Assembly: GCF_002778325.1 (NCBI RefSeq)
Contig: NZ_NESI01000007.1
Span: 170,712 to 234,711 of the forward strand
DNA: 64,000 nucleotides
Source: Limnohabitans sp. B9-3
GTDB lineage: Bacteria; Pseudomonadota; Gammaproteobacteria; Burkholderiales; Burkholderiaceae_C
Reading direction: 5' to 3'
This document shows positions 1-64,000 of the stretch, piece after piece. Position 1 is the stretch's first letter; each line of letters starts with the position of its first letter. The notes beneath the pieces were generated by a model. The model searched no databases, had not been told where the DNA came from, and was given only the letters and a program-made list of their open reading frames with translations. A program made the translations under genes and the position numbers.

Positions 1-586
1 CGCGCGATTCTGGGGCCGACGCTTGCACGTTGGTGCCACCCAGCATGGTGATGACTTGACCCACCGTGGCGGTGGCTGGGCGCACTTTCATGCCCTTGAT
101 GTCGGTGGGCAAGACAATTTTCTTGCGTGAGTGGAAGGCACCGGGGTCGTGTGCGAAGGCGAAGCAAAAGTGCACATCTTTCATTTCTTTGGCCGCGTAG
201 TTGCGGTACCACGCGTCAATGGCGGCAGAGCCGGCCTTGGCATTGGTGATCATGAAGGGCAACGACGCTGCTGCAAAGATGGGGAAGCGGCCAGGCTGGT
301 AGCCAGGGTTGACGTATGAGAAATCAGAAATGCCGTCGCGTGCCATGTCGTAGTGGTCAAACGCTTTGCCCAGTTGTTCCGAGGGGAACAGGGTGGCGCT
401 GATCGTGCCGCCCGAGGCGGCTTTCAAGCTTTCGCCCCAAGCTTGTAAAGCAGGGTTGAGGGCATGCTGTGCAGGCACCCAGCTGGCCATTTTGACCATG
501 ACCGGTTTGTCTTGCGCGTGAGCTGCACCAAAGGTGAGGGCGGCGATGGCGGTGGCGGCCAGAGTGCGTGAGAGTTTGACTTGCAT
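1..586 (-). CDS. TRAP transporter substrate-binding protein, DctP family (3' end cut by window)
   Basis: Periplasmic solute-receptor of a tripartite ATP-independent periplasmic transporter. The reverse strand reads open from an ATG at 586 to the window edge, about 195 residues. The first 24 residues form a signal peptide ending in AHA, followed by the DctP-like start DKPVMVKMASWVP, the segment FPSEQLGKAFDHYDMARDG, and further on GMKVRP, the family motif for carboxylate contact. A GAGGA Shine-Dalgarno lies just upstream. The C-terminal part, including the rest of the binding site, is outside the window, as are any DctQ/DctM membrane partners. The substrate cannot be read from sequence; organic or aromatic acids are likely from the neighbouring catabolic genes. 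Confidence 0.85.
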   Translation of the reverse strand, partial: MQVKLSRTLAATAIAALTFGAAHAQDKPVMVKMASWVPAQHALNPALQAWGESLKAASGGTISATLFPSEQLGKAFDHYDMARDGISDFSYVNPGYQPGRFPIFAAASLPFMITNAKAGSAAIDAWYRNYAAKEMKDVHFCFAFAHDPGAFHSRKKIVLPTDIKGMKVRPATATVGQVITMLGGTNVQASAPESR

Positions 587-634
587 GGGTTCCTCGCAAA
601 AGAAGTGGACGAAAGTTAAGGGATACAAAGCTCG

Positions 635-654
635 AAAAAAAGCCTTTTTGAGGC
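635..654 (-). terminator. Weak intrinsic terminator after iorB
   Basis: On the minus strand GCCT-CAAAA-AGGC forms a short 4-bp GC hairpin followed by seven T. It lies between the iorB stop and the dctP-like start, so it would separate the two minus-strand units. The stem is short, so efficiency is uncertain. Confidence 0.45.
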
Positions 655-715
655 AGCTTGAAAGTTATAAGTTGTAATCGTTTTGAGTGGCAGTTTCTAC
701 AGGTGTTTCCCCGTG

Positions 716-2347
716 TCACCGAGGTGGCACAGGGGGAACATGGGCGCTTGGACGGACGCGTGGCATCCAGCGTATGGGTTGTGCTTTGACTTCGCGCGCG
801 GGCGCACCGTGTGCGCGCAGCGTTTGGTCTAAGGCGATGCCGGCTTCGTCGCGCAACGCGGCTTCGCGGGCTTGGTCAATCGCGTGGGCGCGCTCGGCGG
901 CGCTGTCAAACGCAGCGCCTTGCGCCAAGTGACGCAAGATGTGCAGCAGGTTGTCGCGCCCGCGGTCGTGGGTGCCGCCGTAGCCTTTGATGAGCCGTCC
1001 GCATTGGGCCAGCGACAGGCCCAATGCCGAGCTTTGCGCGCTGGCGTGGGTCACGGCGTTCAGCCATTCGTCGATCAAGGCTTGTTCTTCGGCGTAGCGG
1101 TGGCCCCGTACGCGCAGCCAAGTCAGGCTGGCCAGCAAGCGCAGCATCACCATGCCAAACACGCTGTGTGTGCCCACTTTGATGGGGAACGCCAAGGGCT
1201 GCTTGCCGCGCACGACGCGGGCGTTGTCCCAGCGCGTGAGCGTTAAGGCCAAGGGCTTGGGCAGCAGCGCTGCAAATTCGGGAATGCCGGGTTTGAAGTG
1301 GTCAAACAGCTTCACCACATCGTCGTCTTTGGCTTTGACCTCGCCGCGCACACGGGCCCAACGGCTGGCGCGGCTTTTGAGATCGGAGACCCGCACGATG
1401 TCGTCAAACGCCATCCACAAGGCCAGCCAGCGGGCGGTTTCTTGGGTGACGGCCGATTGGCCGGTGGGCTCGGTGGCCAGCACGGTGCGCAGGCGCTGCA
1501 CGTACAGGTCCACATAGGCAGCGCCTTGGTAGTCCATGAGCCGGTCCACGCCCAAGGCCAGCATCTCGTGGGTGGCGGCGGGGAACTGACTGGCCAGGCT
1601 GCTCGGCAACTCGGGGGCTGCGTTGGCGAGGGCTGATGTGGCCTTGCCTGCTGCGTTGATTTTTGGTGCTAACACTGCATCCACGTAACGCGATTGTGTT
1701 TTTTGGTTTTCTACCGCGTCCCATGCCAAAGCAAAGCCGCGCAAGCTGGCGCGTTGGCTGGCGTTGAGTTGGTCGGTGGGTTTGCCGTTGGCAACGGCGG
1801 CTTCGTAGTCGGCACGTTGCAGCGGCAGCACACCGCTGGCCGCGATGCTGCCCAGCATCACGGCGCTGACCACCGTGCCTGCGTCGCGGGTGAGGCTGGC
1901 CATGTCCAGCACATGGCTGGCGCGGCTGTGTTGTTGCAGCAGTTGCACCAGCGCGGCGTCGTCCAAGCGGCCGTCACCCATTTGCATTTTTTCTTGTGTG
2001 GTCAAGGTACGGTTGCTCGCGCTGATGAGCAAGGTGCGGTCGGCCGAACTCAAGCCGTTGCTGATTTGCCGTGCGGTCTCTAGCAGCTCGGACGACACCA
2101 GCAAATCAAGGCGACCTGGCAAGGGGTTGAGGCCAAAGACGGGTTTGCGTCCGCCCAGCTCACGGCTGTGGGTGGGGAACACTTCGAGGTAATACGTGGT
2201 GGCGCCTGTGCGCTGCGCCACGCCGGGGATGGAGGTGGCTTGCGCGGGGTAGCCCGCGTGACGCGCGGCATCGATCAGCCAATCGGCCAACACGCCGCCG
2301 CCCTCGCCGCCTAAGGCGCACAACAAAATAGAAATGGGTTGGGTCAT
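716..2347 (-). CDS. iorB: Indolepyruvate oxidoreductase, beta subunit with long C-terminal extension
   Basis: Second subunit of indolepyruvate:ferredoxin (acceptor) oxidoreductase, which oxidatively decarboxylates aryl-pyruvates from aromatic amino acids to aryl-acetyl-CoA. The 543-residue product starts MTQPISILLCALGGEGGGVLADWL, the gamma/beta-type domain of 2-oxoacid oxidoreductases with the glycine-rich GGEGGG loop; GVAQRTGATTYYLEV follows. The archaeal IorB is only about 200 residues. Here some 300 further residues follow, resembling the DUF6537-type extension of proteobacterial homologues. An ATG at 2347 is chosen because it starts exactly at the conserved domain; the frame stays open 54 codons further upstream but that part overlaps iorA and looks non-native. 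It lies 19 bp after iorA, so one operon. Confidence 0.85.
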   Translation of the reverse strand: MTQPISILLCALGGEGGGVLADWLIDAARHAGYPAQATSIPGVAQRTGATTYYLEVFPTHSRELGGRKPVFGLNPLPGRLDLLVSSELLETARQISNGLSSADRTLLISASNRTLTTQEKMQMGDGRLDDAALVQLLQQHSRASHVLDMASLTRDAGTVVSAVMLGSIAASGVLPLQRADYEAAVANGKPTDQLNASQRASLRGFALAWDAVENQKTQSRYVDAVLAPKINAAGKATSALANAAPELPSSLASQFPAATHEMLALGVDRLMDYQGAAYVDLYVQRLRTVLATEPTGQSAVTQETARWLALWMAFDDIVRVSDLKSRASRWARVRGEVKAKDDDVVKLFDHFKPGIPEFAALLPKPLALTLTRWDNARVVRGKQPLAFPIKVGTHSVFGMVMLRLLASLTWLRVRGHRYAEEQALIDEWLNAVTHASAQSSALGLSLAQCGRLIKGYGGTHDRGRDNLLHILRHLAQGAAFDSAAERAHAIDQAREAALRDEAGIALDQTLRAHGAPAREVKAQPIRWMPRVRPSAHVPPVPPR

Positions 2348-2366
2348 GGCAAATCTTGAAGGGTCT

Positions 2367-4589
2367 TTAAGCCGGTTGAAGCACGCGCACCACTTGGCCG
2401 CGCACCGAGGCCATGAAGCGTTCCCACAGCGACGCGTTTTGCACCACTTCTGCGCGGTAGAACGAGGGGCACAGCGTGGCCGCATGGGCGTTTTCGCCGC
2501 ACAAGCCACAGCCCACGCAGCCGTCGATCACGGTGGCGACGGGGTCGACCTTGAGCGGATCGGGGTTGTCTTTGAGGGTCAGCGTGGGGCAGCCCGACAA
2601 GCGGATGCAGGCGTGGTCGCCGTTGCACACGTCTTCGTCCACACCGTATTTCACGCGTTGCACGCGCTCGCCTTTTTTGAGCAAGCTGGCAATCCACGGC
2701 TTGATGCGACGCTGGCGCTCCAGCTGGCATTCGCCCTCGGCGATGATGACTTTGAGGCCTTGAAAATCGGAGGTAAAGGCGTCGACCAAGGTCTCGCGCA
2801 CTTTGGCCACTTCGTAGGTGTGCACCGTGCGCATCCACTTCACGCCCAAGCCTTGCAGCGTGCGCTCAATGGTTTGGTTGGTGTGGGCCAAGCTTTGCCA
2901 TTTGTCGGCCGCGGCGAGTTTAGCTGCGTCATCGGGGGTGGAGATGATGTCTTGGGTGCCCGTGGCCGAGGTGTAACCGTTTTTGAAAATCAGCAGCACC
3001 GCGTCGTCACCGTTGAACAGCGCGCTTTGCACGCCGGTCAGCAAACCGTTGTGCCAAAACCCACCGTCGCCCATGATGGACAACACCCGCCGTTGCATGG
3101 CGGGCGAGACACCTGCGCGGCTGGCCAAGCTCATGCCGTAGCCCAAGATCGTGTGGCCGGTAGAGAAGGGCTCAAACGTGCCCAGCGCGTGGCAGCCAAT
3201 GTCGGCGGCCACATGCACCGCGCCAATGTCTTGCTGCGCGAGTTTGATCGCCGAGAACACGGGCCGCTCGGGGCAGCCCACGCAAAAACCGGGCGGGCGC
3301 GCTGGCAGGGTTTGGCCCTTGTCGCTCAAGGTTTGGGTGACGGCGGTGCGGCGGTCACGGTTACCTTGCAGCCATTGCTGCACGCCGGAGGTGGCGGTGG
3401 CCGTGGTGTTTGCTGCGCTGGCTACCGAGGCATTGGGCGCCGAGCCATCACTTGCCGCTGCGGCCAAATACTGGTTCACAAACTGCAACAAGCCCTGCGC
3501 CATCACCTCGGCGGTGTACTCGCCGCCTTGGGGCAACCAGTCTTTGCCGTGCAAGGGCGTGGGCAGGTCGCGGCGGCGCAGCAGGGTGGCAATTTCTTGC
3601 TCGATGTACTCAGGTTGGCCTTCTTCCATCACCAACACGCCGCGTTTGCCAATGCAGAAGTTGGCAATTTGGTCGGGCACCAAGGGGCAGGTGACGTTGA
3701 GCACCAGTAGCGGAATTTTGGATTCGCCAAACGCGTCGGCCAAGCCGAACTGTTGTAGCGCACGAATCAGCGTGTTGTAGAGACCCCCTTGCACGATGAT
3801 GCCGAGGTCGGCGTGCTCACCGTCAAAGTGCTCGTTCAACCCATGCGCTTCGATGTAGGCGCGTGCCGCGGGAATGCGCTCTTGGTGCTTGAGCTTTTCG
3901 TGGCCAAAGGTGACGGGCGGGTGGGCGAGTCGGCTGTAGTCAAACTTGGCCGGCTCGTTCATCAGATGCAGCGCTGAGATTGCTGGCGCTTGGTTGTCCT
4001 TGGCCACAAAGCTGCCACGCACATGGCAGGCGCGGATGCGCAGCTCCATCAAGGCGGGCATGTTGGACGCTTCGGACAGGCGAAACCCGTGCTCCACCAT
4101 GTCCACCATGCGGCTCAGGTCGGGGCGGGGGTCGAGCAGCAACATGCCCGACTTCAGCGCATAAGCATGGGTGCGTTCTTGGATGACCGAGGCGCCCTCG
4201 CCGTAGTCTTCACCCACCACCACCAGCACGCCGCCTTTGACCCCAGGCGACGACAAATTGCTCAGCGCATCGGCCGCCACGTTGGTGCCGACGATGGACT
4301 TCCAGGTCACCGCGCCGCGCAAGGGGTAATGGATGGAGGCGCCCAGCATGGCCGCCGCCGAGGCTTCGTTGGCGCAGGCTTCGACGTGCACGCCCAGCTC
4401 TTGCATGTAGTCTTTGCCTTGCACCATCACGTCGAGCAAGTGCGACACCGGCGCGCCTTGGTAGCCGCCCACGTAGGCCACGCCCGACTGCAGCAAGGCC
4501 TTGGTGATGGCCAAAATGCCCTCGCCGTGAAACGTTTCGCCCGCGCCCATGCGCAGCATTTCCACTTCTTGGCTGAATGAAACTTCCAC
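2367..4589 (-). CDS. iorA: Indolepyruvate oxidoreductase, alpha subunit (TPP and 2[4Fe-4S])
   Basis: Large thiamine-diphosphate subunit of indolepyruvate:acceptor oxidoreductase. The 740-residue product begins EVSFSQEVEMLRMGAGETF. It has the pyrimidine-binding half early (VAYVGGYQGAPVSHLLDVM), the TPP motif SIMGDGGFWHNGLLTG near the middle, and two C-terminal cysteine clusters (CNGDHAC...GCP and CVGCGLCGENAHAATLCP) of the bacterial ferredoxin type. The start is a GTG at 4589, preceded by AGGAG with seven-base spacing; an ATG 45 bases upstream has no such site and falls in the divergent promoter region. Co-transcribed with iorB and divergent from a LysR regulator, which likely controls it. Confidence 0.9.
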   Translation of the reverse strand: MEVSFSQEVEMLRMGAGETFHGEGILAITKALLQSGVAYVGGYQGAPVSHLLDVMVQGKDYMQELGVHVEACANEASAAAMLGASIHYPLRGAVTWKSIVGTNVAADALSNLSSPGVKGGVLVVVGEDYGEGASVIQERTHAYALKSGMLLLDPRPDLSRMVDMVEHGFRLSEASNMPALMELRIRACHVRGSFVAKDNQAPAISALHLMNEPAKFDYSRLAHPPVTFGHEKLKHQERIPAARAYIEAHGLNEHFDGEHADLGIIVQGGLYNTLIRALQQFGLADAFGESKIPLLVLNVTCPLVPDQIANFCIGKRGVLVMEEGQPEYIEQEIATLLRRRDLPTPLHGKDWLPQGGEYTAEVMAQGLLQFVNQYLAAAASDGSAPNASVASAANTTATATSGVQQWLQGNRDRRTAVTQTLSDKGQTLPARPPGFCVGCPERPVFSAIKLAQQDIGAVHVAADIGCHALGTFEPFSTGHTILGYGMSLASRAGVSPAMQRRVLSIMGDGGFWHNGLLTGVQSALFNGDDAVLLIFKNGYTSATGTQDIISTPDDAAKLAAADKWQSLAHTNQTIERTLQGLGVKWMRTVHTYEVAKVRETLVDAFTSDFQGLKVIIAEGECQLERQRRIKPWIASLLKKGERVQRVKYGVDEDVCNGDHACIRLSGCPTLTLKDNPDPLKVDPVATVIDGCVGCGLCGENAHAATLCPSFYRAEVVQNASLWERFMASVRGQVVRVLQPA

Positions 4590-4633
4590 GGTGTGTCTCC
4601 TGTTATGACGCCAGTGTGCGTGGGCTTGGGTCA

Positions 4634-4650
4634 TTCATCCATACAATGAA
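4634..4650. promoter_or_regulatory. Inverted repeat between iorA and lysR, candidate operator
   Basis: TTCAT, seven bases, ATGAA in the 83-bp gap between the divergent iorA and lysR starts. LysR proteins normally bind dyads in such gaps. The spacing does not match the classic T-N11-A box exactly, so this is only a candidate. Confidence 0.35.
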
Positions 4651-4672
4651 GTGACTAAGCATTATTAGTTTT

Positions 4673-5617
4673 ATGCATATTAAAGACGTCGACCTCAACC
4701 TGCTGCGCCTGTTCGATGCGGTGTACCGCACCCGCAGCGTGAGCCGTGCCGCGCAAACCTTGGGCTTGACGCAGCCCGCTGCCAGCCAAGGGTTGACGCG
4801 TTTGCGCCTGCTCATCCAAGACCCGCTGTTCACCCGCGCCCCCGGCGGCGTGCAGCCAACGGCCAAGGCCGATCGCTTGTCGGCGGCGGTGGCCTCGGCC
4901 TTGACCACCTTGGAGCTGGCGCTCAACGAATCGGCCTCGTTTGAGCCGGCGGTGTCGGCTCAAACCTTTCGGTTGCATCTGAGCGACATTGGCGAAGCGC
5001 GGTTCTTGCCCGCCTTGATTTCGGCGGTCCGTCGCCAAGCGCCCAACATAAGGGTGGAGTCAGCGCCCTTGCCGCATGACGACATCGCCGCAGCCCTCAA
5101 CAGTGGGCGTTTGGATGTGGCGATTGGCTTTTTGCCTACCGTCCAAGGCACACGCCAACACGCTTTGCTGCAAGACCGCTACATCGTGTTGCTGCGCAAA
5201 GACCACCCGTGGCTGAGCGCCTCAGACGCGCCGCCCACTGCGACGGGGGCGCCCATCACGCCCCTCTCGCGTTTGCGCCAACTCGACTACGCCGCCGTGC
5301 GCTCGCACGCCGAAACCTTGCATATCCTGCAATTGCTGCAACTCGAAGACCGGCTGCGCCTCACCGCTGCCCACTTTTTGGCCCTGCCCGACATCGTGCG
5401 CGACACCGATTTGGCCGTGCTCATGCCCCGCAACATCGCCCAAGGCTTTGCGCAAAGTGGCGACTATGTCGTGGTCGAGCCTCAATTGCCTCTGAGTGAT
5501 TTCACGGTTTCGCTGCATTGGAGCGCGCGCTTCGAGAACGATCCCGCCAACCGTTGGCTAAGGGCGTGGGTCACCCGCCTGTTTGACGCGACGCTGGAAC
5601 GCTCGACCGCGTTGTAG
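4673..5617 (+). CDS. LysR-family transcriptional regulator
   Basis: A 314-residue LTTR. An N-terminal winged helix-turn-helix reads DLNLLRLFDAVYRTRSVSRAAQTLGLTQ, continuing PAASQGLTRLR; then a linker helix and a periplasmic-binding-protein-like effector domain (from about residue 90: FRLHLSDIGEARFLPALI). The DNLLRLFDAV and LHLSDIGE features are those of the NodD/NahR/PcaQ-like branch, often tied to aromatic or short-chain acid catabolism. It is divergent from iorAB and lies 95 bp upstream of glutaryl-CoA dehydrogenase on the same strand, so it could control either side; regulation of iorAB from the shared gap is the simpler reading, while GcdH-linked LysR genes are also common in this order. 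Confidence 0.9.
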   Translation: MHIKDVDLNLLRLFDAVYRTRSVSRAAQTLGLTQPAASQGLTRLRLLIQDPLFTRAPGGVQPTAKADRLSAAVASALTTLELALNESASFEPAVSAQTFRLHLSDIGEARFLPALISAVRRQAPNIRVESAPLPHDDIAAALNSGRLDVAIGFLPTVQGTRQHALLQDRYIVLLRKDHPWLSASDAPPTATGAPITPLSRLRQLDYAAVRSHAETLHILQLLQLEDRLRLTAAHFLALPDIVRDTDLAVLMPRNIAQGFAQSGDYVVVEPQLPLSDFTVSLHWSARFENDPANRWLRAWVTRLFDATLERSTAL

Positions 5618-5712
5618 CCTTGGCGACGCTAGGGTGTTTCCCTAGAAAGGCAAGGACGTTGGGGCCGCATTAACATGCAGGCCAACTGCAATTGACCTTT
5701 AGGAGTTCTCTC

Positions 5713-6909
5713 ATGGCCCACGCCGCATTCAACTGGCAAGACCCGTTTTTGCTCGACCAGCAACTGACCGACGAAGAGCGCATGATCCGCGAAGCCGCGG
5801 CCGCTTATTGCCAAGACAAGCTGCAACCCCGTGTGCTGAACGCGTTTCGCAACGAAAAAACCGACATCGAGATCTTCCGCGAGATGGGCGAGTTGGGCTT
5901 GTTGGGCCCCACCATTCCCACCGAGTACGGCGGCCCTGGCCTGAATTACGTGGCTTACGGCCTGATTGCCCGCGAAGTCGAGCGCGTCGATTCGGGCTAC
6001 CGCTCGATGATGAGCGTGCAGTCGTCACTGGTGATGGTGCCGATCAACGACTTTGGCACCGAAGAGCAAAAACACCGCTTCTTGCCCAAGCTCGCCACCG
6101 GCGAGTGGATCGGCTGCTTCGGCCTGACCGAACCCGACCACGGCTCTGACCCTGCCAACATGGCCACACGCGCCCAAAAGGTGGCCGGCGGCTACATGCT
6201 CAAGGGCAGCAAGATGTGGATCTCCAACAGCCCCATCGCCGATGTGTTTGTGGTGTGGGCCAAAGAAGTGAGCGAAGGCGGCCAAGTGGGCCCCATCCGC
6301 GGCTTCATTTTGGAAAAAGGCATGAAGGGCTTGAGCGCCCCCGCCATTCACGGCAAAGTGGGCTTGCGCGCATCGATCACCGGCGAAATCGTGATGGACG
6401 GCGTGTTTGTGCCCGAAGACAACGCCTTCCCCGAAGTGCAAGGCTTGAAAGGCCCGTTCACTTGTTTGAACAGCGCCCGCTACGGCATCGCCTGGGGCGC
6501 TTTGGGTGCCGCTGAAGACTGCTGGCACCGCGCCCGCCAGTACACGCTGGACCGCCAACAATTCGGCCGCCCTCTCGCTGCCAACCAACTCATTCAAAAG
6601 AAGTTGGCCGACATGCAAACCGAGATTTCGCTGGGTCTGCAAGGCTGCTTGCGCTTGGGTCGCATGAAAGACGAAGGCACCGCCAGCGTCGAGATCACCT
6701 CCATCTTGAAGCGCAACTCCTGCGGCAAGGCGCTGGACATTGCCCGTATGGCCCGCGACATGATGGGCGGCAACGGCATCAGCGATGAGTACGGTGTGGC
6801 GCGTCATTTGGTCAACCTCGAAGTGGTCAACACCTACGAAGGCACACACGACATTCATGCCCTCATCTTGGGCCGTGCACAAACGGGCATTGCTGCTTTC
6901 GCCAACTGA
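5713..6909 (+). CDS. gcdH: Glutaryl-CoA dehydrogenase
   Basis: FAD flavoprotein that oxidises and decarboxylates glutaryl-CoA to crotonyl-CoA at the end of lysine, tryptophan and some aromatic degradation. The 398-residue product is standard length for acyl-CoA dehydrogenases: helical N-terminal domain, central beta domain ([33 protein letters not shown]), and C-terminal helical domain. The segment [15 protein letters not shown] and the catalytic glutamate in [17 protein letters not shown] (about residue 376) are the GCDH form. The ATG at 5713 follows AGGAGTTCTCTC; an ATG-like start 21 bases upstream lacks a ribosome site. It is followed by an inverted repeat without a T run, then by a Bug-type binding protein. 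Confidence 0.95.
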
Positions 6910-6918
6910 GTGAGCACT

Positions 6919-6942
6919 TCACGTGAGTTGACACTCACGTGA
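6919..6942. repeat. Perfect hairpin after gcdH
   Basis: TCACGTGAGT, four-base loop TGAC, ACTCACGTGA: a ten-bp perfect stem nine bases after the gcdH stop. No T run follows, so it is either a Rho-assisted/3'-stabilising stem or a protein-binding dyad. Confidence 0.5.
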
Positions 6943-7033
6943 CCCGAATGCGGCGCGAGTGGGTGTTCTCACTAGGTGTGTTTAGCCGCAAATCGATTAA
7001 TGTGTGGCTTTAGAGATTTTCTGGAGCCACACC

Positions 7034-8053
7034 TTGACCGACACATCTAAACCCAAAGCCTCGCTTGATCTGACACGTCGCCAAACGCTGCAAGGCCTTG
7101 CCGGTTCTTTGGCCAGCTTCGCAGCGCCTGCGTTCGTCAGCAGCGCGGCTCTGGCGCAAGACAAGTTCCCCAACAAACCCATCACCCTCATCGTGCCTTG
7201 GACGCCTGCCGGCCCCAGCGACGCGGTGTTGCGTGCGTTTGCCGAGAGCGCTAGTCGCATCTTGGGCGTGTCGGTGATTTGCGAAAACAAACCCGGCGCA
7301 GGCGGTGCTTTGGGCGCAGCGGCCATGATGAGTGCGCGCCCCGATGGCTACACGCTGACGCAATTGCCTTTGGGCATTTACCGCCAGCCGCACATGCAAA
7401 AAACCACGTATGACCCGATCAAAGACATCACGCACATCGCGTGCTTGACGGGCTACACCTTCTGCATCGCCGCGTCGCTGGACGCACCGTTCAAGACGCT
7501 CAAAGAAATGGTGGCCTACGCCAAAGCCAACCCCGGCAAGCTGGAGTACGGTCACACCGGCACGGGCACCACGCCGCATTTGGCGATTGAAGACTTCAGC
7601 CAAAAAGCGGGCATCGAGCTCAACCCCATTGCCTACAAAGGCGCCTCTGAAATCGTGCAGTCCATCTTGGGCGGTCACATTCGCATGGCCAGCAGCACCA
7701 CCGAGATCATTCCCTTGGTCAAAGACGGCAAGCTGCGCCTGTTGGCAACCTTGGGCAGCAAGCGCACCAAAGCGTTTCCCGATGTCGCCACTGTCAAAGA
7801 AAACGGCTGGGACACCATTTCTGAATCGCCCTTTGGCATCGGCGGCCCCAAGGGCATGGACCCAGCCGTGGTGCGGGTGCTCAACGACACGTTCAAGAAA
7901 ACCTTGGACGACCCCAAAGTCATCGAAACCTTGGACAAGTTCTACCAGCCTGTGATTTACATGAACAGCGAGGACTACACCAAGTACGCCATCCGCACGT
8001 TCGAGGCCGAAAAGTCCACGGTTGAGCGTTTGGGGTTGGCGAAAAAGGCCTGA
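7034..8053 (+). CDS. Bug/TctC-family tripartite tricarboxylate transporter binding protein
   Basis: Exported solute receptor of the Bug family, hugely expanded in Burkholderiales. After a twin-arginine-like leader (LTRRQTLQGLAGSLASFAAP, then SSAALA) comes the family opening FPNKPITLIVPWTPAGPSDAVLR, then ENKPGAGGALGAA and GYTLTQLPLGIY. I place the start at the TTG at 7034, which has GGAG seven bases upstream; the GTG at 7004 would give ten extra residues but has no ribosome site. The product is 339 residues. No TctA/TctB membrane genes are adjacent, as is usual for Bug proteins. Its place after gcdH suggests a dicarboxylate or aromatic acid ligand, but this is inference. Confidence 0.88.
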   Translation: MTDTSKPKASLDLTRRQTLQGLAGSLASFAAPAFVSSAALAQDKFPNKPITLIVPWTPAGPSDAVLRAFAESASRILGVSVICENKPGAGGALGAAAMMSARPDGYTLTQLPLGIYRQPHMQKTTYDPIKDITHIACLTGYTFCIAASLDAPFKTLKEMVAYAKANPGKLEYGHTGTGTTPHLAIEDFSQKAGIELNPIAYKGASEIVQSILGGHIRMASSTTEIIPLVKDGKLRLLATLGSKRTKAFPDVATVKENGWDTISESPFGIGGPKGMDPAVVRVLNDTFKKTLDDPKVIETLDKFYQPVIYMNSEDYTKYAIRTFEAEKSTVERLGLAKKA

Positions 8054-8065
8054 TCAGGCCTTTTT
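8042..8065. terminator. Perfect palindromic bidirectional terminator spanning two stop codons
   Basis: A 24-bp perfect palindrome, five A, GGCC, TGATCA, GGCC, five T. The central TGATCA contains both the TGA of the Bug gene on the plus strand (8051-8053) and the TGA of the EamA gene on the minus strand (8054-8056). Either transcript ends in a GC-rich stem with a T run. Confidence 0.75.
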
Positions 8066-8950
8066 GTTCACCAACACGATGCCCGCCGCCACGGCCACCA
8101 AGGCGGCCAGCGTGAGGGCGGACACCGTTTCGCCCAACCACAGCGCGCCAAACACCATGGCAAACACAGGCGTCAAAAACACGAACGAGCCCAGGCGCGT
8201 GGCGGGGTAGTGGCGCAGCAGCCACATCCAGACCAAGTAGCTGGCAAACGCGCCCGCCACGGTTTGAATGGCCAGCGAGCCCCATGCAAAGGCGCTCAGG
8301 TTGAATTGCCACACCTCGCCCAATGACGACGATGCAAAAGGCAGTAAGACCGTGCTCATGGCCACTTGGTAGTACAGCAGCTTTTCAGGGCTGATGCTGG
8401 CCAGCCGCGTGGTGCGAATCACCACCGTGGTCAAGGCCCACAGCACGCCTGAGGCCAAAGCCAAAGCATCGCCCAAGCCAATGACACCCGTGGCGTTGTT
8501 GACCTGCAAGCCGTCTTGCAAGGCAAACGCCACGGCGGCGAATGCCAGCCCCAAGCCCGTCCATTGCACGGCCCGCAGACGCTCTGTCGGCACAAACAGG
8601 GGCAGCAGCAGCGACACCCAAAACGGTGAGGTGTACAAAAACAGCGTCAAGCGCGAGGCCGTGGTGTGTTGCAAGCCCACATAAATGCACACAAACTCCC
8701 CGCAAAACAACACGCCTGCCAGCAGCCCGGCCAGCAGCGTGCCATCACGCTCAAACAGCGCTACGCCGCGGTAGCGGCACCACATCCACAACAGCACCGT
8801 GGCGCCCATGAACCGAATGGCAGCTTGGAGCAAGGGCGCAACTTCGGGCAGCGTGGCTTTGACCAGCACTTGCTGAAAGCCCCAAAACAGGCAGCAGACC
8901 ACCAGCAGCACAATGGCCAGGGCATCCAAATGGTCGCGACGTTGGGGCAT
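8054..8950 (-). CDS. EamA/DMT-family transporter
   Basis: Inner-membrane drug/metabolite exporter with two EamA repeats and about ten membrane helices in 298 residues. It begins MPQRRDHLDALAIVLLVVCCLFWGFQQV; the first-repeat signature FWGFQQVLVKATLPEVAPLLQAAIRF and the second-repeat SGVLWALTTVVIRT and LFLTPVFAMVFGALWLGE-like segment (SFVFLTPVFAMVFGALWLG) are clear. The ATG at 8950 has AAGGA upstream; an upstream in-frame extension to 9043 runs into the phoD start and is not credible. Convergent with the Bug gene through a shared palindrome and divergent from phoD. Substrate not predictable. Confidence 0.88.
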   Translation of the reverse strand: MPQRRDHLDALAIVLLVVCCLFWGFQQVLVKATLPEVAPLLQAAIRFMGATVLLWMWCRYRGVALFERDGTLLAGLLAGVLFCGEFVCIYVGLQHTTASRLTLFLYTSPFWVSLLLPLFVPTERLRAVQWTGLGLAFAAVAFALQDGLQVNNATGVIGLGDALALASGVLWALTTVVIRTTRLASISPEKLLYYQVAMSTVLLPFASSSLGEVWQFNLSAFAWGSLAIQTVAGAFASYLVWMWLLRHYPATRLGSFVFLTPVFAMVFGALWLGETVSALTLAALVAVAAGIVLVNKKA

Positions 8951-9023
8951 AGGGGTCCTTCGAGTGTTCAGCTTTGAACTTAACATGCCGCATGTGTTTC
9001 CTGGCTGACAAGATCTATTTTTC

Positions 9024-10592
9024 ATGAACCGACGCGACTTCAACCTTCACCTGCAACGCACCGCCATGGCGTTGGCCATGGCACCTTGGCTGACCCCCCT
9101 TGCAGCTCAGCCAAGCGACCCGACGCGTCGCTGGCGTGCCAACCCTTTCTCGTTGGGTGTGGCCAGCGGTCGACCCCGGCCCGACAGCGTGGTGCTCTGG
9201 ACGCGATTGGTCATCGCTGACGACGATCGCGCCTCTAGTGCCCCTTATGCGTTGAGCGTGCAAGTGACGGTGTTTGCCGACGCAACCCTCAAACGTCGGG
9301 TACAAAAAATGGACGTGGTCACCGATGCCAGCCGAGGCCACAGCGTGCATGTGCATCTGCAAAACTTGCAGCCCGCCACCGACTATTGGTACCGATTCAG
9401 CCAAGGTGACGCCGTCAGCACTGTGGGCCACACCCGTACAGCACCTGCTGCTAACGCCGATGTGCAGCAACTGCGCATCGCTTTGGCGTCGTGCCAGCAT
9501 TACGAGCATGGGCAATACATCGCGCACCAAGAAATTGCCCAGCAGTCGCTGGACTTCGTGCTGTTTGTGGGCGACTACATCTACGAAAGCACCAACCCCC
9601 AATTCATGGTGCGCCAACACAGCGGCGGCGAGCCCAAAACCTTGCCGCAATACCGCGAGCGTTACGCCCAATACAAACGCGACCCCCACCTGCAAGCCGC
9701 GCACGCCGCCCACCCGTGGGTGTTGATGTGGGACGACCACGAAGTGGTCAACGACTACGCCAACGACCAAGACCGCAACTACACCGACCCGCAACAGTTT
9801 TTGTTGCGTCGCGCCGCTGCCTACCAAGCCTACTTTGAGCACCAGCCGGTGTTGATCGGCCCCGACCCGCAGAGCCCGCAGCAAGCCTCGATGCGTTTGC
9901 ACGAGCAATTCAACTGGGGCAAGCTGGCCGATCTCTGGACTCTCGACTGTCGCCAATACCGCAGCCCCCAAGCCTGCCGCGACCCCATTCGCGGCGGTGG
10001 TCGCATGGTGACGCAGTGCGACGAGCTCGACGACCCCAAGCGCAGCATGCTCGGCGCCGAGCAAGAGCGTTGGTTGGATCAAGGCTTGGCCGCCTCTAAA
10101 CGCACCTGGCGTTTGCTGGCGCAAGCCACCTTGATTGCGCCCACCAGCATTCCTGCACCTGTGGGCCGCGCCTCCTATAACGACGCGTGGGATGGTTATG
10201 GCCCTGCGCGCCAACGTCTGCTGCAAAGCGTGATGGATCACAAGTTGAACAACGTGGTCACCTTGGGCGGCGACGTGCACATGAACGTGGCGTCGAACCT
10301 GCGCTTGGTGCCCAACGATCCGCAGTCGCCCATCGTGGCCAGCGAGTTTGTGACCACCTCCATCACGTCGCGTGGCATGGGCGACAAGGTGTTGGGCGTT
10401 ATCAAAGCCAACAACCCCGATTTGCTGCACGCCCGCGCCGATGAGCGGGGTTACAGCTTGCTCACCGTCACGCCAAGCAGCGTGCGCTGCGATTTCAGAA
10501 GCACTGCGTTTCCTGCAGGCAAAGAGGCGGGGCTAAAGACGCAGGCGAGCTATGTGGTGCGCAGTGGCAAGGCGGGGCCAACGCCGGTTTAA
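9024..10592 (+). CDS. phoD: PhoD-type alkaline phosphatase/phosphodiesterase, Tat-exported
   Basis: Metal-dependent periplasmic phosphatase of the PhoD family, releasing phosphate from phosphodiesters and monoesters. The 522-residue product opens with a twin-arginine leader (NRRDFNLHL, hydrophobic stretch, then PLAAQ). The PhoD N-terminal beta domain ([20 protein letters not shown]) is followed by the metallophosphatase motifs VGDYIYE (about residue 185), [13 protein letters not shown] and LGGDVHMN near the C-terminus. All family metal ligands seem present. No Pho box could be confirmed in the 73-bp divergent gap shared with the EamA gene. It converges with purT, the two stop codons overlapping by two bases. 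Confidence 0.93.
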
Positions 10593-11725
10593 ACCACCAC
10601 CGAAATTTTGGCCGCTGCGGCCCGAGCGCGCGCCAAGGCGTTGCCGTTCTTAGCCAGTGCCACCGCCATGCGGCGGTAGGGGCGAGTGGTCGGTTTGCCG
10701 AAGATGCGCACGTCCACATCGGGCTCGCTCAAGGCCTCGGCCACGCCGGTGTACGTGGGGTTGACGCCGTCTTGTGTGGCCAGTACCACGGCGCTGGCAC
10801 CTTCGGTGCACACGATGTTGGCAATGGGCAAACCCAAAATGGCGCGGGCGTGCAAATCAAACTCGCTCAGGTTTTGGCTGATCATCGTGACCATGCCGGT
10901 GTCGTGCGGACGTGGGCTGAGCTCGCTGAAGATCACTTCGTCTTTCGTCACGAAAAACTCCACACCAAACAAGCCTGCGCCGCCTAAGTCGGCCGTCACT
11001 TTTTCAGCCATGTCTTGCGCGGCTTTAAGGTAACTCGGCAGCATGGGTTGCGGTTGCCAGCTGTATTGGTAATCGCCGCGTTCTTGCACATGGCCGATGG
11101 GCTCGCAAAACAAGGTGGGGCCCTTGCGTTGGCGGATGGTGAGCAGGGTGATTTCAAACTCAAAGTTGATGAACTCTTCGACGATCACTTTCTTGCGGTC
11201 ACCGCGCATGCCCGCGCACGCGTAGTCCCAACTGGCTTGAATGTCGGCGGCGGTTTTGGCCACGCTCTGACCTTTGCCCGACGAGCTCATCACGGGTTTG
11301 ATGACCACCGGGAAACCAATCGTTTGCGCCTGAGCCAACAGTTCGTCGGCCGACTCGGCGTAGTTGAACTTGGCGGTGCGCACGCCCAAACCCACCGCCA
11401 CATCGCGGATGCGGTCGCGGTTCATGGTGAGGTTGGCCGCCTTCGCGCTGGGGATGACCTCAAAGCCTTCTTGCTCCACCTCTAACAACACCTCGGTGCG
11501 AATGGCTTCAATTTCCGGCACGATCAAATCGGGTTGGTGTTGTGCAATGGCTGCACGCAAAGGCGCCTCATCCAACATGCTGAACACACACGATTCGTCG
11601 GCCACTTGCATGGCGGGTGCGCCCGCATAACTGTCGCAGGCGACGACGTAGCAGCCCAAGCGCTTGGCGCTGATGACGAATTCTTTGCCCAGTTCACCTG
11701 AGCCCAAAAGTAAGATTTTTTTCAT
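10589..11725 (-). CDS. purT: Formate-dependent phosphoribosylglycinamide formyltransferase
   Basis: ATP-grasp enzyme of purine synthesis that makes formyl-GAR from GAR, formate and ATP, independent of folate. The 378-residue product has the N-terminal Rossmann-like preATP-grasp domain ([23 protein letters not shown]), the segment [16 protein letters not shown], the ATP-grasp body ([18 protein letters not shown]) and C-terminal [28 protein letters not shown]. Slightly shorter than E. coli PurT (392). ATG at 11725. No other purine genes are nearby, as is usual. The gap to brnT is divergent. Confidence 0.95.
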
Positions 11726-11840
11726 GCGTGACCCCGTGTGTGTCTAAATTTGGCGTGCTCGAATTGTCCCTGTTCGGGCACGGGTGGCGTATACAAACCT
11801 CGCACATCACGGCCTTATAGATTGATGACAAAAGGCACAC

Positions 11841-11850
11841 GTATGCATAC
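11841..11850. promoter_or_regulatory. Palindrome over the brnT start, possible autoregulatory operator
   Basis: GTATGCATAC is a perfect ten-bp palindrome covering the chosen brnT ATG; a related GTATAC lies about 50 bases upstream. BrnT-BrnA complexes are known to repress their own promoter, so this is a plausible but unproven site. Confidence 0.25.
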
Positions 11851-12154
11851 AATCGCTGACATGAAGCCATTTCGCTGGAACGCAGACAAAAACGAAACGC
11901 TCTTAAAAGAGCGGCATGTCTCTTTTGAAGCGATGGTGGTGGCGATAGATGCGAACGGATTGTTGGACGTGCTGGCGCATCCAAATCCAAAGAAATATCC
12001 GAACCAACAAATACTGGTGATTGCGCGAGATGGTTATGTGTATCTGGTTCCGATGGTTGAAGAGCAAGACTATTTCTTTCTCAAAACCATCATTCCCAGT
12101 CGCAAAGCAACGCGCGATTATTTAAACCCTGGAGTGCTTGATGAAAAAACTTGA
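11843..12154 (+). CDS. brnT: BrnT-family toxin
   Basis: RelE-fold ribonuclease toxin of the BrnT/BrnA type II toxin-antitoxin family. The core begins MKPFRWNADKNETLLKERHV, followed by SFEAMVVAI, the typical BrnT opening (W-D/N-x-x-K-x-x-x-N-x-x-K-H-x-V-S-F), with a central DVLAHPNP and VYLVPMVEEQDYFFLKTIIPSRKATR end, carrying the expected basic residues. The ATG at 11843 has AAGG seven bases upstream; the ATG at 11861 fits the family start but has no ribosome site, so the product is 103 or 97 residues. It overlaps the antitoxin gene by 14 bases. Lower GC than flanking liv and purT genes, consistent with acquisition. Confidence 0.88.
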   Translation: MHTIADMKPFRWNADKNETLLKERHVSFEAMVVAIDANGLLDVLAHPNPKKYPNQQILVIARDGYVYLVPMVEEQDYFFLKTIIPSRKATRDYLNPGVLDEKT

Positions 12155-12413
12155 TGCTGACGAAGATGAAATTCTGAGTGCCTATGAAGCAGGCAAGTTG
12201 AAATCTGTTGCCAGTAAGTCGGAGCTTGCTAAGTTCAAGGCAGCAGCGCGAAGCACAGCGGTGAAGGACAAACGCGTCAACATTCGTTTGTCGTCGGTGG
12301 ACTTGAGCGACATTCAAATTAAAGCGCTGGAAGAAGGCGTGCCATATCAGACGCTGATCGCCAGCGTGCTTCACAAATACGTCACAGGTCGCTTGTCAGA
12401 CAAGCGAACCTGA
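12141..12413 (+). CDS. brnA: BrnA/CopG-like ribbon-helix-helix antitoxin
   Basis: Antitoxin partner of brnT, 90 residues. The N-terminal half is charged and helical (LDADEDEILSAYEAGKL, the toxin-binding part); the C-terminal half KRVNIRLSSVDLSDIQIKAL followed by EEGVPYQTLIASVLHKYVTG is a ribbon-helix-helix DNA-binding domain of the CopG-antitoxin family. The ATG at 12141 follows GGAG with six bases of spacing, inside the end of brnT, so the pair is translationally coupled in toxin-first order as in other BrnT/BrnA loci. It ends six bases before the convergent livF stop. Confidence 0.88.
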   Translation: MKKLDADEDEILSAYEAGKLKSVASKSELAKFKAAARSTAVKDKRVNIRLSSVDLSDIQIKALEEGVPYQTLIASVLHKYVTGRLSDKRT

Positions 12414-12419
12414 TTCAGA

Positions 12420-13127
12420 TCACACCGGCGCGATCACACCGCGATCCAGCGCATAGCGGCGGTCGCTCACCCAGTTGGCGAAGTGGGTGTTTTGCTCGGA
12501 CAGCAGCACGCTCACACCTTGGGCTTTGAGAGCCAAAATCATCTCGCCCATTTGCTCCACGATCACGGGTGCCACGCCCTCAGACGGTTCGTCGAGCAGC
12601 ACCATGAGCGGGTTGCCCATGAGGGTGCGAGCCACGGTGAGCATTTGTTGCTCGCCACCGCTCATATGGCTGGCGGGGCGTTGTTGCATGTCCGCGAGAT
12701 TGGGGAAGAGGGCAAATACTTGGTCGAGTGACCACTGTGGCGCGGGGCTGCCATCGGCAAAGCGGCGGGCGGCTTGTTGGCCGATGGTGAGGTTTTCCAG
12801 CACCGTCAAGTCGGTGAAGATGCGGCGGTCTTCCGGCACATAGCCCAGTCCCAAGCGTGCGGCTTGGTAAGGCTCGGTATTGGAGATGTCTTGCCCCGCA
12901 AACACCACGCGGCCCGTGCGACGTGGCATGAGGCCCATGATGGCCTTGAGCGTGCTGGACTTGCCCGCGCCGTTGCGCCCGACGAGGGCCACCACTTCGC
13001 CACGCTGGACGTGCAGTTGCGCATCGAACACGACTTGCGCAGCGCCATACCAAGCGTTGAGGCCTTGCACATCGAGCAGTGGCAACGTCGAGGCAGTCGG
13101 CGCAAAGGGTGTCGATGCTTGTTTCAT
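12420..13127 (-). CDS. livF: Branched-chain amino acid-type ABC transporter ATPase
   Basis: One of the two cytoplasmic ATPases of a HAAT (Liv) importer. The 235-residue product has Walker A ALVGRNGAGKSSTLKAIMGL, the LivF marker GYVPEDRRIFTDLTVLENL, signature HMSGGEQQMLTVARTLMG and Walker B LMVLLDEPSEGVAP. It is the last gene of the minus-strand unit livHM-livG-livF, overlapping livG by four bases (ATGA). An N-terminal extension of about 17 residues precedes the usual start of the domain. Confidence 0.93.
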   Translation of the reverse strand: MKQASTPFAPTASTLPLLDVQGLNAWYGAAQVVFDAQLHVQRGEVVALVGRNGAGKSSTLKAIMGLMPRRTGRVVFAGQDISNTEPYQAARLGLGYVPEDRRIFTDLTVLENLTIGQQAARRFADGSPAPQWSLDQVFALFPNLADMQQRPASHMSGGEQQMLTVARTLMGNPLMVLLDEPSEGVAPVIVEQMGEMILALKAQGVSVLLSEQNTHFANWVSDRRYALDRGVIAPV

Positions 13128-13966
13128 GGCGCTGCGCCTGTTGTTGGGGCTGTGGCAGTTGTTGCATCAGCAGAAGCAATCGCCTGGGTCGTCTCTGAGG
13201 TCCGCGGTGCTGAGGCCTTGCCAAAGGTCTTGCCGCTGCCAAAGTACACGGCTTGCACCTGTGGGTCGGCTTGAATTTGTGTGGGTGTGCCTCCGGCAAT
13301 CAGTGCCCCACGCGCCATCACCAGCACGCGGTCGGCATGCTCGAACACCACGTCCATGCTGTGTTCGGTGAAGAGCACGGCCACGCCGCGTTGGGTCACC
13401 AAGCGGCGGGTGAGGTCCATCAGCGCGTGCCGTTCGTCGGGCGCCATGCCTGCGGTGGGTTCGTCCATCAGCAACAGGCGCGGTTGGTTGGCCAGTGCCA
13501 TCGCCAGCTCTAAGCGCTTTACGTCGCCGTAGGCGAGGGCGTTGCAAGGGCGTGATGCTTGGTCTTCTAAATGCACTTGGGCCAGCAAGGCCAGGGCCTC
13601 GTCGCGCCGATAGCGCGTGGCCCGTTGCCAAGGCGAAAGCGATTGGCCGTCCGCTGACAGCAGCGCCATTTGCACGTTCTCGGCCACGGTGAGCGAGCCA
13701 AACGTTTGTGCGATTTGAAAGGTGCGGCTCACGCCCATGCGCCACAAGTCATGCGGTTGGCGCCCCAGCAGCGACACGCCGTCCAAGGTGATGCCGCCGC
13801 TGTCGGGGGCGAGTTGGCCGTTGACCAAATTGAAGGTGGTAGATTTGCCTGCTCCGTTCGGGCCTATGAGCGCGAGCAGTTCGCCCGCTTGCAAATTGAA
13901 CGACACATCGTTGACGGCTTGGTTGCCGCCAAAGGCTTTGTGCAGGTGACGAACTTCAAGCAACAT
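13124..13966 (-). CDS. livG: Branched-chain amino acid-type ABC transporter ATPase
   Basis: Second ATPase of the Liv-type importer, 280 residues. Walker A ALIGPNGAGKSTTFNLVNGQ, Q-loop VSRTFQIAQTFGSLTVAENV (the LivG form), Walker B LLLMDEPTAGMAPDERHALM, H-loop LFTEHSMDVVFEHADRVLVM. The usual LSGG signature is replaced by ALAYGDVKRLELAMAL, as in the LivG branch. ATG at 13966 is supported by GGAG five bases upstream; the open frame upstream overlaps livHM. About 25 Ala/Thr-rich residues extend past the conserved end (TTATAPTTGAAP). Confidence 0.93.
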   Translation of the reverse strand: MLLEVRHLHKAFGGNQAVNDVSFNLQAGELLALIGPNGAGKSTTFNLVNGQLAPDSGGITLDGVSLLGRQPHDLWRMGVSRTFQIAQTFGSLTVAENVQMALLSADGQSLSPWQRATRYRRDEALALLAQVHLEDQASRPCNALAYGDVKRLELAMALANQPRLLLMDEPTAGMAPDERHALMDLTRRLVTQRGVAVLFTEHSMDVVFEHADRVLVMARGALIAGGTPTQIQADPQVQAVYFGSGKTFGKASAPRTSETTQAIASADATTATAPTTGAAP

Positions 13967-15884
13967 ATCGTCTCCAGGCCTTTTGTACCGACCCCGCAAT
14001 GCCTTGCGGAAACACCAGCACCATCAACAACATGCTGCCGCCCAACACGGCGCGCCAATAGTCGGTGCTGCGGGCCAAGCTGTCTTGCAGCGCCGTGAAG
14101 GTCACCGCGCCGACCAAGGGGCCGACCAGCGTGTGCACGCCGCCCAAGAGCACCATCACCAAGCCATCGACCGACTTGCTCACACCCAACACATCGGGTG
14201 AGATGCTGCCTTTTGAGAACACAAACAACGCCCCCGCCAATCCCGCAAAACCAGCGGCCACCACAAAGCCTAGCCACTGCACACGCGCCACGTTTAAACC
14301 CATCGCTTCGGCGCGGCCCACCGAGTCGCGGCTGGCGCGCAGCGCGTAGCCTAGCGGCGACATCAGCACGCGGCGCAAGGCATACACGCTGGCGCTCACC
14401 AGCGCGAGGGTGAGCCAGTAATAAGAAGATTTGTCTTGCCACCATGCACTGGGCCACACGCCGGTGAGGCCGTTGCTGCCGCCCGTGAAGTCGTCCCACT
14501 GAAAACAGATGGACCACACAATTTGCGCAAACGCCAAGGTGAGCATGGCCAAGTACACGCCCGACAAGCGCACCGCAAACCACGCGATGGGCGCAGCCAC
14601 CAAGGCGCTGACCAACGGGGCCAACAGCAACGCAGCTTCGGTGGTAAAGCCGGCACGCAACACCAGCAGCGCCGCTGCATACGCGCCCACGCCAAAGTAA
14701 GCCGCGTGGCCAAACGAGTGCATGCCCGCCGGCCCCATGATGAAGTGCAAGCTGGCGGCAAACAAGGCAGCCACCAGCAAGTCAATGCCCAGCACCAAGG
14801 TGTATGAGGCGTCACCAGTGACCAGCGGCAAGGCTAACAAGGCCGCACCGAGCACCAGCCACAGTCGCTGCGTGCGAGCGCCGCCCAAAGCAAACGGCGC
14901 CTCTTGTTCGGTGTTGGCACGAGGCGCGCTTTGTGGTTTACCCAACAAACCCCAAGGCCGCACCATCAACACCGCCGCCATCACCAAAAATTCGGCGACC
15001 AGTGTGAGTTTTGAAAACGCAAACGACACACCCAACATGTCGACCGTGCCCACTGCAATGCACAGCGCTTTGATTTCTGCAATCAAAAGGGCCGCGACAA
15101 ACGCCCCGGGGATGGACCCCATGCCGCCCACCACGACCACCACAAACGCGTCGCCAATGGTTGCCATGTCCAGCCCCAAGTGCGCGGGCTCGCGGGGCAG
15201 TTGCAGTGCACCGCCCAAGCCTGCCAACGCGCAGCCCAGTGCAAACACGGCGGTGAACAAGTGGCGCTGGTTCACCCCCAGTGCGCCCAACATCTCGCGG
15301 TCTTGCGTGGCGGCGCGCACCAGCACACCAAATCGCGTGCGCTGCAAAGTCCACCACAGCATGGCCAACACCAGTGGGCCGATGGCGATCAACAACAAAT
15401 CGTAGGTGGGGAAGCGACGGCCCAAGATATCGACCGCGCCGCTCAGACCCGGTGCGCGTGGCCCCAGCAAGTCTTCCGCGCCCCACACCCACAGCGTGCC
15501 GTCTTGGATGACCAAGACCAAGGCAAACGTCGCGAGCAGCTGAAACAATTCGGGCGCTTGGTAAATGCGGCGCAGCAGCAGCACTTCGACCAACGCACCC
15601 AATGCGCCGGTGACGAGCGCGGCGCACAGCAACAGTAAAAAGTAAGCGGCGGTTTGGCTGGCCGCATCGCCAAGCACAAGGCCCAACGCTGAAGAGACTG
15701 CTGGCGCGGCGTGCGACACCAGCGCATAAGCCACATAAACACCCAACATGAAGAACGAGCCGTGTGCAAAGTTGACGATGCGCGACACCCCAAAAATCAG
15801 CGACAGGCCTGCTGCCACTAAGAACAAAGACGACGCGCTGGCCAGCCCGTTGAGGGCCTGCACAAGAAAGCTAGCGATGTCCAT
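13956..15884 (-). CDS. Fused LivH-LivM permease of a branched-chain amino acid-type ABC transporter
   Basis: Both membrane subunits of the importer in a single 642-residue chain. Residues 1-300 are LivH-like (LSLIFGVSRIVNFAHGSFFMLGVYVAY; GGMGSIPGAFVAALLIAEIKAL), a short cytoplasmic linker follows (about 315-335, SAPRANTEQEAPFALGG), then LivM (MGPAGMHSFGHAAYFGVGAYAAALL; SPLGYALRASRDSVGRAEAMGLN). About 17-18 membrane helices in all. It overlaps livG by 11 bases. A strong hairpin with T run separates it from the upstream binding-protein gene, which would lower its expression relative to the receptor. Confidence 0.92.
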   Translation of the reverse strand: MDIASFLVQALNGLASASSLFLVAAGLSLIFGVSRIVNFAHGSFFMLGVYVAYALVSHAAPAVSSALGLVLGDAASQTAAYFLLLLCAALVTGALGALVEVLLLRRIYQAPELFQLLATFALVLVIQDGTLWVWGAEDLLGPRAPGLSGAVDILGRRFPTYDLLLIAIGPLVLAMLWWTLQRTRFGVLVRAATQDREMLGALGVNQRHLFTAVFALGCALAGLGGALQLPREPAHLGLDMATIGDAFVVVVVGGMGSIPGAFVAALLIAEIKALCIAVGTVDMLGVSFAFSKLTLVAEFLVMAAVLMVRPWGLLGKPQSAPRANTEQEAPFALGGARTQRLWLVLGAALLALPLVTGDASYTLVLGIDLLVAALFAASLHFIMGPAGMHSFGHAAYFGVGAYAAALLVLRAGFTTEAALLLAPLVSALVAAPIAWFAVRLSGVYLAMLTLAFAQIVWSICFQWDDFTGGSNGLTGVWPSAWWQDKSSYYWLTLALVSASVYALRRVLMSPLGYALRASRDSVGRAEAMGLNVARVQWLGFVVAAGFAGLAGALFVFSKGSISPDVLGVSKSVDGLVMVLLGGVHTLVGPLVGAVTFTALQDSLARSTDYWRAVLGGSMLLMVLVFPQGIAGSVQKAWRRYVA

Positions 15885-15900
15885 GGGGTGTTTGAGGGCT

Positions 15901-15929
15901 CAAATTAAAACGCCCGCAAGAGGCGGGCG
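15901..15929 (-). terminator. Intergenic terminator/attenuator between livK-type gene and livHM
   Basis: On the minus strand CGCCCGC, loop CTCTT, GCGGGCG, then TTTTAATTTG. It lies 24 bases after the binding-protein stop. Partial termination here is a common way to give excess periplasmic receptor over membrane complex. Confidence 0.75.
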
Positions 15930-15952
15930 TTGTGTTGGGGTTGGAACGGCGC

Positions 15953-17158
15953 TTAGTTGGTCGGCCGGAGTTTCTTCACAACGTCATCGTTGGGTTGCAC
16001 CGTGGCGCCATCGATGTAGCGGTAGTCTACCAACACGCCTTTGCCATTGTCGTTTTTGGTGCGACCCAAAAACGCACCCATGGTGGACTGGTTGTCTTGT
16101 TTGCGGAAGGTGGCATTGCCAAACGGCGTGCTGAAACTCAAGCCGCTGAAGGCAGTGATCAGCTTCTCAGTCTCGGTGCTCTTGGCCTTGCCAATGCCTG
16201 CGGCCAAAGCCTGAATCATGCTGTAACCCACGACCGAGCCCAAACGGGGATGGTCATTGAACTTGCGGTGGTAGGCCAAGAAAAAGGCTTTGTGCTCCGG
16301 CGTTTGCACGCCGTACCACGGGTAGCCGGTGACGATCCAGCCGTTGGGCGTTTCGTCTTTCAGCGGCTCTAAATACTCGGGCTCACCGGTTAAGAGGCTC
16401 ACCACCTCGCGGCCTTGGAACAAACCGCGCGTGTTGCCTTCGCGCACAAACTTGGACAGGTCGGTGGCAAACAACACGTTGAAGATGGCGTCGGGTTTGG
16501 CATCGGCCAGCGCCTGCGTCACCGAGCCTGCGTCGATCTTGCCCAACGCTGGCGCTTGCTCGCCCACAAACTCCACATCAGGTTGCGCGGCCTTCAGCAG
16601 TTGCTTGAAGGTGGCGGCGGCTGATTGGCCGTATTCGTAGTTGGGGTACACCACAGCCCAGCGTTTTTTCTTGAGCTTGGCCGCTTCCGGCACCAGCATG
16701 GCCACTTGCATGTAGGTGCTGGCGCGCAGGCGGTAGGTGTAGCGGTTGCCGTTTTGCCAGACCATTTTGTCGGTCAGCGGCTCGCCCGCGAGGAAGAACA
16801 CTTTGCGTTGCTTGGCAAAGTCGCCCAGCGCCAAGCCAATGTGCGAGAGGAAGGCACCCGAGAGCACATCCACCTTTTCGCGGCTCAGCAGCTCTTCGGC
16901 GGCACGTACGGCGTCGCCGGGTGAGGCGTTGTCGTCGCGCGTGATGAGTTGCAGCTGCTTGCCGTTCACGCCGCCCTTGGCGTTGATTTCTTCCACCGCC
17001 AATTCCATGCCTTTTTTGTACGGATCGAGGAAGGCAGGCTGGGCTTTGTAGCTGTTGATTTCGCCAATTTTGATGACGTTCTGAGCGAAGGCGGGTAGGG
17101 CGGCCATGCTGAAAAGCAGGGCTGCGGTGCGTAGGGCGGAAATGAGGGTGGTGTTCAC
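15953..17158 (-). CDS. Liv-type ABC transporter substrate-binding protein
   Basis: Periplasmic receptor (type I fold, Peripla_BP_6) for the following liv genes, 401 residues. Signal peptide about residues 1-25 (ending AFAQ), then VIKIGEINSYKAQPAFLDPYKKGMEL, AVEEINAKGGVNGKQLQLI, DDNASPGDAVRAAEELLSRE. The start is GTG at 17158 with AAAGG upstream. The binding-site residues differ from classical LivJ/LivK, so an amide, aromatic acid or other amino-acid-like ligand is as likely as leucine; this cannot be settled from sequence. First gene of the minus-strand liv unit and divergent from the KdpD-like kinase. Confidence 0.9.
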   Translation of the reverse strand: MNTTLISALRTAALLFSMAALPAFAQNVIKIGEINSYKAQPAFLDPYKKGMELAVEEINAKGGVNGKQLQLITRDDNASPGDAVRAAEELLSREKVDVLSGAFLSHIGLALGDFAKQRKVFFLAGEPLTDKMVWQNGNRYTYRLRASTYMQVAMLVPEAAKLKKKRWAVVYPNYEYGQSAAATFKQLLKAAQPDVEFVGEQAPALGKIDAGSVTQALADAKPDAIFNVLFATDLSKFVREGNTRGLFQGREVVSLLTGEPEYLEPLKDETPNGWIVTGYPWYGVQTPEHKAFFLAYHRKFNDHPRLGSVVGYSMIQALAAGIGKAKSTETEKLITAFSGLSFSTPFGNATFRKQDNQSTMGAFLGRTKNDNGKGVLVDYRYIDGATVQPNDDVVKKLRPTN

Positions 17159-17296
17159 GAGCGTGGCCTTTGAAAGCGGGTGTTGGCATGGTCTGCCAGC
17201 ACCTGAAAAATGTGAAGCTTGGATTGTCTTGCAAACCTTGCGCGTGATTGCATACGCTCAGAAAAGCCATAGAAACAGCTGTGCTAGCCTTTGTTC

Positions 17297-18853
17297 ATGC
17301 CCATCGTCCGCCGCGTATCGCCCCCAAAATTTGAAGCCCGTTGGCCCGCCACGGTGATTTGGTTGTGCGCGTGGGCCTTGTTGTGGCGTTTGGACGGTGT
17401 GCTCAATTTGGGAAACTTGGCGCTTTTGCTGGTGTTGGCCAGCGCCATGGCGGGTGTCTGGCTATCGACGTGGGTGTCTGTGGGCTGCAGTGCGTTGTCG
17501 GTGCTGATGTTCAATTGGTTTTTTGTCGAACCGCGCTTGACCTTCAGCGTGCATTTGCACCAAGACATGCTGCTGCTCGTCACCATGATGGCGGTGAGTT
17601 CGGTCGTCAGCTATTTGATGGCGCGCTTGCGCATGGCTGCTGCCTTAGAAAGCCAAAATGCCTACGCCTCCGAGCAACTGCGTGTGTTGGGCGAAACCTT
17701 GCGCGAAACCCGCGAGCTAACGGCACAAGGTGTTTTGTTGCAATCCGTTTTGGTTGAAAACAGCGGCTCCGATGTCTCGGTGCTGCTCCTTCAAGATGCT
17801 GTGACTGCGCCTGCCATGGCGGACGGCCAGTGGGTGGGCCAGCCCCAAGCGCAAGACGTGCAAGGTTTGTGGGCGTGCGCTCAACAGATGGGTGCCATGG
17901 GTCCTGGCACGGGGCGGCATGAAAATCAGTCGACGGTGTTTTTGCCCTTGCGTGGCCACGTTCGTGCGTTTGGGGCGGCAGCCTTGCACGGCGCAGGCCC
18001 CAAGCCGTTGACGGCCCTACAGCGGGATGTTCTGCAACAGGCGTGTGATGTGTTGGGCCTAGAAATGGAGCGCGCCCAAACCCTGCGACTCGCCCAGCAA
18101 GCCAAAGACGACGCGCAAAGCCAAAGCCTGCGCAACACCTTGCTCACCTCTATTTCGCATGACTACCGCACGCCGCTGGCCAACCTCATGGGGGCAGCTT
18201 CTGTGATTCACACCCAAGCCCCGCGCTTGAGCACCGACAAAGTGGCAGGCTTGGCCCAAACCATCTTGGATGAAGCGCAGCACCTCAACCGCATGACCAC
18301 CAACACCTTGCAGCTGGCGCGTTTAGATGCAGCACCTTTGCAGATTCAAAAAGACTGGGAGTCGTTGCAAGAAATTTTGAGTTCTGTGCTGGCCAAAGCC
18401 CGTCAGCGTTACCCGCAGCGTGAGATCGTGGTGACGGTGCCCGATGGCTTGCCCCTCATTCACTGCGATGCCATTTTGTTGGTGCAGTTGTTTGATAACT
18501 TGATGGAAAACGCCATCAAGTACAGCCCAAGCCACACGCCGATTGAGATTCAAGTGCTGGCCACAGCCAGCGCCCTAGAGGTGCGAATGATCGACCAAGG
18601 CACAGGCATTGTGGATGCCTGGAAAGACAAAGTGTTTCAGGCCTTTGAGCGCGTGCATGCTGACACAGCCCAGGCCGATGCCACGGACAACACACAGCTG
18701 CGCCGTGGCATGGGCGTAGGCTTGGCTGTGTGTCAGGCGATTGCCAAAGTCCATGGCGCCACGATCTGGGTAGAAGACCACCAGCCGCAAGGCGCGGTGA
18801 TGTGCCTGTCCTTGCCCGTGGTGCAGCAGCCCGACGTGCGCGTGGAGGCTTGA
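17297..18853 (+). CDS. KdpD-like sensor histidine kinase lacking the N-terminal KdpD domain
   Basis: Membrane sensor kinase of 518 residues. Four closely spaced helices (about residues 20-115) form a DUF4118 KdpD-type membrane region (VLMFNWFFVEPRLTFSV is diagnostic), followed by a GAF-like segment and the HisKA/HATPase core: phospho-acceptor SISHDYRTPLANLMGAASVI near residue 286, N box LFDNLMENAIKYSP, and G1/G2 boxes IDQGTGI and RRGMGVGLAV. Full KdpD proteins are about 900 residues; the cytoplasmic KdpD/UspA part is absent. ATG at 17297 is used; a TTG two codons earlier is possible. It lies five bases before the response regulator and upstream of kup, not kdpFABC. Confidence 0.88.
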   Translation: MPIVRRVSPPKFEARWPATVIWLCAWALLWRLDGVLNLGNLALLLVLASAMAGVWLSTWVSVGCSALSVLMFNWFFVEPRLTFSVHLHQDMLLLVTMMAVSSVVSYLMARLRMAAALESQNAYASEQLRVLGETLRETRELTAQGVLLQSVLVENSGSDVSVLLLQDAVTAPAMADGQWVGQPQAQDVQGLWACAQQMGAMGPGTGRHENQSTVFLPLRGHVRAFGAAALHGAGPKPLTALQRDVLQQACDVLGLEMERAQTLRLAQQAKDDAQSQSLRNTLLTSISHDYRTPLANLMGAASVIHTQAPRLSTDKVAGLAQTILDEAQHLNRMTTNTLQLARLDAAPLQIQKDWESLQEILSSVLAKARQRYPQREIVVTVPDGLPLIHCDAILLVQLFDNLMENAIKYSPSHTPIEIQVLATASALEVRMIDQGTGIVDAWKDKVFQAFERVHADTAQADATDNTQLRRGMGVGLAVCQAIAKVHGATIWVEDHQPQGAVMCLSLPVVQQPDVRVEA

Positions 18854-18858
18854 AGCGT

Positions 18859-19566
18859 ATGGCCCTCAAAGTGTTGTTGGTCGAAGATGACCGTGAATTG
18901 CGCCAAACCTTGCGCGATGCCTTGAGCGTAGAGGGCTATGAGGTCGTGGCCAGTGGTAGCGCCGCCGATGCCAGTGCGGTGCTGCGTCACAGCATGGCCT
19001 CAGACCGCCCCTTGGACGTGTTGCTTTTAGATTTGGGTTTGCCCGATGGCGATGGTGGCGACTTGTTGCGCACCGTGCGCGCGCAGTACGCCTTGCCCGT
19101 GCTGATCATCTCAGCGCGTCATGACGACGCCAACAAAGTCGCCTTACTCGATGCGGGTGCTGACGATTACTTGGTCAAACCCTTCAGCATCAGCGAGTTG
19201 CTGGCGCGCATGCGTGTCACGTTGCGACACCGGGGCACGGTTGTGCTGGCGCCGCAAACGCATTACCGCGCCGGTGCGTTAGAGATCGATTTGGCCAAAC
19301 ACGCCGTGCATTTAGCCGGTGAGCCCGTGCATCTGACGCCCACCGAGTTCAAGTTGTTGGCGCGCTTGGTGCGTCAAGCGGGTCAGGTGGTGACGCACCG
19401 CCAATTGCTGGTGGATGTGTGGGGCCCTGAGCATGTGGACCAAACCCATTATTTGCGTCTGTATATGGGCCAGTTGCGCGCCAAACTCGAAGCCAACCCG
19501 ACCGAGCCCGTCGTGCTGTTGAACGAACCGGGTGTGGGCTATCGCCTGACACTTATGCCTTCCTAA
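18859..19566 (+). CDS. KdpE-like OmpR-family response regulator
   Basis: DNA-binding partner of the preceding kinase, 235 residues. Receiver domain with acidic pocket [12 protein letters not shown], phospho-acceptor Asp58 in [12 protein letters not shown], and switch lysine in [16 protein letters not shown]. The C-terminal winged helix ([50 protein letters not shown]) matches KdpE closely. ATG at 18859, five bases after the kinase stop; an earlier in-frame start would overlap the kinase by more than 100 bases. The natural target by position is the kup promoter or a distant kdpFABC, which is not in the window. Confidence 0.92.
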
Positions 19567-19609
19567 CACGCTTGCTGGCAGCCTTGAGGCACTTAAACAG
19601 GAGTGCTTT

Positions 19610-21511
19610 ATGTCGGCCATAGATTTAGACAATCCCTCGGCGCACATCAAACGCCAGTCAACCGCCGCGTTGACCTTGGGCGCCATTGGTGTGGTGTACG
19701 GAGATATCGGGACCAGCCCGTTGTACACGGTCAAAGAAGTGTTCTTGCCCGCCACGGGCGTGGCGCTCACACCAGAAAACTTGATTGGGGCGGTCTCCGC
19801 TATCTTTTGGGCGCTCATGCTCATCGTCACCTTGAAATATGTGATTTTGATTCTGCGTGCCGACAACCGTGGCGAAGGTGGGGCGTTGGCGCTGACGGCA
19901 TTGGCGGCCAATGCCGTGAAGCACAACCCGAAGTTGCGTCATTTTCTGCTCATGCTGGGCTTGTTTGGCGCTACCTTGTTTTATGGCGACAGCGTCATCA
20001 CCCCAGCCATTTCGGTGTTAGGTGCCATGGAGGGTTTGCAAGTCATTGCCCCTAGCCTAGAGCCTTTCGTGGTGCCTGCTGCACTGGTGGTGCTGGTGAT
20101 GTTGTTTTTCATGCAGCGTTGGGGCACCCACTTAGTGGGTAAATTTTTTGGCCCCATCATCGTGCTTTGGTTTGTGGTGTTGGGTGCGACCGGCGTGATG
20201 CAAATTGTGCAAACACCCGACATCTTGTCGGCTTTGAACCCACTGCGCGGCATGAACTTCTTGATCGACCGTGGCCCCCTTGTGCTGGCTGCGGTGGGCG
20301 CGATTGTGTTGGCATTGACAGGTGCAGAGGCCTTGTATGCCGACATGGGCCACTTTGGCCGCAAGCCGATTCAAATGGCGTGGATGGGCTTGGTCATGCC
20401 CAGCTTGGCTTTGCACTACATGGGCCAAGGCGCCTTGCTGATGCGTGATGCCAGCGCAATTGAAAACCCTTTCTTTCGCATGTTCCCCGACGAATGGATG
20501 ATCGCCGCCGTGGTGTTGGCCACGATGGCGGCCATCATTGCCTCGCAAGCGGTGATTTCGGGCGCCTATTCCATGACCAAGCAAGCCATTTTGTTGGGCT
20601 TCTTGCCGCGCATGGACATCAAGTACACCTCGGAACAAGAGGTGGGGCAAATCTACATGCCTAGCGTCAATTGGATTTTGCTGGCCGGTGTGTTGATCGC
20701 GGTGTTGACTTTCAAAAGCTCATCGGCACTGGCCGGCGCGTACGGCATTGCGGTGACCTTGACCATGGTAATCACGACCGTGATGACCTTTTTTGTGGTG
20801 CACGACGCTTGGAAGGTTCGCACCCCTTTGGCGGTGGCCGCTACGCTGTTTTTCTTAACCATCGATGGCTTCTTATTTGCCGGTTGCATCATCAAATTCT
20901 TTGACGGCGGCTGGTTGCCGATCGCTATGGGTTTGACGCTTTACATGGTGATGACTACCTGGTCGCGTGGCCGTGAGTTGGTGGTGGACACCATCCGTCG
21001 CGATGGCTTGGACTTGGGCTCCTTCATCCAACACATCGACTCGGGTGGTTCACACTTGGCCAAGCGCACCGCCATTTATGCGGTGGCCAACCCCGAAACT
21101 GTGCCCCAAGCCTTGCTGCACAACATGAAGCACAACCAAGTGCTGCACGAGAAAAACATCATCTTGACGGTGGAGTTCGATAACGTGCCTTGGGTGTCCG
21201 ACAAACAACGCGTCCGCGTGGAGCGTTTGAGCGAACACTTCTGGCAAGTCTGGATCAAGTTCGGCTTCATGAACACGCCTGATGTGCCCAAAGCCTTGAC
21301 CCATTGCCAAGCGCATGGCCTTGAGATTCCTGTGTTTGAAACCTCTTACTTTTTGAGCCGAGAAACGGTGGTTTCAACACCAGGAGGTGGCATGTCGCAG
21401 TGGCGAGAAAAACTGTTCGCCGCCATGACGCGCAACTCAGGGGGTGTGGTGGAGTTCTTCCACTTGCCCGACAACTCGGTGGTTGAACTGGGCACGCGGG
21501 TGCAAATATAA
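19610..21511 (+). CDS. kup: Low-affinity potassium uptake transporter
   Basis: K+/H+ symporter of the KUP/HAK/KT family, 633 residues. Twelve predicted helices to about residue 450 and a cytoplasmic C-terminal domain. Family motifs [40 protein letters not shown](N), [28 protein letters not shown] and YADMGHFGR are all present. ATG at 19610 with AGGAG upstream. It sits 43 bases after the kdpE-like gene on the same strand, so probably one transcript. A strong hairpin follows. Confidence 0.95.
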
Positions 21512-21550
21512 AAATCCCCCGCAAGCTTTGCAGCTTGCGGGGGATTTCAT
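21511..21550. terminator. Strong bidirectional terminator between kup and pckG
   Basis: A 14-bp perfect stem (ATCCCCCGCAAGCT with AGCTTGCGGGGGAT) with a four-base loop, 21514-21545. On the minus strand it is followed by TTTTTATAT, the better terminator, serving pckG; on the plus strand by TTTCATAT after kup. Confidence 0.85.
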
Positions 21551-21604
21551 ATCTTGAGTCTTCGCGTGCAGCACCCAGCGTAAGCCAAGTGCTGCTGGGG
21601 CCAA

Positions 21605-23443
21605 TTACGCTTCGAGACGCGCAGCCAAAGCCACTTTGGTGGCGGTCATCTCAACGGGCAGGTGGTAAGCCAGTTGGGTGAACAACTCTTCGTGCAGCTT
21701 CAACTCCTCCACCCACGCCGCTTTGTCGATGTTGGTGACGGTCTTGAATTGGTCTGCTGTGAAGTTCAAGCCGGTCCAGTTGATTTCTTCGTACGTGGGG
21801 CTCACGCCGAACACGTTTTCAGCGCCTTGGGCCTGGTCTTCAAGACGATCAATCATCCATTTCAAGACGCGCATGTTCTCGCCGTAGCCAGGCCACACAA
21901 ACTTGCCGTCGTCACCTTTGCGGAACCAGTTCACGCAGTAGATCGAGGGCAGCTTGGCTTTGGCGGCTTCTAACTTCTCGCCCATGTTGAGCCAGTGTTG
22001 GAAGTAGTCGCTCATGTTGTAGCCGATGAAGGGCAACATGGCGAACGGGTCGCGGCGCACCACGCCTTGTTGGCCAGCGGCCGCAGCGGTGGTTTCAGAG
22101 CCCATGGTTGCGGCCATGTAAACGCCTTCGGTCCAGCTGCGTGCTTCGGTCACCAAAGGCACGGTGGTGGAGCGACGGCCGCCGAAGATGAAGGCGTCAA
22201 TGGCCACGCCGTTGGCGTCGTCCCACTGGCTGTCCAGCGCGGGGTTGTTGGTGGCAGCCACGGTGAAGCGGGCGTTGGGGTGGGCGGCTTTGGCGCCGGT
22301 TTCTTTGGCAATGGTGGGTGTCCAGTCCTTGCCTTGCCAGTCGATCAAGTGGTCGGGCATTGAGCCGGTGTCTTTTTCCATACCTTCCCACCACACGTCA
22401 CCGTCGTCGGTCAGCGCGACGTTGGTGAAGATGACGTTCTTGTCCAAGCTGGCCATGCAGTTGGGGTTGGTGTGGAAGTTGGTGCCGGGGGCCACGCCAA
22501 AGTAACCCGCTTCTGGGTTGATGGCGTACAACTTGCCGTCTGCGTTGGGCTTGATCCAAGCGATGTCGTCACCGATGGTGGTGACTTTCCAGCCGTCAAA
22601 GCCTTCGGGCGGCACCAACATCGAGAAGTTGGTTTTGCCGCAAGCGCTGGGGAACGCGGCCGCGACGTGGTACTTCTTACCTTGAGGGTTGGTCACGCCC
22701 AAAATGAGCATGTGCTCGGCCAACCAACCTTGGTCGTTACCCATGTTTGACGCAATGCGCAAGGCAAAGCACTTCTTGCCCAACAACGCGTTGCCGCCGT
22801 AGCCCGAGCCGTAAGACCAGATTTCGCGGGTCTCGGGGTAGTGCACGATGTACTTGGTTTTGTTGCAAGGCCACTTCACGTCGGCTTGGCCAGCGGCCAA
22901 AGGTGCGCCCACGGTGTGCACGCAAGGCACAAACGCGCCGTCGGTGCCGATCACGTCGTACACGGCTTTGCCCATGCGGGTCATGATGCGTTGATTCACC
23001 GCCACATAAGCGCTGTCTGACAACTCAATGCCGACGTGCGCAATGTGCGAGCCCATGGGGCCCATGCTGAAGGGCACCACATACATGGTGCGGCCTTTCA
23101 TACAGCCGTCGAACAAAGGGTTCAAGGTGGCGCGCATCTCGGCGGGGGCCATCCAGTTGTTGGTGGGGCCGGCGTTTTCTTTTTTCTCTGAACAGATGTA
23201 GGTGCGGTCTTCCACGCGGGCCACGTCGGTGGGGTCAGAGCAGGCTAAGAACGAATTGGGGCGCTTGGCCGCGTTCAGTTTGGTGAAGGTGCCGGCGTCG
23301 ACCAATTGCTGGCAGAGGCGGTCGTACTCTTCTTGGCTGCCGTCACACCAGTAGACGGTGTCTGGTTTGCACAGGGCGGCCATCTCAGCCACCCAAGCGA
23401 CCAGCTTGGGGTTCTTCACATATGCGGGTGCATTCACGTTCAT
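21605..23443 (-). CDS. pckG: Phosphoenolpyruvate carboxykinase (GTP)
   Basis: Converts oxaloacetate and GTP to PEP and CO2, the first step of gluconeogenesis. The 612-residue product has the GTP-class signatures: substrate-binding [21 protein letters not shown]-loop [19 protein letters not shown] with the hyper-reactive Cys, metal site [18 protein letters not shown] and [20 protein letters not shown]. Length is normal for the family. ATG at 23443 preceded by TAGGAG. Presence of the GTP enzyme rather than the ATP type fits Burkholderiales growing on organic acids, in line with the Bug, TRAP and glycolate genes nearby. Confidence 0.96.
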
Positions 23444-23612
23444 CTCAAACTCCTAAGTCAAAAAATTGAGATCAGAGCCCAGCTGCGTTGGCGCGAGGCG
23501 CTGACCTCAATGCATTGCCGTGGTGTGACACGGGTCGGCTATTTTAAGAATCGTACCCCTTACACAGCCTTTCAAAGGGGCATAAATATGGGTAATGCAT
23601 CAAAAAGGTAAC

Positions 23613-23640
23613 AAAAAAGCGCCTGGGCAGGCGCTTTTTT
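23613..23640. terminator. Bidirectional intrinsic terminator
   Basis: Six A, GCGCCT, loop GGGC, AGGCGC, six T: a 12-bp stem with T runs either way. It follows the small membrane-peptide gene on the minus strand by about 40 bases and shields the pckG promoter region (23444-23600). No gene was found between 23444 and 23678. Confidence 0.8.
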
Positions 23641-23678
23641 GGGGCGACGCGTCACAAATCGGTGCGCATCGTGATGGC

Positions 23679-23819
23679 TTAGGCCATGAACACGGCGATG
23701 AACGCCAACAAGAAAATCAGCACCGCGCCAGCCGCAGGCAACACGATGGGCATGAGTGGCACGAGGGATTCCACCACGTCTTGTTCGCCGGTGTGGGGGG
23801 TGTTGTGCGGATTGGACAT
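23679..23819 (-). CDS. Small single-pass membrane protein (46 aa), function unknown
   Basis: A short open frame with good expression signals: ATG at 23819 preceded by GAGGA with seven bases spacing, and a terminator shortly after the stop. The peptide has a polar acidic N-terminus (MSNPHNTPHTGEQDVVESL) and one hydrophobic helix (MPIVLPAAGAVLIFLLAFIA) ending VFMA. Such small proteins are often missed by gene callers. It lies between pckG and the pilus transglycosylase gene on the same strand as both. I do not recognise a family; possible roles are a regulator of a membrane complex or an accessory subunit of a respiratory enzyme, neither shown. Confidence 0.65.
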   Translation of the reverse strand: MSNPHNTPHTGEQDVVESLVPLMPIVLPAAGAVLIFLLAFIAVFMA

Positions 23820-23857
23820 GTTCAGTTCCTCAAAAAATTAACTGGCGAAATTTTAAG

Positions 23858-24343
23858 CTAATTCATGCTCGCCAGTGTCATGGTGGATACGGTCAGTGCC
23901 GGGTTGAGGGAAATGCCTTGGCGCGCCAGCTGATTTTTGAGCAAACCTTGGTAGCGCGTGTTGTGCACCGGCGTCACGGAATGGTAGGCGGCGGCACCAA
24001 ACCAGGTGTAGCCGTGGCGCTCGAGCCCGCGCTTCAAAAACCACGCCGATACATAAGCACCTTTGCACGCGTCAAGCAAATGCTTTTCGGTCACGCCGTA
24101 GCGTTGCAACTCTGGCAAATGCATGGAGTTGATCTGGCCAATGCCCAAGTCCACCGTGCCATTTGTGTTTTTGCCCACCGCGCGTGGGTTGAGCCCAGAT
24201 TCCACTTGCAGCACCGCCAGCAGCAAATGCGGGTTCACACCGTGAAACTCCGCCGCCGACTGCAAGCACGACGGTGCGTTGGTGGCCCAAGTGGCGCGTG
24301 TCAAAACCAAAAAAATCAAAGCGAGTAACCATTTAACAGTCAT
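23858..24343 (-). CDS. Lytic transglycosylase of the pilus locus (PilT of R64 type / IagB-like)
   Basis: Exported SLT-domain enzyme that cuts peptidoglycan so that the pilus can pass the wall. The 161-residue product has a signal peptide (about 1-20, ending TWA), an N-terminal Cys motif, the catalytic Glu in LLAVLQVESGLNPRAVGKN, and the SLT marks VDLGIGQINSMHL and GAAAYHSVTPV. Size and layout match PilT of the R64 thin pilus, VirB1 and IagB; note that this PilT is unrelated to the retraction ATPase of type IVa pili. ATG at 24343. It is divergent from the prepilin peptidase gene, with a TAGTAGTAC motif in the shared 101-bp gap. Confidence 0.85.
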   Translation of the reverse strand: MTVKWLLALIFLVLTRATWATNAPSCLQSAAEFHGVNPHLLLAVLQVESGLNPRAVGKNTNGTVDLGIGQINSMHLPELQRYGVTEKHLLDACKGAYVSAWFLKRGLERHGYTWFGAAAYHSVTPVHNTRYQGLLKNQLARQGISLNPALTVSTMTLASMN

Positions 24344-24366
24344 GATTGAATCCAAATTCGTTTATT

Positions 24367-24375
24367 TAGTAGTAC
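24367..24375 (+). promoter_or_regulatory. TAGTAGTAC motif, copy 1 (transglycosylase/prepilin peptidase gap)
   Basis: TAGTAGTACTTTAT lies in the AT-rich divergent gap of the pilus locus. The same nine-base core occurs twice more upstream of the pilin gene, suggesting a site for one regulator of the locus. Confidence 0.4.
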
Positions 24376-24444
24376 TTTATCACGACAATGTAGTTTTTAA
24401 TGTCAAAATTAACTGAAATATGAAACCTGAGGATTTTTACTTGT

Positions 24445-25290
24445 ATGGATAACTTTCTGATCTTCGCCTTGGCCATCTTGGGCCTTCAATTGGGCAGCTT
24501 CTTGAATGTGGTCATCTACCGCCTGCCCAGGCAGTTGCAGCGGGAATGGCGAGCCGACTGCGCTGCCTATCTAGAAGTGACAGTCCCCCACGAAGAAGCC
24601 TCGCCACTCATGAGTTGGCAAACGCGCTCGCAATGCCCGCACTGCGGCACCACCCTGCGCGCCCGCGATTTGGTGCCGGTTTTGAGCTTTTTGGTGTTGC
24701 GTGGCCGCTGTGCCCATTGCCAGCACTCGGTGTCTTGGCGCTACCCCGTGGTGGAGTTGGCCGTCATGGCCGCTTGGGGTTTGTGTGCGGCGCATTGGGG
24801 GCCAAGTGGCGCGGCCGTGTTGTGGGCCTGCTTTGTCACCACCCTCATCGCGTTGGCCTTCATTGACGCCGACACCCAGCTGTTGCCTGACCAACTCACT
24901 CAGCCTTTGTTGTGGGCGGGGTTGATCGTCGCCGCCCTCGGTTGGACGGCGCAGCCCTTTTTTCCCGCTTTTTGGGGTGCCATTGCGGGCTACATGAGCT
25001 TGTGGCTGGTGGCCAAGCTCTTTGAAAGGGTCCGTGGCCAACCGGGTATGGGCGCCGGTGACTTCAAGTTATTTGCAGCTTTGGGTGCTTGGTTAGGCGT
25101 TGGGGCGCTTCCCTTGCTTGTGCTGGGCGCCAGTGTGTCGGCCGTGCTGGTGGCCGTGGCGATGCGCCTCTCGGGGCGTGGCACTGCCGAACAACGCATG
25201 CCCTTTGGACCTTCTTTGGTGCTGGCAGCCTTGGTGATCTTGGGGCTCAACACCCAAGGTTTTGACGTCACAAGGGCTTGGATGGTTTAA
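24445..25290 (+). CDS. Prepilin peptidase/N-methyltransferase
   Basis: Bifunctional inner-membrane aspartyl protease (PilD/PilU class) that cleaves and N-methylates the pilin and PilV prepilins of this locus. The 281-residue product has the N-terminal methylase domain with FLNVVIYRLP and two CxxC pairs (CPHCGTTLRARDLVPVLSFL and CAHCQHSVSWRYPVVE), then the protease sites FIDADTQLLPDQ and GMGAGDFKLFAALGAWLG with both catalytic Asp. About eight membrane helices. It is thus a full PilD-like enzyme, unlike the short PilU of some plasmids that lacks the methylase domain. ATG at 24445, with a distant AGGA. Confidence 0.92.
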   Translation: MDNFLIFALAILGLQLGSFLNVVIYRLPRQLQREWRADCAAYLEVTVPHEEASPLMSWQTRSQCPHCGTTLRARDLVPVLSFLVLRGRCAHCQHSVSWRYPVVELAVMAAWGLCAAHWGPSGAAVLWACFVTTLIALAFIDADTQLLPDQLTQPLLWAGLIVAALGWTAQPFFPAFWGAIAGYMSLWLVAKLFERVRGQPGMGAGDFKLFAALGAWLGVGALPLLVLGASVSAVLVAVAMRLSGRGTAEQRMPFGPSLVLAALVILGLNTQGFDVTRAWMV

Positions 25291-25344
25291 AAAAACAACA
25301 AACATGAATCATTAAATAAAAACTTTTTGTTAATTTTGTTGAAA

Positions 25345-25405
25345 AGTAGTACTAAATAGTATTTTTGGTTGTATAGTTCACAACGCATCATTTGATGTAC
25401 TACTA
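25345..25405. promoter_or_regulatory. Pilin promoter region with two further TAGTAGTAC-type motifs
   Basis: AGTAGTACTAAAT at 25345-25357 and the inverted copy GTACTACTAATT from 25397 face each other in the 135-bp, strongly AT-rich gap before the pilin ATG. Together with copy 1 they make three occurrences within about 1 kb. A -10-like TATAGT is at 25372. The exact promoter cannot be fixed. Confidence 0.4.
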
Positions 25406-25425
25406 ATTGAAACAAAGGTAACAAA

Positions 25426-26037
25426 ATGAAGATGAATCACCCAATCAAATCACTCGGCAAGCAAGCGGGTTACACCTTGATCGAACTGTCGATCTCCGTC
25501 GCCATCATTTCGGTCTTGATCATGAGCGCCTTGTTTGGCGTGCAAAAAATCTTGGAAAACAACAACGCTGACACAACAAGTCAGCAAGTGACCTTGGCAA
25601 CAGCGAATGTCAACAAGTTCACCACGATGTTGTCTGAATCCAGCTTTCTTGATACAGCCGGTACTGCGGCGACTTTGGGAATCTGGCCTGAGAGCATCGT
25701 CTCAAAGGGCGGAACACCGGTCGTCACCACGATCAAGAACCCATTTGGAGGTTTTTATCTCCTCGGAAAAACGTCAGCGACTGCAACGACATACAACATG
25801 GGTATTACAAACTTGTCGACCAATGCATGTGTTGCTCTTGGAGCCGCACTGAGCAATGCCGCCCTGACCGTGGGAACGGATGAAGCCACCACCTATCTCG
25901 CAGACACGCTCAAGCCAACGACTGCAGTAACCAATATCAAGGCTGTAGGCGCTAAAGCAACGAGTGCTAACTTAGCAACAGCTTGCGCATCGGCGACCAA
26001 CGCCAAGAAAAACCTTTGGTTGACGTACACCCTGTAA
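25426..26037 (+). CDS. Type IVb major pilin (PilS-like)
   Basis: Structural pilin, 203 residues. A short leader ends in QAG, with cleavage before YTLIELSISVAIISVLIMSA: Gly at -1 and Glu at +5 of the mature chain are the prepilin peptidase signature; Tyr at +1 is uncommon, type IVb pilins usually having Met, Leu or Trp. The mature protein (about 188 residues) has two cysteines (NACVAL and ATACAS) enclosing a D-region, ending NLWLTYTL. The codon composition is less GC-rich than the following assembly genes. In R64 pilS follows pilR; here the pilin gene is moved to the front, next to prepilin peptidase. ATG at 25426, AAAGG upstream. Confidence 0.88.
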   Translation: MKMNHPIKSLGKQAGYTLIELSISVAIISVLIMSALFGVQKILENNNADTTSQQVTLATANVNKFTTMLSESSFLDTAGTAATLGIWPESIVSKGGTPVVTTIKNPFGGFYLLGKTSATATTYNMGITNLSTNACVALGAALSNAALTVGTDEATTYLADTLKPTTAVTNIKAVGAKATSANLATACASATNAKKNLWLTYTL

Positions 26038-26068
26038 TTCAACCGTTTTCTGAATCATCCTTTCTACA

Positions 26069-26109
26069 ACGCCGTTCATGTTTTCATTCAAGGTTGCGTG
26101 AAACGGCGT
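26069..26109. repeat. Inverted repeat after the pilin gene
   Basis: ACGCCGTT and AACGGCGT, 25 bases apart, in the 113-bp gap between pilin and TcpQ-domain gene. No T run follows; it may stabilise the pilin mRNA 3' end or attenuate readthrough into the assembly genes. Confidence 0.4.
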
Positions 26110-26150
26110 GTAGTTGGGGTGTCAGAAAGCAAAAAACAAAAGTCTCCAGC

Positions 26151-26669
26151 ATGTCTCAATCCAACCGTTGGTGCTGCTTTGCGCTGTGCGCCTTCGCCGC
26201 AGCTGCCAGTGCCCAAACTCAAGACCACTCAATTTCTGCAACGCGTGTGGCCCTCGACGTCGAGTGGATTCGCTCCCCGCGTGCCGTCTTGAGTTTGGAC
26301 CCTGGTCTCACCACCCAGCAACAAGGCGTGGCAGCCACTCATGCAGCCAAACCCGTGATGCTCGAAGCCAACACGCATAACAACACCACCCGCGTCGGTG
26401 CGCGTCAGGTGTGGAGCATTGAGCAATCAGAAAAACGTTTGTCCCACGCCTTAGAGCGCTGGGCCCAGCTCGCAGGTTGGCAACTGGTGTGGGAAGCCGA
26501 GCGCGACTTTGTCATCGAGTCCAACCTGCACTTGGAAGGCGAATTTTTGAAGGCGGTGGGCACGGTCATGCAATCGCTGGGCAGTACCGACTACCCGCTG
26601 CAAGCCAAGGCCAACCGCACGACATTGACCCTGCGCATTTCAAGGTACCAAGATGCTGGCGTTCAATAA
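26151..26669 (+). CDS. TcpQ-domain pilus assembly protein (short PilL-like)
   Basis: Exported 172-residue protein: signal peptide to about residue 22 (AAAASAQ), a variable middle, and a C-terminal domain RQVWSIEQSEKRLSHALERW followed by AQLAGWQLVWEAERDF and EGEFLKAVGTVMQSL that fits the TcpQ/PilL C-terminal domain. TcpQ stabilises the secretin in the toxin-coregulated pilus. R64 PilL is about 350 residues and a lipoprotein; here only the C-terminal part and a non-lipid signal remain. ATG at 26151; a longer frame overlapping the pilin gene is unlikely. Its end overlaps the secretin gene by 17 bases. Confidence 0.72.
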   Translation: MSQSNRWCCFALCAFAAAASAQTQDHSISATRVALDVEWIRSPRAVLSLDPGLTTQQQGVAATHAAKPVMLEANTHNNTTRVGARQVWSIEQSEKRLSHALERWAQLAGWQLVWEAERDFVIESNLHLEGEFLKAVGTVMQSLGSTDYPLQAKANRTTLTLRISRYQDAGVQ

Positions 26670-28335
26670 GCTTTGCGCTGCCTTGTGCCTCACCCTGTTG
26701 ACGGGCTGTGCCCAAGAGCTGCACCAAAAAATCTCCAAAGAACAAATGGAGATTCAAACGCGGGGCGAAGTGGCCCAAACGCTGATGCGCAAAAAACAAC
26801 TGGCCAGCCCTTATTTGGTCGAAGAAAGCCTGCCGCGTTTCACCACCCGTTCGGTGCCCTACGAGCGCATTGACCCATTGCCCGCCCATTTGGGCAGAGT
26901 GACCATGCGCGTACCCGGCCGTCACAGCCTGAGCAGCGTGGGCGAGATGGTGCAGCGCTTGATCGACATTCCCGTGGTGCTAACCCCCGATGCTTTGCTC
27001 GATGCGGCGCTGTTTGCGCCGGGACAGGCGACCGGTGCAGCCACGCCTGGCGGTGTGATGCAGGCTGGTCTGCCGATCGGCGTCGGTCATGGCGGCTTGC
27101 AAACGGGGCTGAATCAGGGTGCAGGCGCTGGCGTTACCAGCAAAGCGATGCAAGATAACCATGACATCAAACAGCGAGCCGTCGACGCGGGGGCCAATCA
27201 GCCGGCGTTCACAGACAAAGAACTGAGCAACACGTTTGAGCTGAACTACAGCGGCACCGTCACAGGATTGTTGGACTACATCGCCATCCGCGCAGGTTTG
27301 CAGTGGCAGCATCAGCAAGGGCGCATCACGTTCTCGCGTGTGGTCACGCGCTCTGTGCCGGTCAAAGCTTTGGCCGGTGGTTTGAAAACATCGGGCGCTG
27401 TCAGCATGGGTGGTGGCATGACTGCCACAGCCGCTGCTGAAAGCGATGTGTGGCCCATGTTGGAAGCCACGTTGAAAAACTTGGTGTCCCCACGCGGCCG
27501 CATTCAGGTCGACTCCAAAAACGGCACGGTCACCGTCACCGACGCTTTGCACAACGTGAACACCGTGGCCAAGTTTCTCGACAAACAAAACGACACCATG
27601 CTGCGCCAAATCGTGCTCGATGTCGAAGTGCTGCAAATTGACTTGAAGCAAGAACACGCTTCCGGCATCGACTGGAGCGTGGTGAGCCGAGGCTTAGGGG
27701 GCGCGTTGAGTTTGAACGCGCCTGGCTCAGTCGGTGTGTTCAGCGGGTCCACGGGTGGGTCTGTCGGCGCCGCGATTTCGCGTAACGACGGTGGCTCGGT
27801 CAAGGCCTTGGTGAATGCGCTGGAGCAATACGGCCGCGTCACCTCGACTTACTCCACCGTGGTAGCCACCACCAACCGCCAACCCGTGCCGTTGGGCGTG
27901 CAAAGCAGCGAGTCGTATCTGGCGCAAGTCACAGCGGGAGCCAGCAATGCTGTGACTGGTGCGGCAACAGGTGCCACCTTGACGCCAGGCACCGTCAGCA
28001 CCGGGTTCAGCATGGTGTTGATGCCCGTCATCATGGACTCCAACCGCGTGCTGATTGAAAGCACGTTGCAAGTCAGCGCCTTGCGTGAATTGAAAGACTT
28101 CTCCAGCGGCTCGGGCGCGACCCTCAACCGCATTCAGTTACCCAGCGTAGACAGCTACAGCACCATGCAGCGCATCAATGTGGCCTCGGGTGACACGATG
28201 GTGATGTCGGGCTTTGAGCGGGAAACCAACCTGCGCGACGAAAACGACATGGTGCGTGGCGTGGTGCCCGGCAGTCGCCGTGGCAAAAGCAGCAAGCAGA
28301 GCACCGTGATCTTGATCACGCCGCGTCTTCAGTGA
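26653..28335 (+). CDS. PilN-family type IVb pilus secretin (outer-membrane lipoprotein)
   Basis: Outer-membrane channel of the pilus, 560 residues. The lipobox LLTGC (Cys about residue 19) marks it as a lipoprotein, as in PilN of R64, BfpB and TcpC. The N-terminal domains include NTFELNYSGTVTGLLDYIAI and a KNLVSPRGRIQVDSKNGTVT secretin N-domain; the C-terminal secretin barrel spans about 310-560 with YSTVVATTNRQPVPLGVQSS, VLMPVIMDSNRVLIESTLQV and closing MVMSGFERET / SKQSTVILITPRL. ATG at 26653. Length is typical of PilN. Confidence 0.9.
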   Translation: MLAFNKLCAALCLTLLTGCAQELHQKISKEQMEIQTRGEVAQTLMRKKQLASPYLVEESLPRFTTRSVPYERIDPLPAHLGRVTMRVPGRHSLSSVGEMVQRLIDIPVVLTPDALLDAALFAPGQATGAATPGGVMQAGLPIGVGHGGLQTGLNQGAGAGVTSKAMQDNHDIKQRAVDAGANQPAFTDKELSNTFELNYSGTVTGLLDYIAIRAGLQWQHQQGRITFSRVVTRSVPVKALAGGLKTSGAVSMGGGMTATAAAESDVWPMLEATLKNLVSPRGRIQVDSKNGTVTVTDALHNVNTVAKFLDKQNDTMLRQIVLDVEVLQIDLKQEHASGIDWSVVSRGLGGALSLNAPGSVGVFSGSTGGSVGAAISRNDGGSVKALVNALEQYGRVTSTYSTVVATTNRQPVPLGVQSSESYLAQVTAGASNAVTGAATGATLTPGTVSTGFSMVLMPVIMDSNRVLIESTLQVSALRELKDFSSGSGATLNRIQLPSVDSYSTMQRINVASGDTMVMSGFERETNLRDENDMVRGVVPGSRRGKSSKQSTVILITPRLQ

Positions 28336-29591
28336 GCACGACGATGTTGGTGAATGGCAAGCATTTGGTGTTCGGCGGGATGTGGACGCCCGCCAGCGAA
28401 GGGGCGGGTTGGAAAAAAATCCTGAACACCGCCTTCAACGAGGGCTACACCCACCACGCGCTCAACGAGTACGAGAGCACGGTGGGGCTGTTTGGTGGAT
28501 TGCCCAAAGACGCTAAAAATACCCACGCCGCAGCGTTGGTGTTCGCGCAGCATTTTTCGGCGGGCGGCACTGAGTTGTTTGTGTTTCAAAGTGGCGAGCA
28601 GTGCGGCTTGGTCTGCTTGATGGAGTACGCCCCGATTCCTGGCTACGACGTCATAGGGACGCAAGAAGAGATTCAGCAACTCATTCAAGAGTTCAACGAC
28701 ATCAACACCTCACAACTGGTGCACAGCTACGGTAATGTGAACTGGCTGGCAGGAATTGAACCCCTAGAGCTGCACAAGGTGGCTTACAAGGCCGATGCCA
28801 AGTCCAAGCTCAAGCGCATTCCCAACGTCAAGTTGCGCATGGTGATGGGGTCGGTTGGGGCACTCTGCGTCGCAGCCGGTTTGTACGGGTTTCAGCAGTA
28901 CCTCGATATGCGCCAAGCGCAAGAAGCAGCCATGGCGGCAACGGCACAAAACCCGAACTTGCTGTATGAGCAAACTTTGGCCGTCGCCCTCAAAACCACA
29001 GGCGAACCAGGTGGGCGTAACCTGAAGGTTTGGGGTCAGTTTTTTGCCAAACTGCCTTTGAACGTGGGGGGCTGGACGTTTAAAACCCTCGAATGCAAAC
29101 AGCGGGTGTGCGACGTCGTTTGGTCGCGTTCGTCGGGCACCTTCCAAAGCTTTGAGGCCGCATTGCCAGCCGAATTGAAAGCTTTAACCAGCCTGAAACT
29201 CGAAGGTGACCTGGTCAGAGCTGAAGTGCATACGCAGCACAAGCTCAGCGAGCTGTTTGCGCCAGATGCCAAACATGTCATCGACCACAAAGCCTTGCCT
29301 GTTGAAAAAGACGTGCAAAAGCTGTGGGGCAGTCAGTTGCAAGACCTCTCGCTGCTGAAAAATTTGAATGTGAATTTGGGTAAATCAAGTTTGTTTGGCG
29401 GGCAAGGCAGTGCGCTCGAATTGATGCGCCCCATCGTCAAAGGCGCTTGGAGTATTGACCACGACATTTGGAGTCTGCCCGAACTGCCGATGCCCGACTA
29501 TGTTGTGCCCGAGAACTTGAAGGTTGCCCTCAGTGACGCGCGCGAATTCCGCTACAAGATGGAAGGAAGCTACTATGCCAAAGCTAAATAA
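28332..29591 (+). CDS. PilO-like type IVb pilus assembly protein
   Basis: Inner-membrane/periplasmic assembly protein, 419 residues, by content and position PilO2/PilO of the R64 type. Residues 1-165 are a cytoplasmic domain (VNGKHLVFGGMWTPASEGAG), one membrane helix lies near 175-190 (MVMGSVGALCVAAGLYGFQQYL), and the periplasmic part follows, with a Cys pair (TLECKQRVCDVVWSR). Starts with GTG at 28332 in a GTGA overlap with the secretin stop; ATG at 28344 is the alternative. It is followed by the PilP-like gene, overlapping by 17 bases. Confidence 0.8.
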   Translation: MSTTMLVNGKHLVFGGMWTPASEGAGWKKILNTAFNEGYTHHALNEYESTVGLFGGLPKDAKNTHAAALVFAQHFSAGGTELFVFQSGEQCGLVCLMEYAPIPGYDVIGTQEEIQQLIQEFNDINTSQLVHSYGNVNWLAGIEPLELHKVAYKADAKSKLKRIPNVKLRMVMGSVGALCVAAGLYGFQQYLDMRQAQEAAMAATAQNPNLLYEQTLAVALKTTGEPGGRNLKVWGQFFAKLPLNVGGWTFKTLECKQRVCDVVWSRSSGTFQSFEAALPAELKALTSLKLEGDLVRAEVHTQHKLSELFAPDAKHVIDHKALPVEKDVQKLWGSQLQDLSLLKNLNVNLGKSSLFGGQGSALELMRPIVKGAWSIDHDIWSLPELPMPDYVVPENLKVALSDAREFRYKMEGSYYAKAK

Positions 29592-30141
29592 ATGCCTCGC
29601 CATTTGGTTGCTAGGCACGGTGTGTGCAACTGCCGCCCACGCCCAAATGACCGGCAGCACCCTCGAACAAGCCATTGAAATCGCCCGAGCCAGCAAGTCG
29701 GGTGAATTGGGCTTGCGTCCATCCCATCGTGGGAACAACGAGCCCATCGCCTTGCCCAAGCCTGTCCGCACAGAGGTGACGCAACCCAAGGTGTGGAGCA
29801 TCACCGGCCTAGACCGAGACTTGTCGGTCGAGGTGGTCTATGAAGGCAAGGTGTATCCCTTGTCTGTGATGAGAAACCAACTGCGCGCAGGTCCTTGGAT
29901 GTTGGTGCGTTTGAGCGCGCATTCAGCTGATTTCGCGTATCTACCCAACGGCCAGCGCATGCGTGAGAAGACCCAAGTGGTGCAAGCCTTCCCGCCTGGA
30001 TCACACGCGCAAATGCAGGGCTACTTTGACGCACCTGTACTGCTGGCTGCGCCTGTTGCTGGGGCTGTTTCTGGTGCTCATGCGCTAGGCGCTCGACCAC
30101 CGCTGCCTCCTGAATTAATGCGCCCAGCGATGCAACCATGA
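29575..30141 (+). CDS. PilP-like type IVb pilus biogenesis protein
   Basis: Exported 188-residue protein. Signal peptide to about residue 21 (WLLGTVCATAAHAQ), then the PilP opening MTGSTLEQAIEIARASKSGE, and a segment of the PilP family: KVWSITGLDRDLSVEVVYEG, YPLSVMRNQLRAGPWMLVRL. The C-terminal 40 residues are Pro/Ala rich with hydrophobic stretch. Expected to work with PilO in linking secretin and inner-membrane platform. ATG at 29575 has GGAAGGAAGC upstream, so the longer frame to 29524 is rejected. ATGA overlap with the ATPase gene. Confidence 0.75.
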   Translation: MPKLNKCLAIWLLGTVCATAAHAQMTGSTLEQAIEIARASKSGELGLRPSHRGNNEPIALPKPVRTEVTQPKVWSITGLDRDLSVEVVYEGKVYPLSVMRNQLRAGPWMLVRLSAHSADFAYLPNGQRMREKTQVVQAFPPGSHAQMQGYFDAPVLLAAPVAGAVSGAHALGARPPLPPELMRPAMQP

Positions 30142-31826
30142 GTATCGCCAGCATCATCACCCCGATCAGTGTGACGGGGCAATTCATCAGCAACTTCAAG
30201 GATGTGCCTTCGTTCAGTCATTTGCTGACGCACGGGCACGAGGCGATCACCACCGTGCCCAAAGACAAAGAGCGCACTTTGGTGGCGCTGGGCTTGCAAG
30301 ACAAAGGCTACTTTTTGTTGTGCACGCCTGAAGAGCAAAACAAGGTGGCGTGGTTTGCGTTGCGCGAGCGTTTGAAAGCCCGAGGCTACTCGCCACGTGG
30401 CCACGCCACCTGCAGTGAAGAAGTGATGAACGTGCTCTTGCGCGACGTGGGGCGTATCAGCAAAGAAACAGCGCGACAAATGGAGGAAGACGCCGAAGTG
30501 CTCAGCGACATCGTCAAGGAGTCGCAGCCCATTGGTTGGTTTCGCGATGTGCTGGCCAGTTGCATCAACTTAGGCGCGACCGATTTGCATTTCGAGCTGC
30601 GTGGTAACCGCGCCATGGTGCGCGTGCGGTTGGACGGCTTGATGCGTGTGCTGACTGCGGTGCCGCACCAAATTGCGCTGGACGGTATTTCGGCGGTCTA
30701 CAACATCATTGCCGAAGAGCGTTCGCGTTCGGAAGGCGTGTTCAACCAAGCGCTGGCGCAGCAAGCCATGATCCCTTTTGTGTTGGGCTCGGAGACGGTG
30801 AACCTGCGCTTTCAGAGCCATCCGGCAGTGTCGGGCATGGATGTGATCATGCGGATTTTGCGCACCAACAAAGACAGCAAAAAGAAGCTGAGTTTGGACA
30901 CCTTGGGCTATACCCCGTCACAAATTGATGCCTTGCAAACAGCGGTGGGCAGCTCGTGGGGCGGCATCTTCATTGCGGGCATCACGGGCTCGGGCAAGAC
31001 CACCACCTTGAACACCTTGCTCACGCAGCTGGCCCAAGAAGGAAACCGAAAAATTGTGTCCATCGAAGATCCGGTGGAGTACCACGTCAATGGCGTATCG
31101 CACCTGTCCATTCAGCGCAGCGTGAATGGCGATGAGTCGGCCAACCCGTTCAAGGGCGCCATGATGGCGTTCTTGCGGATGGACCCCGACGTGGGCATGT
31201 TTGGCGAGATCCGCGATGCGTTCTCAGCCGAGATGGCCTTAGGAGCGATTCAAACGGGCCACAAAATTTTGACCACGGTGCACGCCACGTCTGCCTTGGG
31301 TGTCGTGGACCGCCTGACTTCCAAGTCGCTGGGGTTGTTGCGCGACAACGTGTGCAACCCTGAGTTTTTGTCAGCCTTGGTCTACCAAGTGCTGACGCCC
31401 ATCAACTGCCCCGCGTGCAAGGTGCGTGCCATGGATGTGATGTCGCCTGCTGCGTTGATTCCGTATCAAACGATTTTTGGCTTGGATGTGCGCGATATTT
31501 ATTGTGCGAGCGATTGTGGGTGCGAGGAATGCCTGAAGCCCAATATCGACTATTCCAACAGCAAGCATGCGGGTGTGAAAGGCGTGAAGGTGAGCGCAGA
31601 AGTGATCTTGCCGGATGAAGAGATGTTCTTGCTGCTCAAAGACGGCAAAGGCATCGAAGCCCGCAAAGCATGGCGCGCCAAGCGAACGGCCAAATTCAAC
31701 GAGTCTGACATGACGGGCAAAGAGGCGTGGGGCCATGCGCTCTACGACATGTCGCGGGGCTTGATTGACCCGTATTACTTTGAGATGAACTTCGGCTTGC
31801 CCAAGTTGTTTGCGCCCAAGGTGTAA
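30138..31826 (+). CDS. PilQ-type pilus assembly ATPase (GspE/PulE superfamily)
   Basis: Cytoplasmic hexameric ATPase powering pilus extension, 562 residues. After an N-terminal domain of about 120 residues, the bilobed core starts at DVLASCINLGATDLHFELRG; Walker A is GITGSGKTTTLNTLL (about 279-293), the Asp box SIEDPVEYHV, Walker B MRMDPDVGMFGEIRDAFS and the His box QTGHKILTTVHAT. The C-terminal region contains Cys pairs (NCPACKV; CASDCGCEECLKPN) likely to bind zinc as in related GspE. This is the only assembly ATPase; no separate retraction ATPase gene of the type IVa kind is present. ATGA overlap upstream. Confidence 0.93.
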   Translation: MSIASIITPISVTGQFISNFKDVPSFSHLLTHGHEAITTVPKDKERTLVALGLQDKGYFLLCTPEEQNKVAWFALRERLKARGYSPRGHATCSEEVMNVLLRDVGRISKETARQMEEDAEVLSDIVKESQPIGWFRDVLASCINLGATDLHFELRGNRAMVRVRLDGLMRVLTAVPHQIALDGISAVYNIIAEERSRSEGVFNQALAQQAMIPFVLGSETVNLRFQSHPAVSGMDVIMRILRTNKDSKKKLSLDTLGYTPSQIDALQTAVGSSWGGIFIAGITGSGKTTTLNTLLTQLAQEGNRKIVSIEDPVEYHVNGVSHLSIQRSVNGDESANPFKGAMMAFLRMDPDVGMFGEIRDAFSAEMALGAIQTGHKILTTVHATSALGVVDRLTSKSLGLLRDNVCNPEFLSALVYQVLTPINCPACKVRAMDVMSPAALIPYQTIFGLDVRDIYCASDCGCEECLKPNIDYSNSKHAGVKGVKVSAEVILPDEEMFLLLKDGKGIEARKAWRAKRTAKFNESDMTGKEAWGHALYDMSRGLIDPYYFEMNFGLPKLFAPKV

Positions 31827-31832
31827 CCCAGC

Positions 31833-32903
31833 ATGTTGAATTCGTGGACAGATGCGATCTTGTTGCGCAGCGCGCGCCATGCTTTGCGCGCGCGCCGCGC
31901 TGAGTTTTATTACGACTTGGCGTCGTCGCTGACCGACAAAGTGCCGTTGTTTTCAACGCTGAAAGACTACGAAGCCCGTGCCCGCAGGCGTAACCGTGGC
32001 GACGCCTTGATGTACTTGGAGATGCTGCAGGCCACGGAGGTAGGTTCGCTGTCGGACGCTTTGATTCCCATTGTGTCGCCCACCGAGTTGATCTTGCTGG
32101 ATGCGATCCAACGCGGCGGTGATGCCGAGTTGGCCAAGGGTTTGTTTTTCTTGGCTGAAACCGTTCAGAAAATCGACATGATGCAAGCCGCTGCGCGTAA
32201 GGCCGTGGTGTATCCCGTGATGTTGCTGGTGGTTTTTTCCATGATGTTGGTGGGCTTTGCTTTGTTTACCGTGCCCATCGTGGCCCAGTTGTTTGACCCT
32301 GCTTTGTGGCCGTTCATGGGGCGTGTGTTGTATGGCGTGTCGCAGTACCTCTTGCATTACGGCATCTGCACCTTCTTGGCGTTCCTCAGTTTGGCGACGG
32401 CGTTCGCCTACTCACTGCCGCGTTGGCAAGGGCCGGTGCGCCGACGCTTGGACCGTTTCATGCCTTACGGCATGTACCGCGTCTACACGGGTTCGATGTT
32501 GATCGTGTCACTCTCGGTGTTGCTCAAGTCGGGGGTGTCCTTGCGCTCAGCCATTGAGCGCGCCATGAAATACAGCAGCCCTTGGTTGCGCTGGCATTTG
32601 AAAGAAATTTTGCGTGGTCTTTCCGATCAGAGTGCGGCCAAGTTTGGCACCGCATTTCGCACAGGGTTGTTAACCCAAATGATCGAAGACCGCATTGAAG
32701 ACGCCGCCAAGCGCCGCGATCCCGTGACCGCCTTTGTGAAGATTGGCGTGGGCTCGATTGACAAAATCGTGCGCAACGTGGAGGACGCATCGAGCAAGGT
32801 GAACACCACCATGCTGGTGATGGGTGGCCTGATTCTGGGCGGCATGATGCTCGGTTTCATGCAAACCACCATGGAAATTCAAAGCGCCATCAGACCCACA
32901 TGA
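31833..32903 (+). CDS. PilR-type inner-membrane platform protein (GspF/TcpE-like)
   Basis: Polytopic platform protein, 356 residues, the partner of the assembly ATPase. Two GspF-like repeats: cytoplasmic LSDALIPIVSPTELILLDAI with helix LLVVFSMMLVGFALFTVPIV, and LLKSGVSLRSAIERAMKYSS with a C-terminal helix MLVMGGLILGGMMLGFMQTT. Three to four membrane helices in total. ATG at 31833, six bases after the ATPase stop. Its end overlaps the PilV-like gene in ATGA. Confidence 0.9.
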   Translation: MLNSWTDAILLRSARHALRARRAEFYYDLASSLTDKVPLFSTLKDYEARARRRNRGDALMYLEMLQATEVGSLSDALIPIVSPTELILLDAIQRGGDAELAKGLFFLAETVQKIDMMQAAARKAVVYPVMLLVVFSMMLVGFALFTVPIVAQLFDPALWPFMGRVLYGVSQYLLHYGICTFLAFLSLATAFAYSLPRWQGPVRRRLDRFMPYGMYRVYTGSMLIVSLSVLLKSGVSLRSAIERAMKYSSPWLRWHLKEILRGLSDQSAAKFGTAFRTGLLTQMIEDRIEDAAKRRDPVTAFVKIGVGSIDKIVRNVEDASSKVNTTMLVMGGLILGGMMLGFMQTTMEIQSAIRPT

Positions 32904-34366
32904 CCGCAACACGCATTCCCTCATTTCGCCGCACACAGGGCTTCATCTTGATCGAGGTCATGATCGCCATGGCTATTTTTACGGGCATGGTGACCTATGG
33001 GCTGTACTTGCAAAACTTGGCTGTGAAGGGTGAGCAAGGCCGCGCGGTCGGTCAGCAATACGCCGCCATCAACAGCGCAGTGGGTAACTACATGGTGACC
33101 CACTATGCGGCGCTGGAGAAACTGCCTGTGGCTTGCAGCACCACCACCTTCAAGATCGGAACATCGGGATCGTTCACGCCGGTGGCTTGTGGTTTGCAGA
33201 TTTCCAGCACGGTGAGCATGGTCAATGGCATGCAACCCACCGTCGCTGAATTGGTTGCCGCAGGTTACTTGCCTTCCGACAAAGCTGGTGCGGCCGTTGG
33301 CGTGCCGTCGCTGCCCATGGACTTGGTGGTGGCCGAGGCCAATGCCAGCACAGGCGCAGCATCAACCACCAAAGCGGTAGGGCGTTTGTTCATCAACATC
33401 GACCGCGTGTGCTTGGCGACGCATTCCGCCAACCCTGGCTCGGTGATTGCATCACAGCTTCCCGGTGCGGGTGGTTGCGACCCACAGACCACCACCAGTT
33501 TGACCAGCGTGGTGTTCAACACCCAGCCTTACACATTCAGCAGCTCGGCAAACGTGGGCTATGCCAACCGCATCAACGCTGCGTGGCGTGAAATTGGTGC
33601 GGATGCGGCCATGTCCAACATCACCAAAGGCGGGGAGTTGAAGGGGGCGAACTTTGAAATTCCTAACCCTGTGCGCAGCGCCACCAACGTGGGGATGGCG
33701 GGCATTGTGGCCGTGCGCAATGGCTACGGTGCGTCCTACGCCAACAACCACGCGCGCGTAGATGGCAGCAACCCACCGACCGCAGATTGGAGCTTTGCCA
33801 ATAACAGCATTTCAGATGTGGGCAAGCTGACAGCTCAGTCGGTGGATGTGCAAACTGTGAAGGCCAACGTCGTCAACGCCCAAGTCCTGAAGTTGGGAGA
33901 CCGGGTTGAAGGCGATGCTTGTAATGGGAGCAAAGAAAACGTGTCGTATGGCAACGACACAATTTTGATGTGCAAGTCCGGCAAGTGGGCCGCCTTAGGC
34001 GCAAAGGGGACGGTGAATGGCCTCGAATACTACGAGTTTGTGCTGAATAAAAACAAAGGTGAATACATGTCGCTTAGCCTCACCCACTGTCCGAAGTCGG
34101 GGTGCTCTGTAGGCTATTCATACAGCAATGGTGGCCCCGTTGAGCTCATCACCTCGCTGAAAAAAGACGAATGGCATCCTGTGTTGGTTCGTGTTGTGGA
34201 TGAACCGAACGGCCCAATTGGCGTGATGCGGGCGAATTACGGGTTTGAGGTGGACGGTTATGGCTATTACAAATTCATGTTTTATTCGGGCGCCGGTCTT
34301 CTTTCCCAAATCTTTAATGCCGAATTTGCCTACTTTACTATCCGGTTTTACCGCATCAACCCATGA
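32900..34366 (+). CDS. PilV-like tip prepilin/adhesin (shufflon-type constant domain)
   Basis: Minor pilin, likely at the pilus tip, 488 residues. The leader ends RRTQG before FILIEVMIAMAIFTGMVTYG (Gly -1, Glu +5), so it is processed by the prepilin peptidase. The body to about residue 370 has the PilV/shufflon-type constant domain, closing with VLKLGDRVEGDACNGS and LMCKSGKWAALG, the place where shufflon-encoded tails begin in R64. The remaining about 120 residues (four aromatic-rich segments, Cys in THCPKSGCS) are the presumed receptor-binding tip and are lower in GC than the rest. No inverted alternative tails or recombinase gene follow, so the tip is fixed. Confidence 0.82.
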   Translation: MTATRIPSFRRTQGFILIEVMIAMAIFTGMVTYGLYLQNLAVKGEQGRAVGQQYAAINSAVGNYMVTHYAALEKLPVACSTTTFKIGTSGSFTPVACGLQISSTVSMVNGMQPTVAELVAAGYLPSDKAGAAVGVPSLPMDLVVAEANASTGAASTTKAVGRLFINIDRVCLATHSANPGSVIASQLPGAGGCDPQTTTSLTSVVFNTQPYTFSSSANVGYANRINAAWREIGADAAMSNITKGGELKGANFEIPNPVRSATNVGMAGIVAVRNGYGASYANNHARVDGSNPPTADWSFANNSISDVGKLTAQSVDVQTVKANVVNAQVLKLGDRVEGDACNGSKENVSYGNDTILMCKSGKWAALGAKGTVNGLEYYEFVLNKNKGEYMSLSLTHCPKSGCSVGYSYSNGGPVELITSLKKDEWHPVLVRVVDEPNGPIGVMRANYGFEVDGYGYYKFMFYSGAGLLSQIFNAEFAYFTIRFYRINP

Positions 34367-36294
34367 TCAATCACGTTTCATTCGGGCCTTCAAATTATTT
34401 GGGCCCCGTCATTAGCGCGCATTACGACCACGTGGAAGTGCTGGCCAACCTACATGCACAGCCCGATACGCAAGGGTTGACGCGTGGCAGTTTTGTGGTG
34501 ATGGTGCGTCACACGCATGCAGGCACGCCGTTTCAGGAGGCGCTGCAAGCGCCTCACACAGAAGATGTCAGTCGCGCCGAGTTCACCGTGTTGCGTTTGC
34601 GTGATGTGAAGTCGACGCTTGAATTGAGCGAGCCCCCCTTGCGCCACTGCCATCGGTTGGTGGCCGCCACGCCGGGTTGCGACGCACTCAGTTTGAGCGT
34701 GTTGTCGTTTGAGGTGTTGGGCACTTTGTTGTTGGATGCGACGGGCGCCAATGGCTTTCGTTTTTCTGGCGATTCAGGACGTCTTGGCCATGCCAGTCGT
34801 TACTGCGCGTTCATGCCGTGTCAGCTGATGCTCGCCATCATTTTGAATGGCACGGTGCCAAGCGGTCAGCGCATCAACCTCGGTGTGCTGCGAGAGAGCG
34901 AGACCCATGTGCACACACAACAGCCGCAGCCGATTTATCTGTCCATGGGCGATGTGCGCGGCAAACGCACAGCCATGTTTGGCAAAACCCGCTTGGGTAA
35001 AAGTAACGTGGTGAAGTTGTTGGTGCAGGGCATGTTGGACATCACGGTTCACGACCATTCGGTGGGCCAGTTGATTTTTGATGTGAATGGTGAATACGCC
35101 AACGACAACCCGCAAGATGGGGGCTCCATCGCGTCGTCGTACCGTGACCGCAGTGGGGTGTATTTCTTGACGGACCGAGGTGGCAATGCCGACGGTAAGT
35201 TGCTGCGCTTTAACTTCTTTGAGCAGACGGACAAAGCGCTTGAGATCATGCGCGAGTTGTTGCCAGAGTCGACGGTGGCCACCGACTATGTGCGTACTTT
35301 GCTGAACTGTCGTTTGCCCGAGTTGGTGCGCGACCCGCGCATGAGCGAAGACTTGGCGCTGCGTGTGCTGCGCAAGATCATGTTGTTTTGGACAATCTTG
35401 CATGAGGCGGGCTTCGACCACGACGAGTCGCGCTTGCTGCAAATCTTGAACCAGACGGGTTTCAAAAGTTTGCTCAACCCTTGCTTCCCGCAAGCTTTGC
35501 GTTTGGCGGCCTATCAAGCGATCAATGGCCAACCGGCACCTGCTCCCCCGAAGTCGTTTGTGGACATGTGCGCCGAAATGCGCGTGATCGCCAAGTTCGC
35601 TCTTTCGTATGGCAACGACCCATGCCTGATGCGTAATGGCGTGTTCTTGTTTGAGTTGGACGAAATGATCATGGCGAGGTTCTTGTCGCCCAACACCTCA
35701 GATGGCCCGTTTGTGTTGCGTCCTTGTATGCCGTTTCATGCGCCGATGGCCGACGGGTTCACCGACGAAATCTTGCAGGCACTGCATGTGGGCAAAACGG
35801 TGATCGTGGACTTGGGCGGAGCGAATGAAAAGATCATTCGTTACTTTGCCAAAACCTTGTCGGTGGCGGTGTTTCATGCGCAAGAGCAAAAGTTTGTGAA
35901 CAACGCCTTGAACGATCGGTATGTGCAAATCTATTTCGAAGAGGCGCACATGATTTTTCCGTCCAGTGCGTCCAACGTGATCGACGTGTATTCGCGTTTT
36001 GCCAAAGAGGGCGCGAAGTTCAATATTGGCATTGTTTACTCCACGCAGTCGCCATCCACGGTGAATGAGGACTTGCTGGCCCAGACTGAAAACTTCTTCA
36101 TTGGCCACTTGTCCAGCGATCGCGAAGCGGCCCGATTGGCCTCGGTTCAAGTGGCGTTCAAAGGCTGCGAGCAAGACATCATGCGCATGCGAACTCCAGG
36201 TTTGATGCGCATGCTGGCGTACTCGAACCGGTATTTGATCCCCGTGCAAGCGGGGCGGTACAACGGGCAAACGCGTTTGGTGGATGCGTCTTGA
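34363..36294 (+). CDS. HerA-like (DUF87) ATPase encoded at the end of the pilus operon
   Basis: A 643-residue P-loop ATPase of the HerA/FtsK superfamily. Residues 1-190 contain a beta-rich N-terminal part (HAS-barrel-like: VEVLANLHAQPDTQGLTRGS). Walker A is GKTRLGKS at about 206-213; LIFDVNGEYANDNP is the HerA D-x-x-G-E-Y motif; Walker B is IYFEEAHMIFP at about 522-532, followed by the sensor region GIVYSTQSPSTVNEDLLAQT and conserved NFFIGHLSSDRE. HerA proteins are ring DNA translocases working with nucleases in repair or in phage defence, but no NurA, Sir2 or nuclease gene is adjacent. ATGA coupling to pilV ties it to the pilus. VirB4/TraC was considered; motifs fit HerA better. Confidence 0.82.
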   Translation: MINHVSFGPSNYLGPVISAHYDHVEVLANLHAQPDTQGLTRGSFVVMVRHTHAGTPFQEALQAPHTEDVSRAEFTVLRLRDVKSTLELSEPPLRHCHRLVAATPGCDALSLSVLSFEVLGTLLLDATGANGFRFSGDSGRLGHASRYCAFMPCQLMLAIILNGTVPSGQRINLGVLRESETHVHTQQPQPIYLSMGDVRGKRTAMFGKTRLGKSNVVKLLVQGMLDITVHDHSVGQLIFDVNGEYANDNPQDGGSIASSYRDRSGVYFLTDRGGNADGKLLRFNFFEQTDKALEIMRELLPESTVATDYVRTLLNCRLPELVRDPRMSEDLALRVLRKIMLFWTILHEAGFDHDESRLLQILNQTGFKSLLNPCFPQALRLAAYQAINGQPAPAPPKSFVDMCAEMRVIAKFALSYGNDPCLMRNGVFLFELDEMIMARFLSPNTSDGPFVLRPCMPFHAPMADGFTDEILQALHVGKTVIVDLGGANEKIIRYFAKTLSVAVFHAQEQKFVNNALNDRYVQIYFEEAHMIFPSSASNVIDVYSRFAKEGAKFNIGIVYSTQSPSTVNEDLLAQTENFFIGHLSSDREAARLASVQVAFKGCEQDIMRMRTPGLMRMLAYSNRYLIPVQAGRYNGQTRLVDAS

Positions 36295-36312
36295 GCGAAG
36301 TCAGACGCTGCT

Positions 36313-38235
36313 TTAAGCCACCACGCGCAGCACTTCTTCGCCGTAGGCTTCGAGCTTTTTAGCGCCAATGCCGGCAATGCCTTGCAGGCTTTCCAAGTCG
36401 TGTGGTGCGGCTTGGGCAATGGCGGCCAAGGTGGCATCGTGAAAAATCACATACGCGGGTAGGTTGTGCGCGCGTGCCACTTCGCCGCGCCAAGCCTTGA
36501 GGGCCTCGTAGCGTTGTTGGCCGTCGTCGTCCAATGCAATCGGTGCAGCCTTGGTGGTTCCGCTGGCGGTGCCCTTTGCTTTGCGGTCGCCCTTGCGGTC
36601 CGCAGGGGTGGACACCGAGGCGCGCAAGCGCACGCTGACTTCGCCTTTCAGCACGCCGCGTGATGCCTCGGTCAGGTAGAGCGTGTTGAAGGCCTGCGCG
36701 TCCACGCCCAACGCACCAATGGCAATCAATTGGCGTAGCACGCCGCGCAATTGCACTTCGCTGAAATGCGCGCCGATGCCAAAGGTGCTGAGTTGGTTGT
36801 GGTTGTATTGCGTGACTTTTTCGGTCACCTTGCCGCGCAGGATGTCCATCGCGTGACCCGCGCCAAACGACATGCCGCTTTGTTGCTTGATGCGGTAAAT
36901 GGTGGACAGCAACATGCGGGCAGCCTCCGTGCCGTCCCAAATGTCGGGTGGGTTGAGGCAGTTGTCGCAGTTGCCGCAGGTGTAGCGGGGTGCACCGTTT
37001 TCGGGCGATTGGTAGGTTTCGTCAAAGTAGCCCAGCAAACGAACACGCCGGCAATCGGTGGCTTCGGCCAAGGCCAGCAGCGCATCGAGTTTGCCGCGCA
37101 TGGCTTGTTTGAATTCTTCGCTCGCTGGGCTTTCGTCGATCATGCGGCGCTGGTTCACCACGTCGTTGAGGCCGTAGGCCATCCACGCGTGCGCAGCTTG
37201 GCCATCGCGGCCGCCACGGCCGGTTTCTTGGTAATAGCCTTCAATGTTTTTGGGCATGTCCAAGTGCGCCACAAAGCGCACATCGGGCTTGTCGATGCCC
37301 ATGCCAAACGCCAGGGTGGCCACCATCACCAAACCGTCTTCGCGCAAGAAACGGTTTTGGTGCGTTTGGCGAATGGCACCGTCCAAGCCCGCGTGGTAGG
37401 GCAACGCGGCAATGCCCGCCTCGCACAAATTCTTGGCCACTTCTTCCACCCGCTTGCGCGATTGGCAATAGACGATGCCGCTGTCTTGCCAGTCTGGGCC
37501 CGTGTGCTCGCGCTGGATAAAGCGCAGCAGTTGGGTGGACGCGTCTTTCTTTTCAACGATGGTGTAGCGGATGTTGGGGCGGTCAAAGCTGCTGACGAAT
37601 TGCTGCGCATCTTCGAGTTGCAAGCGCTCCACGATGTCGGCCCGCGTCAGCGCATCGGCCGTGGCCGTGAGTGCCATGCGCGGCACGCCGGCATAGCGCT
37701 CGTGCAGCACAGTCAGCGCCCGATATTCGGGGCGGAAGTCGTGGCCCCACTGACTGACGCAATGCGCTTCGTCAATCGCAAACAGGCTGAGCTGGCCTTG
37801 CTCGTGCAATGCATCTAATTGCGCCAAAAAGCGCGGCGTGGTGATGCGCTCGGGCGCGGCGTACAGCAGGGTGATCTCGCCACGGCGCAGGCGTTGCTCC
37901 ACCGCGTTGGCTTCTTCGCCGCTGAGGCTGGAATTTAAAAATGCCGCTTCAACACCGGCTTCGTGCAGCGCGCCCACTTGGTCGTGCATGAGTGCGATGA
38001 GCGGTGACACTACGATGGTGATGCCATGGCCCGCCCGCTGGCGTGCAATGGCCGGAATTTGGTAACACAGCGATTTGCCGCCACCCGTGGGCATGAGCAC
38101 CAGCGCATCGCCACCGTTGCACACATGGTTGACGATGGCTTCTTGGGGGCCGCGAAACGCGCTATAGCCAAACACTTCGCGCAGGATGTCTTGCGGATTC
38201 ACGGGTGTGGACACGGCAGCTTTCGGCGCGCGCAA
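36313..38235 (-). CDS. recQ: ATP-dependent DNA helicase RecQ
   Basis: 3'-5' DNA helicase of the RecF pathway, 640 residues with all RecQ parts: N-terminal motif [17 protein letters not shown], Walker [35 protein letters not shown], the motif [12 protein letters not shown], the zinc site [13 protein letters not shown], winged helix, and a C-terminal HRDC domain. The start is uncertain: the frame opens at a TTG (38235) with GTG codons at 38214 and 38202 as alternatives; no clear ribosome site is visible. It converges with the pilus operon 18 bases away and is divergent from metH part 1. Confidence 0.95.
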
Positions 38236-38312
38236 ATGACGCTGGCGTGTAAATAAGTGGGGATGAACGGAAGCATGAACCGGCTATTGTCCCTGCTTCT
38301 TACAATAGACAC

Positions 38313-39356
<1,044 letters not shown>

Positions 39357-39357
39357 A

Positions 39358-39385
39358 CGCAGTTGACTGCGGCTGAGCGTCAGCC
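39358..39385. repeat. Two tandem small hairpins after metH part 1
   Basis: CGCAGT-TG-ACTGCG (39358-39371) runs directly into GGCTGA-GCG-TCAGCC (39371-39385), beginning two bases past the stop. No T run follows, so this may be a Rho-linked 3' end. Confidence 0.4.
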
Positions 39386-39430
39386 ATAGCAGAATGGGGT
39401 TTTGTTTGTGTTGAACCGGAGATTCACCCC

Positions 39431-40726
39431 ATGTCAAAGCTTCCCTTGAGCGCCTGCGAGGCCGCCCAGCAACTGGCCCAACGCACCTTGCGTGCCGAAG
39501 ACTTGGTGCGCGATTGCCTAGAGCGCATCGACGCTCGCGAGCCAGAAGTGCAAGCCTGGACCCATGTGGCGCGTGATGCTGCCTTAGTCAGGGCCAAAGC
39601 CTTGGACCAAGGCGCTCACCAAGGCTTGTTGCACGGTCTGCCGATTGGCGTGAAAGACCTCATTGCCACGGCAGACATGTCCACGTCGTATGGCTCGCCC
39701 ATTTATGCTGGCCATCAACCCGCGAATGACGCCAGCTGCGTGGCACTGGCGCGTGCTGCAGGTGCGGTGGTGCTGGGCAAAACGGTGACGACCGAGTTCG
39801 CCACATTTCAGCCCAACCAGACGCGCAACCCACACAACCTAGCGCACACGCCTGGGGGCTCGTCTTCAGGCTCGGCCGCTGCGGTGGCTGACGGCATGGT
39901 GCCGCTGGCGCTGGGCACACAAACCGCAGGCTCGCTCACGCGTCCTGCGTCCTATTGCGGTGTGGTGGCCTTCAAGCCCAGCTTCGGCGGCATCAACCGC
40001 GCAGGGGCCAAGCCTTTGTCCGACACCTTGGACACTGTGGGCACCCTCGCCCGAAACGTCCCCGACGCGGCGTTGTTTGCCGCGGCCTTGAGTGGCCGCT
40101 CGTCGTGGTTGGTGCGCCCCATGGCTGAGCATCTGTCGCGCCCCTTGCGGGTGGGCATTTGCCATACTTACGAGTGGGGGCAGGCGCTGCCCGAGACCCA
40201 CGCTGCTTTGCAGCAGGCAGCCGCCGGCCTCAGCGCTGCGCACGGCATCGTGGTGCAGGACGTGCATTTGCCTGTGAGCTACCAGCAGCTGGTGCAAGCG
40301 CAAACCTACATTCAATTGGCAGAGCAAGCCCAGTGCTTGTCCTTCGAGCGCTTGCAGCACTTCGCCAGTTTGAGCCCTCGCTTGCAAAGCATTCTGCAGG
40401 CGGGCGTGGACGTGACGATTGAGCAATACGACCAAGCCCAAGCGCTGGTGGCGCTCTGTCGCGCGCAATTGGCCGATGTGTTTCAAGACGTCGATGTGCT
40501 GCTGGCGCCCAGCGCACCTGGCGCAGCCCCGCTGGGGCTAGACAACACGGGCGACCCCGTGTTTTGCCGCATTTGGACGGTGTTGCAAACACCGACTGTC
40601 AACATTCCTGCGGGCTTGGCGCCCAACGGCATGCCTGTCGGCTTGCAGGTGGTGGGGCAGGTGGGGGCGGATGGGTTGACGTTGGCTTCGGCGCACGCCT
40701 TGCATCAGCATTTGAGCGTTTTTTGA
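39431..40726 (+). CDS. Amidase-signature hydrolase
   Basis: Ser-cisSer-Lys amidohydrolase, 431 residues. Catalytic Lys in PIGVKDLIATADMSTSYGS, cis-Ser and Ser in HTPGGSSSGSAAAVADGMVP and GTQTAGSLTRPASYCGVVAF. Closely fits the amidase signature family (GatA, allophanate hydrolase AtzF, indoleacetamide hydrolase), but the substrate is not evident; length and absence of a partner argue against GatA. It stands between metH part 1 and an orphan binding protein; a joint amide-uptake and hydrolysis role is possible but only by position. ATG at 39431, CGGAG upstream. Confidence 0.88.
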   Translation: MSKLPLSACEAAQQLAQRTLRAEDLVRDCLERIDAREPEVQAWTHVARDAALVRAKALDQGAHQGLLHGLPIGVKDLIATADMSTSYGSPIYAGHQPANDASCVALARAAGAVVLGKTVTTEFATFQPNQTRNPHNLAHTPGGSSSGSAAAVADGMVPLALGTQTAGSLTRPASYCGVVAFKPSFGGINRAGAKPLSDTLDTVGTLARNVPDAALFAAALSGRSSWLVRPMAEHLSRPLRVGICHTYEWGQALPETHAALQQAAAGLSAAHGIVVQDVHLPVSYQQLVQAQTYIQLAEQAQCLSFERLQHFASLSPRLQSILQAGVDVTIEQYDQAQALVALCRAQLADVFQDVDVLLAPSAPGAAPLGLDNTGDPVFCRIWTVLQTPTVNIPAGLAPNGMPVGLQVVGQVGADGLTLASAHALHQHLSVF

Positions 40727-40866
40727 GGTGAGCGCCTGCCTGATCCAACAGGCGGGTCTTCCCCTAGGCCGAAGGTGATTGATCCAGACCTAAGGCCTGC
40801 ACAATTGAGCTTCATTTTTACTTCGATCTGAGAGCTCGAAGCGCCCAAGCTAACAAGGAGACCTCC

Positions 40867-42120
40867 GTGTCCAGAACCTGCAAGATGCCTTCATGGGTCA
40901 AAGCATCGCTATGTGTCATCGCTTTGACCGCCAGCATGACCAGCCAAGCGGTAGAAACCGTCAAGGTTGGATTCATTGATTTGTTGTCGGGCCCGTTTGC
41001 CTTGACGGGACAGAACTCGCTCAAGCAATTGCGCGAGGTGGTGATTCAGCTCAATGCCAAGGCCGGACCCAAAGACCCGCTGCTGGAAATTGTCGAGTTT
41101 GATAACAAGGGCTCGCCACAAGAAAGCCTGAGCGCCTTGAAAGCTGCGAACGACCGCAACATCCGATTTATCACGCAAGGCGGTGGATCAGGCGTCGCAT
41201 TGGCCCTGGTGGATGCGTTGAACAAACTCGCGGAGCGTGAGCCTGAGCGTGCTACGGTTTACCTCAACTACTCGGCCATGGACCCTCTGTTGACCAACGA
41301 ACGTTGCAGCTTCTGGCATTTCCGTTTTTATCCGTCGAGTGAGATGAAGATGGAGGCCTTGTCGACCTACATGCAAGGGCGCAAGGACATCAAGAAGGTG
41401 TACCTGATCAATCAGGATTACACCCACGGTCGCCAAGTCTCAAAGGCTGCCAAAGAGTACTTGGCGCGCAAACGTCCAGACATTCAGATTGTGGGCGATG
41501 ACTTCATTCCGATCGCGCAAACCCGTGACTTTGCGCCCTATGTGTCCAAAATCGCGGCGACGGGTGCGGACACCGTCATCACCTCTAACTGGGGCAGTGA
41601 CTTGACGCTGATGTTCAAGTCGGCGCGCGATTTCGGGCTGAACATCAACTACTTCACGCTGAATGCGAACAATCCAGGTACCCCTGCTCAGCTGGGTCCG
41701 TGGGGTGAAGGCAAAGTGGGCGTGATCTGGAACTGGGTACACAACGCGCCCACCCCTGAGCTTGAAAAAATTTATGTGGACTACAAGAAGAAATACAACG
41801 ACGATTTCATCTTTGCAGCGCACTGGAACACCATGAACATGCTGCGTGAAGCCATACGCAAAGCCCAATCGACCGACCCGAAAAAAGTGGCTTTTGCACT
41901 GGAGGGCATGACCTACAAGAGCCCCATGGGCGACGTCAAAATGCGTCAAAGCGACCATCAGCTTGAAGCCCCCTTGTATTTGGGTATTTGGGCCAAAAAA
42001 GGCAGCAAAGGCGTGAAGTACGACGCTGAAAACACGGGTTACGGTTTCCGTACTGAAGTGGTTTGGGACTCCTACATCAGTGCCCAACCCACGTCATGCC
42101 AGATGAAGCGTCCCAGTTAA
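40867..42120 (+). CDS. Liv-type ABC substrate-binding protein, orphan
   Basis: Exported receptor of 417 residues. GTG start at 40867 with AAGGAG six bases upstream; signal peptide about 1-28 (LTASMTSQA). Core: VKVGFIDLLSGPFALTGQNS, FITQGGGSGVALALVDALNK, KVYLINQDYTHGRQVSKAAK, YMQGRKDIKK, with a C-terminal hinge domain. The Peripla_BP_6 fold fits, but the consensus binding site of LivK is poorly kept. No permease or ATPase gene is near; the closest liv genes (12-17 kb) have their own receptor. Ligand unknown. Confidence 0.88.
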   Translation: MSRTCKMPSWVKASLCVIALTASMTSQAVETVKVGFIDLLSGPFALTGQNSLKQLREVVIQLNAKAGPKDPLLEIVEFDNKGSPQESLSALKAANDRNIRFITQGGGSGVALALVDALNKLAEREPERATVYLNYSAMDPLLTNERCSFWHFRFYPSSEMKMEALSTYMQGRKDIKKVYLINQDYTHGRQVSKAAKEYLARKRPDIQIVGDDFIPIAQTRDFAPYVSKIAATGADTVITSNWGSDLTLMFKSARDFGLNINYFTLNANNPGTPAQLGPWGEGKVGVIWNWVHNAPTPELEKIYVDYKKKYNDDFIFAAHWNTMNMLREAIRKAQSTDPKKVAFALEGMTYKSPMGDVKMRQSDHQLEAPLYLGIWAKKGSKGVKYDAENTGYGFRTEVVWDSYISAQPTSCQMKRPS

Positions 42121-42131
42121 TCCATCCACCC

Positions 42132-42869
42132 TCAGGCTTGCAGCAGCCAGTCGCGCAAGCCTTGCACTTCGTGGGTGTCCAAACCAATAGGGCCATGCAA
42201 GTACGCTTGCATGCCGCCTTGTTGGTCCACCGCTTCAAATGCGGCATGCAAAAAAGCCGGTTGCACTTGCCAGAGCACTTTCATGACATGCGCAGGGCCT
42301 TTGCCTTCCATATTCGGGTCGCGACGATACAGCTGGTTGGTGAGCAGGTAGTCGTGTTCGATGGTGGCACGGTCCACGCCAAGGGCTGACAGCAGCAGTG
42401 CTGCGGCAAATCCTGTGCGGTCTTTGCCTGCGGTGCAATGGAAAACTTGAGGGGTGTCATGCGCCAACAAGTGTTTCAAGAAGCGACCAAAGGTGGCGGC
42501 GTTGTGGTTCACAAAGTCACGGTAAGTCTCGCGCATCAAGTCCACCGTTTCTTCGGTGGTCGGCTCAATGCCTTGGGCCACCAGTGCCTGCATGCGTGCA
42601 ATCACCGTGGGCTCGATCGCCAAAGGCACGCGCTCGAGACCGGGAATGTCATAGGGCGTCGCCGTGGATTCAGCGACACCTCGGAAATCTAGGCTGTGCC
42701 GCACGCCCAGCGCTTGCAAGGATGCCAAATCGGCTGGTGTCAGCGTGGCCAGATGGTCAGAACGGAACACCTGTCCAGATTTGATACGGTAGCCGTTTTG
42801 CGTGGCGTAGCCGCCTAGGTCTCGGAAATTGGAAGCGCCTTGCAGCAGTGAGGGTGTGACCAGAGACAT
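42132..42869 (-). CDS. Tyrosine-protein phosphatase (Tyr_phosphatase_3 family)
   Basis: Cytoplasmic phosphatase of 245 residues related to Mycobacterium PtpB. Opening GASNFRDLGGYATQNGYRIK and SGQVFRSDHLATLT is diagnostic (NFRDLGG, K-x-G-x-x-x-R-S-x), and the P-loop is VFHCTAGKDRTGFAAALLL with nucleophile Cys and Arg. Acts on phosphotyrosine or phosphoinositides; the bacterial substrate is not known. ATG at 42869 with TGGAA upstream; a longer reading frame to 43013 is not supported. Divergent context: convergent with the orphan binding protein and downstream of the Kazal gene on the same strand. Confidence 0.9.
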   Translation of the reverse strand: MSLVTPSLLQGASNFRDLGGYATQNGYRIKSGQVFRSDHLATLTPADLASLQALGVRHSLDFRGVAESTATPYDIPGLERVPLAIEPTVIARMQALVAQGIEPTTEETVDLMRETYRDFVNHNAATFGRFLKHLLAHDTPQVFHCTAGKDRTGFAAALLLSALGVDRATIEHDYLLTNQLYRRDPNMEGKGPAHVMKVLWQVQPAFLHAAFEAVDQQGGMQAYLHGPIGLDTHEVQGLRDWLLQA

Positions 42870-42942
42870 AGAGTTCCAATGATTGATCGATGTGGGTATT
42901 GTGGATGGCTTCACCCAGCTAAGCCAACCCAGCCCAGCCCGC

Positions 42943-43179
42943 CTATTCCGCGGGCTTTGTGCTTTGGGTTGCAGGTGTTTGTGGGCAGGCCCCGTTTGAA
43001 ACCCAAGTGCCACCTTGGCTGAGCATCACGCAACGGGTGGGGAATGTTTTGATTTCTTGTCCCAGCTGACCGCAAACAGGCGCGTATTCGCGGGTGCAGA
43101 TTGGGGTGGGCGTTTGGGTTTGGGCCTGTGCTTGTGTCGACATGACGAGAAGTGAGGTCAATAGGAAGCGAGTGAACAT
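42943..43179 (-). CDS. Secreted Kazal-domain peptide
   Basis: 78-residue exported protein: signal peptide about 1-20 (LLTSLLVMSTQAQA), then one Kazal-like domain: PICTREYAPVCGQLGQEIKT, followed by FPTRCVMLSQGGTWVSNGAC. Four cysteines, the CxxxYxPVCG core, FPTRC in place of YxNxC. Kazal domains inhibit serine proteases in animals; short bacterial versions are common in Burkholderiales and of unknown role. The proline/threonine-rich tail (PQTPATQSTKPAE) may be unstructured. ATG at 43179 after AAAGAG. Confidence 0.75.
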   Translation of the reverse strand: MFTRFLLTSLLVMSTQAQAQTQTPTPICTREYAPVCGQLGQEIKTFPTRCVMLSQGGTWVSNGACPQTPATQSTKPAE

Positions 43180-43295
43180 GGTGTGCTCTTTGGGGGATTG
43201 GGTTTGATTAACGCTTTGGCTTGAGGAAAGGTGCACAAAATGATTAAAAATACAAACATCACCCCATCGCGCCGATCATCCAGCGAGAACCCCTT

Positions 43296-43682
43296 TTGGA
43301 TAAAAAACAACTCTCCGAAATCGACATCTGTGAAAAGTTCATCAGCCCCGCCATAGCGCGGGCAAGCTGGAACATTCACGACCAGATTTACCGCGAATAT
43401 CCGCTGCGCGTAGGCCGCGTGACGGTGCGGGGCAACAAATCGCACCGCGATCAAAGCACGGTCTTGCGCGCCGACTATGCGTTGTTCTACAAAGCCAACA
43501 TTCCCATTGCGGTGGTCGAGGCCAAGGACAACAACAAGGCCATGGGCGCAGGCATGGCCCAAGCCATTAACTATGCCGACTTGCTGGGCGTGCCCTTTAG
43601 CTTTGCCAGCAATGGCGATGGCTTTGTGTTTCGTGATGCCACCTTGGCCGATGGCGTGTTGGAGAAAAACCGCGTTTGGTGA
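43296..43682 (+). pseudogene. Remnant of type I restriction subunit R (hsdR, N-terminal part)
   Basis: The frame opens with TTG at 43296 and reads DKKQLSEIDICEKFISPAIA, like the start of EcoR124-type HsdR, and keeps the nuclease motif RADYALFYKANIPIAVVEAK (PD-(D/E)xK: Asp, then E-A-K). It stops after 128 residues (VLEKNRVW), whereas HsdR has about 1000 with helicase motor domains. No hsdM or hsdS is nearby. A short frame (43679-43777, DFPDLRHVGLTLHGMGVD) follows but is not recognised as HsdR. This is a decayed restriction locus and marks the region as an island. A standalone role for the nuclease domain cannot be ruled out. Confidence 0.7.
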
Positions 43683-43913
43683 CGCTGTTGCAAAAAGACT
43701 TCCCGGACTTGCGCCACGTCGGTCTGACGCTGCATGGCATGGGCGTCGATGCTTCTTGGGAACAGCGAGCTTGGTGAGCGGCCAAAGAAAAACCCCCAAG
43801 CAGCTTGACGCCGAAGCGTTTTGCCGAAGGGGGCCGTGTTGGGAACAGTTTACCAAACTCACCCAAATTTTTTTAAAACCTGTTTTCTAAAACCTTTAAA
43901 TTTGTTATCTATC

Positions 43914-44000
43914 TCGCTGGATAACAACTCGTGCACGGGTTAAATACATATAAAAATCAATGGTTTGCAGGCTTAGTTGTTATCTTTATGTATCTAGCGA
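43914..44000. repeat. Inverted repeats upstream of XRE-ImmA gene, candidate operator
   Basis: GATAACAACT (43920-43929) and AGTTGTTATC (43975-43984) form a perfect ten-bp inverted repeat, flanked by TCGCT (43914) and AGCGA (43996). TTGTTATCT also occurs as a direct repeat at 43902 and 43977. Likely binding sites of the HTH protein encoded downstream. Confidence 0.5.
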
Positions 44001-44058
44001 GGGCGTTTTTATTGCCCGTTAAATTGAGCCAGCCTATGACTCTAAAAGTTGATTAAAG

Positions 44059-44086
44059 TTGATTTTTTGGCTGCTTAATGCATAAT
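44059..44086 (+). promoter_or_regulatory. Sigma-70-type promoter for XRE-ImmA gene
   Basis: TTGATT, 16 bases, CATAAT. The predicted transcription start is about 44093, only a few bases before the ATG at 44096, suggesting a very short or leaderless transcript. Confidence 0.45.
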
Positions 44087-44095
44087 CCAGCCCCT

Positions 44096-45217
44096 ATGCA
44101 AAAAGTTATCCACAGCGAAAACATAAAGCAAGCGTTGCAACTGCGGGGCTGGAAGCAAAAAGATTTGGCCACTGCCCTTGGCGTGACAGCACAGTCAGTC
44201 ACCAACTGGCTCAGGGGTTCAGACTTTCCGCGCCCCGACAAACTGCTCAAGCTCGCAACCACTTTGCAAATGGGCTTTACAGACTTGGTCAAGCTCGAAG
44301 CCGCAGGCCAGCCCGTGGTGGCTTTCCGTAAAAAAGCAGGTACCAAAACAACCGATGGCCACATCAGCAAAGCTATGGTGATGGGCGAGTTGCTCAAAGC
44401 ACTGGTGCCTTTTTTGCCAGAGCTGCCCGTACTCCGCTTGCAGCTACAGCAGCCAAGCACCGATTACGAGCAGCTACAAACATTGGCTAGCCAAGTGCGC
44501 CATCGTTTGGGCTTGGGCGAGCAAGCTGCAATTTCATACAAAGATTTGCTGGGTGAGTTTGACAACAACGGCGCAGTGGTGGCTCCAGTGTTGTGGGGGC
44601 AAAAGCAAAACCACAAAAATGCGCTGCACATCCTGCTGCCGCAAGAACGGGTGACCTTCATCTTCCTCAACTTAGACACACACCAAGAAGACTTCAAGTT
44701 TTGGATGGCGCACGAACTGGCGCACGTGTACACGCCAGAGCTTGCAGGTAAGAACGAGGGCGAAGATTTTGCCGATGCGTTTGCAGGTGCTTTATTGTTT
44801 CCTAAAGCCGTGGCGAAAAAAACGTACGAAGAGGCCAGCACTAGTAACAAGACAGGCGAGAAAAAACTGTTAGAGGCGCAAGCACAGGCGTATGGCATTT
44901 CTCTCTACAGTGTGTTTTCCGAAGTAAATCGCTACGCCAAATCGCAAGGGCTCACGTTGCTAAAACACACAGATGCACAAATTCACGCTATATGCTCCAT
45001 GCAGCGTGGCGGCACTGTGAGCGAAACATTGTTTACACCAGTACCCGCCGAGCCCAGCGCCTATGTGGCAGCTGTGAAGAACGTGTTTAGAAGCTCGTTC
45101 TTTGAATCGCTGCAACGCATGATTAAAAGCAAGCAGACAGGGCCCGGCTATATCCAGCAGGTGATGGACATACCCATGCAAGACGCGATAGCACTGCATG
45201 GAGAGTTGAGCCATTGA
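44096..45217 (+). CDS. XRE helix-turn-helix and ImmA/IrrE metallopeptidase fusion
   Basis: Two-domain regulator, 373 residues. An N-terminal Cro/CI-type HTH (IKQALQLRGWKQKDLATALG, VTAQSVTNWLRGSDFPRP) and a central to C-terminal ImmA/IrrE (DUF955) peptidase with zinc motif WMAHELAHVYTPELAGKNEG and the third ligand region EDFADAFAGALLFP. Such proteins repress neighbouring mobile or toxin genes and lift repression by self- or partner cleavage. ATG at 44096 is favoured by the promoter position; ATG at 44078 would add six residues. A TTGA overlap couples it to the PIN gene, so this looks like a two-gene toxin-antitoxin or stress-response unit. Confidence 0.85.
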   Translation: MQKVIHSENIKQALQLRGWKQKDLATALGVTAQSVTNWLRGSDFPRPDKLLKLATTLQMGFTDLVKLEAAGQPVVAFRKKAGTKTTDGHISKAMVMGELLKALVPFLPELPVLRLQLQQPSTDYEQLQTLASQVRHRLGLGEQAAISYKDLLGEFDNNGAVVAPVLWGQKQNHKNALHILLPQERVTFIFLNLDTHQEDFKFWMAHELAHVYTPELAGKNEGEDFADAFAGALLFPKAVAKKTYEEASTSNKTGEKKLLEAQAQAYGISLYSVFSEVNRYAKSQGLTLLKHTDAQIHAICSMQRGGTVSETLFTPVPAEPSAYVAAVKNVFRSSFFESLQRMIKSKQTGPGYIQQVMDIPMQDAIALHGELSH

Positions 45218-45816
45218 CAACGCTGGTCCTGCTCGATACCAACACCTATTTGCGCCTCGCCAAGCGAGTGCGGCCTTTTGTGGGGCTGGAATTCGGGCAG
45301 GTGCCATATTTGCTGGCCATTCACAAAGTGACCGAGGACGAGGTGCACTGCAGCGCGCACCTCAAGTTTACAAATCCTTGGTTTGATGGGCCAGAGTTTG
45401 CCAACGAGCGCTTGGCTAAACAGGTGCGATTGACCAAAGATGAAAAGGCTCAGATTGAGGCCGCGCAAAGTGTGCTGATGGGCTGGGTGCAAATGGATGT
45501 GAGCAGGTTCACGTCGTTTGGCCGATCACCGCCAGGCTATGCCGATTGTTGGTTGTTAGCGTTTGGGCAGGTCAGGCCTGCTGTTGTGGTGACAGATGAC
45601 TTGGGCATGCACGAGCTGGCCAAAGACTTTAAAGACATCAAGGTTTGGCACGGATATGAGCTGTTAGCCAAGCTCAAGACGGCCAAGGTTGTGGACGATG
45701 CGTTGATTCGAGACATTTACCAAGCACTTGAAGCCAATGGCGATATGACCAAGACTTGGGAAGACGCAAAACACAAGGTTTTCAAAAAAATCTTCGGTCC
45801 AGCGCCTGCTGAGTGA
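45214..45816 (+). CDS. PIN-like domain protein, presumed RNase partner of XRE-ImmA
   Basis: 200-residue protein with the PIN layout: first acidic motif TLVLLDTNTYLRLAKRV near the N-terminus, a middle GYADCWLLAFGQVRPA and late VVVTDDLGMHELAKDF, giving the acidic residues D8, D and DD expected of a metal-dependent RNase. It resembles the PIN proteins (DUF4411 type) found beside XRE-ImmA genes. The start is TTG at 45214 inside the stop of the preceding gene, with GGAGAG upstream. The last 50 residues are charged and helical. Toxin function is inferred from the pairing, not shown. It ends 18 bases before the SAH riboswitch. Confidence 0.78.
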   Translation: MTTLVLLDTNTYLRLAKRVRPFVGLEFGQVPYLLAIHKVTEDEVHCSAHLKFTNPWFDGPEFANERLAKQVRLTKDEKAQIEAAQSVLMGWVQMDVSRFTSFGRSPPGYADCWLLAFGQVRPAVVVTDDLGMHELAKDFKDIKVWHGYELLAKLKTAKVVDDALIRDIYQALEANGDMTKTWEDAKHKVFKKIFGPAPAE

Positions 45817-45834
45817 GCGGTTAAAATAAGCACT

Positions 45835-45921
45835 CCCAAGGAGCGTTGCAGCTTCACCCGTCCTCTCAGGACTCGCGCGTGAAGTCAGGCTTGGGGCCGA
45901 ATCTTTTGCAACGACGCTCAC
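45835..45921 (+). promoter_or_regulatory. S-adenosylhomocysteine (SAH) riboswitch
   Basis: Fits the SAH aptamer: stem P1 CCAAG (45836-45840) with CTTGG (45890-45894), conserved GGAGCGTTGCAGC right after the left arm, a variable inner hairpin, AGGCTTGG, and the 3' pseudoknot strand GCAACGACGCTC (45908-45919) pairing with GAGCGTTGC. It ends about 20 bases before the Shine-Dalgarno AGGTGAG of metH part 2. SAH riboswitches turn on SAH recycling genes (ahcY, metH) when SAH builds up. A -10-like TAAAAT sits at 45822. Confidence 0.88.
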
Positions 45922-45952
45922 CTGTTTTGTTAGCCCCCAGGTGAGTACCCCC

Positions 45953-48712
<2,760 letters not shown>

Positions 48713-48716
48713 GCGT

Positions 48717-49415
48717 TCACCAGCGCAGGAGGCGGCGTCCAAGCAGGGCGCCGATGGCGGGCATCAAGCTCATGCCGAGTAAGTAGCCCAGTGTTTCCAA
48801 GGGGCTGGCCGAGACGCTGGCGTGCAGCGAGTACAGCAGCGCCGACAAAGCCCCCGCCATAAACCCGGCGCTGGCACCTGCCCAAGCCGGTTGTGTGGGG
48901 GCCATGCTGCGCAGCGTCCACAGCAGCGCTGCCAGCCAGGGGAGGGCCAAGGCCGAAATGCTGGCGGCGGTATGCCACACCCCTCGCCACGCTTGCGCCG
49001 TGCCTGCCCAGCCGTGATCGACGCTCGCCAACATCCAAGGCGCGGCTTGGGCTAGTAGGTGTTGCTCTTCGGGGCTGCCGGGGGCGAAGGGCGAAATCGT
49101 GATGGCCAGCAAACCGGTCATGGACGCACCTGCACTCCAAACCATAGGGCCTGCCGACTCCCCAGGCCGCGCCAACCGCAGCACCATGACCCACGCACTG
49201 GCGCACAGCCACAGCATCAGCCCTAGCTTGACCCAAAACGCGGGGGTGTCCATCAGCGACACGATGCGCAGATCAATGCCCCAAAACACCAGCAGCATGG
49301 CCCCGCTGACGACACTGGCCAGCAACACTGCGTGTGTGAACATCAGGTGAATGCGCACGGGGGCCACGGCTTGGCTGTCTGCGACCAGTTGGGCAATGAA
49401 ATCATGGGTCTTCAA
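48717..49415 (-). CDS. NrsF-like anti-sigma factor (DUF1109)
   Basis: Six-helix inner-membrane protein of 232 residues, of the DUF1109/NrsF family known as anti-sigma factors of ECF SigF-type regulators. Hydrophobic segments around 28-48, 60-80, 92-110, 150-168, 180-200 and 205-225; short cytoplasmic N-terminus MKTHDFIAQLVADSQAVAPV. The start is TTG at 49415 in a TTGA overlap with the sigma gene and is backed by GGAGG five bases upstream. Co-transcribed with the sigma factor. Confidence 0.85.
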   Translation of the reverse strand: MKTHDFIAQLVADSQAVAPVRIHLMFTHAVLLASVVSGAMLLVFWGIDLRIVSLMDTPAFWVKLGLMLWLCASAWVMVLRLARPGESAGPMVWSAGASMTGLLAITISPFAPGSPEEQHLLAQAAPWMLASVDHGWAGTAQAWRGVWHTAASISALALPWLAALLWTLRSMAPTQPAWAGASAGFMAGALSALLYSLHASVSASPLETLGYLLGMSLMPAIGALLGRRLLRW

Positions 49416-49972
49416 AAGATACCTCCGTAGAGTTTGGCCAGCGCTTTGAGCCCTCGGTGGATGTTCACCTTCACGGCCGACTCGGACTGCCCCGTGAGTT
49501 CGGCCGCTTCAGCCACGGTGTGCCCCTCGAGCTTGGTGTGCTCAATCGGGCGGCGTTGTTTGTCGGGTAATTGGCTGAGCATGTGCGTCAGATGGACTTT
49601 GGAGGCATCGGCGTCCTCGGTGCTGGCCATCCAGAGTTGGTCGTGCCAGTCGTCAATCGGGTCGTTTTTGTCGTCATGTCGTGCTTGGGCGCGCAGGTGG
49701 TCGATCAGCTTGTAGCGGGCGATGGCGTAAACCCATGCCGTGAGCGGTTGCTTGGGATCGTAAGTATGACTCTTTTGATGTATTGATAATAATATTTCTT
49801 GTACTAAATCTTCCACATCTTGGGGTTTATCCCGTAATCGACGCCTTAAAAACAGCCGCAAGTGCTGGCTCAATCGCGTCAAAACGTCTTGGTAACACCT
49901 GGCATCCCCGGCCAGCGCTTCCCGCCAAGCGGCGTGCAGGTCCGCTTCAATAATTTGGAGTCGCGCATTCAT
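49412..49972 (-). CDS. ECF sigma factor of the SigF/DUF1109-linked group
   Basis: 186-residue ECF sigma factor. Region 2 with DVEDLVQEILLSIHQKSHTY and LTAWVYAIARYKLIDHLRA binds the -10; region 4 with HTVAEAAELTGQSESAVKVN and IHRGLKALAKL binds the -35. The pairing with a DUF1109 gene places it with SigF of Caulobacter and relatives, which respond to heavy-metal or oxidative stress. It is divergent from the MNIO-like gene, whose promoter region contains a fitting ECF promoter. ATG at 49972. Confidence 0.92.
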   Translation of the reverse strand: MNARLQIIEADLHAAWREALAGDARCYQDVLTRLSQHLRLFLRRRLRDKPQDVEDLVQEILLSIHQKSHTYDPKQPLTAWVYAIARYKLIDHLRAQARHDDKNDPIDDWHDQLWMASTEDADASKVHLTHMLSQLPDKQRRPIEHTKLEGHTVAEAAELTGQSESAVKVNIHRGLKALAKLYGGIF

Positions 49973-50027
49973 GATTTTTTAGTATTGGGGGCTTTGATTA
50001 CAAAGTTTGTGATTTGCGTTCCATGAC

Positions 50028-50054
50028 GTAACGAAAGTGGTCCTCGCATCGAAT
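50028..50054 (+). promoter_or_regulatory. ECF-type promoter upstream of MNIO-like gene
   Basis: GTAACG, 16 bases, CGAAT. This resembles the GTAAC-N16-CGAA promoter described for SigF-type ECF factors, and lies about 50 bases before the MNIO-like ATG and next to the sigma gene. The predicted start of transcription is near 50061. Confidence 0.6.
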
Positions 50055-50103
50055 TTAGTCACTCAGGCCCATCGATCGGCTACCCCTTGCTACAAAACGA
50101 GCT

Positions 50104-50937
50104 ATGAACAATCACAGAATCACAGGCATTGGCTTGGCGTTAAAGCCAGTGGCCATTGCTGTTCACCCCGCCAGCGACGCTGACACCACCTTGCGCGATG
50201 GTTTCGCGTCGCGTCAGTCCGAGGATCTTCAATTCATTGAAGTGGCGGCCGAGCAGTGGTTGGGCATGGGCGGGCCGTGGGGCCAGCATTTGCGTGAGGC
50301 CACGCAGCGGTGGCCCAGTGTGTGTGTGAGTCAAAGCCTTTCGCTCGGAGGACCTGGACGTTTGGACATGGCGCTGGTCCATCAACTCGCGACCTTCGTG
50401 CGCGGCCATGAGATGGCGATGTTCTCAGAGGCCCTCAGTTGGAGCGATGACGACGCCCCGTTGTTCACCTGCTTGCCAATTCCCGCCACAACCGCGGCAT
50501 TGCAATGGACCGCAGATCGCATCATGCGTGTGCAAGATGCGTTGGGTCAATCGATCGGTATTCGCAACGTGTCGCACCACGCGGTGCCGCCCATGTCGGC
50601 CATGCATGAGGCGGCTTTCATCAGCGCGTTAGTGGCCCAAACGGGTTGCCATGTGCATTTAGACATCACGGCATTGGCTGAAAACAGCCATCGCTTCGGT
50701 TTCGACGCGCTGCAGTTCTTGGCTGCGTTGCCCATGCAGCGCGTGAATTACGTGCGTTTAGGTGGCGCAGAGGCCAGTCCTATCGAACCATCCTTGAACT
50801 CGGCAGCTGCGCGATTGCTTCCTGCTGTGTTGTCACACCTGCACCCCGAAGTTCCCGTGTGTGTGGATGATTGGGCGCAACTCAAGCGCTGGTCTGATGC
50901 GGCCGTGTCGACTTCTAAAAAGACTGTCGCATGTTGA
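50104..50937 (+). CDS. MNIO (DUF692/BufB-like) family protein lacking the canonical metal ligands
   Basis: 277 residues with the DUF692 framework: GIGLALKPVAIA, IEVAAEQWLGMGGPWG, SLSLGGPGRLDMALVHQL, MFSEALSWSDDDAPLF, LPIPATTAALQW, RIMRVQDALGQSIGIRNVS and ITALAENSHRFGFDALQFLA. Active MNIOs are multinuclear iron oxygenases whose ligands lie in (from memory of the family) PEN, CHG, SEH, DLLP, LEN, DVNN and HVAGH. Here these read AEQ, VSQ, SEA, TCLP, IRN, DITA and RLGGA, so nearly all His, Asn and acidic ligands are gone. It is likely a pseudoenzyme or structural partner. Overlaps the BufC-like gene by seven bases; no bufferin precursor gene precedes it. Confidence 0.78.
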   Translation: MNNHRITGIGLALKPVAIAVHPASDADTTLRDGFASRQSEDLQFIEVAAEQWLGMGGPWGQHLREATQRWPSVCVSQSLSLGGPGRLDMALVHQLATFVRGHEMAMFSEALSWSDDDAPLFTCLPIPATTAALQWTADRIMRVQDALGQSIGIRNVSHHAVPPMSAMHEAAFISALVAQTGCHVHLDITALAENSHRFGFDALQFLAALPMQRVNYVRLGGAEASPIEPSLNSAAARLLPAVLSHLHPEVPVCVDDWAQLKRWSDAAVSTSKKTVAC

Positions 50938-51692
50938 ACGATTCCCGCGATTTCCAGTTTGCGTTGGCCCGTCATTTGCGTGACCCGCACAGCATGCCCT
51001 TGCCTGCGGGCGTGTCTGCTGAGCAGGCCGCCACGTATGAGCGTGCCATGTTTAAAAACTTGTGCGACATCCTCAATCCCGCCTATCCGCTCACGCGTGG
51101 GCTCTTGGGTGACTGGGCTTGGCGCGCGGCGGTCCGTTACTTTCTGCGCGACTATCCAGCGACAGCACCTTGGCCTCGTACCGTCTTGTTGGAATTTGCG
51201 CGCTATTTGCGTGAGAGTCCTGAGACACAAACCTTGCCCGCCTGGCTCAACGATGTGTCGCATTTCGAATGGCTCAAAGGCGCGGTGGCAACCTCCGCTG
51301 TGGTCTTGCCGCAAGCGGGCGTGGCGGTGGATGTCACCGCTGATTTGATGACGCATGTCGTGGTGCTGAACCCGACCTATGTCGAGGTGTCGTACGACTG
51401 GCCCGTGGACGACATCGACTTGGATCACCGCCCCGATGAGAGGCAGGCCACTTACTTGTCTGTGTTGCGGGATGTGGATGGCGCAGTGCAAGTGGTGACG
51501 AGCAACTTGTTTCGTGCGCAGTTGCTGGCCTTGTTCAATGATGGGATGACGGGCCGTCAAGCATTCAACGCCATGGCTGTCTGGTTGCAACACCCGAACA
51601 CCGAAGACCTGTTGCGCTATGGCCCCGATTTGCTGGCGCAATACCAAAACGAAGGCGTGATTCTGGGCGGGAAGGTGGCAGCTGGCCTTTAA
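50931..51692 (+). CDS. BufC/HvfC-like DUF2063 protein
   Basis: 253-residue partner of MNIO proteins. N-terminal DUF2063 domain: RDFQFALARHLRDPHSMPLP, ATYERAMFKNLCDILNPAYP, LLGDWAWRAAVRYFLRDYPA, LPAWLNDVSHFEWLKGAV. The family serves as substrate-peptide recruiter for BufB in bufferin maturation. The C-terminal part (LNPTYVEVSYDWPVDDIDLD onward) resembles the second DUF2063 domain. ATG at 50931 overlaps the MNIO-like gene. It converges with yifB, the stops overlapping by two bases. Confidence 0.78.
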   Translation: MLNDSRDFQFALARHLRDPHSMPLPAGVSAEQAATYERAMFKNLCDILNPAYPLTRGLLGDWAWRAAVRYFLRDYPATAPWPRTVLLEFARYLRESPETQTLPAWLNDVSHFEWLKGAVATSAVVLPQAGVAVDVTADLMTHVVVLNPTYVEVSYDWPVDDIDLDHRPDERQATYLSVLRDVDGAVQVVTSNLFRAQLLALFNDGMTGRQAFNAMAVWLQHPNTEDLLRYGPDLLAQYQNEGVILGGKVAAGL

Positions 51693-53236
51693 CGGCTGAC
51701 TAAAACCCGTCGGTACTGCACCGCCTCTGCCACATGCGCCACCTGAATGTGGGTGGCGTCGGCCAAATCGGCGATGGTGCGTGCCACCCGCAGGGCTCGG
51801 TGCGTGCTGCGCCCCGACCACCCCAACTTGCTCGCCGCGCTCTGCAAAAACTGCGCGGCTGCCTTGTCGATGTGCACATGATCGTCGAGGGCTTGGCCCA
51901 CCAGTGATTGGTTGGGTGCACCTTGACGCGCCATGGCTTTGGCATGGGCCGCTGCGCAACGTGCCCGCACAGTGGCCGTCGACTCGCCTGGACCTGCCTG
52001 CAGCAGAACCTCCGGCGCGAGGGTGGGCACTTCAACTTGTAAATCAATGCGGTCCAACAACGGGCCACTGAGCTTGCCTTGGTAGCGCGCCACTTGGTCG
52101 GGTGTGCAGCGACACGCTTTCAGCGTGGAGCCCAAATAGCCACAGGGGCAGGGGTTCATGGCCGCAATCAGTTGAAACTTGGCCGGAAAACGCGCTTGCC
52201 GCGCCGCCCGTGAAATGGTGATGTGGCCGTTTTCCAGCGGTTCGCGCAAGGCTTCCAATGCACTGCGGTTTACCTCGGCCAGCTCGTCCAAAAACAAGAC
52301 CCCGTGGTGCGCCAGCGAAATCTCGCCTGGCCGCGGCGGGGTGCCACCCCCTACCAAAGCCACTGAGGTTGCGGTGTGATGGGGGCTGCGTGTGGGCCGT
52401 TGCAGCCATTGACTCAGCTCAAAGCGCCCCGCCAAGCTGGCGATGGCGGCACTCTCCAGCGCCTCGTCCAGCGTCATGGGCGGCAGCAGGTCGGCAAAGC
52501 GTTGCGCCAACATGGATTTGCCGGTGCCGGGTGGCCCTACTAAAAGAAGAGAGTGGCCACCTGCCGCTGCAATTTCTAGGGCACGTCGCGGTGCGGCTTG
52601 GCCTTTTACATCCGACAAATCGGGCCCACGCAAGGGCGTGGTGCTTTGACCCACTGGCGATGCAATGCGGCACCAACCGCTGGCGTCGCTCTCGGGTGCT
52701 GTGGCGTTGCTCAGCCCTGGTTTGGCAAAGCGCGCCACCACGTCGCTCAAATGGTTCGCGCGGTACACCTCGGCCGTGGGCACCAAAGCCGCCTCTTCGG
52801 CGCTGCCCGGCGGCAGCACCAAGCGCGTGCGTAGACCAGCGCTGTGCAGTGCTAGCCCCATGGCTAAGGCACCGCGCACGGGGCGCAGCTCGCCGGACAG
52901 TGACAGTTCACCTGCGAATTCGTGAAGTGCCAGCGCCGCCTCGTCGAGCTGGCCATGCGCGGCCAAGATGCCCAAGGCAATGGGCAAATCAAACCGCCCT
53001 GAGTCTTTGGGCAGATCGGCGGGCGCAAGGTTGACCGTGATGCGCTTGTTGCTGGGAAAGTCCAAGCCTGAGTTTTGAATGGCGCAGCGCACCCGCTCGC
53101 GCGCCTCTTTGACTTCGGTGTCCGCCAATCCCACCAAGCTGAAACTGGGTAGGCCGTTGGCCAAATGCACCTCAACGGTCACGGCAGGCGCCTGCAAACC
53201 TAAAAGTGCGCGGCTGTGAATCAAGGCTAAGGCCAT
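51689..53236 (-). CDS. YifB-family Mg-chelatase-like AAA+ ATPase (ComM)
   Basis: 515-residue hexameric ATPase, ComM/YifB, which promotes branch migration during natural transformation in Vibrio and Haemophilus. N-terminal ChlI-like domain (GLPSFSLVGLADTEVKEARE; NLAPADLPKDSGRFDLPIAL), Walker A LLLVGPPGTGKSMLAQRFAD, Walker B GVLFLDELAEVNRSALEALR, the zinc-like MNPCPCGYLGS site and C-terminal Mg_chelatase_C domain (GWSGRSTHRALRVARTIADL). ATG at 53236 with AGAAGA upstream; the frame extending to 53296 is not supported. Divergent from the porin gene. Confidence 0.93.
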   Translation of the reverse strand: MALALIHSRALLGLQAPAVTVEVHLANGLPSFSLVGLADTEVKEARERVRCAIQNSGLDFPSNKRITVNLAPADLPKDSGRFDLPIALGILAAHGQLDEAALALHEFAGELSLSGELRPVRGALAMGLALHSAGLRTRLVLPPGSAEEAALVPTAEVYRANHLSDVVARFAKPGLSNATAPESDASGWCRIASPVGQSTTPLRGPDLSDVKGQAAPRRALEIAAAGGHSLLLVGPPGTGKSMLAQRFADLLPPMTLDEALESAAIASLAGRFELSQWLQRPTRSPHHTATSVALVGGGTPPRPGEISLAHHGVLFLDELAEVNRSALEALREPLENGHITISRAARQARFPAKFQLIAAMNPCPCGYLGSTLKACRCTPDQVARYQGKLSGPLLDRIDLQVEVPTLAPEVLLQAGPGESTATVRARCAAAHAKAMARQGAPNQSLVGQALDDHVHIDKAAAQFLQSAASKLGWSGRSTHRALRVARTIADLADATHIQVAHVAEAVQYRRVLVSR

Positions 53237-53291
53237 AAATCTTCTCTTTCTGCGTATTTGTCCCCAAGTTGGGGCGGTTTCTAAATGTTTA

Positions 53292-53308
53292 CGCACCAGT
53301 CTTGTGCG
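53292..53308. promoter_or_regulatory. NtrC-like binding site
   Basis: CGCAC, seven bases, GTGCG, close to the NtrC consensus TGCAC-N7-GTGCA, centred about 95 bases upstream of the sigma-54 promoter -24 element. Position and spacing are what an NtrC enhancer needs. Confidence 0.5.
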
Positions 53309-53390
53309 AAAAAATAAGCCGTCGTTCAGACTACTGCATCACTTTGGTTCTCGGGGAGGGTGTTTGCTCAACTTTTGTTCTATTAAGAGC

Positions 53391-53405
53391 TGGCACGGAC
53401 CCTGC
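53391..53405 (+). promoter_or_regulatory. Sigma-54 promoter for porin-glnK-amtB
   Basis: TGGCACG-GACC-CTGC, one mismatch from the sigma-54 consensus TGGCACG-N4-TTGC, with exact GG-to-GC spacing. It lies about 40 bases before the porin ATG. Together with the NtrC-like site it places the operon under nitrogen control. Confidence 0.8.
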
Positions 53406-53446
53406 TTAGTAGGTGTGTCCTTTTCAATTTATCAATGGAGAAAACA

Positions 53447-54193
53447 ATGAAACTCAAGTCCAAACTTCTGCTGGCTCTCTTGGCCACTTCTTCTGCTGCT
53501 TTCGCTCAAACTGCACCTGCTGCGCCTGAGTCGACACTGGCTTACAACGTGGGTGTGGTGTCTGAATACCGTTACCGTTCTATTGGCCAGTCCAAAGGTG
53601 CGCCTGCGTTGCAAGGCGGCGTGGACTATGCCAATGCCAACGGTTTCTACGCTGGCGCTTGGGGTTCGACCATCAAGTGGATCAAAGAAGCGGGTGCTAC
53701 TGATGGCTCCACAGAGCTGGACCTCTACGGCGGTTACAAATTTGAAGCTGCTGGCCTGGCATACGACGTGGGTTACTTGCGTTATGAATACCTGGGCAAC
53801 AAGCTCAAAAACGTGTCGGGCTTTACCAACGCCAATACAGACGAAGTCTATGGCGCTGTGACAGCAGGCCCAGTGACTGCCAAGTACTCTTATTCACTGT
53901 CTGACTTGTTCGGAAACATCAATTCCAAAGGCAGCTCTTACCTCGATCTGAGCGCTACCTTCGATTTGGGCGACGGCTACTCTCTGGTGCCTCACGCTGG
54001 CCGTCAAGTGATCAAAAACAGTACGACAGGCAGCTACACCGATGTGTCATTGACTTTGAACAAAGATTTGGGTGATGGCTTGTCTGCTAGCTTGTCAGCG
54101 ATCAGTACCAACGCCAACAAGTCCTTCTACACCTACAACAACTATTACCAAGGCAAAAACATTGTTGTTGCCGGCGTGAAATACAGCTTCTAA
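53447..54193 (+). CDS. TorF-family putative outer-membrane porin
   Basis: 248-residue outer-membrane beta-barrel of the TorF/Gcw_chp family. Signal peptide 1-20 (LLALLATSSAAFAQ), then NVGVVSEYRYRSIGQSKGAP, the hallmark of the family, GGVDYANANGFYAGAWGSTI and the alternating strands up to KYSF at the C-terminus (aromatic end typical of barrels). ATG at 53447 has GGAG six bases upstream; the ATG at 53435 overlaps that site. First gene of the sigma-54 unit before glnK-amtB, so its likely role is entry of ammonium or small nitrogen compounds in nitrogen limitation. Confidence 0.88.
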   Translation: MKLKSKLLLALLATSSAAFAQTAPAAPESTLAYNVGVVSEYRYRSIGQSKGAPALQGGVDYANANGFYAGAWGSTIKWIKEAGATDGSTELDLYGGYKFEAAGLAYDVGYLRYEYLGNKLKNVSGFTNANTDEVYGAVTAGPVTAKYSYSLSDLFGNINSKGSSYLDLSATFDLGDGYSLVPHAGRQVIKNSTTGSYTDVSLTLNKDLGDGLSASLSAISTNANKSFYTYNNYYQGKNIVVAGVKYSF

Positions 54194-54565
<372 letters not shown>

Positions 54566-54604
54566 TCGCAGCGCCCTCATCGTCCTTTCGAAAGAAGATC
54601 CATC

Positions 54605-56077
54605 ATGAAAAAAATGCTCGCTTCCCTTGCCCTAGGCTTGGGTCTGCTGTTTGGCGGCGCTGCCGTCATGGCACAGACCGCTGCCCCGGCGGTGGCTGTC
54701 GCTGAGGCCAAAGCGGCTGCTCCCGCAGCCGCTGCTGAAGCCCCCGCTGCTGCTGCGCCTGTCGCCGTCCCTAACAAGGGCGACACCGCTTGGATGACCA
54801 TCTCCACCATCCTGGTGATCTTGATGACCATCCCAGGTCTGGCCTTGTTCTACGGCGGTTTGGTCCGCAGCAAGAACATGTTGTCTGTCTTGATGCAAGT
54901 CTTTGTGGTCACCGCGATGATTTACGTCTTGTGGGTCATCTACGGCTACTCGTTCACCTTCACGGGCGGTTCACCGTTCATTGGTGGCATGGACAAGCTG
55001 TTCTTCAAAGGCATCACGCCTGACTCCATTGCTGCCACGTTTAGCAAAGGTGTTGTGATTCCTGAGTTGACCTTTGCGGCCTTCCAAGCCACGTTCGCAG
55101 CCATCACGTGCACCTTGATCGTGGGTGCTTTCGCTGAACGCGCGCGCTTCTCTGCTGTGTTGTTGTTCTGCGCTCTGTGGTTCACGTTCAGTTACATGCC
55201 TGTGGCTCACATGGTTTGGTACTGGGACGGCCCAGATGCGATCACCGACGCTGCTTCTCTTGACGCTGTGACTGCCGCTGCTGGCTGGTTGTGGGCCAAA
55301 GGAGCACTCGACTTCGCTGGCGGTACTGTGGTGCACATCAACGCTGCTGTGGCAGGTTTGGTCGGCGCTTATGTGATCGGCAAACGCACCGGCTACGGCA
55401 AAGAATCGATGGCGCCTCACAGCCTGACATTGACCATGGTGGGCGCTGCCTTGCTGTGGGTGGGTTGGTTCGGCTTCAACGCTGGCTCTAACCTGGAAGC
55501 TAACGGCGTCACCGCACTGGCCTTCATGAACACCTTGGTCGCGACTGCTGCTGCTACCCTGAGCTGGATCGCCGGCGAAGGCCTCTCCAAAGGCAAAGCC
55601 TCCATGTTGGGTGCTGCTTCCGGTGCTGTTGCTGGTTTGGTGGCTATCACCCCAGCGTGCGGATTCGTGGGACCCATGGGTGCCATCGTGATCGGTTTGT
55701 TGGCAGGCTTCATCTGCTTGTGGGGCGTCAATGGTCTCAAGCGCATGTTGGGTGCTGACGACTCCTTGGACGTCTTTGGTGTCCACGGCGTAGGCGGCAT
55801 CTTGGGTGCGTTGTTGACCGGCGTGTTTGCTGCGCCATCGTTGGGCGGCACTGGCGTGTATGACTACGTTGCCAACGCTGTGAACCCTGAGTACTCGATC
55901 TCTGGCCAAGTTTGGATCCAATTCCAAGCAATCGCCACCACCATCGTGTGGTCGGCTGTGGTCTCCTTCATCGCTTACAAGTTGGTTGATCTGGTGATCG
56001 GTCTGCGTGTGACGGAAGAAGAAGAGCGCGAAGGCTTGGACATCAGCTCACACGGCGAAACCGCCTACCACCGTTAA
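54605..56077 (+). CDS. amtB: Ammonium transporter
   Basis: Trimeric ammonium channel, 490 residues. A cleaved signal (1-23, AAVMAQ) is followed by an unusual Ala/Val/Pro-rich linker to about residue 55, then 11 helices. Ammonium-site motifs are present: DTAWMTISTILVILMTIPGL, FYGGLVRSKN, the twin-His region DFAGGTVVHINAAVAGLVGA and VFGVHGVGGILGALLTGVF. Cytoplasmic tail with TEEEEREGLDI. It forms an operon with glnK (39-base gap) and ends with a strong terminator. Confidence 0.97.
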   Translation: MKKMLASLALGLGLLFGGAAVMAQTAAPAVAVAEAKAAAPAAAAEAPAAAAPVAVPNKGDTAWMTISTILVILMTIPGLALFYGGLVRSKNMLSVLMQVFVVTAMIYVLWVIYGYSFTFTGGSPFIGGMDKLFFKGITPDSIAATFSKGVVIPELTFAAFQATFAAITCTLIVGAFAERARFSAVLLFCALWFTFSYMPVAHMVWYWDGPDAITDAASLDAVTAAAGWLWAKGALDFAGGTVVHINAAVAGLVGAYVIGKRTGYGKESMAPHSLTLTMVGAALLWVGWFGFNAGSNLEANGVTALAFMNTLVATAAATLSWIAGEGLSKGKASMLGAASGAVAGLVAITPACGFVGPMGAIVIGLLAGFICLWGVNGLKRMLGADDSLDVFGVHGVGGILGALLTGVFAAPSLGGTGVYDYVANAVNPEYSISGQVWIQFQAIATTIVWSAVVSFIAYKLVDLVIGLRVTEEEEREGLDISSHGETAYHR

Positions 56078-56113
56078 AAATCAAGGTTTATTTCAAGTTT
56101 TCCTTGGACTTTC

Positions 56114-56139
56114 AGCCCGCCTCACGGCGGGCTTTTTTT
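56114..56139 (+). terminator. Intrinsic terminator of the porin-glnK-amtB operon
   Basis: AGCCCGCC, loop TCAC, GGCGGGCT, then a run of seven T. About 37 bases after the amtB stop. Confidence 0.88.
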
Positions 56140-56148
56140 CGTCTGAAG

Positions 56149-56173
56149 TTCACTGCGCCTCAGGCGCAGTGAA
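56149..56173. repeat. Perfect inverted repeat between amtB and glcE
   Basis: TTCACTGCGCC, loop TCA, GGCGCAGTGAA: an eleven-bp perfect stem with no T run, ten bases after the amtB terminator and about 110 before glcE. It may be an operator or an mRNA stem. The stretch 56174-56281 has nothing else recognisable. Confidence 0.45.
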
Positions 56174-56281
56174 TGCGAGCAAGTTGCAGCCAGCGTGCCC
56201 TGAACAGCGTGGTTTTGGCGCAGCGATTTTTGACGGGAGTGTTCAAAAAATTCAAAGCTCGCACGAACCTCAGCGGCTAAC

Positions 56282-57466
56282 ATGTTGTTCATGCAAGACA
56301 CCGCGCACCAGACCCTCCAACACTTCACCGACCGCATCCTTCACGCGGCTCAATCTGGCCAGCCTTTGCGCTTGCGCGGCGGCGGCACCAAAGACTTTTT
56401 AGGCCAAAGCCTGCAAGGCGAGGTGCTGGACACCACTGCCTACAGCGGCATCTTGAGTTACGAGCCGAGCGAGTTGGTCATCACCGTACGTTGTGGCACA
56501 CCCTTGGCTGAGGTGGAAGCTGCCTTGGCTGAAAAAGGCCAGAGCTTTGCCTTCGAGCCGCCACACTTTGGTGCGGGCGCGACGATTGGCGGCATGGTCG
56601 CTGCGGGCTTGAGCGGCCCATCGCGTGCGAGTGTGGGCACCGTGCGCGACTTTGTGCTGGGTGCACGCGTGATCAACGGCAAAGGCGAGCACCTCACCTT
56701 CGGCGGTCAAGTGATGAAAAACGTGGCGGGCTACGACGTGTCGCGTTTGCTCGCAGGCAGTTGGGGTCAGTTGGGCCTCATCACCGAAGTGTCTTTGAAA
56801 GTGCTTCCCGTTGCGCCCGGCGAAGCCACCTTGGTGTGCGCGGGTGTGAGCCAAGCGCAAGCCTTGAAGCTGATCAACCAATGGGGCGGCCAGCCGCTGC
56901 CTCTGAACGCCAGCGCTTGGGTGTACGACACCACCGCATCCCCCGCGCAAGATTTTTTCTTTGTGCGTTTGCGCGGTGCCATCGCAGCGGTGGATGCAGC
57001 TGTGATCAAGATGCGTGCTGACGTGAACGCCTTGGGCGCACAGGTCACGCGCCTGAGTGCCGCCGACGTGGCCGCCGATTGGAAAGCGAGCGGCGAGCAA
57101 ACCCTAGACTTTTTCAAAGCCCCCACCGAGCAAGACTGCTTGTGGCGACTCAGCGTGCCGCAGACCGCCCCTGTGCTCGACGTGCGTGTGAGCGGCGCAC
57201 CGCGCGCGCAATACATCGAGTGGCACGGCGCACAGCGTTGGTTGTGGGCACCTGCCTCAGCCGCTGTCCAAGTGCGCGAAGCGGCGGTGAAAGCGGGTGG
57301 CCACGCCACCTTGTTCCGCACCAGCGCCGCCAGCCGCCAAACGTCGGGCGATGTGGACAAGCAAGTGGGCGTCTACACCCCGCTCAATGCCGTGCAGCAA
57401 CGCATTCAAAACGAACTCAAAAAGCAGTTTGACCCAGCGGGCATCTTCAACCCCGGTCGCGCTTAA
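56282..57466 (+). CDS. glcE: Glycolate oxidase FAD-binding subunit
   Basis: Second subunit of glycolate oxidase, 394 residues, oxidising glycolate to glyoxylate with GlcD and GlcF. FAD_binding_4 domain: PLRLRGGGTKDFLGQSLQGE, SYEPSELVITVRCGTPLAEV, the PPHFGAGATIGGMVAAGLSG loop and GGQVMKNVAGYDVSRLLAGS. The C-terminal half holds a FAD-linked oxidase cap. ATG at 56282, or 56291; neither has a good ribosome site. GlcF follows 27 bases later, but the catalytic GlcD, usually just upstream, is absent from this position. Confidence 0.92.
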   Translation: MLFMQDTAHQTLQHFTDRILHAAQSGQPLRLRGGGTKDFLGQSLQGEVLDTTAYSGILSYEPSELVITVRCGTPLAEVEAALAEKGQSFAFEPPHFGAGATIGGMVAAGLSGPSRASVGTVRDFVLGARVINGKGEHLTFGGQVMKNVAGYDVSRLLAGSWGQLGLITEVSLKVLPVAPGEATLVCAGVSQAQALKLINQWGGQPLPLNASAWVYDTTASPAQDFFFVRLRGAIAAVDAAVIKMRADVNALGAQVTRLSAADVAADWKASGEQTLDFFKAPTEQDCLWRLSVPQTAPVLDVRVSGAPRAQYIEWHGAQRWLWAPASAAVQVREAAVKAGGHATLFRTSAASRQTSGDVDKQVGVYTPLNAVQQRIQNELKKQFDPAGIFNPGRA

Positions 57467-57493
57467 ACCACAGCTTCACATTCAAAGCCCCAC

Positions 57494-58735
57494 ATGCAAA
57501 CCAACCTGGCCCCCCAATACGTCGGCACACCCGAGGGCGAAGCAGCCGAAGCCATCTTGCGCAAGTGCGTGCACTGCGGTTTTTGCACCGCGACGTGTCC
57601 CACCTACCAACTCTTGGGCGACGAGTTAGACGGCCCACGCGGCCGCATCTATTTGATGAAGCAAGTGTTTGAAGGCGCCACGCCCACGCGTAAGACGCAG
57701 CAGCATTTAGACCGCTGCCTCACCTGCCGCAACTGCGAAAGCACCTGCCCCAGCGGCGTGCAATACGGCCATTTGGTGGATGTGGGCCGCAAAGTGGTCG
57801 ATGCGCAAGTGCCGCGTCCCATGGGCGAGCGCATGCTGCGTTGGGCCTTGAAAGAAGGCTTACCCTCACCGCTGTTTGCCCCCGCCATGAAGCTGGGCCA
57901 AGCCGTGCGCGGCGTGTTGCCGGCCAAGCTCAAAGCCAAAGTGCCTGCGCCACAAGCTGCTGGCGCGTGGCCGACGCAAACGCACGCCCGCAAAGTGCTG
58001 ATGTTGGCAGGCTGCGTGCAGCCCGCCATGATGCCCAATGTCAACACCGCCACCGCACGCGTGTTGGATGCCGCAGGCATTCAAACCGTGATTGCCGCGA
58101 AAGCGGGCTGCTGCGGCGCTGTGAAATTCCACTTGAACGACCAAGACGGTGGCAAGGCCCACATGCGCGCCAACATCGACGCGTGGTGGCCCTATGTGGA
58201 ACAAGGCGTGGAGGCGATTGTGATGAACGCCTCAGGCTGCGGCGTGATGGTGAAAGACTACGGCCATGTGCTGAAAGACGATACCGTTTACGCCGCCAAA
58301 GCTAAGCGCATCAGTGAACTCACCCAAGACCTGAGCGAACTTTTGCCCGACTTGGTGCCGGTGCTCAAACCCAAACTCAATGCCACCGCCTTGGCCAACG
58401 CCGGCATGCAAGCCTTCCACCCGCCCTGCACCTTGCAGCACGGCCAGCAACTCAAAGGCGGTGTTGAAAAGCACTTGGCTGATTTGGGCTTCGCCATTCA
58501 AGTGGCCAACACCGAAGCGCATTTGTGTTGCGGCTCGGCGGGCACTTACAGCGTGCTCAACCCCGAAATCAGCATCACCTTGCGCGACCGCAAATTAGGC
58601 CATTTAGATGCGCTGCAACCCAAGGCCATCCTGAGCGCCAACGTGGGCTGCATCTCCCATTTGCAAAGCGGCACCGATGTGCCGGTGAAGCATTGGGTCG
58701 AGGTTTTGGACGTGGCGTTGAACTCGTCGATTTAA
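57494..58735 (+). CDS. glcF: Glycolate oxidase iron-sulfur subunit
   Basis: 413-residue electron-transfer subunit. Two [4Fe-4S] ferredoxin motifs: CVHCGFCTATCPTYQLLGDE and CLTCRNCESTCPSGVQYGHL, followed by two CCG domains (AGCVQPAMMPNVNTATARVL; AAKAGCCGAVKFHLN; FHPPCTLQHGQQLKGG; AHLCCGSAGTYSVLNP). All cysteines present. Stop at 58735; the following 167 bases hold only a direct repeat and a weak hairpin. Confidence 0.95.
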   Translation: MQTNLAPQYVGTPEGEAAEAILRKCVHCGFCTATCPTYQLLGDELDGPRGRIYLMKQVFEGATPTRKTQQHLDRCLTCRNCESTCPSGVQYGHLVDVGRKVVDAQVPRPMGERMLRWALKEGLPSPLFAPAMKLGQAVRGVLPAKLKAKVPAPQAAGAWPTQTHARKVLMLAGCVQPAMMPNVNTATARVLDAAGIQTVIAAKAGCCGAVKFHLNDQDGGKAHMRANIDAWWPYVEQGVEAIVMNASGCGVMVKDYGHVLKDDTVYAAKAKRISELTQDLSELLPDLVPVLKPKLNATALANAGMQAFHPPCTLQHGQQLKGGVEKHLADLGFAIQVANTEAHLCCGSAGTYSVLNPEISITLRDRKLGHLDALQPKAILSANVGCISHLQSGTDVPVKHWVEVLDVALNSSI

Positions 58736-58787
58736 TGATGCGCTTCTGGCCAGCCGCGCCAGATCTGTTGGTGACTGGGTTGAAAGC

Positions 58788-58865
58788 TTTGCGAGATTGT
58801 CAGGCGTCCTAACGCTATGTCAGGAAAAGGATTTTTCCAATTTCAGCAAGATTTTTTGCGAGATT
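58788..58865. repeat. Direct repeat TTTGCGAGATT flanking a small hairpin
   Basis: TTTGCGAGATT occurs at 58788-58798 and 58855-58865. Between them GGAAAA-GGAT-TTTTCC forms a small AT-rich stem. The gap between glcF and gpx contains nothing else. Meaning unknown; could be chance. Confidence 0.3.
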
Positions 58866-58902
58866 AAATGCAACTTACTTTGCCGCCTTTAAGTCGCCCG
58901 TT

Positions 58903-59388
58903 TCAACCCGCCAAAGCCGCCTCAATATCCCCCGCCAGTTTGGCGGGTGCATCCATCGACGCATAGCGTTTGATCACCTGGCCGTCTTTGCCCACCAAGA
59001 ACTTGGTGAAGTTCCATTTGATGCCTTCGCTGCCCAACAGGCCTGGCGCTTCTGCTTTCAGCCACTTGAACAGGGGGTGTGCGTTGTCGCCGTTGACCTC
59101 TACTTTTTCCATCATCGCAAAGCTCACGCCGTAGTTCTTTTGGCAAAACGCGCCAATCTCGGCGTTGGTGCCCGCGTCCTGTGCGCCAAACTGGTTGCAC
59201 GGAAAACCGATCACAGCCAAGCCTTTGTCGCCATAAGTTTTGTGCAGGGCTTCTAAGCCTTCAAACTGTGGTGTGAACCCGCAGGCACTGGCGGTATTAA
59301 CGATCAGCAAAACTTGGCCTTGCAGGTCGGCCATCGCCATGGGTGTGCCGTCAATGCGGGTGGCGGAGAAGTCGGTCAGTGTGGTCAT
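58903..59388 (-). CDS. Glutathione peroxidase (thiol, Cys-type)
   Basis: 161-residue thioredoxin-fold peroxidase reducing hydroperoxides. Catalytic tetrad residues visible: Cys36 in IVNTASACGFTPQFEG, Gln66 in FPCNQFGAQD, Trp125 and Asn126 in IKWNFTKFLVG. Cys in place of selenocysteine as in bacterial BtuE/GpxA; a second Cys (CNQ) may act as resolving residue with thioredoxin as donor. ATG at 59388 with AAGGA upstream. Downstream of lplT-eamA on the same strand but separated by 55 bases, so perhaps read-through. Confidence 0.95.
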   Translation of the reverse strand: MTTLTDFSATRIDGTPMAMADLQGQVLLIVNTASACGFTPQFEGLEALHKTYGDKGLAVIGFPCNQFGAQDAGTNAEIGAFCQKNYGVSFAMMEKVEVNGDNAHPLFKWLKAEAPGLLGSEGIKWNFTKFLVGKDGQVIKRYASMDAPAKLAGDIEAALAG

Positions 59389-59443
59389 GGTCAGGTCCTT
59401 GTCAAAGTAAATTCAAGTGAGATGCTCGCTTGGCAGCAGCACA

Positions 59444-60334
59444 TCAATCAGTGGGTTTGGTATGGGTTTGCGAGGCCAATAAAGCAGCCAACACAATCAT
59501 GCCGCCACCCAGACCCAAGCGCCATGTGAGCACCGATGCCCCTGCTGCGACCGAGGACACGCTGGCAAAAACCACCTCCGACATCATCAGCATGGCGGTG
59601 GTGTGCGCGGTCAACCGGGCGGCCCCGTATTGCAGGGCGAAGTTCGACACCAAGAACGCCACGCTCAAGCCCAACACCCAAGGTGCCCATGCGCTGGCTT
59701 CGGAGGCGGTGATCGTTATCTCAGGCACGATGCCCGTCAATGTGGCCAGGCTGGCACAGGCGAACGCCATCAAGGCACCGCCACCAAACATGGCCACCAT
59801 GCGCGTGGCATCTGGCGTGTGCTGTAGCCGGAGCAACAAAATATTGGTCAGCGCGAAGCACATGCCGGCCAGCAGGGCCAGCACATCGGGCAAGTCTTGC
59901 GGAATAGGCCACGGGGTGTCGGGCGTTTTGAGCACCAGCACCACGCCCGCCAAGGCCAAGCCCATGCGTGCCAAGGCGCCACGGGTGGGACGTTCTTTGA
60001 GCAACCACCATGCCAGCAGCAGCGCCCAAGTGGGCATCAAATAAAACAGCAACACCACGCGCACCACATCGCCGGTGGTGACAGCCCAGTTGAAGCCGAC
60101 ATTGGTCAGGCCCGAAGCCGCCATCAGCCAAAAGAGTTCAGGGTGTGTTTTGAGGTGTTGCCAAGCGCGTGGGTAGACGAGCATGAGGCCCAGCCAAGCC
60201 ACTGCAAAGACTGCGGCAGTGGCCCACAAAGGGTGCAAGCCTTGTGATTGCAGCTCGCGAAAAGGCCACCAAGACAGGCCCCACACCAAGGCGTTGAGCA
60301 CCAAGCCCAACGCAGGCAGCAAGGGCTTGTTCAC
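59444..60334 (-). CDS. EamA/DMT-family transporter
   Basis: 296 residues with ten helices and two EamA repeats: LGLVLNALVWGLSWWPFREL at the start, ASGLTNVGFNWAVTTGDVVR, LLFYLMPTWALLLAWWLLKE closing the first repeat, and AARLTAHTTAMLMMSEVVFA in the second. The start is GTG at 60334, one base after the preceding lplT stop codon, so translation is coupled to lplT. Substrate unknown; metabolite export or import is likely. Confidence 0.87.
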   Translation of the reverse strand: MNKPLLPALGLVLNALVWGLSWWPFRELQSQGLHPLWATAAVFAVAWLGLMLVYPRAWQHLKTHPELFWLMAASGLTNVGFNWAVTTGDVVRVVLLFYLMPTWALLLAWWLLKERPTRGALARMGLALAGVVLVLKTPDTPWPIPQDLPDVLALLAGMCFALTNILLLRLQHTPDATRMVAMFGGGALMAFACASLATLTGIVPEITITASEASAWAPWVLGLSVAFLVSNFALQYGAARLTAHTTAMLMMSEVVFASVSSVAAGASVLTWRLGLGGGMIVLAALLASQTHTKPTD

Positions 60335-60335
60335 C

Positions 60336-61643
60336 TTAGCCGTGCAAGTCGTCGTTGCGGGCGATGTGCATCAAGCGCGCGAGTTCTTCGCGGTGGTGCA
60401 CATGGTTGTGGGCATGCCAGAGTTTGATCAGCCACATCACAAAACCCACCAATACACCAAACGCGGTGATGGCACCAAATGCGCTCAAGCCCATGCCTGT
60501 GCTGAAGGTGTACAAAAAGCCGAGGCCCAAAATGCACAACTGCTCGTTCATGTTTTGAACGGCAATCGATCGACCCGCGCCCATCAGGTTGTGGCCCCGG
60601 TGTTGGAGTAGCGCATTCATGGGCACCACCAAGAAGCCACCCAAGCCGCCCAAAACGATCAAAAAGGGGACGGCCACCCAGAGGTTGTCGACGAAGTTCA
60701 TGCCCACCACAAAAATACCCATGGCAATGCCCAAAGGCATCAAGCGTGTGGCGTGGTCCAGCCTCATCTTCATGGAGGCCACCACCGCACCGACCGCGGT
60801 GCCAATCGCCACAACGCCCACCAGGCTGGAGGCTTGGGTGGTGCTGTAACCCAAAGCGGCAGCGCTCCAAGCGAGCACGATGTAACGTAAATTACCGCTT
60901 ACGCCCCAGAACAAGGTGGTCGTGGCGAGTGAGATTTGGCCCAATTTGTCTTGCCACAGGCGCTTGTTGCAGTCCCAAAAATCAGGCACCAAGGCCAACA
61001 GGTTGTGGGCCATACTTTTTTCGGGATTGGCCTGCATCGGCACCAACGTGGCGCCCGTATCAGGGATGCGCGTGTTGAACCAAGCGGCCAAGGCATAAAG
61101 CGGTACGAGCAAACAGATGGCGGCTTCAGCCGAACTGTCGATGCCGGTGGTGACAAACGGCAGGTCAAATGCCAGCAGCCACGACGAGAGGTTGTGACCC
61201 ACCAGTTGGCCACCCAACAACACGCCCAAGATGATGGAGGCGATGGTCAAACCTTCAATCCAGCCATTGGCCTTGACCAACTGTGAGGAGGGCAGCAACT
61301 CGGTCAAGATGCCATATTTGGCAGGCGAATAAGCCGCAGCGCCCAAGCCCACCACCGCATAAGCCGCCAAGGGGTGCACCCCAAACAGCATCATCAAGCA
61401 GCCCACCACTTTGATGGTGTTGCTCATCAGCATCACTTGGCCTTTGGGCCTTGAGTCGGCGAAGGCGCCTACAAAAGGGGCCAAGACTACATAAAACAAG
61501 GCAAACATGGGCACCAGAGCCGCGCGCTGCCACTCAGGCGCACCGTCTGATTTGAGTAATTCGACGGCCGTCACAAACAGCGCGTTGTCGGCCAACGAGC
61601 TGAAAAATTGGGCCGACATGATGGTGTAAAAACCGCGTTTCAT
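60336..61643 (-). CDS. lplT: Lysophospholipid transporter LplT-like MFS protein
   Basis: Twelve-helix MFS protein, 435 residues, related to LplT, which flips lysophospholipids inward for re-acylation by Aas. Opening MKRGFYTIMSAQFFSSLADN then ALFVTAVELL, next LAPFVGAFADSRPKGQVMLM (LplT A-motif), AAYSPAKYGILTELLPSSQL and NGWIEGLTIASIILGVLLGG are the family marks. No aas gene is adjacent in this window. ATG at 61643; the longer frame to 61673 is not supported. Operon with the EamA gene; divergent from alr. Confidence 0.87.
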   Translation of the reverse strand: MKRGFYTIMSAQFFSSLADNALFVTAVELLKSDGAPEWQRAALVPMFALFYVVLAPFVGAFADSRPKGQVMLMSNTIKVVGCLMMLFGVHPLAAYAVVGLGAAAYSPAKYGILTELLPSSQLVKANGWIEGLTIASIILGVLLGGQLVGHNLSSWLLAFDLPFVTTGIDSSAEAAICLLVPLYALAAWFNTRIPDTGATLVPMQANPEKSMAHNLLALVPDFWDCNKRLWQDKLGQISLATTTLFWGVSGNLRYIVLAWSAAALGYSTTQASSLVGVVAIGTAVGAVVASMKMRLDHATRLMPLGIAMGIFVVGMNFVDNLWVAVPFLIVLGGLGGFLVVPMNALLQHRGHNLMGAGRSIAVQNMNEQLCILGLGFLYTFSTGMGLSAFGAITAFGVLVGFVMWLIKLWHAHNHVHHREELARLMHIARNDDLHG

Positions 61644-61752
61644 GGTGGGAGTGGAGCAAGACGTGCACCTCAATGTGCGCAGTAGCGTTGCCGTGACTTC
61701 TTTCTAGTGATAACGGGCAAGGTTATATCACGCGGGTGCCACAATATTGGTC

Positions 61753-62868
61753 ATGCCCCGCCCGATCCAAGCCCATGTTCACACTGACGCGCTGCGTCAC
61801 AACTTGCAGCGCATGCAGTTGGCTGCCCCCGATTCACGCCTATGGGCGGTTGTCAAAGCCAATGCCTATGGACACGGCATTGAGCGTGTCTTTGAGGGTT
61901 TGCGGGGCGCCGATGGGTTTGCGTTGCTCGACCTCGATGAGGCGCAACGCTTGCGGGCCTTGGGCTGGCGCGGCCCTATCCTTTTGTTAGAGGGTGTTTT
62001 TGAGCCCCGCGATTTAGAGTTGTGCTCGCGCTTGGATCTGTGGCACACCGTGCATTGCGATGCGCAAATTGACATGCTCAGCCGTCATAAAACCCAAGTA
62101 CCGCACCGGGTGTTTCTCAAAATGAACAGCGGAATGAACCGCCTAGGATTTACCCCAGTGCGCTTCAGATCAGCATGGACGCGCCTGAATTTGTTGCCTC
62201 AAGTCGACGAAATTTCGCTCTTCACCCATTTCAGTGACGCGGATGGCCCCAAAGGTTTGGCCGAGCAAATGGCGGTGTTTGTGCGCACCACCCAAGATTT
62301 GCCCGGCGAGCGCAGCACCTGCAACAGCGCTGCCTTGTTGCGCCATGCCAGCGACGTGACGGTGGCTGCCGACTGGGTGCGCCCGGGCCTTGCGCTGTAT
62401 GGCAGCTCGCCGGATTTTCCTGAGCACGACATGGCCCATTGGGGCTTGCAACCCACGCTCACCTTGAGCAGCCGCCTCATCGCCGTGCAACAGCTGCAAG
62501 CTGGCGACACGGTGGGCTATGGCTCCACCTTCCAAGCCGAGGGTGATTTGCGCATAGGCGTGGTGGCGTGTGGCTACGCCGATGGTTACCCGCGTCATTG
62601 CCCAACGGGTACGCCCGTGTTGGTGAATGGGGTGCGCACCCGCACTCTAGGTCGCGTCAGCATGGACATGATCGCCGTGGACTTGACCCCGTGCCCCGAC
62701 GCCGACTTTGGCAGCGATGTCACCCTGTGGGGCCGCGCTGCCAATGGCGTTGTGTTGCCCATCGACGAGGTGGCGCAAGCCGCGGGCACCGTGGCTTATG
62801 AGCTGATGTGTGCCGTGCCGGCTCGCGTCGGTTTTGCGCCTGACGGCGTCGAAAGCCTAAGGCCATGA
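61753..62868 (+). CDS. alr: Alanine racemase
   Basis: PLP enzyme converting L- to D-alanine for the cell wall, 371 residues. PLP-lysine K35 in [15 protein letters not shown], barrel motifs [14 protein letters not shown] and THFSDAD, catalytic Tyr256 in TVGYGSTFQ, and C-terminal beta domain with [13 protein letters not shown]. Complete and standard length. ATG at 61753; a TTG two codons upstream is possible. The next gene starts inside the alr stop (ATGA), so the EamA protein is co-translated. Confidence 0.95.
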
Positions 62869-63758
62869 GCCAACACCTGCCTCTGCGCCACGGTTTGTTG
62901 GCGTTGGCTGTGGTGGCGGTGTGGGGCAGCAATTTTGTGGTCATTAAAAACGCACTGGCCGATTTGCCGCCTTTGCTGTTTGCGGCGCTCCGGTTTTCGT
63001 TGGCCTTCTTGCCAGCCGCTTTCTTTTTACCCAAACCCAACGTGCCGTGGCGCAATCTGGCCGCCTACGGCTTGCTGATTGGCTTGGTGCAGTTTGGCTC
63101 GCTCTACATGGCCATCAACGGCCACATTGCGCCCGGCTTGGCGTCGCTGGTGGTGCAAACGCAGGTGTTCTTCACCATCGGCCTGGCCATGTATGTGGCC
63201 AAAGAGCGCTTGCGCCGTTTTCAGTGGGTGGCTTTGGCGCTGGCCGTGTCAGGCATCACCGTCATTGGTGCCCACACCGACGCCACCACCACCGTCCTCG
63301 GCTTGTGCCTCGTGCTTCTCGCGGCCTTGGGCTGGTCCATCGGCAACGTGGTGGGCAAACAAGCCGGTTCCGTGAACATGCTGGCCTACGTGGTCTGGTC
63401 CAGCGGCTTTGCTGTGCTCCCCTTATTCGCTCTGTCGTGGCTGGTCGAAGGCGCCCCCGCCATCCAAGCCGGACTAGCTCACGCAACTTGGGGTACATGG
63501 TTGGCCGTAGCTTGGCAATCGTTTGGCAACACCCTCTTTGGTTACGCCGCTTGGGGCTGGCTGCTGGCACGCCACCCCGCCTCCACCATCACTCCCATGG
63601 CCTTGTTAGTCCCCGTCTTTGGCATGGGCGCCTCAGCCCTGTTGCTTGCCGAACCCTTGCCCGCCTGGAAACTCATCGCCGCAGGCTTGGTCATGACCGG
63701 CCTAGCCCTGAACGTGTTGTGGCCCCATTGGCAACAACGCCAAGCCGTCAAAAATTGA
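62865..63758 (+). CDS. EamA/DMT-family transporter, YdeD-like amino-acid/metabolite exporter
   Basis: 297 residues, ten helices, two EamA repeats. First repeat [40 protein letters not shown] and [20 protein letters not shown]; second repeat [34 protein letters not shown] and [20 protein letters not shown]. This is the branch of EamA (YdeD), an exporter of cysteine pathway metabolites in E. coli. Translationally coupled to alr by ATGA overlap, which hints at amino-acid export but does not prove it. Confidence 0.88.
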
Positions 63759-63869
63759 CGCGCGTTTAGCAACGCAATTTCTCCAACACGCGGACAAGCA
63801 AGCAAAAAACGAAACACTCCGGCGCACGAACATTGAGCCACTGAAACAGTCAGCTACTCAAACATCGCA

Positions 63870-63954
63870 GCGAAGGGGTGCAGTCGGCGCTCGATGCAGC
63901 GACGTTAAGAGCGAAGCGAAGGAGCTGCAGCGAGCGCCGGCTGCACCCCTTCGC
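63870..63954. repeat. Long imperfect inverted repeat (31-bp arms)
   Basis: Left arm 63870-63900 begins GCGAAGGGGTGCAG; right arm 63924-63954 is its reverse complement with two mismatches in 31, loop 23 bases (GACGTTAAGAGCGAAGCGAA...). It lies 112 bases after the last gene. The GC-rich stem without T run looks like an intergenic repeat element rather than a plain terminator. The rest of 63759-64000 holds no gene that I can see. Confidence 0.7.
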
Positions 63955-64000
63955 GGGGCCAAAGCCAGCGCAAACAATCAAGCAGCCGGATAAAGCCCCA

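Follow-up and report, generated by a model that had tools for sequence, protein, structure and literature searches.

A HerA-family ATPase carried almost throughout one R64-like type IVb pilus lineage of several Betaproteobacteria

Both type IV pili and HerA DNA pumps are familiar systems. The 64,000-nucleotide stretch of the Limnohabitans sp. B9-3 genome analyzed here (the window) raises the question of why both should be encoded in one operon, and whether their neighborhood is anything more than an accident. Such a union in a bacterial operon is apparently undescribed, as no account of one was found in the excerpts of the mostly open-access literature among the matches listed (including PMC6668835 and PMC11104534).

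A complete HerA-family ATPase at the end of a pilus operon

The locus contains the following features:

23444..36312, no strand assigned, inserted unit with the lytic transglycosylase, the prepilin peptidase, the type IVb pilus operon and HerA (pckA is next to recQ-metH in 5/5 pilus-less relatives)
23858..24355, minus strand, PilT-like lytic transglycosylase (open reading frame [ORF], named without a family scan; in many related loci, same-strand homologues adjoin HerA)
24445..25290, plus strand, prepilin peptidase (PF06750, PF01478)
25426..26037, plus strand, PilS-type major pilin (PF07963, PF08805)
26151..26669, plus strand, PilL/TcpQ-like protein (PF10671, 7.3e-20; start placed at a signal-peptide-like sequence, ORF opens at 25983)
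26653..28335, plus strand, PilN-type IVb secretin (PF00263 over cut-off; TIGR02520 at 6.8e-68, below its own cut-off)
28332..29591, plus strand, PilO, divergent from the canonical form (PF06864, 34.9 bits, cut-off 26.7)
29575..30141, plus strand, PilP-like protein (named by position, no family hit; putative start, ORF opens at 29524; related loci have homologues at this position)
30138..31826, plus strand, PilQ assembly ATPase (T2SSE; PF00437, 6.4e-60)
31833..32903, plus strand, PilR platform protein (T2SSF; PF00482)
32900..34366, plus strand, PilV-like large minor pilin (PF07963 and position)
34363..36294, plus strand, operon-terminal HerA-family ring ATPase (DUF87, TdpA profile, model and fold match)
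34384..34896, plus strand, HAS barrel of HerA, at about residues 8-178 (identity comparison; model strands spanning residues 12-176)

Names from PilL to PilV are those in use for R64, as is the PilT-like name of the 23858..24355 product. With PilS, the PilN secretin, PilO, the T2SSE and T2SSF motor parts and a prepilin peptidase, the operon encodes an R64-type type IVb pilus, and the sequence-only reading, which had placed herA at the end of such an operon, was right, the upstream components apart from PilP being over Pfam cut-offs. PilN reached 229.4 bits against TIGR02520 (equivalog cut-off, 287.65), a score that indicates a divergent member of the R64-type pilus, and PilV was over cut-off only for the prepilin N-terminal motif. 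Relaxase, type IV secretion system (T4SS) and DNA-channel families were all below cut-off in the ten window proteins scanned.

The herA ORF (643 amino acids, ATG start) opens in the ATGA at 34363-34366 that overlaps the pilV stop. It carries FGKTRLGKSN (Walker A), DVNGEYAN (the D-x-N-G-E-Y motif), YFEEAH (Walker B) and TQSP (the Gln sensor), together with an Arg/Lys finger region; the stop overlap and the first four motifs had already been noticed from the sequence, and both observations held. Each of these motif patterns recurs in 117-120 of 120 listed homologues. The protein scored 39.2 bits against the Pfam DUF87/HerA central domain (cut-off, 23.2), and its predicted model (pLDDT of 91.5) shows strands between residues 12 and 176 followed by a RecA core, i.e., the N-terminal HAS barrel plus RecA core of the HerA family, with a fold match from residue 8 to 641. 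TdpA was the best solved relative by profile (9.2e-34) and, among the fold matches listed, tied for top over those same residues, the model matching both TdpA and HerA folds. The named NCBIfam HerA equivalogs were all below cut-off (HerA_antiphage, 52.1 versus 800 bits; helicase_HerA, 39.6 versus 970; CedD, 28.4 versus 600). By profile, motor motifs and confident model, the ORF is a complete HerA-family ATPase; a hexamer around DNA and translocation of double-stranded DNA (dsDNA) are predicted from its relatives. HerA dN/dS ratios were 0.035-0.197 in eight pairs, similar to those of the pilus genes, although they are rough for four of the pairs because dS exceeds 0.9 there. A scan of genome contigs with the single protein found no relative, whereas the alignment-based scan did.

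Linkage, co-inheritance and insertion

Pilus-linked HerA proteins form one clade (21 rows, SH-aLRT of 100). Pilus genes adjoin HerA in 19 of the 20 database loci of this clade (L005-L019, L023, L042, L043, L047 and L048; L016 is the same locus as L117), linkage counts of this kind leaning towards HerA because most loci were picked by HerA. The 20th is L047, whose contig stops at HerA, and in L023 only a prepilin peptidase lies beside HerA. The position of HerA varies: it may close the operon behind pilV, follow pilT, stand between pilT and pilV with either of the two in front, or precede a prepilin peptidase or, in Herbaspirillum-type loci, pilS. The sequence-only reading had called for a search of related genomes for conserved linkage and gene order, and had held that homologues mostly outside pilus loci would make the linkage accidental. 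The linkage is kept but the gene order is not, and homologues do lie mostly outside pilus loci in the wider family but not in HerA's own clade.

To relate presence of the two, 84 genomes of the genus, 399 of the family and 399 of the order were sampled. HerA was matched in 12/84 genomes of the window's genus, nine of them with pilus genes on the same contig. In G002 it is split across two contigs, one carrying pilR and pilV; in G019 the contig ends within it; and in G034 it is broken by several stops, with no pilus gene on 40.0 kb of the 40.7-kb contig and no PilO match in the genome. PilO was matched in 13/84 genus genomes. Four genomes with the pilus and without HerA (G013, G036, G055 and G060) were excluded from the linkage count, as their pilus contigs of 4-6 kb stop before the HerA position, and G047 has a PilO match below cut-off in a locus that otherwise shows one 32% ATPase match alone. 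Of the 40 good genus genomes, intact HerA occurs in four, precisely those that have the pilus (Fisher, 1.1e-5, or 5.5e-5 with G034 counted against).

When loci were sought by pilus gene instead, HerA was present in 11 of the 12 testable loci of the lineage. Picking by PilO gave HerA in 8/8 testable genus loci (G000, G006, G014, G024, G035, G038, G043 and G477) and added from the order the second locus of G238, also with HerA. PilR was matched in four of the 399 family genomes, three with HerA (G000, and G502 and G687, whose contigs, judged by their length, are those of L006 and L011) and one without (G816). By PilR and PilN, G816 falls inside the HerA-carrying lineage; its pilus locus has no HerA, the best match in the genome reaches only 24.6 bits, and pilT is followed by a convergent gene whose listed ORF reads like a CNNM/CorC-type protein. 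HerA can thus be lost and is not indispensable to the pilus.

Across the 399 order genomes, PilO was over cut-off in 9 (below it in 7 more) and HerA was matched at E <= 1e-20 in 5, three of them of a distant NurA-linked type; the two occurred together in G000 and G238. HerA was absent from the fetched stretch of 6/6 canonical pilus loci (L149-L154; G280, G339 and the second locus of G138 were left out of the fetch), and PilR and PilN split HerA-carrying from canonical pili across one branch. HerA is a nearly constant gene of one R64-like type IVb pilus lineage found in several Betaproteobacteria, including the environmental strains Roseateles depolymerans DSM 11813 and Methylobacillus glycogenes JCM 2850.

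Over 20 loci, HerA distances correlated with those of PilN, PilO, PilQ and PilR at r values of 0.81-0.88, each reached by 0/2000 permutations (PilQ versus PilR, for comparison, gave 0.87), and the nearest neighbors of HerA and pilus agreed in 17/20 loci. Species history common to both contributes to this correlation. Nonetheless, the loci of Comamonas and Methylobacillus, which belong to different families, are mutually nearest for HerA and for the pilus, suggesting co-transfer.

In 5/5 pilus-less genus relatives fetched, of six with recQ found, pckA and recQ-metH are immediate neighbors, their tblastn match edges 222-561 bp apart, while in the window 12.9 kb of pilus genes and HerA sit between pckA and recQ. 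This empty-site result applies to the window's own insertion; RecQ gave no match at E <= 1e-100 in the HerA-carrying genomes G006, G477 and G014. The pilus-HerA unit of the window is inserted whole between pckA and recQ. A YifB/ComM-like ORF (51689-53296, named from the sequence without a family scan), to which attention had been drawn as a transformation factor some 15 kb away, does lie ~15.4 kb from herA but for this reason carries no weight, and a comM link was dropped. That HerA is coupled to the pilus is well supported by the single clade, by co-inheritance, by the insertion of both as one unit and by the decay of HerA in a genome in which the pilus was undetected. The linkage is more than chance, a chance neighborhood being ruled out by the clade, co-inheritance and empty-site tests.

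Nuclease-linked relatives and the HAS barrel

The sister clade of pilus HerA comprises 60 loci from many phyla (L020-L084 minus the five pilus loci in that range) in which a methyltransferase, HerA and a NurA/TdpB-like protein form a cassette. Its HerA is ~37-47% identical to that of the window, with the motor motifs in common, and pilus-like matches occurred in L057 alone (27 and 135 bits, at least 7 kb off on the other strand). The third cassette protein retrieved TdpB and NurA in a fold search, while a PDB profile search gave five matches only, all with E of 0.38 or worse. More distant HerAs (L145-L148) are also beside a NurA-like nuclease. No name for the cassette was found in the literature excerpts among the matches listed (including PMC12839542 and PMC10853773), and works retrieved as joining TdpA with HerA were unrelated ones only.

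The 22 pilus loci examined yielded neither a methyltransferase partner nor a NurA-like one of the kind encoded with the ATPase in HerA-NurA and TdpAB complexes. In the window, recQ on the minus strand comes directly after herA, in agreement with the earlier remark that no nuclease partner is adjacent, and a search of the whole genome with the NurA-like profile A2 (run without a positive control) gave no match at E <= 0.001, so that a partner encoded elsewhere was rejected as well. A plasmid or phage gene was likewise discarded, as HerA reached at best 29.3% identity in a set of 72,556 plasmid records and 30.2% in one of 50,697 phage records. In IMG/VR, three matches at 40-42% were of the cassette type and a fourth, at 27%, adjoins a NurA-like gene. 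The best reading is that the pilus HerA was recruited from a HerA-nuclease system.

The HAS face is the docking side for nuclease and Sir2 partners. In alignment A3, motor identity averaged 71% and HAS identity 28% over the 47 pilus rows (46 of them database proteins classed by tree position alone), compared to 72% and 70% over the 22 cassette rows. A branch with an SH-aLRT of 100 separates all 47 from the cassette rows, HAS identities to any cassette row being at most 32.1%, and seventeen context-checked pilus loci gave similar values (motor, 67%; HAS, 27%). Among positions invariant in the cassette rows, 71/97 in the motor and 6/60 in the HAS region were kept in at least 95% of the pilus rows. 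Given the rest of HerA, HAS distances correlated with PilQ (r of 0.60) and with PilN, PilO and PilR (0.39-0.44), whereas the same test gave -0.19 to 0.22 for the two motor parts and 0.12-0.35 for the helical part, so that the latter, too, varies in step with PilR (0.35). The permutations take no account of the tree, and shared ancestry remains in the signal. The HAS docking partner may have changed from nuclease to pilus machinery, a reading that is only suggestive because fast-evolving regions carry more deep signal and because of those tree-blind permutations.

Putative role and comparison with known systems

Judging from homology, DNA handling appears to be the likeliest role of HerA. Since HerA is nearly always in the pilus operon and is a predicted DNA pump, these pili likely move DNA into or between cells; that the ring pumps dsDNA at the pilus base, serving pilus-guided DNA transfer, we regard as having close to an even chance. 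The ring would have been taken over from a nuclease-based system that lost its nuclease, and the diversified HAS barrel would dock on the pilus assembly machinery in its place. PilV-type pili would keep hold of partner cells or bind DNA, while the ring would drive DNA export or import, the latter possibly together with ComEC, which is present in the window's genome. A bolder version, which we offer tentatively, would make this pilus lineage a self-contained DNA-exchange machine, with a captured HerA ring, the nuclease dropped and the HAS collar re-fitted, pumping dsDNA between touching cells without a T4SS as a bacterial counterpart of Ups/Ced and Thermus transjugation. The pilus kept by G816 without HerA counts against the DNA-pump reading, as does the lack of relaxase, T4SS or DNA-channel families over cut-off in the ten window proteins scanned, and the NurA-like neighbors of the sister and L145-L148 HerAs mean that defense fits at least as well. 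The earlier idea that HerA may tie the pilus to DNA handling or defense is partly supported: well as regards the coupling itself, with handling likeliest by homology and defense possible.

As a defense module, HerA would inspect or hold DNA entering at the pilus, by mating or with pilus-using phages, and pass it to a nuclease encoded elsewhere. The sister cassette argues for this, as do the best structural relatives, which include TdpA solved with TdpB and DNA, and HAS diversification could reflect an arms race. However, the 22 partnerless pilus loci, the genome without a profile A2 match (no positive control) and a HAS change that follows the assembly machinery more than the exposed PilV and PilS (PilV aligns poorly) make it unlikely. 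We also consider it improbable that HerA is a second, VirB4-like pilus motor powering assembly or retraction without handling DNA. The operon does have PilQ as its one dedicated ATPase, but the motor residues are as in nuclease-linked relatives (the 71/97 positions above) and the same kind of pilus does without HerA in the 6/6 canonical loci and G816. A neutral or unrelated passenger is very hard to credit, since, in spite of G816, HerA forms one clade linked through several gene orders, was apparently co-transferred in Comamonas and Methylobacillus, is under purifying selection and has decayed in G034, in which the pilus went undetected.

Should the ring move DNA, these pili would provide environmental Betaproteobacteria with a chromosomal gene-transfer route for which no conjugation plasmid is needed; should it move none, a HerA ring would have turned pilus motor or guard. 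HerA-carrying pili, canonical pili without HerA and G816 make up a natural contrast set in which the question is directly testable.

Among known systems, TdpA has a role in phage defense. Its HAS plus motor layout (TdpAB; PDB 8wet and 8wfd) is like that of the window HerA, but it was solved with its nuclease (the PDB titles include TdpB and DNA), while the window HerA sits in a pilus operon with no such partner found. The cassette HerA differs in having partners on both sides, a conserved HAS region and no pilus genes beside it except in the distant, other-strand case of L057. VirB4 and TrwB are fold neighbors, chiefly in the motor domain and with lower Z among the fold matches listed; VirB4 is needed for pilus biogenesis in T4SS, according to the available part of PMC11104534, whereas no T4SS family was over cut-off in the ten operon proteins scanned. 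The R64/PAPI-1 type IVb (thin) pilus loci have the PilL-N-O-P-Q-R-S-T-V set in common with the window operon but lack HerA in 6/6 canonical loci fetched, the HerA-carrying pili being a separate PilR/PilN group; excerpts of PMC5297154 and PMC9045228 describe R64-type pili as used for mating in PAPI-1 and TP114. In Thermus, TdtA is a HerA-like hexameric ATPase required in DNA donation and paired with the recipient's competence uptake (PMC5365140, in part); it resembles the window HerA in ATPase type, by description rather than by sequence, but is encoded on an integrative and conjugative element with NurA-like and restriction genes instead of in a pilus operon. The archaeal CedD, as described in the accessible portion of PMC11868833, differs from the window HerA in its transmembrane domain and in an N-terminal part resembling VirB4, and the window HerA matches its profile weakly (6.4e-7, below cut-off). 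Nevertheless, CedB and CedD are HerA-clade ATPases that work with Ups pili in DNA import and exchange, the same combination of a HerA-clade ATPase and type IV pili as in the window.

Pilus loci with and without HerA

Genome G816 (L157) carries a type IVb pilus of the lineage that otherwise includes HerA, with HerA itself absent, and its PilR and PilN sit on long branches; it represents a natural deletion control for HerA in this pilus lineage. One strain of Herbaspirillum frisingense has two HerA loci on separate contigs (L042 and L048), both adjoining pilus genes, and G238 harbors a canonical type IVb pilus locus without HerA (L154) together with a HerA-containing one (L127).

A probable metH in two parts near recQ

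The window's metH, named by reading, is found as two separate open reading frames, with ca. 6.6 kb between them:

38313-39356, metH (methionine synthase), first part
45941-48712, metH (methionine synthase), second part

The first part adjoins recQ here and also in all five of the relatives fetched.

The sister-clade cassette

HerA loci of the sister clade, from many phyla, form a three-gene cassette of adenine methyltransferase, HerA and NurA/TdpB-like nuclease, for example:

L026:9020-13243, cassette

In the 60 loci considered (L020 to L084, excluding the pilus-clade loci L023, L042, L043, L047 and L048), the methyltransferase adjoins HerA in 59 and the nuclease in 58. Three IMG/VR contigs classed as viral (L142 to L144) each carry this methyltransferase-HerA-NurA-like cassette. 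Among the members tested, the nuclease matched zero Pfam families above the cut-off and zero PADLOC models. The cassette looks like a restriction-modification-like defence system, unnamed in the libraries used.
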